Part shown: piece by piece, positions 1 through 35,441 of the stretch
Layout of the letters: each line of letters begins with the position of its first letter
Numbering within the stretch: position 1 is the stretch's first letter
Assembly (NCBI GenBank): GCA_913042995.1
Contig: CAJWMA010000005.1
Span: 1 to 35,441 of the forward strand
From: an uncultured bacterium
GTDB lineage: Bacteria; Planctomycetota; UBA8108
Direction: 5' to 3'
DNA: 35,441 nt
The notes under the pieces: generated by a model
What the model was told of the DNA's origin: nothing
Seen by the model: the letters and a program-made list of their open reading frames with translations, nothing else
Database searches by the model: none
Translations under genes and position numbers: made by a program

Positions 1-2339
1 TTCTCGAGGGCGACCCCCATCTCCTCGGCAATCGAAGCGAAATGCAGATGGAAGATCTCCAGCTGGACAGGATCGGGCTCTCCCGCGGCGTCGCAGGCGG
101 AGAGGGTCCGCGGCTTGTCCAGTCTCTCGAGCACCAGGTGACCCGATGGATGCCTGGCCGCAGTCCAGCCGGGCGCCACGACGATGGTGTGATAGGCCGA
201 GGAGATGATTGCCGGGCCGGCTACGGATTCTCCCTGGCCGAGGGAGGCCTCATCGAGCACCGCGGCATCCACCCAGGCTCCCGAGAAGAAAGCCCGGCGG
301 GACCCGGGAGCCTCGGTCGCCGCCGAGGGTGCCGGTGCTGCCTCGACCCGCTCCTCACCGATACCGGCGGAGCAGGTCACTCTCGCCGTCACCAGCTCCA
401 GCTCTCTGCCGGGATGGGTGAATCCGTAGCGTCTCTCGTGAGCCTTCTCGAAGGCTTCCCTGCAATTGTCCAGCCCGGCCTCCAGCTCGATGGTCGAATC
501 CTGGCCGCTGTAGCGCAGATCGAGGGCGCGGCGCGGCGCGGCCAGGAGCTCCTCGTCCAGGCCATCCAGGAGCAGTTCGCTCCTCGCCTGCTCCTCGAGA
601 TCGCTCATGAGCTCTTCAAAACAAGAGGGTGAAATGTTTTCGGCCGGCTCGAGAACCGGACGCTCGACGATCCGCGTAACATCCGCCTGCGAAGCTCCCC
701 GGGCGCTCAAGACTCCGGCCAGCGCGGGAACGAGCACCTTCACGATGCCCAGCTCGTCTGCGACGGCGCAGGCGTGCTGCGCGCCGGCCCCCCCAAACGC
801 TACCAGCGGGTATTCCCGCACATCGTAGCCCCGCGCGAGGCTGATCCTGCGAATGGCCGCGGCCATACGCTGGTCGGCGATTTCAAGATAGCCGGCGGCG
901 ATCTCCTCCAGGCTCTTCTCGTACCCCCGCCCACGAAGACTCGAGGCCATCGCGTCAAGGCGGCGGCGGACCGCGTCCCCATCGAGAGGAAAAGGAAAGC
1001 GGCCGGCGGGAATCCTCCCAAGAAAGAAATTCAGATCGGTGATCGCCAGCTCCCCTCCCGCGCCATAGCAGGCCGGCCCCGGCACCGAGCCTGCGCTGCG
1101 CGGTCCAACGGTCAGCTTCTCCCCGTCAAACCCGCAGATGGAGCCGCCGCCGGCGGCAACGGTCTCGATCGCGAGGAGCGGGGCGGCTATCCTCACGCCC
1201 GCCTTGACCGCCTCGTATTCCATCTCGAAGCCGCCATCCCAGCGGCTTACATCGGTGCTGGTTCCACCCATGTCGAAAGCGATCGCGCAGGCGCAGCCGG
1301 CCTCCCTTGCCACCTGCGCGGAGCCGACCACCCCGCCCGCCGGTCCGCTGAGAACCGCGTCCTTGCCGCTAAAGAGGCGGGGCGAGCAGAGTCCCCCTGC
1401 GCTGGTGAGCAGCCGCAGCGAGGCGGAGGGAGCCGCCTCGGCAATCGAGGCGACATAGCCCCTGATAACCGGCCCCAGGTAGGCATCGACCAGCGAGGTG
1501 TCTCCGCGTGACACCATCCTTGGAGACGAGGAGGAGGCGCTGGAGCGCACCACCTCGGAAAAATCGAATTCAAGGGCCAGCTCCGCAAGCGCCTCCTCGT
1601 GCGCCGGGTTGGCCGCCGAGTGGAGCAGGCAGATAGAGACCGCCTCCGTACCCGCGGCCTCGAGCTCAGCCAGCACGGCCGCCGCCCGATCGAGGTCCAG
1701 AGGCTCGAGCTCATCCCCGTTGGCGCTGATGCGGCCGGGGATCTCACGCGCCGCGTCAAAAAGCGGCCGGGGCTTCCTGATCTCGAGATCGAAGATTCGC
1801 GGACGGTCCTGGTTGCCGATCAGCAGCAGGTCTGCGAATCCCGGGGTGGTGAGAACGGCTGTCCGGGCGCCCTCTCTCTCGAGCAGCGCGTTGGTTCCGC
1901 GCGTGGTCCCCAGCCGCAGGTCAACCTCGCCGAGGTCCTCATCCAGCCGAAGGCGCATCAGCGTGCGCATGCACAATAGCGGCGCCTCTTCCGGGGAGCG
2001 GAGCTCCCAGGAGTGGGCCTCGGCCAGGGTGACAAGCTCCTCCGAGGTGAAGATGGCCCCGTCTGCGCCGCTGGAGCCCGACACCTCCGCGCGCTCCAGC
2101 TCGGATCCATCGGCGGCCAGGAGCCGCAGCTCGAAGCCCCGGAAAAAATCATGCGGTTCGCGGCGAAGGCTCTTGTCGAGAAGGCCTTCGGCCTCGGCCG
2201 CCTCCACATTGCCCTTGAGGGTCGCCGAGCTCAGAACCTTCAGGACACGAAGCTCTCCCCCGGGAGTCCGGGCGACACAATCGGTGAAGGTGCCTCCTAC
2301 ATCGATGGAGAAACACCAGCCTGGGGTTGTTTTGCTCAT
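1..2339 (-). CDS. Hydantoinase/5-oxoprolinase family protein, HyuA-HyuB fusion (3' end cut by window edge)
   Basis: I translated this frame by hand; it is open from the ATG at 2339 to the left edge, about 779 codons, and the ORF track misses it because no stop lies in the window. The protein starts with MSKTTPGWCFSIDVGGTFTD, the phosphate-1 loop of the ASKHA-type HyuA half. GTTRGTNALLEREGA, SGPAGGVVG and FDMGGTSTDVS follow in the expected order. After about 755 residues it continues without a stop into DPVQLEIF...SIAEEMG, the N-terminus of the HyuB half. So it is a fused enzyme like eukaryotic-type 5-oxoprolinase (about 1,250 residues expected), with most of HyuB missing. The family hydrolyses 5-oxoproline, hydantoins or acetone-like substrates using ATP; the substrate cannot be read here. 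The ribosome site is weak. It lies 65 bp downstream of the protease gene on the same strand. Confidence 0.9.
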   Translation of the reverse strand, partial: MSKTTPGWCFSIDVGGTFTDCVARTPGGELRVLKVLSSATLKGNVEAAEAEGLLDKSLRREPHDFFRGFELRLLAADGSELERAEVSGSSGADGAIFTSEELVTLAEAHSWELRSPEEAPLLCMRTLMRLRLDEDLGEVDLRLGTTRGTNALLEREGARTAVLTTPGFADLLLIGNQDRPRIFDLEIRKPRPLFDAAREIPGRISANGDELEPLDLDRAAAVLAELEAAGTEAVSICLLHSAANPAHEEALAELALEFDFSEVVRSSASSSSPRMVSRGDTSLVDAYLGPVIRGYVASIAEAAPSASLRLLTSAGGLCSPRLFSGKDAVLSGPAGGVVGSAQVAREAGCACAIAFDMGGTSTDVSRWDGGFEMEYEAVKAGVRIAAPLLAIETVAAGGGSICGFDGEKLTVGPRSAGSVPGPACYGAGGELAITDLNFFLGRIPAGRFPFPLDGDAVRRRLDAMASSLRGRGYEKSLEEIAAGYLEIADQRMAAAIRRISLARGYDVREYPLVAFGGAGAQHACAVADELGIVKVLVPALAGVLSARGASQADVTRIVERPVLEPAENISPSCFEELMSDLEEQARSELLLDGLDEELLAAPRRALDLRYSGQDSTIELEAGLDNCREAFEKAHERRYGFTHPGRELELVTARVTCSAGIGEERVEAAPAPSAATEAPGSRRAFFSGAWVDAAVLDEASLGQGESVAGPAIISSAYHTIVVAPGWTAARHPSGHLVLERLDKPRTLSACDAAGEPDPVQLEIFHLHFASIAEEMGVALE

Positions 2340-2370
2340 CAGGAAACGAAGTCTACCCCCCCCACCGCCC

Positions 2371-2404
2371 GCTCGGCAATCAGCATCCGGCGGCGGAGCC
2401 GAGC
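2371..2404 (-). terminator. Stop-adjacent hairpin, possible weak terminator
   Basis: A perfect 7-bp inverted repeat (GCTCGGC / GCCGAGC) with a 20-nt loop abuts the stop codon of the upstream protease gene. No T-tract follows on the minus strand, so it may be a transcript-end stabiliser rather than an intrinsic terminator. Confidence 0.3.
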
Positions 2405-5400
2405 TCAGGCTTCGCAGCCGCCGCCCTCACAGGCTCCCAGGTCGTCAGGAGTCGGGTCGTCACCGCAGCTGAAAGCGGGAGGAGGCAGCGGCTCGTCCCC
2501 GCTGAAGAGATAGCCGAGCAGACGCACCGCGTCGGTCACAAGGAGCCTCCCATCATCATCTACATCCGCGGCATCCGGGCAGGGCAGCTCAAACCCTCCC
2601 GCAAAAAGGGTGAGCAGTATCTTAACCGCATCGGTAATGTCGAGCTCGCCCTCCGCGGTCACATCTCCGCGCCGAAACAGAACCGGGGGCTCAACCGGCT
2701 CTTCTTCACAGGCCGGACGGGAGACGAGAGACGGGGCGAGCGTCAGCATGAAGGAGAGGTCGGAGCTGTCGCGGCTGGAGTTGTGAACACTCACCGCCAG
2801 GACATTCTCTCCCTGCCGAAGAAGCCCGCCATCGATATCGAGCGAGGCGACAGCGCTCTCGACTGATCGCGACGCCGTGGTGTCGTGCGAGACTGCGCCC
2901 CCGGGCATATTGGCACGGCCCAGCTCTTCTCCATTGAGGTAGAGAACAAGGCCGTCATCGTAGACCGCGGTCAGGACAGCCAGGCTCAGCTCGGCAGGAC
3001 AATCGAGCCAGAATGATTTCCTGCAGAAAACGCTGACGTAGCGGTTCCGCATGTCGGCCAGCTCGGTCAGATCATCTCCATCTCCATAGCCGATTCCCGC
3101 GAGACCGCGGGGCCAGGAGGAATCATCGAAGCCCGGCTCGCTCCAGTCGCCGGGAGGCTGCTCTTCTCCCGGCAGGTAGCTCCAGGATCCGTTTCCTCCG
3201 ATCAGCAGATAGGACGCCTCCAGCCGGGGAATCATCGAGAGATCGCCGGAGCCGGAGCCGTTGTTGTGGACCTCGATCGCCAGCACGTTGACGCCGGCGC
3301 GCAGCAGCCCCGGAGACAGCTCGAACACCTCGGGCTCCCCGGCCTCACGGCTCGAATCCGGCCGCTGGTTCCTGCCTACGGGGCTGCCGGGAAGGCCCAT
3401 GTTCTCAGACCGCGCCACCTCGGCGCCGTTCAGATAGGCGACAAAGCCGTCATCGTAGTCGATGCTCAGCTCCAGCGTCTCGACGATGCCGGGATTGGCC
3501 ACCTCGAAATTCTTCCGGCAATAGACGGTCAGGTAGCGGTTCTCCATATCGTCCAGAACGGTCGCATCATCTCCATCTCCGTAGCCGATACCGCTCGGAC
3601 CGACAAGCCAGGAATCATCTGGAACGAAATCGACCTCCCTCCACTCCTCGTCCACCGCGCGGTTGCCCTTGAAATAATCCCAATCGTCCCCGATAGAGAC
3701 AGGCTCACGCCGCTCGATGAGCGGGTATTCGACGAGCAACCTCGGAGCGGAGGCGCCGCTGTCCGATGAGGCGAACTGCCATCCATCAGAGCCAACCGGC
3801 AGGAAGGCCCAGCCATTATTGGCGGAGGGCTCGAGTGACCAGGCCGCCAGGCTCTCGGTGACGTCAACCTCTACTGTGCCTCCCGCGCCGACCACGTCAG
3901 CCTGCAACGCGGAAACGGACTCGACCCCCGGCTGGATTCCATCGCCGCCGAAGTCGCTCCAGACGGAAAGCTCGCTCCAGGGCTGGAGCATCCTGTAGAT
4001 TGCGGCGCCATCGCCGGTGTTGGTCGTCTCCAGTTCGAGCCAGGCTCTCTCAATCTCCACCCCGGGAGGCAGTTGCCCCGGCTGCGGTCCGAAGATGTCG
4101 CCGAAACGCAACAACCCCTGGGTAGCGTTGCCCGACCCGCCTGGAGAGTCGCTGTCAATGCGCAGGGCCTGGTCCGCGCCATGCGCTTCAGCCGGCGAGG
4201 CCGCCCCGACATAGGTGTCGACCGCCGCCGAATATCCATCACTACCCTGTCGAAAGCTCTCCCTCGCCTTGCTGCCGACCAGGATCTCGACATTAACCTC
4301 CACCTGGTCTACATGAAGCAGCTCTCCATCATGAGCGACCAGCGACAGGAGGTACTGTCCTGACTCTGAAAAAGAAGCCGTTGTCGAAGGCGCGCCAGGA
4401 TCCGTGAAAACGACCTCTCCGGGACCGCTGATGACCGCCCAGGAGCTCTCCAGCTCCCTGTCCACAGGCAGGCCATCATCACTCACCGTTGCGCGAAGGC
4501 GAACGGTGTCGCCGAGAAGAACGACGTCCATGTCCGCGCCCGCCAGCGCCCGGGGGCGCTCATTGACTCCGTCGAGAGCCGGGTAGGCGTAGGTTGAGCA
4601 GGTTCTGTCGGTCTCGTTGATGTCCCTGCAGCAGGAAGCGTACATCAGCGCCCTGGAGTCCTCGACATGTCCGAAGCCGAGCCCGTGGCCGAGCTCGTGC
4701 GCCATCATGCTTCTGTAGCCGGTAGCGCCCAGGCAGCCAACGCCCTCGTTCACCACAACGAACCAGCCGGTGATGGTGAGCCAGCTCTCGCCGTCAAAGC
4801 TATGGGTCGACGTCGTGATCGGCCCGCCATAGGCGAGCACTCCGCCGCAGCCCTCGATGTCGGCGATATCGGAGCACGGATCGCCAAAGAGGATGAAATT
4901 GCTCTCGGCGCCCTGGCTTCGAGCGCAATCGATACCGGGATCCCTGGAGCCGCCAAAGTAGAGGTTGCAGCTCGTGTCCGGAATCTCCATCCACAGCTCC
5001 ATGGCCTGCTGAACAATCCAGAAGCCTCCATCGCGCACCGAGGAATCACCCGCGCTATTGCCGTAGATCGTCGCCCATTCGCCCGTGTCAAAACGGCGCC
5101 ACCGCATCTTCCTCCCGTTGTCGGAAAAGATGGAACAGCCCTCCGGCTGCTCAGCACCGCCTCCATCTCCTCCGGGGACCGGCCCGGGACCCAGGCCCTC
5201 CGAGCTCCACTCGGCTCCAGCTCCCAGCAGCGCCGGCAGGTAGTTGAGAAAGGCCGCCTTGTCAAAAGGCCCGGGGGGCTCGGCCGCCAGCCCATCGGGC
5301 CTTGGCAACAGGCCGGCCGGATGCTCATCGATCGGAGAGAGAAGCTCGCGGCCGGCGGCCGTGGTCTCTACCAGCACTCCGTAAAAGAGCATTGCGGGAA

Positions 5401-5791
5401 TCCAGAGCGCCTCCGACTTCCGGCTCAGGCACAACAGATAGTTCTCATCTTCGGAAAAATCCGGAGAGCCGGGAACAAACCAGGCCCGGCTCTCGAGCTC
5501 GCCGCCCGGGGTCTCTACCTTGATGACATCGCCCGGGACCGCAGGCCCCGAATAGCTCGAGAGCACCTCGAATTCAGTGGAGGTGAACACCAGCGGCCCC
5601 CGGGCTGCGGGGACCGAAGCGCGCGCGCGCGCGAAAACCACCGCATCGGCGGCCCGCGCAAGCTCGCCGTAATTCCTCGGCGCGATCAATGACGCGGCGG
5701 AAACCGGCAGGCCCGGGAAGATGACCAGGGCGAGAGCCGCCAGCGCCCGGACGACTGCCTGGCAAATCGAATGTTTTCCTGAAGCTCTCAT
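2405..5791 (-). CDS. Secreted multidomain metzincin-like metalloprotease with PKD-like, DNRLRE-like, two jelly-roll-like and dockerin-like domains
   Basis: The ORF track starts at 6037. I prefer the ATG at 5791 because it has a GAGGGGGAA ribosome site and opens a signal peptide ending near VSA, giving 1,128 residues. Residues 365-375 read HELGHGLGFGH, the HExxHxxGxxH zinc site of metzincins, and a Met-turn follows (ALMYAS, Met383). The peptidase domain covers roughly 217-405. Next come a PKD-like domain (409-502), a DNRLRE/CBM96-like domain (519-691), two copies of a jelly-roll-like domain (703-860 and 867-1018), and a dockerin-like duplication (1040-1098). A Cys-containing tail (CGDDPTPDDLGAC...C) ends the protein. 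It is probably exported and degrades extracellular protein; the accessory domains suggest binding or surface display. A -10/-35 pair lies upstream at 5904-5932. Substrate and exact peptidase family (M10-like or M43-like) are undecided. Confidence 0.85.
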   Translation of the reverse strand: MRASGKHSICQAVVRALAALALVIFPGLPVSAASLIAPRNYGELARAADAVVFARARASVPAARGPLVFTSTEFEVLSSYSGPAVPGDVIKVETPGGELESRAWFVPGSPDFSEDENYLLCLSRKSEALWIPAMLFYGVLVETTAAGRELLSPIDEHPAGLLPRPDGLAAEPPGPFDKAAFLNYLPALLGAGAEWSSEGLGPGPVPGGDGGGAEQPEGCSIFSDNGRKMRWRRFDTGEWATIYGNSAGDSSVRDGGFWIVQQAMELWMEIPDTSCNLYFGGSRDPGIDCARSQGAESNFILFGDPCSDIADIEGCGGVLAYGGPITTSTHSFDGESWLTITGWFVVVNEGVGCLGATGYRSMMAHELGHGLGFGHVEDSRALMYASCCRDINETDRTCSTYAYPALDGVNERPRALAGADMDVVLLGDTVRLRATVSDDGLPVDRELESSWAVISGPGEVVFTDPGAPSTTASFSESGQYLLSLVAHDGELLHVDQVEVNVEILVGSKARESFRQGSDGYSAAVDTYVGAASPAEAHGADQALRIDSDSPGGSGNATQGLLRFGDIFGPQPGQLPPGVEIERAWLELETTNTGDGAAIYRMLQPWSELSVWSDFGGDGIQPGVESVSALQADVVGAGGTVEVDVTESLAAWSLEPSANNGWAFLPVGSDGWQFASSDSGASAPRLLVEYPLIERREPVSIGDDWDYFKGNRAVDEEWREVDFVPDDSWLVGPSGIGYGDGDDATVLDDMENRYLTVYCRKNFEVANPGIVETLELSIDYDDGFVAYLNGAEVARSENMGLPGSPVGRNQRPDSSREAGEPEVFELSPGLLRAGVNVLAIEVHNNGSGSGDLSMIPRLEASYLLIGGNGSWSYLPGEEQPPGDWSEPGFDDSSWPRGLAGIGYGDGDDLTELADMRNRYVSVFCRKSFWLDCPAELSLAVLTAVYDDGLVLYLNGEELGRANMPGGAVSHDTTASRSVESAVASLDIDGGLLRQGENVLAVSVHNSSRDSSDLSFMLTLAPSLVSRPACEEEPVEPPVLFRRGDVTAEGELDITDAVKILLTLFAGGFELPCPDAADVDDDGRLLVTDAVRLLGYLFSGDEPLPPPAFSCGDDPTPDDLGACEGGGCEA
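2408..2680 (-). repeat. Dockerin-like C-terminal module (copy 1 of 3 in window)
   Basis: The module starts at RRGDVTAEGELDITDAVKIL and contains a second half-repeat (DAADVDDDGRLLVTDAVRLL), then a Pro-rich spacer and a CGDDPTPDDLGAC tail. Two calcium-loop-like segments each followed by a helix are the dockerin type I pattern. Related modules end the proteins at 12197 and 15007. Confidence 0.75.
2738..3193 (-). repeat. Jelly-roll-like domain copy 2 (GIGYGDGDD family)
   Basis: Residues 867-1018 of the protease. Shared landmarks are W..PGFDDSSWP, AGIGYGDGDD, RNRYVSVFCRKSF, VYDDGLVLYLNG, ENVLAVSVHN and SSDLSF. It is tandem with the copy at 3212-3685 and similar to two copies in the gene at 15007. 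I infer a beta-sandwich fold from its pattern. Confidence 0.75.
3212..3685 (-). repeat. Jelly-roll-like domain copy 1 (GIGYGDGDD family)
   Basis: Residues 703-860 of the protease. Landmarks are WDYFKGN, SGIGYGDGDDATVLDDM, VYCRKNFEV, YDDGFVAYLNGAEVAR and NVLAIEVHNN. It is closer in wording to copy B of the gene at 15007 than to its tandem neighbour. Confidence 0.75.
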
Positions 5792-5903
5792 GGTTCCCCC
5801 TCGGCCGCGGGATTCCTGCTCCTGGAGAGCGTCCCTGGCCGGCCTGGAAAATGACGACATCGTTGCCCCGGAATACCAGGCCAACACGAGCTGCCTGCCC
5901 TGA

Positions 5904-5932
5904 AGTATACAGGTGATCAAATGCATCTCTAA
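5904..5932 (-). promoter_or_regulatory. Putative promoter of the metalloprotease gene
   Basis: On the minus strand TTAGAG and TATACT are separated by exactly 17 nt, about 110 bp upstream of the ATG at 5791. The -10 is 5/6 to consensus; the -35 is poor. Confidence 0.4.
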
Positions 5933-5988
5933 GCAGTGATTGCCGATCACGCTTTTCCCCTGCCCGCTCGCGGCCTCTTGCCGGACTG

Positions 5989-5997
5989 TGCTAATAT
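5989..5997 (+). promoter_or_regulatory. Putative extended -10 promoter of the DUF1080 gene
   Basis: TGCTAATAT matches the extended -10 pattern TGnTAnnnT, 46 bp before the chosen start at 6043. No convincing -35 is seen, which fits an extended -10 promoter. Confidence 0.4.
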
Positions 5998-6042
5998 GAC
6001 CGTCTGATTTTCGAGGAAACAACAGAATTGGAGGCACCGAAG

Positions 6043-7350
6043 ATGCGCGCCCGTAGATTTTCTTTCCCGGCTGTTCTTGTCTGCCTGTTCATTCCGGCAA
6101 CCCTCGCAGCGTACGAAAATCCGCCGATGGAGCCGGGCTTCAGCTCGCTCTTTGATGGGAAGAACATCGAAGAACACTTCATCATCAAGGGCAAAAAAGA
6201 GTCCTGGACCGTCAAGGACGGTGTCATCCACTCGCTTCGCGGCGGCAACCGGATTATCAGCAAGGAACAGTACGGTGATTTCGTTCTCCGGCTTGACTGG
6301 CGCATCTCCGACCAGGGCAACAGCGGCATCTTCATCCGCGTACCCGGCCAGGACGATGGCGCGCCCTGGGTCTCCGGCTTCGAGGTCCAGATCTCCAACG
6401 CTCCGCGCGACGATGCGCACTGCACAGCCTCCCTCTACGGAGTCGAGGCGACCAGTCCGCGCCCGACCAGGGAAGCCGAGGGCGCCAATGCCTGGCATAC
6501 CTTTGAGATCACCTGTCTCGGAGGGCGGATCTCCGTTCGACTCGACGGGGTGCTGAACATCGACGCCGATGAGAAAAAGAACGAGAAGATGCGCTCGCGC
6601 CCGAAGAAGGGCTTCATCGGACTGCAGGATTATCACGCCAGCAAGGGCTGGGTGGAATACCGCAACATCCGCATCCAGCCGCTCCAGGCAGACGGGGTTC
6701 CGACGGGGTTCGAATCCCTCTCATCCAATGACAAGGGGTGGCATAAAATCCGCACCGGCCACGGTACCGGCGGTCGGTGGAGCCATGCCGACGGCGCCTG
6801 GGAAGGAGAGCAGGATCCTCCCGGCAGCGGCAACGGCGGCGTCCTGGTTACCGACCGCAAGCTCTCCGACTTTGAGCTGGTGATCGAGACGAAACCCGAC
6901 TGGGGAGTCTGCAGCGGAATCTTCCTGCGTTCGACCGAGCGCGGCCAGTGCTACCAGCTCATGGTCGACTGGCACGGCAACGGGAATGTCGCCGGGATCT
7001 ACGGTGAAGGAACCGGCGGCTTCAACGTCCGCAACTACGAGCTCAACGATGACAAAACCATCCGCAAAGGCAATGACAACAAGCAGAACATCCCCCTGGC
7101 CTTCGCGCTTGCGGACTGGAAGAAGGTCTGGCGTTTCGGACAGTACAACGAGGTGCGCGCCCGGATCACCTCCAACCCGCCGACGATCGATACCTGGCTC
7201 AACGGCTGGCACATCTCGCACTTCGAAGATGATAAAAAACGGATCCCGGATGCCGGCGGCGTGGCCATCCAGGTCCACGGAGGCAAGGGGTGGCCCAATG
7301 GCGCCAAGGTGCGCTTCAGGAACATCAGCATCCGCGAACTCAAAAAGTAA
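6043..7350 (+). CDS. Secreted protein with two DUF1080 (3-keto-disaccharide hydrolase-like) domains
   Basis: The ORF track begins at a TTG (6028), but that codon lies inside the ribosome site TTGGAGG; the ATG at 6043 is 9 nt downstream and opens a signal peptide (MRARRFSFPAVLVCLFIPAT..A), giving 435 residues. Domain 1 (about 30-210) has the DUF1080 landmarks FSSLFDGKN, GDFVLRLDWRISDQGNSGIF, GFEVQI, and WVEYRNIRI near its end. Domain 2 (about 220-435) repeats the scheme: GGVLVTDRKLSDFELVIE, SGIFLRS, NEVRARI and VRFRNISIREL. The family has a LamG/concanavalin-like fold; some members hydrolyse 3-keto-glycosides, and it is expanded in Planctomycetota and Bacteroidota. The substrate is unknown. 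The thioredoxin-like gene follows after 19 bp, probably in one transcript. Confidence 0.85.
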   Translation: MRARRFSFPAVLVCLFIPATLAAYENPPMEPGFSSLFDGKNIEEHFIIKGKKESWTVKDGVIHSLRGGNRIISKEQYGDFVLRLDWRISDQGNSGIFIRVPGQDDGAPWVSGFEVQISNAPRDDAHCTASLYGVEATSPRPTREAEGANAWHTFEITCLGGRISVRLDGVLNIDADEKKNEKMRSRPKKGFIGLQDYHASKGWVEYRNIRIQPLQADGVPTGFESLSSNDKGWHKIRTGHGTGGRWSHADGAWEGEQDPPGSGNGGVLVTDRKLSDFELVIETKPDWGVCSGIFLRSTERGQCYQLMVDWHGNGNVAGIYGEGTGGFNVRNYELNDDKTIRKGNDNKQNIPLAFALADWKKVWRFGQYNEVRARITSNPPTIDTWLNGWHISHFEDDKKRIPDAGGVAIQVHGGKGWPNGAKVRFRNISIRELKK

Positions 7351-7369
7351 CCTGGCGAAAGGAACTCCA

Positions 7370-7945
7370 ATGGTAAAAACCGCTTCCACCATGGTCGAGC
7401 TCGGAACCCCGGCGCCCGACTTCAGCCTGCCGGCCACCGATGGCTCCACCGTGAGCCTCTCAGATCTCGAAGGCAGCCCCGTGCTGATGATGTTTATCTG
7501 CAACCACTGCCCCTTCGTCCTGCACCTCAGGGAGCACCTTGCGGAGGCCAGCAGGGGCTACCAGGAACGCGGGGTGAAGGTCATCGGCATCAGCGCCAAC
7601 GATGTCTCCACCCATCCAGATGACAGCTTCGAGAAGATGGTCGAAGAGGTTGCCGCCGCCGGCTACACCTTCCCCTACCTGTACGACGAGAGCCAGGATG
7701 TGGCCCAGAGCTACCGTGCCGCCTGCACCCCTGACTTCTTCCTCTACGACAGCTCCCACAAGCTGGTCTACCGCGGCCAGTACGATGACAGCCGCCCCGA
7801 CAACGGCACCCCCACGGGCGCTGATCTCTCCGCCGCCATCGATGCCTTGCTGGCCGGACAGCCTCCCCGGGAAAACCAGAAAAACAGCATCGGCTGCAAC
7901 ATCAAATGGAAGGCCGGAAACGAACCGGACTACTTCAATCCCTGA
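7370..7945 (+). CDS. Thioredoxin-family / peroxiredoxin-like protein
   Basis: The ORF track merges this gene with upstream read-through (6986). The real start is the ATG at 7370, preceded by GAAAGGAAC, giving 191 residues (MVKTASTMVELGTPAPDF). The sequence has the AhpC/TSA-type opening G.PAPDFSLPATDG and a CNHCPFV redox site (Cys44 and Cys47). The C-terminal part has FLYDSSHKLVYRGQYDDSRP and GCNIKWK, which together identify the PRX_like1-type family. No signal peptide is visible, so it is probably cytoplasmic and acts in thiol-disulfide or peroxide chemistry with an unknown partner. Its last 11 bases overlap the convergent sugar kinase gene. Confidence 0.88.
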   Translation: MVKTASTMVELGTPAPDFSLPATDGSTVSLSDLEGSPVLMMFICNHCPFVLHLREHLAEASRGYQERGVKVIGISANDVSTHPDDSFEKMVEEVAAAGYTFPYLYDESQDVAQSYRAACTPDFFLYDSSHKLVYRGQYDDSRPDNGTPTGADLSAAIDALLAGQPPRENQKNSIGCNIKWKAGNEPDYFNP

Positions 7946-8894
7946 GAAGGCCGGGGAGATCAGCCTGCGCCCAGCTCTCAAGGTACCCATCGTAGTGCTC
8001 GCGCCTGTGCGTGGTCGCTCCCTCGAGGCGGCAGATTGAGGCGGCGAACTCCACCGCCCTGCCCAGCGTCTTCGCGCCGCCCCAGCCCCGCGTGAGTCCG
8101 AGCATGGTCACGGCCGTGATCGCGTCGCCCGCGCCGACTGTATCGGCCACCTCGTCAACCGGAACCGCAGGCTGAAAGATCGTCTCCCGTCCATCCCTGA
8201 GCAGCGCCGCGCCAGCAGCGCCGCAGGTCAACAGGAGCAGCTCGAGACCAAGATCCCGGCGAAAGTCGTCCGCCGCCTTCAGCAGACCGTCTTCCGAAGT
8301 GTCGCCGACATCGAAGAGAGCGATGAGCTCCTCCTCGTTGAGCTTGGCCCAACGCGCCCGGGAGAGGTCGCCCAGGACACTGTCCTTCTGCCACCAGGGG
8401 CGGCGCAGATTGACATCGACGAAGATCTTGCCGCCGCGAGCCGCCGCCAGCTCTTCGAGGGCCCCGCGCGAACACTCCCCCCGCAACGCAAGGCTGCCGT
8501 GGTAGAGCAGGCTGACGTCGAAACCGGACATCGCCGCGCATCCCTCGGCGGCATCGATCGCATCGTAGGCCTGGTGATCGTTGATCGTGAACTCAGGTTG
8601 GCCCTCGTTGACCCGCACGCTCACGGTGCCGGTGGGCAGCTCCTCGTCGAGCTGGATTCCGGCGGTATCCATTCCGTAGGAGGTCATGATCTGGAGCACT
8701 CGCCCGCCAAGCTCATCGGCGCCAACCCGGCTGATGAGAAGCGGGGCGAGGCCGAGGCTCTCAAGATTCCAGGCCAGGTTGAAGGCGGCGCCGCCGATCA
8801 CCGTCGGACCGCCTTCGAAATCATCGAAGAGAACCTCTCCAAAAACGACCGGCCGGCTCGCCGGGGCCGGGTGCTTCTCGCTCGCCTCGTTCAT
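7935..8894 (-). CDS. PfkB-family carbohydrate kinase (fructokinase-like)
   Basis: I chose the ATG at 8894, with AAGGAC 8 nt upstream, over the GTG at 8909; this gives 319 residues. The N-terminal part has VFGEVLFDDFEGGPTVIGGAAFNLAWNL cut into family landmarks: GGAAFN is the sugar-binding segment. The signature DTVGAGDA lies at residues 251-258, with Asp257 as catalytic base and an oxyanion hole made by GAG. FVDVNLRRPWW resembles fructokinases. It phosphorylates a sugar or nucleoside with ATP in the cytoplasm; fructose is the likeliest substrate but is not proven. It is convergent with the thioredoxin-like gene (11-bp tail overlap) and divergent from hemF, with which it shares the 163-bp gap. 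Confidence 0.88.
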   Translation of the reverse strand: MNEASEKHPAPASRPVVFGEVLFDDFEGGPTVIGGAAFNLAWNLESLGLAPLLISRVGADELGGRVLQIMTSYGMDTAGIQLDEELPTGTVSVRVNEGQPEFTINDHQAYDAIDAAEGCAAMSGFDVSLLYHGSLALRGECSRGALEELAAARGGKIFVDVNLRRPWWQKDSVLGDLSRARWAKLNEEELIALFDVGDTSEDGLLKAADDFRRDLGLELLLLTCGAAGAALLRDGRETIFQPAVPVDEVADTVGAGDAITAVTMLGLTRGWGGAKTLGRAVEFAASICRLEGATTHRREHYDGYLESWAQADLPGLLRD

Positions 8895-8993
8895 AACACG
8901 TCCTTTCACGGGGATGTCCGCTCAGGCTACAGGTTTTTTCCGCCCGCGGGAAGATACCTTGTCGAGCGGGAGCACAAAGAAACCGGTCGAGAC

Positions 8994-9021
8994 TTGGATC
9001 CTGCCCCGTGCCTGTTACATT
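8994..9021 (+). promoter_or_regulatory. Putative hemF promoter
   Basis: TTGGAT and TACATT are 16 nt apart, with an upstream TG making an extended -10 (TGTTACATT). The predicted transcript start, about 9028, lies after the ATG at 9022, which supports 9058 as the real hemF start. Confidence 0.55.
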
Positions 9022-9057
9022 ATGATCTCTGACAGCACGAACCCCGAGGTTGAGACC

Positions 9058-9948
9058 ATGAGAGAAAGATGCCGAGCCTTCCTTCACGAGCTGCAGGACA
9101 GCATCTGCGCAGCCCTGGAAGGAGTTGATGGCGGCTGCTTCCGGGAGGACACCTGGGAACGGCCCGGCGGGGGCGGAGGCGCCAGCAGGGTGCTCGGCGA
9201 CGGAGCCGTACTCGAGAAGGCGGGGGTGAACTTCTCGGAAGTTCACGGTGAGCTGGAGGGCAGCTTCTCGGGTGACCTGCCCGGAGAGGGCGCGGATTTC
9301 TACGCTACCGGGGTCTCTCTCGTCCTCCATCCCCGCAACCCAAAGGCCCCGACCGTGCACGCCAATCTGCGCTATATCGAAAAAGGCGACAAGAAATGGT
9401 TCGGCGGCGGCGCCGACCTGACCCCCTACTACCTCTACGAGGAGGATGCGGTCCACTTCCACCAGGCCTGGAAAGACGCCTGTGATCCCCATGGCGAGGA
9501 TCTCTACCCGCGCTACAAGAAGGAATGCGACGAGTACTTCCACCTGCCGCACCGTGGAGAAGAACGGGGTATCGGGGGGATCTTTTTTGACTACGTGGAT
9601 GCCGACGAAGGCTCCGCGGCAATGTGGGAAGACCTCGGCAAGGCCTTTCTCGGGTCCTATGTACCGGTCCTCGAGCGCCGCAAGGACGAGCCCTATGGTG
9701 AGGCCGAGCGCCTGCACCAGCTGCAGAGGCGCGGCCGCTATGCCGAGTTCAACCTCGTCTACGATCGGGGGACCATCTTTGGCCTGAAAACCGGCGGCCG
9801 GATCGAATCCATCCTCATGTCCCTGCCGCCAGAGGTGCGCTGGGACTACGATGTCCAGCACGCGGCGGACTCCGAGGAGGCAAGGCTGCTGGAGGTCTTG
9901 CGCGAGCCGCGTGACTGGCTCGGGACAGGGAATAAAACAGATTCCTGA
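9058..9948 (+). CDS. hemF: Oxygen-dependent coproporphyrinogen III oxidase
   Basis: The ORF track runs back to 8686, but HemF similarity begins at MRERCRAFLHELQDSICAAL. The ATG at 9058 has GAGGT upstream and gives 296 residues, close to the 299 of E. coli HemF. Landmarks in order are WERPGGGGGASRVL, GVNFSEVHG, GVSLVLHPRNP, HANLRY, WFGGGADLTPYY, GIGGIFFDY, EFNLVYDRGTIFGL and RIESILMSLPPEVRWDY. The enzyme carries out the O2-dependent oxidative decarboxylation of coproporphyrinogen III to protoporphyrinogen IX in heme synthesis. Its presence indicates that the organism meets oxygen. It is followed after 56 bp by trpS, possibly co-transcribed. Confidence 0.96.
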   Translation: MRERCRAFLHELQDSICAALEGVDGGCFREDTWERPGGGGGASRVLGDGAVLEKAGVNFSEVHGELEGSFSGDLPGEGADFYATGVSLVLHPRNPKAPTVHANLRYIEKGDKKWFGGGADLTPYYLYEEDAVHFHQAWKDACDPHGEDLYPRYKKECDEYFHLPHRGEERGIGGIFFDYVDADEGSAAMWEDLGKAFLGSYVPVLERRKDEPYGEAERLHQLQRRGRYAEFNLVYDRGTIFGLKTGGRIESILMSLPPEVRWDYDVQHAADSEEARLLEVLREPRDWLGTGNKTDS

Positions 9949-10004
9949 AAACTAGGTGATCCTGCCGCTTGAAGTGCGAGCCTCTATCGGCGAAAACATG
10001 GTCC

Positions 10005-10976
10005 ATGCGCTATCTCTCAGGTATCCAGCCTTCGGGCGTACTCCATATCGGCAATTACTTCGGAGCCATCCGGCAGCATATTCGCAGCCAGGATGAGCAC
10101 GACTCGTACTATTTCATCGCCGACTACCATGCCCTGACCACGGTGAGGGATGCGGAGGTTCTCCGGGAACACGTACTCGGAGTAGCCCTCGATTACCTCG
10201 CCCTCGGACTCGACCCGGAAAAGACGACCTTCTTCCGGCACTCCGAGGTGCCTGAGGTGCAGGAGCTCGCCTGGATTCTCTCGACCCTGACCCCGATGGG
10301 GCTGCTCGAGCGCTGCCACAGCTACAAGGACAAGACCGCCAAGGGCATCGCCCCGGACCACGGGCTCTTCGCCTACCCGGTGCTGATGGCCGCTGACATC
10401 CTGATCTACGACTCCAACAAGGTGCCGGTCGGCAAGGACCAGATCCAGCACATCGAGGTCACCCGCGATATCGCCCAGCGCATCAACCACGTCTACGGTA
10501 AGGGGCAGGAGCTCCTGGTCATTCCCGAGGCCCAGGTGGAAGAATCGACCGCCGTGGTGCCCGGTATCGATGGACAGAAGATGTCAAAGAGCTACGAGAA
10601 CACCCTCGAGATGTTCGCCTCCGAGAAGAAGCTGAAGAAAACGATCGGGAAAATCGTTACCGACTCTCGCACACCCGAGGAGCCGAAAGACCCGGAAGAG
10701 ATCATCATGTACCAGCTCTACAGGCTCTTCGCATCGGCGGAGGAGCTCGAGGCCATGGCCGAACGCTACCGGGCAGGCGGCTACGGCTATGGAGATGCGA
10801 AGAAAGACCTGCTCGAGAGGCTGCTCGATTATTTCGCTCCCTACAGGAAAAAACGCGAGGAGCTCGCCGGCGACCCCGGCGGAGTCTACGAGATCCTGTC
10901 GGCGGGCGCCGCCCGGGCTCGAGAGACAGCGCAAGCCACGGTCGAACGCGTCTACAAGGCTGTCGGCCTGCGCTGA
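10005..10976 (+). CDS. trpS: Tryptophanyl-tRNA synthetase
   Basis: The ORF track starts at a TTG (9969); the ATG at 10005 (MRYLSGIQPSGVLHIGNYFG) matches where bacterial TrpS proteins begin and gives 323 residues. The class I signatures are present: HIGN at residues 14-17 and KMSKS at 192-196. PVGKDQIQHIEVTRDIA is the Trp-binding and dimer region typical of TrpRS. It charges tRNA-Trp with tryptophan in the cytoplasm. No good ribosome site precedes either start, so translation initiation may be weak or leaderless-like. The gene ends 28 bp from the convergent membrane protein gene, with no obvious terminator between them. Confidence 0.96.
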   Translation: MRYLSGIQPSGVLHIGNYFGAIRQHIRSQDEHDSYYFIADYHALTTVRDAEVLREHVLGVALDYLALGLDPEKTTFFRHSEVPEVQELAWILSTLTPMGLLERCHSYKDKTAKGIAPDHGLFAYPVLMAADILIYDSNKVPVGKDQIQHIEVTRDIAQRINHVYGKGQELLVIPEAQVEESTAVVPGIDGQKMSKSYENTLEMFASEKKLKKTIGKIVTDSRTPEEPKDPEEIIMYQLYRLFASAEELEAMAERYRAGGYGYGDAKKDLLERLLDYFAPYRKKREELAGDPGGVYEILSAGAARARETAQATVERVYKAVGLR

Positions 10977-11004
10977 ACCGGCCGGCACTGAAGCAGCCTG
11001 AAGA

Positions 11005-11964
11005 TCAGGAGCGGAACGGGGCCTTGTCGCCCAGCTCCTGGCAGAGCTTCTCGAGCGCCGCGTAGAAGACCATTCGCAGTTGGACGGGATCGCCATCCTC
11101 GTCGGTGGTCACCACCGCCGGGGTGATCTTCTCCCGGATGCTGAAGCTGTCGATAGATTTGAAGACCGCTCCCTTGCGCTTCTCCAGGCTGCAATCAAGC
11201 CGGCAGGTATACCGGCTCCCGGTCTTTACGCCGCTGAACTCGATGTCGCCATCAAAGCTCGAGGTCGCGTGAATAACCAGGCGATGCCCGGGATCTTTCC
11301 TGCTGGCGGAAGAAGGGTAGCCTTCGGGAATACCGGCCCCCTTCTTTGTCTTTTCGCCGGGCCTCCTGATGACCTTCACCTTGCCATCGGAAAACTCGAG
11401 CCAGTGCTGCTCTGACGCCTCGTGTTGAAGGAAAAAACCTATCCGGGACCAGGCGCGGGGATCGTCGGAAGGAAGATTCTCACCTCCCAGCTTACCGGTA
11501 AGCAGCATCTTGAAGACCGTGTTCGCCCCGGCCGCGGCTGGTTTCGCGACAGGCTTCGACGGCGGCTTGATCACGGGAGGCTTGAGCTCCGGGGGCGGAG
11601 CGGCAGGCTCCGCTGGCGGCGGAGGACTTTCTTCCTCGGCCGGTTCGGGTTCAGCGGGCGGCGCAGGCTCTTCCTCCGGCTCGGGAGCCTCGCGAACACG
11701 GGGCGCGGGAGCTGAACCAGGCTCTTCTTCGGGAGGATCGAGTCGGCGAAAAACAGGGCTTTTTGTTCGCCCTGCGCCGGCAAGCCGCTCTTGCTGACGG
11801 GGGGCGGGGCTGTTGGTGCCGACCACGACGAAGATAACGAGACCGACAACGAAAACCACGGCCCCAACCAGGCACAGGACAAGGGTCTTGTCTCCGGATG
11901 ACCTGCCCGGCCTGCCGTAGGCTCGGCCGCGGCGGTTCGATCTGATGCGTCTTCTACCGGCCAT
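11005..11964 (-). CDS. Single-pass membrane protein with Pro/Glu-rich linker, unknown function
   Basis: The 319-residue protein begins with an Arg-rich segment (MAGRRRIRSNRRGR), then one strong membrane helix (about 27-48), placing the N-terminus in the cytoplasm. Residues about 50-145 are a low-complexity Pro/Glu/Ala linker. A compact C-terminal region (147-319) would lie outside the membrane; it has TVFKMLLTGKLGGEN, WLEFSDGKVKVIRR and MVFYAALEKLCQELG. I do not recognise this domain. The architecture resembles proteins whose linker spans a periplasm or wall. A -35/-10 pair lies 59-87 bp upstream. It is divergent from the secreted PKD/dockerin-like gene and convergent with trpS. Confidence 0.75.
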   Translation of the reverse strand: MAGRRRIRSNRRGRAYGRPGRSSGDKTLVLCLVGAVVFVVGLVIFVVVGTNSPAPRQQERLAGAGRTKSPVFRRLDPPEEEPGSAPAPRVREAPEPEEEPAPPAEPEPAEEESPPPPAEPAAPPPELKPPVIKPPSKPVAKPAAAGANTVFKMLLTGKLGGENLPSDDPRAWSRIGFFLQHEASEQHWLEFSDGKVKVIRRPGEKTKKGAGIPEGYPSSASRKDPGHRLVIHATSSFDGDIEFSGVKTGSRYTCRLDCSLEKRKGAVFKSIDSFSIREKITPAVVTTDEDGDPVQLRMVFYAALEKLCQELGDKAPFRS

Positions 11965-12022
11965 GTCTTTCGGTTATCACCAGAAAAGGAGCTGTTTCAT
12001 TACCCGAAACGGGCTTAACGCC

Positions 12023-12051
12023 ATTATGACGCAAAGTAACCCTACCTCCAA
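12023..12051 (-). promoter_or_regulatory. Putative promoter of the membrane protein gene
   Basis: On the minus strand TTGGAG and CATAAT (5/6 to consensus) are separated by exactly 17 nt. The -10 lies about 60 bp upstream of the ATG at 11964. Confidence 0.5.
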
Positions 12052-12133
12052 ACCACGCTATGCAAATACCCGGAATAGTCCCCTTGGCGCCCTCAGGGTG
12101 AATCAGGCCGCAATTCGTTCCACCGCTGGCGAC

Positions 12134-12187
12134 TATAAAAAAGTTTTCAGCTTTGTTTTTCGATTTTCAGGCCGGAAAATGAGGAGG
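12134..12187 (+). promoter_or_regulatory. TATAAA -10-like box and strong ribosome site GAGGAGG
   Basis: TATAAA at 12134-12139 is a -10 candidate. GAGGAGG at 12181-12187 lies 9 nt before the ATG at 12197 and is the best Shine-Dalgarno in this gap. It decides the start I chose for the following secreted protein. Confidence 0.45.
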
Positions 12188-12196
12188 TTGGGAAGA

Positions 12197-14143
12197 ATGG
12201 AAATACCGCCTGCGAACAAACCGGCAGCATCAGGAGCCCCGGTCCGGTTCGTGCTGTCGACTTATTCGAGACTGATCATGAAACATCCCGCCTCACCCCG
12301 CGCAATGCCCGGACAGCGGCTCCATCGACTTTCCTCCCTGGTTCTTTGTGTCCTGTCGCTCTGCGGCCTGCCCGCGGGCGCTCAGCATTTCGACTGTATC
12401 GAGCTGAACGATGGGAACACCAACATCTTCATGACCCCGGATGTCTGCTTCAACGAGGAGAACCTCGACTGGTGCAATTGCGTAGACTCGGCCCTGACCC
12501 ACCCCGTGCGAGGTGAGACCAGCGGCTTCAGGCAGGCCATCCAATGGCTGAGCGGACAGCCCGGGATCGGCAATGCCCGTATCGAGATCGAGGGCGGCTC
12601 CCTCGACCTCTCCAATCTTTCCCCCGGTCAGCTGATAGGTACCGGCGAGGCGATGGAGCTGATTCCCCTCGGCTTCCCCTTTGTCGGAGGAGACTTCTTC
12701 GGTGTCCAGTTTGAAGTTCGGGTGGTCTCCGCGCGCGACAACACCGCCGATTTCCACGTCTCCATCACCTCGGTCACCCCCGCGGTCGAGGAGGCGATCG
12801 GCTACAACCCGACCGACCGGGAGCATTCCGATGGGCACCTGCTCACCGGGCGGCTCACAAGCACCGCCGGCGGCGGAGCGGTGATCGACTACCGCTATGC
12901 TACGGAAAACTTCGCGGGCGCCACGGTTCCCGCGCTGCTGCCCACCGAGGCGGCCATGCCGACCTTCACGGTACCGTTCGTGCTCGAGTTTTTCTCCCGC
13001 GAGAGCGGCATCTACACGGTCCCCGATGATGGAAACGTCCAGGTGCTGAGCACGATCCGCAGCTTCCTCGAAGACACGGTCGACGAGATCCTTCCCCTCG
13101 ATGCCGAGGACCTCTGCGAAGGGGTCGACGATTTCACCCATTGCAAGATGATCGAGGAAGATATCGAGATAAAGGCTTCGGCGGATGACAACAACCCGCC
13201 CACGGCAGTCATCACCGCGATCGACGCGGGAATCTTCCTGATGCTGGAGGATCCCGTCAACCTCGACACCTTCTGCGGCCGGGCCTATGTTCTTCTGCGA
13301 GGCAGGAACTCCGATGACGGAGATGGAGGCCACCAGGGTCTGACCTATAGATGGTCCATCCTGGAGGGTCCCGAGGAAGGCGCGGAAATACCCGCGAACA
13401 CCCACGATTTCATGGACACCCATGTGATCTTCACCGAGGCCGGGGTCTACGAAATCGGCCTCACCGTCGATGATGGACACGACGCCGACAGCTCATCGGA
13501 GGCCACCATCACGGTGGTCGTCTCAACCGAGCTGGACTTCAACGCTCCGCCGCTGATCGGGCTGAGGACCTCGCCGGCGCCGCCAGACGTCCAGCTCGCC
13601 GGCGGCTCAGCCAGCGTAACCCTGGACGCACGCGATTCCGATGGCGGCGGCGAAGGCTGCGAACAGGAGGTCTCCTTCCTCTGGCGGCAGCTTGGCGGCC
13701 CCGCCGACGCGGTCATCAGGAATCCGCGGGAGGCTGTCACGCAAGTCGTCTTTGATACCGCTGGAGCCTATCTCTTCGAGATCGAGGTTGACGACGGCGG
13801 CTTCCAGGACAACATCTCGGTTGAGGAGGTGGAGGTCATCGTCACGGCCGCCGCCGTAACCGGCGGCTTCCGGCGCGGCGATGTCGACGACAGCGGCCGG
13901 CTCAACATCACCGACGCCATCACCGTCCTCAACTGGCTCTTCCTCGGCAGCGCTACGCCGAGCTGCACCGATGCGGCGGACGCCGATGACAACGGGCGAA
14001 ACAATATCACCGACGCGATCCAGCTGCTCCAGTTCCTCTTCCTCGGCGGCCCTCCCCCGCCGGCTCCCGGCAGGGACGACTGCGGAGTCGATCCGACCGC
14101 CGACCTCCTCTCGGACTGCGACTACCAGTCCTGCGGAGACTGA
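12197..14143 (+). CDS. Secreted protein with two PKD-like domains and C-terminal dockerin-like module
   Basis: The ORF track starts at 11945. I chose the ATG at 12197 because of GAGGAGG 9 nt upstream (648 residues). The ATG at 12278 has no good ribosome site but would give a shorter, more usual signal peptide, so the start is uncertain. The hydrophobic core LSSLVLCVLSLCGLPAGAQ ends the signal peptide. Residues about 64-330 form a domain I do not recognise, with CFNEENLDWCNC and several Cys. Two PKD-like domains follow: about 333-443 (PPTAVITAID...YEIGLTVDDG) and 450-550 (APPDVQLAGG...YLFEIEVDDG). The dockerin-like module starts at 558 with FRRGDVDDSGRLNITDAI, then DADDNGRNNITDAI. The tail is DDCGVDPTADLL..C....C. 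No catalytic motif is seen; a binding or structural extracellular role is inferred. Confidence 0.8.
   Translation: MEIPPANKPAASGAPVRFVLSTYSRLIMKHPASPRAMPGQRLHRLSSLVLCVLSLCGLPAGAQHFDCIELNDGNTNIFMTPDVCFNEENLDWCNCVDSALTHPVRGETSGFRQAIQWLSGQPGIGNARIEIEGGSLDLSNLSPGQLIGTGEAMELIPLGFPFVGGDFFGVQFEVRVVSARDNTADFHVSITSVTPAVEEAIGYNPTDREHSDGHLLTGRLTSTAGGGAVIDYRYATENFAGATVPALLPTEAAMPTFTVPFVLEFFSRESGIYTVPDDGNVQVLSTIRSFLEDTVDEILPLDAEDLCEGVDDFTHCKMIEEDIEIKASADDNNPPTAVITAIDAGIFLMLEDPVNLDTFCGRAYVLLRGRNSDDGDGGHQGLTYRWSILEGPEEGAEIPANTHDFMDTHVIFTEAGVYEIGLTVDDGHDADSSSEATITVVVSTELDFNAPPLIGLRTSPAPPDVQLAGGSASVTLDARDSDGGGEGCEQEVSFLWRQLGGPADAVIRNPREAVTQVVFDTAGAYLFEIEVDDGGFQDNISVEEVEVIVTAAAVTGGFRRGDVDDSGRLNITDAITVLNWLFLGSATPSCTDAADADDNGRNNITDAIQLLQFLFLGGPPPPAPGRDDCGVDPTADLLSDCDYQSCGD
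13868..14140 (+). repeat. Dockerin-like C-terminal module (copy 2 of 3)
   Basis: Two near-identical half-repeats, RGDVDDSGRLNITDAITVLN and DADDNGRNNITDAIQLLQ, each carry a D-x-D/N-x-G/S calcium-loop pattern followed by a helix. A Pro-rich stretch and a CGVDPTAD...C tail end the protein. It aligns by eye with the module ending the metzincin protein. Confidence 0.8.
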
Positions 14144-14174
14144 CACCTTCCTTCCCCCCTCGGGACGGATTGGC

Positions 14175-14180
14175 TATACT
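14175..14180 (+). promoter_or_regulatory. Putative -10 box before the methyltransferase gene
   Basis: TATACT (5/6) lies 49 bp upstream of the ATG at 14229 in an otherwise GC-rich gap. No convincing -35 is present. Confidence 0.35.
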
Positions 14181-14228
14181 CCGCTCTGAAACCTCCCGCA
14201 AGACGCCGCCTGAAAGCATGCCCCGCAG

Positions 14229-14807
14229 ATGAAAGAATCCTTCCTGTTTCTCTACAACTTCATCCGCTACCCGTTTGCAACGGGAGCTGTCCTCCCCAGC
14301 TCCCGCAGGCTCGCGGCCAGGATGGTCGACGACTCCGGTATTGACGCAGCGAAGACCGTCGTTGAGCTGGGCCCGGGGACGGGAGTCTTCACCCGGGCCA
14401 TCTCCGAACGCATCGGCTCCGAAACCGTCTACCTGGGAATCGAGCTGCGGGAAAAATTCGCGGCGCTGGTGAGCGAAAAGTTCCCGGGCCTCTGCATCGT
14501 GAACGACTCGGCCGAGAACATCGTCGAGAATCTCGCGAAGCTCGACAGGACGGAGGCGGACACCATCATCTCAGGCCTGCCCTGGGCGGCCTTCGATACG
14601 GACCTGCAGAAACGAATCATGACATCGGTAACCGAGGCCCTCCCCCCCGGCGGGAAATTCGCCACCTTCACCTACCTCCATGCCGTACGCCTGCCGGCCG
14701 CCCGGCGCTTCCGCGCCCTGCTGGATGAAAACTTCTCGGAGGTAAGAGAATCAAAAACGGTCTGGCGCAACATGCCGCCCGCCTTCGTCTACCACTGCAC
14801 GAAGTAG
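14229..14807 (+). CDS. SAM-dependent methyltransferase, PmtA-like (phospholipid N-methyltransferase family)
   Basis: The 192-residue protein has the class I SAM-binding motif VVELGPGTGVFTRAI at 44-58. An N-terminal segment FIRYPFATGAVLPSSRRLA resembles the membrane-proximal 'P..TGAV.PSS..LA' motif of bacterial PmtA and rRNA dimethylase-like proteins. DTIISGLPWAAF sits at the motif IV position. Family members methylate phosphatidylethanolamine towards phosphatidylcholine at the inner membrane; the acceptor here is inferred, not shown. It lies between two secreted-protein genes on the same strand with no obvious link to them. The start has only a weak ribosome site, but the PmtA-like N-terminus begins within a few residues of it. 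Confidence 0.78.
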   Translation: MKESFLFLYNFIRYPFATGAVLPSSRRLAARMVDDSGIDAAKTVVELGPGTGVFTRAISERIGSETVYLGIELREKFAALVSEKFPGLCIVNDSAENIVENLAKLDRTEADTIISGLPWAAFDTDLQKRIMTSVTEALPPGGKFATFTYLHAVRLPAARRFRALLDENFSEVRESKTVWRNMPPAFVYHCTK

Positions 14808-14866
14808 CGGACACTCCCCTCGCCCCTCCCGCCTTTAGCTCGGGAAAATTCGCAGGCGCTGCTGGA

Positions 14867-14892
14867 TTGTCAGGAATTGTCATCCGTACAAT
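14867..14892 (+). promoter_or_regulatory. Putative promoter with a tandem ATTGTCA repeat
   Basis: TACAAT at 14887-14892 is a good -10 candidate upstream of the secreted protein at 15007. Just before it ATTGTCA occurs twice with a 10-bp period (14866-14872 and 14876-14882), one helical turn, as in a direct-repeat operator. Confidence 0.4.
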
Positions 14893-15006
14893 AGGCTTCG
14901 TGCCTCGCCGCCGAGGGTCGAATCTAATCTTATCAGGGCGGGGAGGGGACGAATCTTGAATTCCAATCGATCAGCTCAACCCTCCCCGAGGGTCACGGAG
15001 TATTCC

Positions 15007-17622
15007 ATGTCCATCACAAAGCTCGTCTTCTATTGCATTCCAGTCTGCATGTTGTTGCTTGTCCCGAACTCCAGCCTCAACGCGCAGAGCCCCCTGGTCC
15101 AGGAAGGAGACACCTGGCGCTTCTTCAGGGCGGTCTCCGCGCCGCCCGAGACCTGGGTCGACCTTGAATTCAACGCGGAGGAGGCCGGCTGGGAGAGCGG
15201 CCCGGGCGGCATCGGCTACGGAGACGAAGATGATGCCACCGTTCTCGATGACATGGCCGACAACTACATCGCCGTCTACATGCGCATCGAATTCGATGTC
15301 CCCGCTGAGCTTGCCGAGGCCTGGCTGCAGCTCCGAGTGCGCTACGATGATTCCTTCGTGGCCTACATCGATGGTGAAGAGGTCGCTCGCCGGGGCATCG
15401 ACGGATCCCCGCCGCTCTTTGACCAGGGAGCCTCTGTTGAACATGAGATCACCAGCGCGGACGGCTTTGATGAAGAGTTCCTGCTCGAGCAGACGGAGCT
15501 TGATACCGGCCGACACGTGCTTGCCGTCGAGGTTCACAATATAACCCTCGGCTCCAGCGACCTGTCGTTCTCCGCCGAGTTGGTCGGCTCGCAGCTGCTC
15601 GTGACCTCTGTAGACCCGGCCTTCGGCCCGCTGGAGGGCGGAAACACGGTGAGAATCCACGCGCTTGGAATTTTCCCGGGGCTCAATCCGGATGTCATCT
15701 TCGGCAACCTGGAGTCGCCCTCGGTTACCGTCGAAGACGAGTACATCGAGGCCGAGGTGCCCGCGGCGAAAGTCCCCGGAGCCGTGGATATCATCATCGA
15801 TACGGTAAACGCCACGACCGTCATCCCGGCCGGCTACATCTACGCCAACCCGGATGGGGGCATAGGAGGTCTCGATTTCACCGGCGGCCCCTACGCGACC
15901 GCGGAGGGCTTCAGCGGCATACTCGGAGAAGGAACCCTGCAGGCCTGGTTCCGGCGTGGAGCGGGGCAAGGCCAGTTCGCCAATTTCATCTACAGCCCCC
16001 TTGCCTCCATCGAGGCCGCGGACGGCTCCGACGCCTTCATCCTCGAGGTGAGACCCGGCAATATCCGCGCGCGGACCGCAGCAGATGGAGACTTCAACGA
16101 TCTTACCGCCACGACCGACCTGCCCGAGGGAGAGTGGCACAACATCTGCTGCACCTTCTCCGAGCGAGGCCGGGCGGTCTACCTCGATGGCCGGCAGATA
16201 GCCGCCGACAACTTCTCTACCAATCTCAGCGACTGCGACCGGATTCGCCTGGGCTCCCGTTTTGAACAAGACGGAGGCTTCTTTTCCGGAGATCTCATCG
16301 GCACCATCCACTCCGCCGCCGTCTGGGGCTTCGAGCGGTTCGAGGAGGAGATTCAACAAGAGCTCTTCATGCCCCCGTCCGAAGACCCCTACATTGGAGC
16401 GAGCTGGGAGCTGAATGAAGGCGTTGGAGACCGCGCGAGCGATTCCGGCGACCTCGGAGCCGATCTCATCTTCGGCGCCGGGCCCGGCGCGGACGCGGAT
16501 GATCCCGACTGGATCACCATCGACGATTTCCCAATCTTCATGGTCACCGGGATCCAGCCCGCATCAGGGCCGCTCGCCGGAGGTGAGATGGTCAGGATCT
16601 TCGGCGCCGGCTTTCCGCTCGAGGGAGAGGTGACCATCAGCTTCGTGGACCGGCTGGCTCCTTTCCTGGCGACGCCCTCGCCCACGGTCAGCGTCCTCAG
16701 CAATTGGGAGATCACCGCCGAGGTTCCCGCGGCGGAAGATTTCCAGGTGGTCGACATCCTGGTGGAAACCCCGGCCGGGAGCGGCCTCCTGGAGGCCGCC
16801 TATACCTACGCCCCCGACCCTGCCAGCATCTTCACGACGATCGAGGAGGGCGACATCTGGGACTACATCATCGCCAACGAGGCGATGCCGGAGGGCTGGA
16901 ACCTGCCTGAGTTCAGGCCGCAGGAAAACGGCTGGGAGAGAGGACCGACCGGAATCGGCTACGGAGACGGTGACGATGCGACCATCGTCACCGGTGTCCA
17001 GGACCAGACCCCGGCGGTCTACGCCCGCCGCGAATGGCTGCTCAGCGGCGGAGGCGAAAACATGAGCTTCCTGCGGTTCAGGATCCGCTATGACGATGGC
17101 TTCGTCGCCTACCTCAACGGCACCGAGGTCGCCCGCGCCAATCTCGACGGAGTTCCGCCGGCCTTTGACGAGCTGGCGACCGCCACCCACGAAATCACCG
17201 GCGGCGAGGGCGTCTTCGATGAGGTCATCGATCTCACCGATTTCCGTGACAGCCTCCGCAACGGTCTCAACGTGCTGGCAATCGAGGTCCACAACAACAC
17301 CCTCGGCTCCAGCGACATGTCTCTCTCCGCCGAGCTCGAATTCTCCGCGCCCGGCGAGACCTTCATCCGAGGAGATGTCGACAACAACCAGAGCTGGAAC
17401 GTCACCGACGCGGTCAAGATCCTGCTGCACGCCTTTACGGGCGCTGAGCTGCCCTGCCTCGAGGCCGCCGATGTCGACGACAGCGGCCGCATCGACCTGG
17501 AAGACGGCGTCGGGTTGCTGAACTTCGTCTTCAGACAGGGCGAGGCGCCGCCGCCGCCGCTCTACGAGGCGCTGCCGGACCTCGACAGCGACGAGCTGGG
17601 GTGTGAGTCCTTCGGGGACTAG
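15007..17622 (+). CDS. Large secreted protein: jelly-roll-like, IPT/TIG, LamG-like, IPT/TIG, jelly-roll-like and dockerin-like domains
   Basis: The ATG at 15007 has GGAG upstream and opens a signal peptide (MSITKLVFYCIPVCMLLLV...LNAQ); the ORF-track start at 14956 would bury it. The protein has 871 residues. Domain order is a jelly-roll-like domain (34-194; IGYGDEDDATVLDDM, YDDSFVAYIDG), IPT/TIG (198-281; DPAFGPLEGGNTVRI), LamG-like (288-455; GTLQAWFRR, GEWHNICCTFSERGRAVYLDG), a second IPT/TIG (511-602; QPASGPLAGGEMVRI), a second jelly-roll-like domain (611-779) and a dockerin-like module (787-871). The arrangement is nearly symmetrical about LamG. No catalytic motif is visible. It is probably an extracellular or surface glycan-binding or structural protein. 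The short tail LDSDELGCESFGD keeps one Cys only. Confidence 0.85.
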   Translation: MSITKLVFYCIPVCMLLLVPNSSLNAQSPLVQEGDTWRFFRAVSAPPETWVDLEFNAEEAGWESGPGGIGYGDEDDATVLDDMADNYIAVYMRIEFDVPAELAEAWLQLRVRYDDSFVAYIDGEEVARRGIDGSPPLFDQGASVEHEITSADGFDEEFLLEQTELDTGRHVLAVEVHNITLGSSDLSFSAELVGSQLLVTSVDPAFGPLEGGNTVRIHALGIFPGLNPDVIFGNLESPSVTVEDEYIEAEVPAAKVPGAVDIIIDTVNATTVIPAGYIYANPDGGIGGLDFTGGPYATAEGFSGILGEGTLQAWFRRGAGQGQFANFIYSPLASIEAADGSDAFILEVRPGNIRARTAADGDFNDLTATTDLPEGEWHNICCTFSERGRAVYLDGRQIAADNFSTNLSDCDRIRLGSRFEQDGGFFSGDLIGTIHSAAVWGFERFEEEIQQELFMPPSEDPYIGASWELNEGVGDRASDSGDLGADLIFGAGPGADADDPDWITIDDFPIFMVTGIQPASGPLAGGEMVRIFGAGFPLEGEVTISFVDRLAPFLATPSPTVSVLSNWEITAEVPAAEDFQVVDILVETPAGSGLLEAAYTYAPDPASIFTTIEEGDIWDYIIANEAMPEGWNLPEFRPQENGWERGPTGIGYGDGDDATIVTGVQDQTPAVYARREWLLSGGGENMSFLRFRIRYDDGFVAYLNGTEVARANLDGVPPAFDELATATHEITGGEGVFDEVIDLTDFRDSLRNGLNVLAIEVHNNTLGSSDMSLSAELEFSAPGETFIRGDVDNNQSWNVTDAVKILLHAFTGAELPCLEAADVDDSGRIDLEDGVGLLNFVFRQGEAPPPPLYEALPDLDSDELGCESFGD
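15106..15588 (+). repeat. Jelly-roll-like domain copy A (GIGYGDEDD)
   Basis: Residues 34-194. Landmarks are GDTWRFFRA, GIGYGDEDDATVLDDM, YDDSFVAYIDGEEVARR, HVLAVEVHN and GSSDLSFSAEL. It shares most invariant positions with the three other copies. Confidence 0.75.
16837..17343 (+). repeat. Jelly-roll-like domain copy B (GIGYGDGDD)
   Basis: Residues 611-779. Landmarks are GDIWDYIIANEAMPEGW, GIGYGDGDDATIV, YDDGFVAYLNGTEVARAN, NVLAIEVHNN and GSSDMSLSAEL. It shares the IWDY/DWDY opening and YDDGFVAYLNG with copy 1 of the protease gene. Confidence 0.75.
17365..17619 (+). repeat. Dockerin-like C-terminal module (copy 3 of 3)
   Basis: FIRGDVDNNQSWNVTDAVKI and DVDDSGRIDLEDGVGLL are the two half-repeats, with a Pro-rich spacer and the tail ELGCESFGD. 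The first calcium loop is less regular than in the other copies. Confidence 0.72.
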
Positions 17623-17636
17623 CCTCGAGGCTCCCC

Positions 17637-18401
17637 TCAGGTCAGATCACGGTACTCTCGCCTGGAGAACCAGTACATTCCCAGAGCCAGGAAGACAGCG
17701 GTAGCCGCCAGGAGCGAAACGGCCGCATCATCTCCCTCCACCGGCTGAAAGATCGGCGTGTTTCTCGGCTTGATACCATGTCCGGAGCCAGCATCGTAGA
17801 GCATGCAGCGGACATAGAAGCTGATGGAGATCCGCTTGAGCACGCCCGGCACCTGGCCCATAAAAAACTCCACCAGGAACACATGGGCTACCCCGATCAG
17901 CGTCGCGTTGCGAAAGACGGCGCCCAGCCAGCCGAAGAAGGCCAGGTAGGCGAAAGTACCCAGGGCGATCGTCGGCAGGAACATCCAGGCGACCTCCAAC
18001 AGCGGCAGCGGCAGACCGCCGCAGGCCGATGCGACAGCGCAGAGCCCGAAGACCGCGCCGAGGGAGATACCAAGAGCCAGCGGAAGAGCCCCAAGCAGCT
18101 TGGCCAGGTAGAGACTCCAGCGCGAGATCGGACGGGTCGAGAGATAGACCAGGGTTTTGTCCTCACGATCGTCCCCGATAACGGCCGTCCCCAGGGTCAG
18201 GGTAATGATCGGCAGGAAGAACCGGCAGAAGGGCAGCTCGATGATCCAGCGCCCGAAGCTCTTGATCTTCCAGGGGTCGATCAGTCCCGTCGTACCCACC
18301 AGCACGGCCAGCACAAGAAACAGGATGAGGGCGACGACGAGACGGCGGGGGCGGAGCTGTCGGCGAAGACTGAAAAAGACGAGGTAGAGCCAGGAATTCA
18401 C
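17637..18401 (-). CDS. ABC-2 type transporter permease
   Basis: The 254-residue protein starts with GTG at 18401, overlapping the stop of the upstream ATPase by 4 nt (GTGA), which indicates translational coupling. About six hydrophobic segments are visible, beginning at VALILFLVLAVLVG and ending at LLAATAVFLALGMYWF. GDDREDKTLVYLSTRPISR is the cytoplasmic loop typical of ABC-2 permeases, just before the next helix. It is the last gene of a four-gene operon with two ATPase/permease pairs. It should form the membrane channel with the ATPase at 18398-19348; the substrate is unknown. It is convergent with the large secreted protein gene, with 14 bp between stops. Confidence 0.85.
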   Translation of the reverse strand: MNSWLYLVFFSLRRQLRPRRLVVALILFLVLAVLVGTTGLIDPWKIKSFGRWIIELPFCRFFLPIITLTLGTAVIGDDREDKTLVYLSTRPISRWSLYLAKLLGALPLALGISLGAVFGLCAVASACGGLPLPLLEVAWMFLPTIALGTFAYLAFFGWLGAVFRNATLIGVAHVFLVEFFMGQVPGVLKRISISFYVRCMLYDAGSGHGIKPRNTPIFQPVEGDDAAVSLLAATAVFLALGMYWFSRREYRDLT

Positions 18402-19348
18402 GCGCCGCCTCCCATCTCTTCTCCAACCAGGTAGCCGAAGACAGCCTCTACCGAAGCATCGAGAGGAACCAACCGCTCGATGCCGATGCCAAGCTCTGAG
18501 ACCAGCCCTGGAAGCGCGCGGTAGAAACTCTCGACCTGGGGAACGCTGAGCACCAGGTCCTCTTCGTCGAGCCCCCCCCGGACCTTGAAAACAATGCCTG
18601 TAACGAGGCCGGACTCGAGCAACCGCGCACCGAGCTTCCTTGGGTCGGTGGCCGTGATGAGCAGCTTGAGTGGATGGTCCTTGAGAAGACCTCGGACCTC
18701 GGCCAGCGGACCCGAGGCGATCACATTGCCCTGGGCGAGAAAGAGGATCTGGTCGGTAACCGCCTCGATCTCCTCGAGGATATGACTCGAGACAAGGATC
18801 GTGACTCCCTCGGCGGCAAGGCCATCAAAGAGCCGCAGCATCTCACGTCGTCCCCTGGCGTCAATTCCGTTCAACGGCTCATCGAGCACCAGGATGTCGG
18901 GCTTGTGAACAAGGGCCTGGGCGAGCTTGGCGCGCTGGCGCATTCCCTTGGAGCAGGCCTTCAGACGCTTGCCGGCGAACTCGAGCGCGCCGGTCTTCTC
19001 GAGAGCTTCGCGCGCGAAGGCGTCGGCGCAGGCCCCGAGGCCGCAGAGACGGCCCATCGCGCGAACAAACCCAAGGACACTCATGTCTTCGTAAAAAGAG
19101 TCCCCCTCGGGCGAGTAGCCGAGGCGGCGGCGAGCTGAAGGCCTCTTCCAGACATCCTCACCGAAGATGAGCGCCTCGCCGTAGGACGGTTTGAGTTGGC
19201 CGGTGAGAATCTTCATCAGCGTCGATTTCCCGGCGCCGTTGGGGCCTACCAGTCCGGTGATCCCCGGCCGCAGTTCAAGACTGACCTTGTTGAGACCGGC
19301 GATCTCACCGTACCACTTGGCGAGCTCACGAATCGAGACCGGGTTCAT
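18398..19348 (-). CDS. ABC transporter ATP-binding protein (second pair)
   Basis: The ORF track starts at 19489. The ATG at 19348 has GGAGGTGG upstream and overlaps the stop of the permease before it (ATGA), giving 316 residues. Walker A is GPNGAGKST at 35-43, the signature region is CSKGMRQRAKLAQAL instead of LSGGQ, and Walker B is ILVLDEP followed by LNGIDARGR. The H-loop is SSHILEE. The C-terminal 90 residues (ITATDPRKLGARLL...) are an accessory domain seen in Nos/gliding-type ABC ATPases. It powers export or membrane remodelling with the adjacent permease. Confidence 0.9.
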   Translation of the reverse strand: MNPVSIRELAKWYGEIAGLNKVSLELRPGITGLVGPNGAGKSTLMKILTGQLKPSYGEALIFGEDVWKRPSARRRLGYSPEGDSFYEDMSVLGFVRAMGRLCGLGACADAFAREALEKTGALEFAGKRLKACSKGMRQRAKLAQALVHKPDILVLDEPLNGIDARGRREMLRLFDGLAAEGVTILVSSHILEEIEAVTDQILFLAQGNVIASGPLAEVRGLLKDHPLKLLITATDPRKLGARLLESGLVTGIVFKVRGGLDEEDLVLSVPQVESFYRALPGLVSELGIGIERLVPLDASVEAVFGYLVGEEMGGGA

Positions 19349-20298
19349 GAAACCACCTCCACCGCGCGGGTCTTGTGCCAGAAGGCCCAGAGCGCCGCGC
19401 CAAGCCAGGCGGCCAGGGCGGCGACAGGCAGCCAGGGCGACGTGCTGAACAGGCTCGACTCGATTCCGAAAAACGCGTTCGAGCACCATTGCAGGAGGTA
19501 CCAGAAATCGAACAGCTTCCAGTAATCGGAGCCCCCCGCGTTCTCGTGAATGACCTCGGTAACGATCGGAAGGAAGATGAAGATCAACCCCCAGACCATG
19601 ACAATCGAGATCGTCCTCTGCAGCAGGGCCGCCACGCCCAGGAGCAGGGTCGACATGCCGACGCTCACAAGGAGGCCGTAGGCCAAAATCCCGAAGAGAA
19701 TGCGCCGCGACTCGATGAAGTAATCAAAGGTGTCTCCAAAGAGGCCATACTCGATAAAGAGCGCCAGGCAGGGAAGCAGGGTCAGCAGGCTCACCAGCAA
19801 GGACGTCGCCACCAGCTTGCCAAGGAAGTATTGCCAGCGCTCGAGCGGCTTGGAAAAGTAGAAGGTGAGCGACCTGAAGCGGAAATCGTTTCCAACCAGC
19901 ACCGCCCCGCTAATGGCCAACAGCAGCATGACAACGGTATTCTGGCTCGTGATAAAGTCTCTGAAGGATTCACCTGTGCCGGTAAAGATAAAGTTCCTGG
20001 CAAATGCGAGCGGTCCCTCCCCGAAACGCTGGCCCTTCAGCTGGGCAGCGAGCCCGGCAAGAAAATAGATCATGGCGCTGAAAAACAGGAAGTTGATAAG
20101 CCCCAGGCCCACAAAGACCTTGAAGATCCTGCGCTTGGTAACGAGCCCCAGGCCGACACGGGCGACCGGCCACCAGGAGAGCGCGGGAGAACGCGACTCC
20201 TCGGGCGCCGAGCTGATCGACCACCGGTCAACGACGGTAGCTCCCATCTTGGGCGGCAGCAGATCAACCTCGTCGATTTCCATTGGTTCCTCAGCCAT
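19345..20298 (-). CDS. ABC-2 type transporter permease (first pair)
   Basis: The ATG at 20298 has GGGGGAG upstream and overlaps the upstream ATPase stop by 8 nt; the protein has 317 residues. A soluble N-terminus of about 55 residues (MAEEPMEIDEVDLLPPKMG) precedes the first helix. At least six hydrophobic segments follow, including FVGLGLINFLFFSAMIYFLAG cut by the usual loops. FRFRSLTFYFSKPLERWQYFLGK is the cytoplasmic loop characteristic of ABC-2 permeases. It pairs with the ATPase at 20291-21280. The substrate is unknown, and this permease is not closely similar by eye to the one at 17637. Confidence 0.85.
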   Translation of the reverse strand: MAEEPMEIDEVDLLPPKMGATVVDRWSISSAPEESRSPALSWWPVARVGLGLVTKRRIFKVFVGLGLINFLFFSAMIYFLAGLAAQLKGQRFGEGPLAFARNFIFTGTGESFRDFITSQNTVVMLLLAISGAVLVGNDFRFRSLTFYFSKPLERWQYFLGKLVATSLLVSLLTLLPCLALFIEYGLFGDTFDYFIESRRILFGILAYGLLVSVGMSTLLLGVAALLQRTISIVMVWGLIFIFLPIVTEVIHENAGGSDYWKLFDFWYLLQWCSNAFFGIESSLFSTSPWLPVAALAAWLGAALWAFWHKTRAVEVVS

Positions 20299-21280
20299 GG
20301 TTCTCCCCCGGAGGCGGTGGCGGCGGAGGCGAAGCGCTGGCAACAACACGCTCAAAGATCGTTTCCAGGTTCTCTTCGTGAGGCTGAAGCCCTGAAAGCA
20401 GGCAGGCAGGTTCGGCCTCACCGGCCGCTGCGAAGGCCTCGAAGAGCAATCTCGTGTCGGCCTCCCCGGGAAGGGTGGCGATGAAATCCCGGGGCGGCGC
20501 GCCCGGCCTCGCCGGGAGTGCCTCCAGCTCGACCCCGCGGTCGGTGAGCACCGCTTCGCAGGTCTCGACCGACCCGGTCACCTGGATCCGGTAGCTGTTG
20601 ACCCGGGAGGATGTGAGCTCCGAAACCTCGCCATGGGCCAGGACGCGCCCCCGGTCGAGGATGACGACCGAATCGCAGACCCGCTCGACATCGCCGAGGA
20701 GGTGGCTCGAGAGCAGGATCGATTTCCCCTGCTCCCGGTGGAGCCGAGAGATGAGCTCGAGCATGGCCGAACGACCGGCCGGATCGAGCCCGTTGGTCGG
20801 CTCATCGAGGATGACCAGGTCGGGATCATTGATGAGCGCCTGGGCGAGCTTGGCGCGCTGACGGATACCGGTCGGCTGCTCCTCGATCAGGCGGTAGCGC
20901 GCCTCCTCCAGCCCCAGCAGCGAGAGCACCTCGTGGGCGCGGCGGCGCGCATCGACAGCTTTCTGGCCGCACAGCTCGCCGGCGAGCGAAACGAACTGCA
21001 GAACCGAGAGCCCGGCGACGAAGCTGTCGTTCTCCGGCATATACCCCACCCGCGACCTCACCTTGCGGGACTCCCGGGCGGCGTCAAAGCCCAGCATCCA
21101 GGCTCTCCCCGCTGACGGAGCCAACAAGCCCATCAGCATGTTGAGCAGGGTCGATTTGCCGGCGCCATTAGGCCCCAGCAGGCCGACAACCCCGGGCTGC
21201 AGAACCACCTCGTCAGCCTCGAAGGCCAGGTGGGCGCCATACAGGCGCTTCAATTTTTCCAGCCGAATCAACTCACTCAC
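20291..21280 (-). CDS. ABC transporter ATP-binding protein (first pair, operon start)
   Basis: The 329-residue protein starts with GTG at 21280 after AGAGGTAAAT. Walker A is GPNGAGKST (36-44), the signature region is PTGIRQRAKLAQAL, Walker B is LVILDEPTNGLDPAGR and the H-loop is SSHLLGD. The C-terminal accessory domain (YRIQVTGSVETCEAVL...) ends with a run of seven prolines before GENHG. It leads a four-gene overlapping operon and shares with the second ATPase the deviant signature sequence, suggesting the two pairs arose by duplication. The gap before it holds a perfect palindrome at the -35 position. Confidence 0.9.
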   Translation of the reverse strand: MSELIRLEKLKRLYGAHLAFEADEVVLQPGVVGLLGPNGAGKSTLLNMLMGLLAPSAGRAWMLGFDAARESRKVRSRVGYMPENDSFVAGLSVLQFVSLAGELCGQKAVDARRRAHEVLSLLGLEEARYRLIEEQPTGIRQRAKLAQALINDPDLVILDEPTNGLDPAGRSAMLELISRLHREQGKSILLSSHLLGDVERVCDSVVILDRGRVLAHGEVSELTSSRVNSYRIQVTGSVETCEAVLTDRGVELEALPARPGAPPRDFIATLPGEADTRLLFEAFAAAGEAEPACLLSGLQPHEENLETIFERVVASASPPPPPPPGENHG

Positions 21281-21335
21281 ATTTACCTCTCAAAGAGAAA
21301 CCCATGGGTCACGGCGTATCTTAACATGACCTCGC

Positions 21336-21348
21336 GGGTGATTCACCC
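21336..21348. promoter_or_regulatory. 13-bp palindrome in the divergent ABC/symporter gap
   Basis: GGGTGA-T-TCACCC is a perfect 6-bp inverted repeat about one central base. On the minus strand a -10-like TAAGAT (21318-21323) lies 12 nt away, so the palindrome would cover the -35 region of the ABC operon. Operator function is inferred. Confidence 0.45.
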
Positions 21349-21371
21349 CGACCGTCCGGGCCTGTCGCGGC

Positions 21372-21400
21372 TTGACAGTCAGGGGCTACTCTCGCATGAT
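21372..21400 (+). promoter_or_regulatory. Putative promoter of the DUF3311-symporter operon
   Basis: TTGACA (perfect -35) and CATGAT (4/6) are separated by 17 nt. The implied start near 21407 lies after the ATG at 21396, so it favours the GTG start at 21453. Confidence 0.6.
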
Positions 21401-21452
21401 CACTCAAAGTTCGTTCAACTCATCAGCGGCAACCGATTCGAGAGAGACAACC

Positions 21453-21698
21453 GTGCGCATCCTGGTCATTTGCCTGATCCTTCTCCTCGCCATCCTTCAC
21501 CAGGACTGGTGGTGGTGGGAGGCGAAGGAACCCCTGGTCTTCGGCTTCATGCCGATCGGCCTGGCCTGGCACGCCGGGATCTCCCTGGCGGCCGGTCTCG
21601 TCGGCCTGGTAGCGGTCATGTTCTGCTGGCCTGATCACCTGGACAACGAAGAGGAGGAAGAGGCCGGAGCGGAAACAGGGAAAGAGGAGGCCAGCTGA
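21453..21698 (+). CDS. DUF3311-like small membrane protein, symporter partner
   Basis: I chose the GTG at 21453, with GAGAGAGAC upstream, over the ORF-track start at 21372; this gives 81 residues. Two hydrophobic helices (VRILVICLILLLAILHQ and a second at HAGISLAAGLVGLVAVMFCW) flank a short loop with PLVFGFMPIGLAWH, as in DUF3311. The C-terminus is very acidic (NEEEEEAGAETGKEE). The stop overlaps the start of the symporter (TGATG). DUF3311 proteins typically precede SSS symporters and are thought to be their small subunit; a direct complex is inferred here. Confidence 0.75.
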   Translation: MRILVICLILLLAILHQDWWWWEAKEPLVFGFMPIGLAWHAGISLAAGLVGLVAVMFCWPDHLDNEEEEEAGAETGKEEAS

Positions 21699-23386
21699 TG
21701 TCCTTCACGATCATCCTGTGCTATCTCGCCCTGCTGCTCTTCCTGGGAGTCTTCGCCGGACGGCTGCTGAAGAAAAGCTCGGGCGACTTCTTCCTCGCCA
21801 GCCGCGGCATCGGCCCCTTCATGCTGTTGATGTCGGTCTTCGGCACGACGATGACCGCCTTCGCCCTCATTGGCTCGACCGGCAAGACCTTTGCGTTCGG
21901 AATCGGGGTCTATGGGCTCATGGCCTCGTGGTCGGGCATCATCCACGCGGCGATCTTCTTTCTCATCGGCGCCAAGGTCTGGGCGCTGGGAAAGAAACAC
22001 GGCTATGTCACCCAGCTGAGCTACTTCCGCGACCGCTACCAGTCTGATGCGCTGGTGCTGCTGCTCTTCCCGCTGGTGGTCTCTTTCGTCATTCTCTACC
22101 TGCTGATCGGTGTCATTGGAGCCGGGCGCTTCATCGAAGGCGTCACTCCGGAAACCTTCAGTGAGAGCGCGGTCGTGACCACCGTACCCCTGGCGGCGGC
22201 ACCCGCCGATCTCAAGATTCCCGAGGACTGGAAGGACAGGGTCAGCATCAAAAACGGTGAGCTGTCCGTCAGCGGATCGCTCCATCCCAAGCGCAAGGGC
22301 CTCTTCATGAAGCTCAGCAAGGCGCCCGAGTGGAAGAAGGCCGTTGGCGGCCTGATGAACAAGGCGCCCCGCGGGGCGGTCCCCAAGCCCGCCGGCATGG
22401 CGATCGTCTGCCTGGTGGTGCTCTTCTACGTCTTCTTCGGAGGCATGCGGGCGACCGCCTGGGCCAACACCATGCAGACCCTGGTCTTTATGGTCATGGG
22501 GTTGATCGCCTTCTACGTCATCACGGACGAGCTCGGCGGACCGGTGGCGGCATCTGAAAAACTGCTGGCCAACGAAGGGAAGAACTCCGTCATGGCCCGG
22601 GAGGGGCTGATCGGAAAATGGCAATTCCTTACCTATTGTTTCATCCCGCTATCGGTGGGGATGTTCCCCCACCTCTTCCAGCACTGGCTCACGGCCAGGA
22701 AGGCGAGCAACTTCAAGCTCACCGTCGTCGCACACCCGATCTGCATCCTCATCACCTGGGTACCCTGTGTGCTGCTGGGCATGTGGGCCTTCGGCATCCT
22801 GCCGGACGGAACCAATCCGAACGCGGTGCTCGGAATGATGGTCGCGCGCTACTCCGGCGAGGTGCTCGCCGGGCTCATCGGAGCGGGAGTCCTGGCCGCG
22901 ATCATGTCGAGCATGGACTCGCAATTCCTCTGTCTCAGCAGCCTCTTCACCAATGACATCGTCTCTCACCATTTCGGCAAGGGAGAGATCAGCGACGAAA
23001 AGAAGATCCTCCTCGGAAGAGGCTTCGTCGTAGCGATCGTGCTCGTCTGCTACCTGATCGGCCTGAGCAATACGCAATCAGTCTTCGATCTCGGGGTCTG
23101 GTGCTTCACCGGCTTCGCCGGACTCTTCCCCATTCTCTTCGCGGCGCTCTACTGGAAGCGCAGCAACAAGCAGGGCGCCATAGCCGGGGTTCTGACCCTC
23201 GCGGTTCTCGAGACCACGGGTTATCTCCTCAGCCTGTCGGTGCACGAGGGCGAGTTCCTGGTCCTGGGAATGATGCCGGTCGCCTTCATCGTCACCATCA
23301 CGACAGCGGTGATGGTCATCGTCACGCTGCTGACACCGCCGCCGGATGAGGAGCTCGTCGAAAAATTCTTCCCCGCGAAGAATTGA
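21698..23386 (+). CDS. Sodium:solute symporter (SSS family) with large soluble insertion
   Basis: The 562-residue membrane protein has 12-13 hydrophobic segments in the SSS order. SSGDFFLASRGIGPFML, GLIGAGVLAAIMSSMDSQFL and GVWCFTGFAGLFPILFAALYWK mark TM1-2, the Na+-coupled core and a late helix. It imports a solute with Na+ across the inner membrane; the solute cannot be told. It is translationally coupled to the DUF3311 gene. Residues about 148-231, between two core helices (after GAGRFIEG and before MAIVCLVVLFYVFFGGMRA), form a soluble Lys/Pro-rich insertion (DWKDRVSIKNGELSVSGSLH) where typical SSS proteins have only a short loop. Confidence 0.9.
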   Translation: MSFTIILCYLALLLFLGVFAGRLLKKSSGDFFLASRGIGPFMLLMSVFGTTMTAFALIGSTGKTFAFGIGVYGLMASWSGIIHAAIFFLIGAKVWALGKKHGYVTQLSYFRDRYQSDALVLLLFPLVVSFVILYLLIGVIGAGRFIEGVTPETFSESAVVTTVPLAAAPADLKIPEDWKDRVSIKNGELSVSGSLHPKRKGLFMKLSKAPEWKKAVGGLMNKAPRGAVPKPAGMAIVCLVVLFYVFFGGMRATAWANTMQTLVFMVMGLIAFYVITDELGGPVAASEKLLANEGKNSVMAREGLIGKWQFLTYCFIPLSVGMFPHLFQHWLTARKASNFKLTVVAHPICILITWVPCVLLGMWAFGILPDGTNPNAVLGMMVARYSGEVLAGLIGAGVLAAIMSSMDSQFLCLSSLFTNDIVSHHFGKGEISDEKKILLGRGFVVAIVLVCYLIGLSNTQSVFDLGVWCFTGFAGLFPILFAALYWKRSNKQGAIAGVLTLAVLETTGYLLSLSVHEGEFLVLGMMPVAFIVTITTAVMVIVTLLTPPPDEELVEKFFPAKN

Positions 23387-23409
23387 GACCTCCTTCAGGC
23401 TGAGGGGTT

Positions 23410-23415
23410 TACAAT
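23410..23415 (+). promoter_or_regulatory. Putative -10 box before the CotH gene
   Basis: TACAAT (5/6) in the context TTTACAATAG lies 82 bp upstream of the ATG at 23497. No -35 at proper spacing is seen. Confidence 0.35.
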
Positions 23416-23496
23416 AGTCCGCCTTGCCCGGCAGGCTTCTCGATGCCAGGGAAACAAACGGTCCGGGCTGTGAATACTTCCCAGGAGAATCCCGCT

Positions 23497-24906
23497 ATGA
23501 AAACCAGGATCGCGGCAGCGCTTCTACTCGTCTCCGGCCTGCTGGCCGCGCCGCCGGCCTTCGCCCAGGAAACGACGACAAAGAAAACCGACACCGTCAA
23601 CCTCTTCGCCGCCGGCAAGCCGGCCTCGATCACGCTCGCGGTGACGAAGGCGAAGTGGGAGCGCCTGCAGCGCAACCCCTTCATCTTCACGGAGGCCTCG
23701 GTGCTCTACAACGGCAAGCGCATCGACGGCGCAGGGGTCCGCTACAAGGGCAACTCCACCTTCGGCGGCCGCGGCCCGCACAAATCCTTCAAGGTCAACC
23801 TGGGCTACTTCGGCGGCACGAAGAAGCTCCACGGCCAGTCGACCCTCAACCTCCACCACCCCTTCAAGGATCCCTCGCGTGTACGCGAGGTGGTCAGCTA
23901 CGAGCTCTTCGCCGAGGCTGGCATCAAGGCTCCGCGGGCGACCCACGTGACGCTCACGCTGAGGGTGCCCGGCATCCACGACGACTTCAACCTTGGCGTC
24001 TACTCGCTCGTCGAGCAGGTCGACAAGAAATTCCTCGGCGCTCATTATCCTGACAACGACGGCGACCTCTTCAAGATCGAGGGCATGGGCGATCCGTTCG
24101 GAGAGAGCCGCCAGCGAAGGCGCGGCGGCCAACGTGAGCCCTACGAAGGCTTCATCAACAAGGAGGGCAGCGCCCGCGGCCCGGCGCTCTCCTACCTGCT
24201 CGATGCGGTGAGGCGCGGCAATGACAGCGATCTTCAAAAGCACCTCGACATGGAGGGCTTCCTGCGCTGGCTGGCGGCCAACCACATCCTCGCCAACCTC
24301 GACAGCTACACCGGCATGGGCCACAACGGCTACATCTACGCCTTCGAGAAGAACCGATTCACCTTCATCCCCTGGGACATGAACGAGGCCTTCGGCAAGT
24401 TCACCTACGGCCGGTCGCAGACCCAGATGGAGGGGCTTGATATCTTCAGGCCCTTCATTCGCAACAAGGCTCTCATCGACCGGGCCCTGGGAAAAAAAGC
24501 CTGGCGGGCTCTCTACATCGAGAACGTAAGGTCGCTGATGAAGGGCCCCTTCTCGGAAAAGAACACCGTCGCAAAAATCCAGGCGGCCAACAGGCGGATC
24601 GCCTCCGCGGTTCGGGCGGAACCGGAACCTGAGCACCCCCTCTCTGAATTTGACAGGTCGTTCGATACCGGGGGCAGCGGAGTCGCTGGTTTCGCAACCC
24701 GCCGGGCGAGATTCATCAACCGACAGCTTGCCGACAAGAAGGCTGTCGCCGGGTTTCTCGCCAGCGGCCCCGGGCGAGGCGAATCCTCCGATGAACGCAG
24801 GGAACCCGGAAGGGGGCGTCCGGCCTTCCCCTTCCCCCGTCGGGGGCGGCCCGATGATGGGCCCGAACGCCGCGATGACGACCGGCGGCCTGAACGCAGA
24901 CCCTGA
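23497..24906 (+). CDS. Secreted CotH-family (spore-coat kinase-like) protein
   Basis: The ATG at 23497 has GGAG upstream and starts a signal peptide (MKTRIAAALLLVSGLLAAPPAFA|Q); the protein has 469 residues. Family landmarks in order are GVRYKGNST (80-88), KSFKVNL, LHGQSTLNLHHPFKDPSRVR, YSLVEQVDKKFL, DLFKIEG, ANLDSYTG, HNGYIYAF and FIPWDMNEAFG (290-300), which holds the metal-binding Asp. CotH of Bacillus is an atypical protein kinase; secreted members in Gram-negative bacteria are of unknown substrate. The last about 45 residues are Arg/Asp/Pro/Gly-rich low complexity (RRGRPDDGPERRDDDRRP). It has its own -10 box and precedes the pabA operon. Confidence 0.88.
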   Translation: MKTRIAAALLLVSGLLAAPPAFAQETTTKKTDTVNLFAAGKPASITLAVTKAKWERLQRNPFIFTEASVLYNGKRIDGAGVRYKGNSTFGGRGPHKSFKVNLGYFGGTKKLHGQSTLNLHHPFKDPSRVREVVSYELFAEAGIKAPRATHVTLTLRVPGIHDDFNLGVYSLVEQVDKKFLGAHYPDNDGDLFKIEGMGDPFGESRQRRRGGQREPYEGFINKEGSARGPALSYLLDAVRRGNDSDLQKHLDMEGFLRWLAANHILANLDSYTGMGHNGYIYAFEKNRFTFIPWDMNEAFGKFTYGRSQTQMEGLDIFRPFIRNKALIDRALGKKAWRALYIENVRSLMKGPFSEKNTVAKIQAANRRIASAVRAEPEPEHPLSEFDRSFDTGGSGVAGFATRRARFINRQLADKKAVAGFLASGPGRGESSDERREPGRGRPAFPFPRRGRPDDGPERRDDDRRPERRP

Positions 24907-24924
24907 GACGGGGTTGCGCGCCGC

Positions 24925-24953
24925 TTGTCTTCACCGGAGCGATAGTCTATTCT
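24925..24953 (+). promoter_or_regulatory. Putative promoter of the pabA-DUF447-beta-RFAP synthase operon
   Basis: TTGTCT and TATTCT are separated by exactly 17 nt, placing transcription start near 24960 and a leader of about 33 nt before the ATG at 24993. Confidence 0.55.
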
Positions 24954-24992
24954 CGGCTTTCCCCTGCAACTCAATTCAAGCCGGCGGCCGGA

Positions 24993-25592
24993 ATGATTCT
25001 ACTCATCGACAATTTTGACAGCTTTGTCTATAACCTCGCCCGCTACTTCGAGGAGCTTGGACAGGAATGCGAGGTCGTTCGCAACGATGCCATCTCCATA
25101 GAAGGCATCCGCGAGAAGGCTCCCGCCGCGCTGATACTCTCGCCCGGGCCCTGCGCCCCCGAGAACGCGGGAATCTGTATCGAGGCTGTCAGAGAGCTTG
25201 GTGGAGAGCTCCCCCTTCTCGGGGTCTGCCTGGGCCACCAGGCGATCGGAGCGGCCTATGGAGCGCGCATCGAGAGAGTGGATCCCTGCCATGGCAAGAG
25301 CTCTGAGATCCTCCACGATGGAGAGGGTCTGTTTGACGGCATCCCGAACCGGTTCTCCGCTGGACGCTACCATTCGCTCGCCGTCTGCGAAGAGGGTCTT
25401 CCAGCCGAGCTCGAGGTCTCCGCCCGTACCGACGATGGTCTCGTCATGGCGCTGCGACACAAGGTGAACAAGGTCTGTGGAATCCAGTTTCATCCGGAGA
25501 GCGTCCTCACAGAGCACGGGCATCCTCTCCTGGAGGGTTTCCTGCGCCTTGCCGGCATCGACGCGCTCCGGCCCGCCCGGGAGACCGCATGA
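24993..25592 (+). CDS. pabA: Aminodeoxychorismate/anthranilate synthase glutaminase subunit
   Basis: The 199-residue protein starts LLIDNFDSFVYNL, the PabA/TrpG opening. The class I glutaminase triad is complete: Cys79 in GVCLGHQ, His167 and Glu169 in FHPES. HGKSSEILHDGEGLF is the family's partner-contact region. PabA makes ammonia for aminodeoxychorismate (folate and methanopterin), TrpG for anthranilate; sequence alone cannot separate them. I favour pabA because the gene overlaps DUF447 (ATGA) and lies upstream of beta-RFAP synthase, which uses aminobenzoate. No PabB/TrpE partner lies in the window. The oxyanion motif reads PGPCAPENAG with Cys54 where Gly is usual. Confidence 0.88.
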   Translation: MILLIDNFDSFVYNLARYFEELGQECEVVRNDAISIEGIREKAPAALILSPGPCAPENAGICIEAVRELGGELPLLGVCLGHQAIGAAYGARIERVDPCHGKSSEILHDGEGLFDGIPNRFSAGRYHSLAVCEEGLPAELEVSARTDDGLVMALRHKVNKVCGIQFHPESVLTEHGHPLLEGFLRLAGIDALRPARETA

Positions 25593-26209
25593 CCGGCGGC
25601 GAAGAACTCATTATCGAGGGCGTCGTCACCACCCTGGGGCCGCGCCATGAAGAGGGCCTGAAAGAAGACGTCAACATCTCGCCGATGGGACCGCTGGTCA
25701 CCGAGCGGATGGACACCCTCCTGCTGAAGCCCTACACCTCCTCCAGGACCTACCGCAACCTCAAGCGCCATGGAGAGGGCGTCTTCCATATCACCGATGA
25801 TGTGGAGCTGATCGCCAGGGCGACCATTGGCCAGGTCGAGACGCCCCTCAACGCGACGAGGGAGATCCAGGGACGCTATATCGAGGGCGCCTGCCGCTTC
25901 TATGAATTCCGCGTCGAGGAGCTGGACGACCGTGAAGAGCGAACCCGTATCCAGTGCCGGGTCGTCCACAGCGAGAAGCTTCGCGACCTGCTGGGGTTCA
26001 ACCGGGCGCGCAACGCGGTGCTCGAGGCGGCGATTCTCGCCAGCCGCACCGCCTTCCTGCCGCCAGGGGACATCCTGCGGCAACTGGATGACCTCCAGGT
26101 CCTCGTCGATAAAACAGGCGCCGAACCGGAACAGCGAGCCTTCTCACTTTTGCGAGGCTATGTAGAGAAGGCTGGTGAGCGGCAAGCCGGCGGGGACGAG
26201 ACCCGGTGA
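25589..26209 (+). CDS. DUF447 family protein
   Basis: The 206-residue protein begins with an ATG overlapping the pabA stop by 4 nt and ends overlapping the next start (GTGA), so the three genes are translationally coupled. It has EGVVTTLGPR, VNISPMGPLV, LLKPYTSSRTYRNLKRHGEGVF and NRARNAVLEAAILASRT, typical of DUF447, a family I know from methanogens and bacteria with tetrahydromethanopterin enzymes. To my recollection archaeal structures have a flavin-reductase-like split barrel; a flavin-dependent step is therefore a hypothesis. No signal peptide or membrane segment is present. Its position between pabA and beta-RFAP synthase points to methanopterin synthesis. Confidence 0.82.
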   Translation: MTGGEELIIEGVVTTLGPRHEEGLKEDVNISPMGPLVTERMDTLLLKPYTSSRTYRNLKRHGEGVFHITDDVELIARATIGQVETPLNATREIQGRYIEGACRFYEFRVEELDDREERTRIQCRVVHSEKLRDLLGFNRARNAVLEAAILASRTAFLPPGDILRQLDDLQVLVDKTGAEPEQRAFSLLRGYVEKAGERQAGGDETR

Positions 26210-27177
26210 GCTCGTCAGACCGCAGCGTAACCATCGAGACTGGAAGCCGGCTTCACTTCGGACTCATCGACCCGGTGGGCGCCAGCGGCAGGCTCTACGC
26301 CGGCGCCGGCGTGATGGTCGATGCTCCCGGTATCCGCATGACCGCCCGGCTCGCCGAGGAAGCCGACCGGGTCACCGCAACGCAGGGAATGGAGAAGCGC
26401 CTCGGGGAGTTCATCCACCGGTACCGAGAGGCGACCGGCTGCCGGGCTCACTTCGACATCGAGCTCGCCGCCTGCCCCGCGGACCATCTCGGACTCGGGA
26501 CAGGAACACAGCTTGGAATGGCCGTCTCGAGCGCCTGCTCGAGCCTGCTCGGCCTTGAAGGAGACCTCGAGACCATCGCCGGACGAACCGACCGCGGGCG
26601 GCGCTCCTCCATCGGCGTACACGGCTTCGAAAATGGCGGGTTCCTCGTTGATGACGGAAAGCTCGAGGAGGCGGGGCTCTCTCCCCTGCGCCATCGGATC
26701 GAGCTGCCCGAGGCCTGGCATTTCGTCCTCGTGATAGCCCCCGGGCACCGGGGCCTGAGCGGCCGACAGGAAGCCGAATGCTTTACAAAACTCGAGCCTG
26801 TCGCCGAGCGGACCGTGGCCCAGCTCGAAGCCCTGCTGGAAGAGGCACTGGTGCCGGCTGGCCGGAAAGGGGACTGGCCTGTTTTCTCCCGGGCTCTCCA
26901 TGAATTCGGGCTCATCGCCGGCCAACCCTTCCAGGAAGCCCAGGGCGGAGCCTTCTCTACCGCCCTGGCGTCCCAGGCGGCGGAATATCTGCTTGAGGCG
27001 GGTGTCGAGGGCGTCGGCCAGAGCTCCTGGGGACCCACCCTCTACGCTCTCCTGCCCGGCCGACAGGAAGCTGAAACGGCCGCGGAAGAGCTCCGGAAAC
27101 GATTCAGGCTGGACCGGGAAGAGGTCGTGATTACCCGCCCCCGCAGCCGCGGAGCCTCGGTCAAGATGGCGGACTGA
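26206..27177 (+). CDS. mptG: Beta-ribofuranosylaminobenzene 5'-phosphate synthase (GHMP superfamily)
   Basis: The GTG at 26206 overlaps the DUF447 stop by 4 nt, with GGGGACGAG upstream; the protein has 323 residues. It opens with SRLHFGLIDP and has the GHMP loop as HLGLGTGTQLGMAVSSA, the variant of beta-RFAP synthases. RGRRSSIGVHGFENGGFLVDDG and GQSSWGPTLYAL are further family landmarks. The enzyme joins p-aminobenzoate and PRPP with CO2 release, the first committed step of (tetrahydro)methanopterin synthesis. That implies C1 handling by H4MPT, known in Planctomycetota, some Proteobacteria and methanogens. The other H4MPT genes are not in this window. A strong hairpin encloses its stop codon. 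Confidence 0.9.
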   Translation: MSSSDRSVTIETGSRLHFGLIDPVGASGRLYAGAGVMVDAPGIRMTARLAEEADRVTATQGMEKRLGEFIHRYREATGCRAHFDIELAACPADHLGLGTGTQLGMAVSSACSSLLGLEGDLETIAGRTDRGRRSSIGVHGFENGGFLVDDGKLEEAGLSPLRHRIELPEAWHFVLVIAPGHRGLSGRQEAECFTKLEPVAERTVAQLEALLEEALVPAGRKGDWPVFSRALHEFGLIAGQPFQEAQGGAFSTALASQAAEYLLEAGVEGVGQSSWGPTLYALLPGRQEAETAAEELRKRFRLDREEVVITRPRSRGASVKMAD

Positions 27178-27186
27178 TCCGCCATC
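27165..27186 (+). terminator. 9-bp perfect hairpin enclosing the beta-RFAP synthase stop codon
   Basis: GATGGCGGA and TCCGCCATC form a perfect 9-bp stem with the loop CTGA, which includes the TGA stop. No T-tract follows. It may mark the operon 3' end, stabilise the mRNA, or affect termination. Confidence 0.45.
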
Positions 27187-27210
27187 CGCCCGGTTGGTAA
27201 AGAAGCGCTC

Positions 27211-27237
27211 TTCAACAGGCGTAATCTGTCGTATCAT
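27211..27237 (+). promoter_or_regulatory. Putative promoter of the EF-P-like gene
   Basis: TTCAAC and TATCAT are 15 nt apart, about 50 bp before the ATG at 27288. Spacing is short and the -35 is weak. Confidence 0.3.
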
Positions 27238-27287
27238 TTGGTACTGAATGTGGAGCGTCCATAACGTTCAGAGAGACCTGGAGTGAC

Positions 27288-27860
27288 ATGCTGAATCCCG
27301 GAGAGTTCAAGAGAGGCCAGATCATCGATATCGATGGTCAGCCCTGCCTGATCGAAAAGATCGTCATGCAAACCCCGTCATCGCGCGGCGGAAACACCAT
27401 CTGGAAGGTTCGCGCAAGGAACCTTCGAACCAAGCAGAAGGTCGACAAACCCTTCCGCAGCGGAGATACGGCAAGCGAGCCGGACTTCGAAAAACGATAT
27501 GTACAGTTCCTCTACCGGGACACCAGAGACCTGCACTTCATGGACATGGACAGCTATGATCAGTTTGCTCTGCCGATCGATGGTTACAGTCAAGAGGCCG
27601 ACTACCTGACCGACAACCTCGAGGGCATTCGCTCCCTCGTCCTGGAAGACGAGGTGATCGGGATCGAGCTGCCCCTGACGGTGGATATTGTCATCACCGA
27701 ATGCGATCCCGCGGTGAAAGGGAACTCCGCGACCGCAAGACAGAAAAATGCCACCCTCGAGACCGGCCTGGTGATCCAGGTCCCCGAACATATATCCAGC
27801 GGGGAGAATGTTCGAGTCGACACGGTGAACGGAAAATTCATCGGCCGCGCGAAGGATTGA
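27288..27860 (+). CDS. efpL: Elongation factor P-like protein, EfpL/YeiP type
   Basis: The 190-residue protein has the three-domain EF-P layout: KOW-like domain (1-65), OB domain (66-128) and C-terminal OB domain (129-190). The loop reads QTPSSRGGNT, aligning with QSPTARGAAT of E. coli YeiP/EfpL; the tip residue is Arg33, not the Lys34 of EF-P. LPLTVDIVITECDPAVKGNSATARQKNAT and LVIQVPEHISSGENVRV further match YeiP. EF-P paralogues rescue ribosomes stalled at polyproline and related motifs; the Pro-runs in several proteins here are potential clients (inference). GGAG lies upstream of the ATG. The stop is 7 bp from the convergent DUF2203 gene. Confidence 0.9.
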   Translation: MLNPGEFKRGQIIDIDGQPCLIEKIVMQTPSSRGGNTIWKVRARNLRTKQKVDKPFRSGDTASEPDFEKRYVQFLYRDTRDLHFMDMDSYDQFALPIDGYSQEADYLTDNLEGIRSLVLEDEVIGIELPLTVDIVITECDPAVKGNSATARQKNATLETGLVIQVPEHISSGENVRVDTVNGKFIGRAKD

Positions 27861-27867
27861 CCGAGAC

Positions 27868-28308
27868 TCAAGCCTCGCTCGAGTTGACGGCCGGAGCCGC
27901 CTCAAAGCTGCCCTCAACCGGCTCACGTCCGCTGAAACCCGATGTCAGCTCGTGCCAGTGATCAATGGTCTCTTCGCCCAGCTTCCAGCAGAGGTAGACA
28001 ACCCGGTCTTCAAGACGCGCCGGAAAATCAACCAGCCCGATGTTGGGATCCTTGAGCTCCACGCCCAGGCTCGAGAGCTCCTCGACAAACCCGGCCCGCT
28101 CATCCGCAAGATCATGGAGGCGGTCCTGGAGCTCCTCGAGACGTTCGATGGCGGCCTCATCCTCGGCCTCCTGGCGAATCTCGAGATAGGCCTCCTTCAT
28201 TCTCTCCGTCTTCTCGACGATGTCCCTGACAATCCTGGAGACCAGGGGGAGAGTGCTTCTCGCCTCCTCCAGCCCGAAGAGTTTCTGTTCCCTGCAGATC
28301 GTAGTCAT
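27868..28308 (-). CDS. DUF2203 family protein
   Basis: I take the ATG at 28308, one codon after the ORF-track GTG, giving 146 residues. The sequence has LFGLEEARSTLPLVSRIVRDI at the start, a central coiled-coil-like Glu/Arg-rich helix, and the DUF2203 hallmark GVELKDPNIGLVDFPARLEDR followed by VYLCWKLGEETIDHWHELTSGFSGR. It is probably a small cytoplasmic helical protein. The function of this conserved family is unknown. It is convergent with the EF-P-like gene and sits downstream of LysR on the same strand after 97 bp. Confidence 0.82.
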   Translation of the reverse strand: MTTICREQKLFGLEEARSTLPLVSRIVRDIVEKTERMKEAYLEIRQEAEDEAAIERLEELQDRLHDLADERAGFVEELSSLGVELKDPNIGLVDFPARLEDRVVYLCWKLGEETIDHWHELTSGFSGREPVEGSFEAAPAVNSSEA

Positions 28309-28405
28309 CACCTAACGCTTATCCTCCAGGTATCGTTGCCGCGGCCATTCTCTCCCAGCAGAGCCTGACAATCAATAGCTGAGGGCTGGAGGCGGCGCGC
28401 CGCTT

Positions 28406-29269
28406 TCAAAACAGATCGGAAAACCCCTTGACCGCAGGGGTGAGCTCTTCTCCCCGCCTGGTAACCAGGTAGATGTACTGGCGCGGATAGTAGGCCTTGA
28501 GGCTCCTGATGTGCAGATCCTGGCGCACCGCATCGATGTTGAGATTATGAATGATGGAGATGCCGTAGCCGAGACTGACATAGTTGATGATCAGGTCAGT
28601 TGAACCCAGCTCCATAACGGCGGAAATCTTCAGCTTTTGATGCTCGAAGGGCCGATCGATGAGTCGACGGGTGTCGGTGTCCTGGGTATAGGACAGAAAC
28701 GGGTATTCGGTTATGTCACTGAGCGCGATCTTGCGGCGATGGCTCAGCGGATGGTTGACCGGCGTGATCAGAATCATCTCACAAGGCGCCACCGGCCGAG
28801 CCTCGAGGTCATCGCGCAGAGGATCGATCAGGATGATACCAACATCGGTCCGCGCCTTGCCGACCGACTCGATAATCTCCGCGGTACGCATATTGTGAAT
28901 GCTGATCTCTACCTTGGGGAAAAGGTTCCTGTATCTCCCAAGCAGGGGCGGAAGCATGTGGGTCGCCACGGACTGGTTGGTCGAAATCGTCAGGCTCGTG
29001 CCTTCATACTGCGCATGACCACTGAAGACCGCGTCGATCTCCTCCTCGGTCGTAAACAGCTTTTCAGCCATCTCATAGAGCACCTGCCCCTCCCTGGTGG
29101 GCGTGACGCCGCGCGGATGGCGCTCGAGCAATTGCAGCCCCATCTCCTGCTCCAGGTTCTTCACCTGGAGGCTTATGCTGGGTTGAGAGAGGCGTAAACG
29201 GCGCGCCGCGGCTGTGAAACCTCCCTGCTGTACAACCGTGTAGAAGCCCCGAAGGCGGTTCAGATCCAT
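28406..29269 (-). CDS. LysR-family transcriptional regulator
   Basis: The 287-residue protein starts at an ATG with GGAGGGTTC upstream. Residues 1-60 form the LysR winged helix-turn-helix (FYTVVQQGGFTAAARRLRLSQPSISLQVKNLEQEMG). The rest is a two-lobed effector-binding domain, with TNQSVATHMLPPLLGRYRNLFPKV and the GYGISIIHNL segment. The gene is divergent from panD-panB across 142 bp, and a perfect 19-bp palindrome lies 19 bp upstream of its start codon. LysR regulators commonly control the divergent neighbour and themselves, so control of pantothenate synthesis is inferred. The effector is unknown. The effector domain resembles CysB/CbbR-type members only in general pattern. Confidence 0.9.
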   Translation of the reverse strand: MDLNRLRGFYTVVQQGGFTAAARRLRLSQPSISLQVKNLEQEMGLQLLERHPRGVTPTREGQVLYEMAEKLFTTEEEIDAVFSGHAQYEGTSLTISTNQSVATHMLPPLLGRYRNLFPKVEISIHNMRTAEIIESVGKARTDVGIILIDPLRDDLEARPVAPCEMILITPVNHPLSHRRKIALSDITEYPFLSYTQDTDTRRLIDRPFEHQKLKISAVMELGSTDLIINYVSLGYGISIIHNLNIDAVRQDLHIRSLKAYYPRQYIYLVTRRGEELTPAVKGFSDLF

Positions 29270-29288
29270 TTGAACCCTCCATCAGCTG

Positions 29289-29307
29289 CCATAGTTTAAA
29301 ACTATGG
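29289..29307. promoter_or_regulatory. 19-bp perfect palindrome, putative LysR operator
   Basis: CCATAGTTT-A-AAACTATGG is a 9-bp perfect inverted repeat about one base, embedding ATAG-N7-CTAT, which has the T-N11-A shape of LysR sites. It abuts the LysR -10-like TATGCT (minus strand, 29311-29316), so it would cover the LysR transcript start. Confidence 0.7.
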
Positions 29308-29310
29308 ATA

Positions 29311-29340
29311 AGCATAACATTTATTTATTAGATTTATATT
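29311..29340. promoter_or_regulatory. AT-rich divergent LysR/panD promoter region
   Basis: On the minus strand TATGCT (29311-29316) is the LysR -10 candidate. On the plus strand TATATT (29335-29340) is the panD -10 candidate, 72 bp before its TTG start. The flanks are strongly A+T-rich compared with the rest of the window. No clear -35 for panD is seen, consistent with activator dependence. Confidence 0.45.
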
Positions 29341-29411
29341 CGTTTCTTCCTTATTTTCTTCTTCTGCCCGTTTCTTCTCCGTGACAAAACCACTCGCAGC
29401 GACAGAAAACC

Positions 29412-29774
29412 TTGAACCGCAGGCTCCTCAAGTCAAAGATCCACCGCGCCCGGGTAACCGGAGCCGACCTGGACTATACCGGTAGCGTAACGGTAGACGC
29501 CGATCTGCTGGATGCCGCCGACATCCTCGAGCACGAGGAGGTCCACATCTACAACCTCACCAATGGCTCGCGGCTGTCGACCTATGCGATCCCGGGCCCC
29601 GCGGGCTCAGGAACCATCTGTATCAATGGAGCGGCGGCGCACCTCTGCCGCGCAGACGACCTGGTCATCCTCGCCAGCTACGCCGAATATGATGAGAGCG
29701 AGCTCTGCGGCCATGAACCCACGCTCATCATGGTCGATGAAAAGAACCGGTTTCGACAGGAGGCAACCGCATGA
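29412..29774 (+). CDS. panD: Aspartate 1-decarboxylase proenzyme
   Basis: The 120-residue protein begins with a TTG codon; N-terminal [20 protein letters not shown] matches PanD proteins. Self-cleavage occurs between Gly24 and Ser25 (YTG|SVTVD), creating the pyruvoyl group. Lys9, Arg54, Tyr22 and Tyr58 are in the expected places, and [20 protein letters not shown] is the C-terminal family motif. It decarboxylates L-aspartate to beta-alanine for pantothenate. Its stop overlaps panB by 4 nt (ATGA). The TTG start with weak ribosome site suggests low translation or another start; no in-frame ATG is available nearby. Confidence 0.95.
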
Positions 29775-30640
29775 GCCGCCTGCCCGAACCCGGCAACCCC
29801 CGCCCCGCGGGAGACAAGGTCACCTCGACGGGACTGAAGACCCGCAAGCTGACCGGCGAAAAAATCACCGCCCTGACCGCATTCGATTGCCTGGGAGCCT
29901 CGATTCTCGATGAGGCGGGAGTTGACCTGATCCTCATCGGAGACAGCCTCGCGAATACATCCCTGGGCTACGAAACCACGCTGCCGGTGTCGATGGAGGA
30001 GATGCTGTCAGCCGTCAGGGCCGTCAAGCGCGGCGCCAGCCGGGCCATGCTGGTCGCCGACATGCCCTTTGGCAGCTACCAGGTATGCATCGAAGACTCC
30101 CTCGCCAACGCCATCGAGTTTCTCAAGGCCGGGGCGGAGGCCGTCAAGCTCGAAGGCGGAGCCTCCCGAAGCCGGCTGGTGTCCGAGCTCTCCGGCAACG
30201 GGATCCCGGTCATGGGACACATCGGGCTCACCCCGCAGTCGGTCCACGCCATGGGCGGCTACAAGGTACAGGGGAAAATACGGGAAGATGCCCTGCGCCT
30301 GCTCGATGATGCTCTCGCCCTGGAGGCCGCGGGCGCCTTCTGCCTGGTGCTCGAGGGCATCCCCGCTCCGCTGGCCGCGCAGATCACCGGCGCCCTTGAA
30401 ATACCGACGATCGGCATTGGAGCCGGGGCGGGATGCGATGGCCAGATCCTCGTTTTTTCCGATTTATTGGGCCTCAGCGCGGGACAAAAACCAAAATTTG
30501 TCCGCCAATATGCCGAGCTTCGCTCCCTGGCCATCAGGGCGATCGAGAGCTATTGCCAGGACGTTCGAGAAGGCGATTTCCCTTCTGCCAGCGAGACTTA
30601 CGGAAAAAACCCGGAAAAACACACCGAGAAACCCGCCTGA
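29771..30640 (+). CDS. panB: 3-methyl-2-oxobutanoate hydroxymethyltransferase
   Basis: The 289-residue protein shows all PanB landmarks: [26 protein letters not shown] (metal Asp), [11 protein letters not shown] (metal Asp), AVKLEGG (metal Glu), GHIGLTPQS and LVLEGIP (catalytic Glu). It transfers a hydroxymethyl group from 5,10-methylene-H4folate to 3-methyl-2-oxobutanoate, giving ketopantoate. The start overlaps panD. The about 23 residues before the core and the Lys/Glu-rich C-terminal tail are less conserved. The C1 donor is normally H4folate; a link to the H4MPT genes nearby is only positional. Confidence 0.96.
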
Positions 30641-30641
30641 T

Positions 30642-30657
30642 TTTCCGCCGCCGGAAA
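30642..30657 (+). terminator. Hairpin after the panB stop, no T-tract
   Basis: TTTCCG and CGGAAA form a 6-bp stem with loop CCGC, one base after the panB stop. There is no downstream T-run, so terminator activity is doubtful. Confidence 0.25.
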
Positions 30658-30766
30658 CGCCGGATCGCCCGCTACAGGGCCAACCCCTCCCGCCAATTTC
30701 CTTTGATTTTAACCACCCGATTGGACATGCTTGGCCCTCGATCTGAACTCGTTTCGAGGTTAATTG

Positions 30767-31147
30767 GTGGTCTCTATACAGGATGAAAACATCGTCTTTC
30801 TGGAGCTGACACTCCGAAAGATCCAGGACTCCGTCTTGTCGGCTGAGATCGTTCAGACCGGGCACAATGCCGCGGTACGCAAAGCGATTCACGCCTGGGC
30901 CGACCTGCGCGGCGCCTCGATTGAAGACCGGGTCAGAAGAGAGATCACGACCTATCACATCGAAAATCCCTCGACGGATTCCTTGAAGCCTTCCGAGCGG
31001 CTGCTCGGCAGGGTTCTCGATCACTACCTTGACCAGTATTGCCAGGCCGGGCAAAGTGTCTTTGGTGAACGCCTTGTTGTGGATGTAGCCATGGGACAGG
31101 TGTCGGGACCACACGGCATCACCGAACACCTGAATACAATCGCCTGA
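30767..31147 (+). CDS. Small conserved-looking hypothetical protein
   Basis: I take the GTG at 30767, with GAGGT upstream, giving 126 residues. I do not recognise a family. It is probably real because its codons favour G/C in third positions and it has a ribosome site, while the antisense ORF (30464-31267) lacks both. The protein is soluble and mostly helical by pattern, with ENIVFLELTLRKIQDSVL and SAEIVQTGHNAAVRKAIHAW near the N-terminus, then SERLLGRVLDHYLDQYCQAG. No signal peptide or membrane helix is present. It lies alone between panB (126 bp) and the M42 peptidase (73 bp). Confidence 0.6.
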   Translation: MVSIQDENIVFLELTLRKIQDSVLSAEIVQTGHNAAVRKAIHAWADLRGASIEDRVRREITTYHIENPSTDSLKPSERLLGRVLDHYLDQYCQAGQSVFGERLVVDVAMGQVSGPHGITEHLNTIA

Positions 31148-31220
31148 CCGGCATCGGGCCGGACCGCCCTCCAGCCCGGATGAGTACAGCTCTAATTGAA
31201 AGCAGCAGGGGAATAAAAAC

Positions 31221-32303
31221 ATGAGTCGCTCTGAGCAGGACATGAAAGATCTCCTGCGCTCTCTCACCCTCGCCGCCGGCGCGCCCGGCGCTGAAGATGA
31301 GGTGCGCGCCCTGGTTCGCGAAAACCTCGGGGGAATCGGTGAGCTCTCCTACGACAGCCTTGGCAGCATCCTCTGCGAAAAATCCGGAGAGGCGGACTCC
31401 CCCAGGGTGATGATCGACGGGCACATGGATGAGGTCGGCTTCATGGTGCAGAGCATCACGAAGGAAGGAAGGATCAACTTCGTTCCGCTAGGAGGCTGGT
31501 GGGCCCATGTTCTCCTGAGCCAGAGGGTCGACATCGTCACCGCCGGCGGCAAGGTGCCGGGAGTCATCGGCTCGACCCCGCCGCATTTTCTCAGCGGAAA
31601 GAAACGCGAGCAGCTCCTCGGGCTCGAGGATATGTACATCGACATCGGCGCCGCCAGCGAAGAGGAAGTCTCCGGGATGGGTGTCCGGATCGGCGACACC
31701 ATCGTCCCCCACGCCGAGTTTACCGAGCTGAAGGATCCCGACATCCTCAGCTCGAAAGCCTTCGACAACAGGGTCGGGATCGGGCTCATGATCGAGGCCC
31801 TGCTGGAATTCTCTTCGCGAGACCATCCCAATACGATCATCGGCGTCGGCGCCGCCCAGGAAGAGATCGGCTGCCGCGGGGCCGTGACCGCCTGCGAAAA
31901 GGCCGCCCCCGATGTGGGAATCGTCCTCGAGGGCACCCCGGCGGATGACATCCCAGGCTTCAACGAACCCCAGGCCATCCTCGGCAAGGGACCGCAGATC
32001 CGCTTCTACGACCCCACGGCGATCTCCAACAGGAGACTTGCCGAGCTCGTCGCCGCGATCGCTGAGAAGGCGGGCATCGAGATCCAGCTCGCGGTGCGGC
32101 GAAGCGGCGGAACCGATGCGAAGAGCATTCACCTGCACCGCGCCGGCGTACCCACGGTCGTGATCGGAGTCCCTGCAAGGTACATCCACAGCCACGTAAG
32201 CCTTATCAGCTGGCAGGACTACCTCAACACCGGCCGGCTCGTCCGCGAGCTGATCGCGGGGCTTGATTCCGCCGCGGTCGAGAGCCTCACCGACTTCAGC
32301 TGA
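31221..32303 (+). CDS. M42-family metal aminopeptidase
   Basis: The 360-residue protein starts at an ATG with AGGGG upstream. The expected M42 metal-binding set is visible: His68 and Asp70 (DGHMDEVGF), Asp182 (KAFDNRVG), Glu214 and Glu215 (AQEEIGCRG), Glu237 (LEGTP) and His323 (YIHSHVS). These positions match TET-type archaeal aminopeptidases and bacterial glutamyl aminopeptidases. It is a cytoplasmic dinuclear metal enzyme, probably in a dodecameric TET-like shell, that trims peptides from their N-termini. No signal peptide is present. The N-terminal substrate preference cannot be read from sequence. The convergent SMP-30-like gene begins its stop 27 bp downstream. Confidence 0.93.
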   Translation: MSRSEQDMKDLLRSLTLAAGAPGAEDEVRALVRENLGGIGELSYDSLGSILCEKSGEADSPRVMIDGHMDEVGFMVQSITKEGRINFVPLGGWWAHVLLSQRVDIVTAGGKVPGVIGSTPPHFLSGKKREQLLGLEDMYIDIGAASEEEVSGMGVRIGDTIVPHAEFTELKDPDILSSKAFDNRVGIGLMIEALLEFSSRDHPNTIIGVGAAQEEIGCRGAVTACEKAAPDVGIVLEGTPADDIPGFNEPQAILGKGPQIRFYDPTAISNRRLAELVAAIAEKAGIEIQLAVRRSGGTDAKSIHLHRAGVPTVVIGVPARYIHSHVSLISWQDYLNTGRLVRELIAGLDSAAVESLTDFS

Positions 32304-32330
32304 CCGCCTCTGCGCGCCGAAGAGCCGGGA

Positions 32331-33362
32331 TCATTTGAAACCGGCGCCCCGGGTCAGCGTCTTGATCCTGCACAGGTACATGTCCGAGGTCAGGTAGAGA
32401 ACGCTGCCGTCGTTGCCCCAGCCCACGTTGGCAATCCTCTCACCAGTGACGATACGGCCCAGCAGCTTTCCCTCCGGCGAGATCACCAGCACGCCGCCGG
32501 GACCCGTCGCGAAGACATTGCCCTTCGCATCGACCTTCAGCCCATCTCCTCCACCGCGGGAGATGTTCTCCTGCTTCGAAGAGTCGAAAAAGGCCCGGGG
32601 CGAACCCAGGCTCCCATCTTCTTTCACCGGAAAGGCCCTCCAGACGGGATCACGGCCATCGCTGTTGGCCACGTAGAGTGTCTTATGGTCCGGTGAAAAG
32701 GCGATCCCGTTCGGCCGGGAGATCTCCTTCGATTGCAGGGTGACCGTCCCATCCTTCCGCAGACGATAGACGCCGCAGAAATCGATCTCGCGCATCGGAT
32801 CCTTCTCCCTCCGGGGCAGCCCGTAGATCGGATCGGTAAAGAAAATATCGCCGTTGCCGCGAATCGCCAGGTCGTTCGGGCTGTTGAAGCGCTTGCCGTT
32901 CCAGCGGTCGGCCAGGGTGACCTTGCCGCCCCCGGCGGTGAGCACGGAGATTCTCCGGTCGCCGTGTTCACAGGAGACCAGCCGGCCCTTCGCATCGAGC
33001 GCGAGCCCGTTGCTGCCGGGCTCGCGGCCGTAATCCGCCGCCCCCGTATAGCCGGAGGGCTTGAGGAAGAGCGATGAGCCGACGCCCTCCTGCCACTTGA
33101 TGACCGAGTTGGGCGGAATATCCGAAAACAAAACGTAGCCGCCGAACTTGTTGCCCTTCTCCGGAACCCAGACCGGCCCCTCGGCCCAGTCAAACCCGCC
33201 GCAGAGAACCTCGATGACGGCATCCTTTGAGATCAACCCATCCAGGGTCGAATCGAAGCGATCGACGCGGCCGATCCTGGCGAAGTTGGTGGTGTTCTGA
33301 GACCAAACCATCGAGGGAAGGATGGCGACGAATAGCGCTGCGGCGGCCAGGGCTGTTTTCAT
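32331..33362 (-). CDS. Secreted SMP-30/gluconolactonase-like protein (Sec signal)
   Basis: The 343-residue protein opens with a signal peptide (MKTALAAAALFVAILPSMVWS|Q) after a GGAAGAAAG ribosome site. The six-bladed propeller pattern shows FDWAEGPVWVPEKG, PGSNGLALDAKGRLVSCEHGDRRI, NSPNDLAIRGNGDIFFTDPIYGL, RPNGIAFSPDHKTLYVANS and GGGDGLKVDAKGNVFATGPGG. These are the calcium-site and active-site segments of gluconolactonases. Family members hydrolyse sugar lactones; periplasmic location and sugar degradation are inferred. It is convergent with the M42 gene and downstream of a second, shorter SMP-30-like gene on the same strand, separated by 133 bp with a terminator. Confidence 0.88.
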   Translation of the reverse strand: MKTALAAAALFVAILPSMVWSQNTTNFARIGRVDRFDSTLDGLISKDAVIEVLCGGFDWAEGPVWVPEKGNKFGGYVLFSDIPPNSVIKWQEGVGSSLFLKPSGYTGAADYGREPGSNGLALDAKGRLVSCEHGDRRISVLTAGGGKVTLADRWNGKRFNSPNDLAIRGNGDIFFTDPIYGLPRREKDPMREIDFCGVYRLRKDGTVTLQSKEISRPNGIAFSPDHKTLYVANSDGRDPVWRAFPVKEDGSLGSPRAFFDSSKQENISRGGGDGLKVDAKGNVFATGPGGVLVISPEGKLLGRIVTGERIANVGWGNDGSVLYLTSDMYLCRIKTLTRGAGFK

Positions 33363-33450
33363 AGGACTTCTTTCTTCCTTTGGTAAAGATCAGCCAACGA
33401 CTATGCGGACTGAAAATGGCGTCTGTAGTGAACTTGCGCGATCATCTTGG

Positions 33451-33483
33451 AAAGAAAAATTGCAGGCCTCCTCGCCGAGGGGC
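33451..33483 (-). terminator. Rho-independent terminator after the lipoprotein SMP-30-like gene
   Basis: On the minus strand GCCCCTC-GGC-GAGGAGGC can fold with one bulged base, followed after a few bases by ATTTTTCTTT. It lies 13 bp after the stop at 33496 and separates the two SMP-30-like genes. Confidence 0.5.
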
Positions 33484-33495
33484 TCCCCGGATCCT

Positions 33496-34386
33496 TCATC
33501 TATTGAAGAGAAGGTTCCAGGCCAGCCCCGGGCTCTCGACACGGAAGGAGATAATTCGTCTGTGCTCCACCTCGGTAACGTAGGCGGTGCGGCCATCCGG
33601 ACCGCCGAAGCAGATGTTGCTCGGCTTCTTGCCCAGCACGTCGATCTCCGCAAGCACCTCTCCCGCCGGGGACAGCTTGACCACGGTCCCCTTGCCGTAG
33701 CGGGTAACGTAGAGGTTGCCATCGACATCGCAGCGCATGCCGTCAAAACCATGGTCCTCGAAGCTCTTGAAGAGCTTCTTGCCGGAAAGATTGCCTTCGG
33801 AATCGATGGCGAAGGACCAGATCTTGCGCTGAACGCTCTCGTTGACGTACAGGGTCCGGCCATCGGGGCTGAGATCGATCCCGTTCGTCGTCCCCATTCC
33901 CTCGCCGAGGCGGACCGTGCGGCCATCTACCGTGACCTTCCAGAGCTGGCCGGTCTTCGCAGACCAGTTCGGATCGCTGGCATAAAGCGTACCGTCAGAG
34001 CTGATCGCAAGGTCATTGGGCTGGTTCATCATCGAGTTGGACGCAAAAACAACCGGCTTCGAGGTCCCGTGAGCGACCCTGAACACCTGGTGATTGACGT
34101 AGTCGGCAATATACATATTGCCGGAGCGGTCGAAGCGGATTCCATTGCCGACACTGTCAGCCGGCAGCTTGAGAAAGACCTCTCCTTTTCCCGAAGGGGA
34201 AATTCGGCCGATCGTACCCTGCTCGGTAAAGTTAACGGCATAGATGGATCCATCCGGGCCGCAAGCCGGCCCCTCGATCCCGGGGGTGAACTCGTCCGCT
34301 CTCGTCAACGCGCGAGCCGTGTAGAGCGGCGTAGAGCAGCCCGCCAGAAGAAGAATACACAGCAGCAAACCGGCTGAACGAACCAT
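33496..34386 (-). CDS. SMP-30/gluconolactonase-like beta-propeller lipoprotein
   Basis: The ATG at 34386 has GGAGATC upstream and gives 296 residues; the ORF-track start at 34455 would precede the signal peptide. MVRSAGLLLCILLLAGC ends in a lipobox (LAGC), so the mature protein is a lipid-anchored Cys17 lipoprotein. The propeller repeats are visible: GPACGPDGSIYAVNF, GNGIRFDRSGNMYIADYVN, NQPNDLAISSDGTLYASDPN, TNGIDLSPDGRTLYVNES and FDGMRCDVDGNLYVTRYG. A calcium-dependent lactonase or binding role is inferred. Its own promoter lies somewhere in the divergent 231-bp gap to the cytochrome gene. Confidence 0.86.
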   Translation of the reverse strand: MVRSAGLLLCILLLAGCSTPLYTARALTRADEFTPGIEGPACGPDGSIYAVNFTEQGTIGRISPSGKGEVFLKLPADSVGNGIRFDRSGNMYIADYVNHQVFRVAHGTSKPVVFASNSMMNQPNDLAISSDGTLYASDPNWSAKTGQLWKVTVDGRTVRLGEGMGTTNGIDLSPDGRTLYVNESVQRKIWSFAIDSEGNLSGKKLFKSFEDHGFDGMRCDVDGNLYVTRYGKGTVVKLSPAGEVLAEIDVLGKKPSNICFGGPDGRTAYVTEVEHRRIISFRVESPGLAWNLLFNR

Positions 34387-34515
34387 TCCGTGATCTCCAT
34401 GGCATAGAAGGAAAAAACCCCGGCACGCGGCCCGCCCGGCGCGAACCCGTCCCATGCGCGAAATTGTACGCCATCAGACAGCCGCGGAACAGGCCGGGAG
34501 AGAACGGTACGGTTC

Positions 34516-34545
34516 TTGACATCCGGGCAGGCCTGCAAATAGCAT
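34516..34545 (+). promoter_or_regulatory. Putative promoter of the small cytochrome gene
   Basis: TTGACA (perfect -35) and TAGCAT (4/6) are 18 nt apart, with transcript start near 34552 and a leader of about 65 nt before the ATG at 34618. Confidence 0.5.
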
Positions 34546-34617
34546 CCGGGTTCGGTTTCTTCCGCGGAGAGTTCCTTCGCGAGACCGCAGCCAAACACCC
34601 TGCAAGGAGACAAGCTC

Positions 34618-35004
34618 ATGAAGTTTAACACCAGGATCATCACGGCCTCGCTGGCCGGCGCCATCCTCACCTTTGGCCTCGCCGGCACCGCCGGCGCCGA
34701 CTCCAAGCCGAAATACACCATCAAGCAGATCATGAAAGATGGCCTCAAGGGGGGGCTGGCTAAAAAGGTCATCGAGGGCAAGGCTACCAGCCAGGAAAAG
34801 ATCCAGCTGCTTGATTACACTATCGCCCTCTACGAGACCAAGCCCAAGAAGGGCGACCCGGCCGGCTGGACGAAACTCACCGGCGATCTTGTCGCCGCGG
34901 CCGCCAAGGTGGCAATCGATCCCAAAGCCGGCACCGCGGCTCTCGGCAAGGCAGTCAACTGCAAGGCCTGTCACAATAAGCACAAATACGACAAGCCCAA
35001 GTAA
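34618..35004 (+). CDS. Small secreted c-type cytochrome with C-terminal heme site
   Basis: The 128-residue protein has a signal peptide ([27 protein letters not shown]) after an AAGGAG ribosome site 6 nt before the ATG. One heme-binding motif, CKACH (Cys115, Cys118, His119), lies only nine residues from the C-terminus, and no Met follows it. A C-terminal CxxCH behind a helical, Lys-rich body resembles the class II cytochrome c-prime layout. Electron transfer or ligand binding in the periplasm is inferred; the partner is unknown. It is followed by a good terminator and then a sulfatase gene. Confidence 0.8.
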
Positions 35005-35023
35005 ACACATCCAAACCACTGAT

Positions 35024-35044
35024 CCGGGCCTGCCCCGGCTTTTT
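35024..35044 (+). terminator. Rho-independent terminator after the cytochrome gene
   Basis: CCGGG-CCTGC-CCCGG forms a 5-bp GC stem followed at once by CTTTTT, 19 bp after the stop. It is the clearest intrinsic terminator in the window. Confidence 0.65.
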
Positions 35045-35069
35045 ACTACTGAAGGAAAGTGACATATTC

Positions 35070-35441
35070 ATGATGCGGTTCCCCCGATCGAAGCTCAGCC
35101 TCCAGGCCCTCGTGATCCTGTTGGGCATCTCAGCTGTTTCTGAAGCGGCCGAGAAGCGCCCGAACATTCTCTTCATCTTCACCGATGACCACGCCCCCCA
35201 CGCCATTGGCGCCTACGGCTCGAAGATCAACAAGACGCCCAATATGGACAGGCTCGCTCGCGAGGGAATGATCTTCCACAACAGCTTCTGCACCAACTCG
35301 ATCTGCGGACCGAGCCGAGCCGTGATCCTGACCGGCAAGCACAGCCATCTCAATGGCTTCATGACCAATGGCAACACCTTTGATGGCTCCCAGCAGACCT
35401 TTCCCAAGCTGATGCGCAAGGCCGGCTACCAGACCGCCATG
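35070..35441 (+). CDS. Secreted formylglycine-dependent sulfatase (N-terminal part, cut by window edge)
   Basis: The ATG at 35070 has GAAGGAAAG upstream; a second ATG follows at once. The 124 visible residues show a signal peptide ([19 protein letters not shown]) and [21 protein letters not shown], with the metal-binding Asp pair. The active-site motif is CGPSR in the CxPSR sulfatase signature, whose Cys is converted to formylglycine, followed by [13 protein letters not shown]. The enzyme removes sulfate esters from sulfated polysaccharides outside the inner membrane. The rest lies beyond 35441. Sulfatases are expanded in Planctomycetota and marine Bacteroidota. An anaerobic or aerobic formylglycine maturase must be elsewhere in the genome. 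Confidence 0.92.

Follow-up and report, generated by a model that had tools for sequence, protein, structure and literature searches.

Two genes that lie close together in a planctomycete genome, one encoding a secreted M10-type metalloprotease (gene P) and the other a secreted non-enzymatic protein (gene L), carry between them four copies of a jelly-roll domain of ~160 residues. The reading that we favor, to which we assign a probability of about 60%, is that the four copies are members of a large unnamed domain family, that they most likely act as modules binding carbohydrate in a calcium-dependent manner, and that they are old copies with no sign of recent exchange between them.

Two neighboring genes with two jelly-roll copies each

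The window (the whole stretch of DNA analyzed, 35,441 nucleotides) is contig C5 of the planctomycete draft genome G000, which comprises 3.94 Mb in 464 contigs and is 90.9% complete. The features considered here are listed below.

2405..5791 (-), gene P, secreted M10-type metalloprotease, ~1128 aa from the ATG at 5791
4667..4699 (-), zinc-binding motif HELGHGLGFGH (HExxHxxGxxH), read from the sequence, residues 447-457 of the open frame
3194..3709 (-), jelly-roll copy 1 (prot_1), gene P
2729..3193 (-), jelly-roll copy 2 (prot_2), gene P
2405..2677 (-), dockerin-like EF-hand pair at the gene P C-terminus, read from the sequence, weak matches to solved dockerins (E 0.026)
15007..17622 (+), gene L, secreted non-enzymatic protein, starting at the ATG at 15007
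15088..15591 (+), jelly-roll copy A (lam_A), gene L
16828..17346 (+), jelly-roll copy B (lam_B), gene L
17362..17622 (+), dockerin-like EF-hand pair at the gene L C-terminus, read from the sequence, weak matches to solved dockerins

The product of gene P is organized as a signal-like N-terminus followed by M10, PKD-like and CBM96/DNRLRE domains, jelly-roll copies 1 and 2, which adjoin without a linker, and a dockerin-like C-terminus. Its zinc motif, together with a PF00413 match over the cut-off (27.2 bits versus 24), places it in peptidase family M10 (matrixin), and proteolysis is its predicted activity. The open frame extends back beyond the ATG to 6037 (longest frame 2405-6037), and a frame on the opposite strand with 3-keto-disaccharide hydrolase domain matches (6028-7350, +) starts 10 bases within that longest frame; with the start of gene P at 5791, the two do not overlap. 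In gene L the order is copy A, TIG, Laminin_G_3, TIG, copy B and a dockerin-like C-terminus.

The paired EF-hand-like segments that end both proteins resemble dockerins, and no match to Dockerin_1 (PF00404) was listed for either gene at E values up to 1. The genome as a whole holds 56 Dockerin_1 matches. A gene with PKD-like domains located between P and L (11945-14143, +) has a C-terminal Dockerin_1 domain just over the cut-off (23.8 bits versus 22.9), and three dockerin or dockerin-like genes are present in one ~15 kb part of the window. We considered a cellulosome-like assembly via cohesin and rejected it, since a search of G000 (90.9% complete) at E 0.001 gave no match to cohesin. In several relatives, cohesin matches do pass the cut-off.

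By sequence comparison, homology of all four copies is certain, because the BLASTP bit scores of copy 1 against the other three (112, 112 and 113) are far above the maximum of 27.7 obtained from 1,500 shuffles, which rules out chance resemblance. Pairwise amino-acid identity is highest between A and B (51%), intermediate for copy 1 against copies 2, A and B (43%, 44% and 44%, respectively), and lowest for copy 2 against A and B (36% and 38%). These values (36-51%) and the BLASTP scores confirm what the first-pass annotation had proposed from the letters of the sequence, namely tandem homologous domains in the protease and two more in the gene at 15007. The motifs by which it recognized the domains are indeed present, but not in every copy: three copies have GIGYGDGDD, the exception being copy A with GIGYGDEDD; copy A also has YDDSFVAYIDG where copies 1 and B have YDDGFVAYLNG; and RYxxVxCRKxF is confined, among the four, to copies 1 and 2.

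Copies inherited in place among related species

We read gene P counterparts carrying both copies in G001, G004, G002 and G007, the last of which belongs to another family of the order, and gene L counterparts in G001, G004, G009 and G007. Architecture was scanned in four of these. The gene P counterpart of G007 has M10, PKD and CBM96 domains beside the tandem copies, and that of G002 has M10 and PKD, with no CBM96 match listed. The gene L counterparts of G009 and G007 both contain Laminin_G_3 and two TIG domains, and the one in G007 has the sole Dockerin_1 match among the four proteins scanned, which is below the cut-off (19.0 bits, E 0.0017, cut-off 22.9).

Across these relatives, each copy is inherited at its own position. 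In a 75-row tree, all four formed clades with the congeners' copies from the equivalent position, and those of gene L did so also with the equivalents in other families of the order. Copies A and B formed sister clades (support 99/94) and probably stem from a duplication within gene L that predates the separation of the order's families. Copies 1, A and B lay outside the 13-row clade (100/98) that held copy 2 together with its G007 counterpart, and copy 1 of G007 did not group firmly with copy 1 of the congeners. Copies 1 and 2 probably derive from two domain lineages that were brought side by side, likewise before those families diverged. The first-pass annotation had looked to a pairing of each gene's copies as the sign against exchange between the genes; A and B of gene L do pair, but copies 1 and 2 of gene P stand apart in the best tree.

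That copies 1 and 2 are instead a simple tandem duplication within the protease gene, strongly diverged since, is in our judgment unlikely. The two copies adjoin without a linker, they have RYxxVxCRKxF in common, and an AU test did not firmly reject a tree uniting them in one clade (p 0.208 and 0.102); however, the p value was 0.049 in a second data set, with all of these tests drawing on ~165 columns, which are weak for deep branches, and the well-supported 13-row clade separates copy 2 from copy 1.

A very improbable reading is that genes P and L have exchanged domains or undergone gene conversion. The first-pass annotation suggested exchange on the grounds that copy 1 shares its wording with copy B rather than with its tandem neighbor. 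Copies 1 and B do have particular words in common (YDDGFVAYLNG and NVLAIEVHN), but over the whole domain copy 1 shows 44% identity with B and 43% with copy 2, so that the claim rests on a few words, and its identity to B is below its identity to most other members of alignment A2. Moreover, among 190 family domains, YDDGFVAYLNG is present in 48, GIGYGDGDD in 49 and SSDLS-like ends in 70, and the common wording is mostly family consensus. NVLAIEVHN is rarer (9/190), and its carriers are copy B in the window, G001, G004 and G007, copy 1 in the window and G001, and three domains at other loci. A tree joining copies 1 and B was not rejected, with a likelihood 3.3 units above that of the free tree (p 0.575; p 0.28 in the second data set, again with ~165 columns), yet each copy clusters with those at the equivalent position in other genomes. 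The DNA comparison of G000, G001 and G004 bears on the same question. A copy and its own counterpart are 74-97% identical in these genomes, and different copies are 46-62% identical, a range that holds both for pairs within one genome and for pairs across genomes. For copy 1 against B specifically, identity is 56, 55 and 57% within the three genomes and 55-58% between genomes. Gene conversion since the species split would raise identity within genomes, and since no rise is seen there is no sign of conversion; exchange is thus contradicted for the time since these three species separated. With ~165 aligned columns, the trees neither establish nor reject a deeper affinity of copy 1 with copy B.

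A predicted galactose-binding-like fold with an invariant D-D...N site

The AlphaFold2 model of copy 1, built with an 88-sequence alignment, has a mean pLDDT of 95.6 and a pTM of 0.90. Its best PDB matches by Foldseek are GH2 beta-glucuronidases and LacZ beta-galactosidases (E ~1e-5, prob 1.00), in which the matching part is the N-terminal sugar-binding jelly roll of the GH2 enzymes; the matches are moderate, with TM-scores of ~0.5-0.6 over the query and 12-20% identity in the matches listed. There is also a weak profile match between the domain and the GH2 beta-galactosidase 7cwd (E 1.8e-4). Unlike GH2 enzymes, genes P and L have no listed GH2 catalytic domain. The predicted structure places the domain in the galactose-binding-like jelly-roll superfamily, and its high pLDDT and GH2 matches support the fold that had been proposed from the sequence.

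CBM67 modules are galactose-binding-like jelly rolls. Seven residues of our domain are invariant in all 88 aligned sequences (W23, G42, T50, D86, D87, N149 and D156), and D45, D47 and D48 are present in 87 of them. A HMMER alignment, from which the SaRha78A residue numbers were counted, sets D86/D87 on D179/N180 and N149 on N228 of the alpha-L-rhamnosidase SaRha78A, with D87 standing for N180. We take D179, N180 and N228 to be the calcium and rhamnose ligands of that protein. SaRha78A carries a calcium-dependent CBM67 (PMC4690510). Two parts of this CBM67 (PDB 3w5m/3w5n) align with the domain, the D-D/N motif that precedes the YxNG strand and the G-N-x-L-A-V...N strand. The similarity is weak and does not extend over the whole domain, as the second half alone aligns and no curated cut-off is reached, and the GxGYGDGDDAT signature is missing from the aligned CBM67 sequences. 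The settings of the two also differ, CBM67 in this comparison being part of an alpha-L-rhamnosidase and the domain described here residing on proteases and surface proteins.

The NCBIfam rhamnosidase model matched 81 of the 88 members under its cut-off (best E 4.9e-7), with the match of copy 1 spanning model positions 153-232, and hhalign against a profile of same-phylum GH78 relatives gave a probability of 95% over 67 columns. G000 itself has no match to the NCBIfam rhamnosidase model at E 1e-40. Two Pfam models gave sub-threshold matches in a few members, BetaGal_ABD2 (PF13364) in 6/88 (best E 0.0026) and Bac_rhamnosid_N (PF08531) in 5/88 (best E 0.0043), and no carbohydrate-binding family matched the domain sequence at its curated cut-off.

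A very abundant domain without a name

The first-pass annotation had drawn attention to four copies within 15 kb. The local excess is there, but a profile made from the four copies finds 49 matches in G000, 23-42 in each of four congeners and 10-77 per genome across the order, and on these counts and those from other phyla the domain is very abundant and the four copies are one local cluster of it. Genomes of family f5, which belongs to the same class (G011, G013-G022, G024-G028), have only 2-3 copies each versus the 10-77 of the window's order, a large and lineage-specific gap.

A scan of named genomes found at least 535 confirmed relatives across many phyla, the best 80 of which come from Planctomycetota, Verrucomicrobiota, Bacteroidota, Chloroflexota, Sumerlaeota and others, with some records being MAGs. 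The closest named relative of copy 1 among the matches listed, at 78% identity, is from a Planctomycetota MAG (ALOHA_A2.5_93 isolate). Partner domains in the carriers sampled include LTD, CotH, metallophosphoesterase, DUF1800 and LVIVD repeats, among others. CotH is a partner of the domain in G000 as well as in other genomes, and the window itself contains a CotH kinase gene (23443-24906, +) with no other Pfam domains at E 0.001. One G000 protein, L020 (358-3504, G000:C99), has a Ser/Thr kinase domain at its N-terminus, a weak match to TPR and two jelly-roll copies close to each other; for a module presumed to bind outside the cell, a kinase is an unexpected companion.

A known named family was considered as the source of the pattern and set aside, no Pfam or NCBIfam model in the libraries searched being above its cut-off over the domain. 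Among the papers listed in our literature search, none dealt with such domains in planctomycetes. The family is without a name in these libraries, yet it is a familiar kind of accessory domain.

Proposed function

For the jelly rolls we infer calcium binding, sugar binding and a tethering role. Calcium-dependent sugar binding is our best guess, made from the alignment because D86, D87 and N149 are invariant and correspond to D179, N180 and N228 of SaRha78A. The context is in line with glycan binding, the domain being accompanied by PKD, CBM96, LamG and TIG domains here and by LTD, CotH and metallophosphoesterase domains elsewhere. The jelly rolls would anchor a secreted protein to polysaccharides or to other material rich in glycans and, in gene P, may keep the matrixin-type protease at its substrate.

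The invariant acidic residues could, however, bind calcium purely to stabilize the fold. The domain would then be a structural spacer or a calcium-stabilized protein-protein adhesion module with no sugar ligand, in which the aspartates hold the fold. Its presence in 49 places in one genome, next to neighbors as unrelated as LTD, CotH, metallophosphoesterase, DUF1800 and a kinase, is what a general-purpose module would give, and in the kinase carrier L020, with its weak match to TPR, a role in sugar binding is less obvious. We nevertheless regard a spacer or protein-protein adhesion module as rather unlikely, since the alignment of D86, D87 and N149 falls on the corresponding residues of a CBM67-bearing rhamnosidase and the fold neighbors listed are glycosidases.

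Carbohydrate binding that depends on calcium remains the reading that we prefer for the four copies. A broader proposal, which we advance tentatively and at somewhat less than even odds, is that the domain represents an undescribed calcium-dependent CBM family, marked by GxGYGDGDDAT, YDDGF and VHN...SSDLS, that serves as a general adhesion module of secreted proteases and surface proteins and has greatly expanded in some planctomycetes. The practical importance is that a domain found in ~50 places of one genome and in many phyla lacks a Pfam or NCBIfam model of its own in the libraries searched. A named model that includes the invariant D-D...N site would allow hundreds of secreted proteins to be annotated and sugar binding to be tested directly with mutants.
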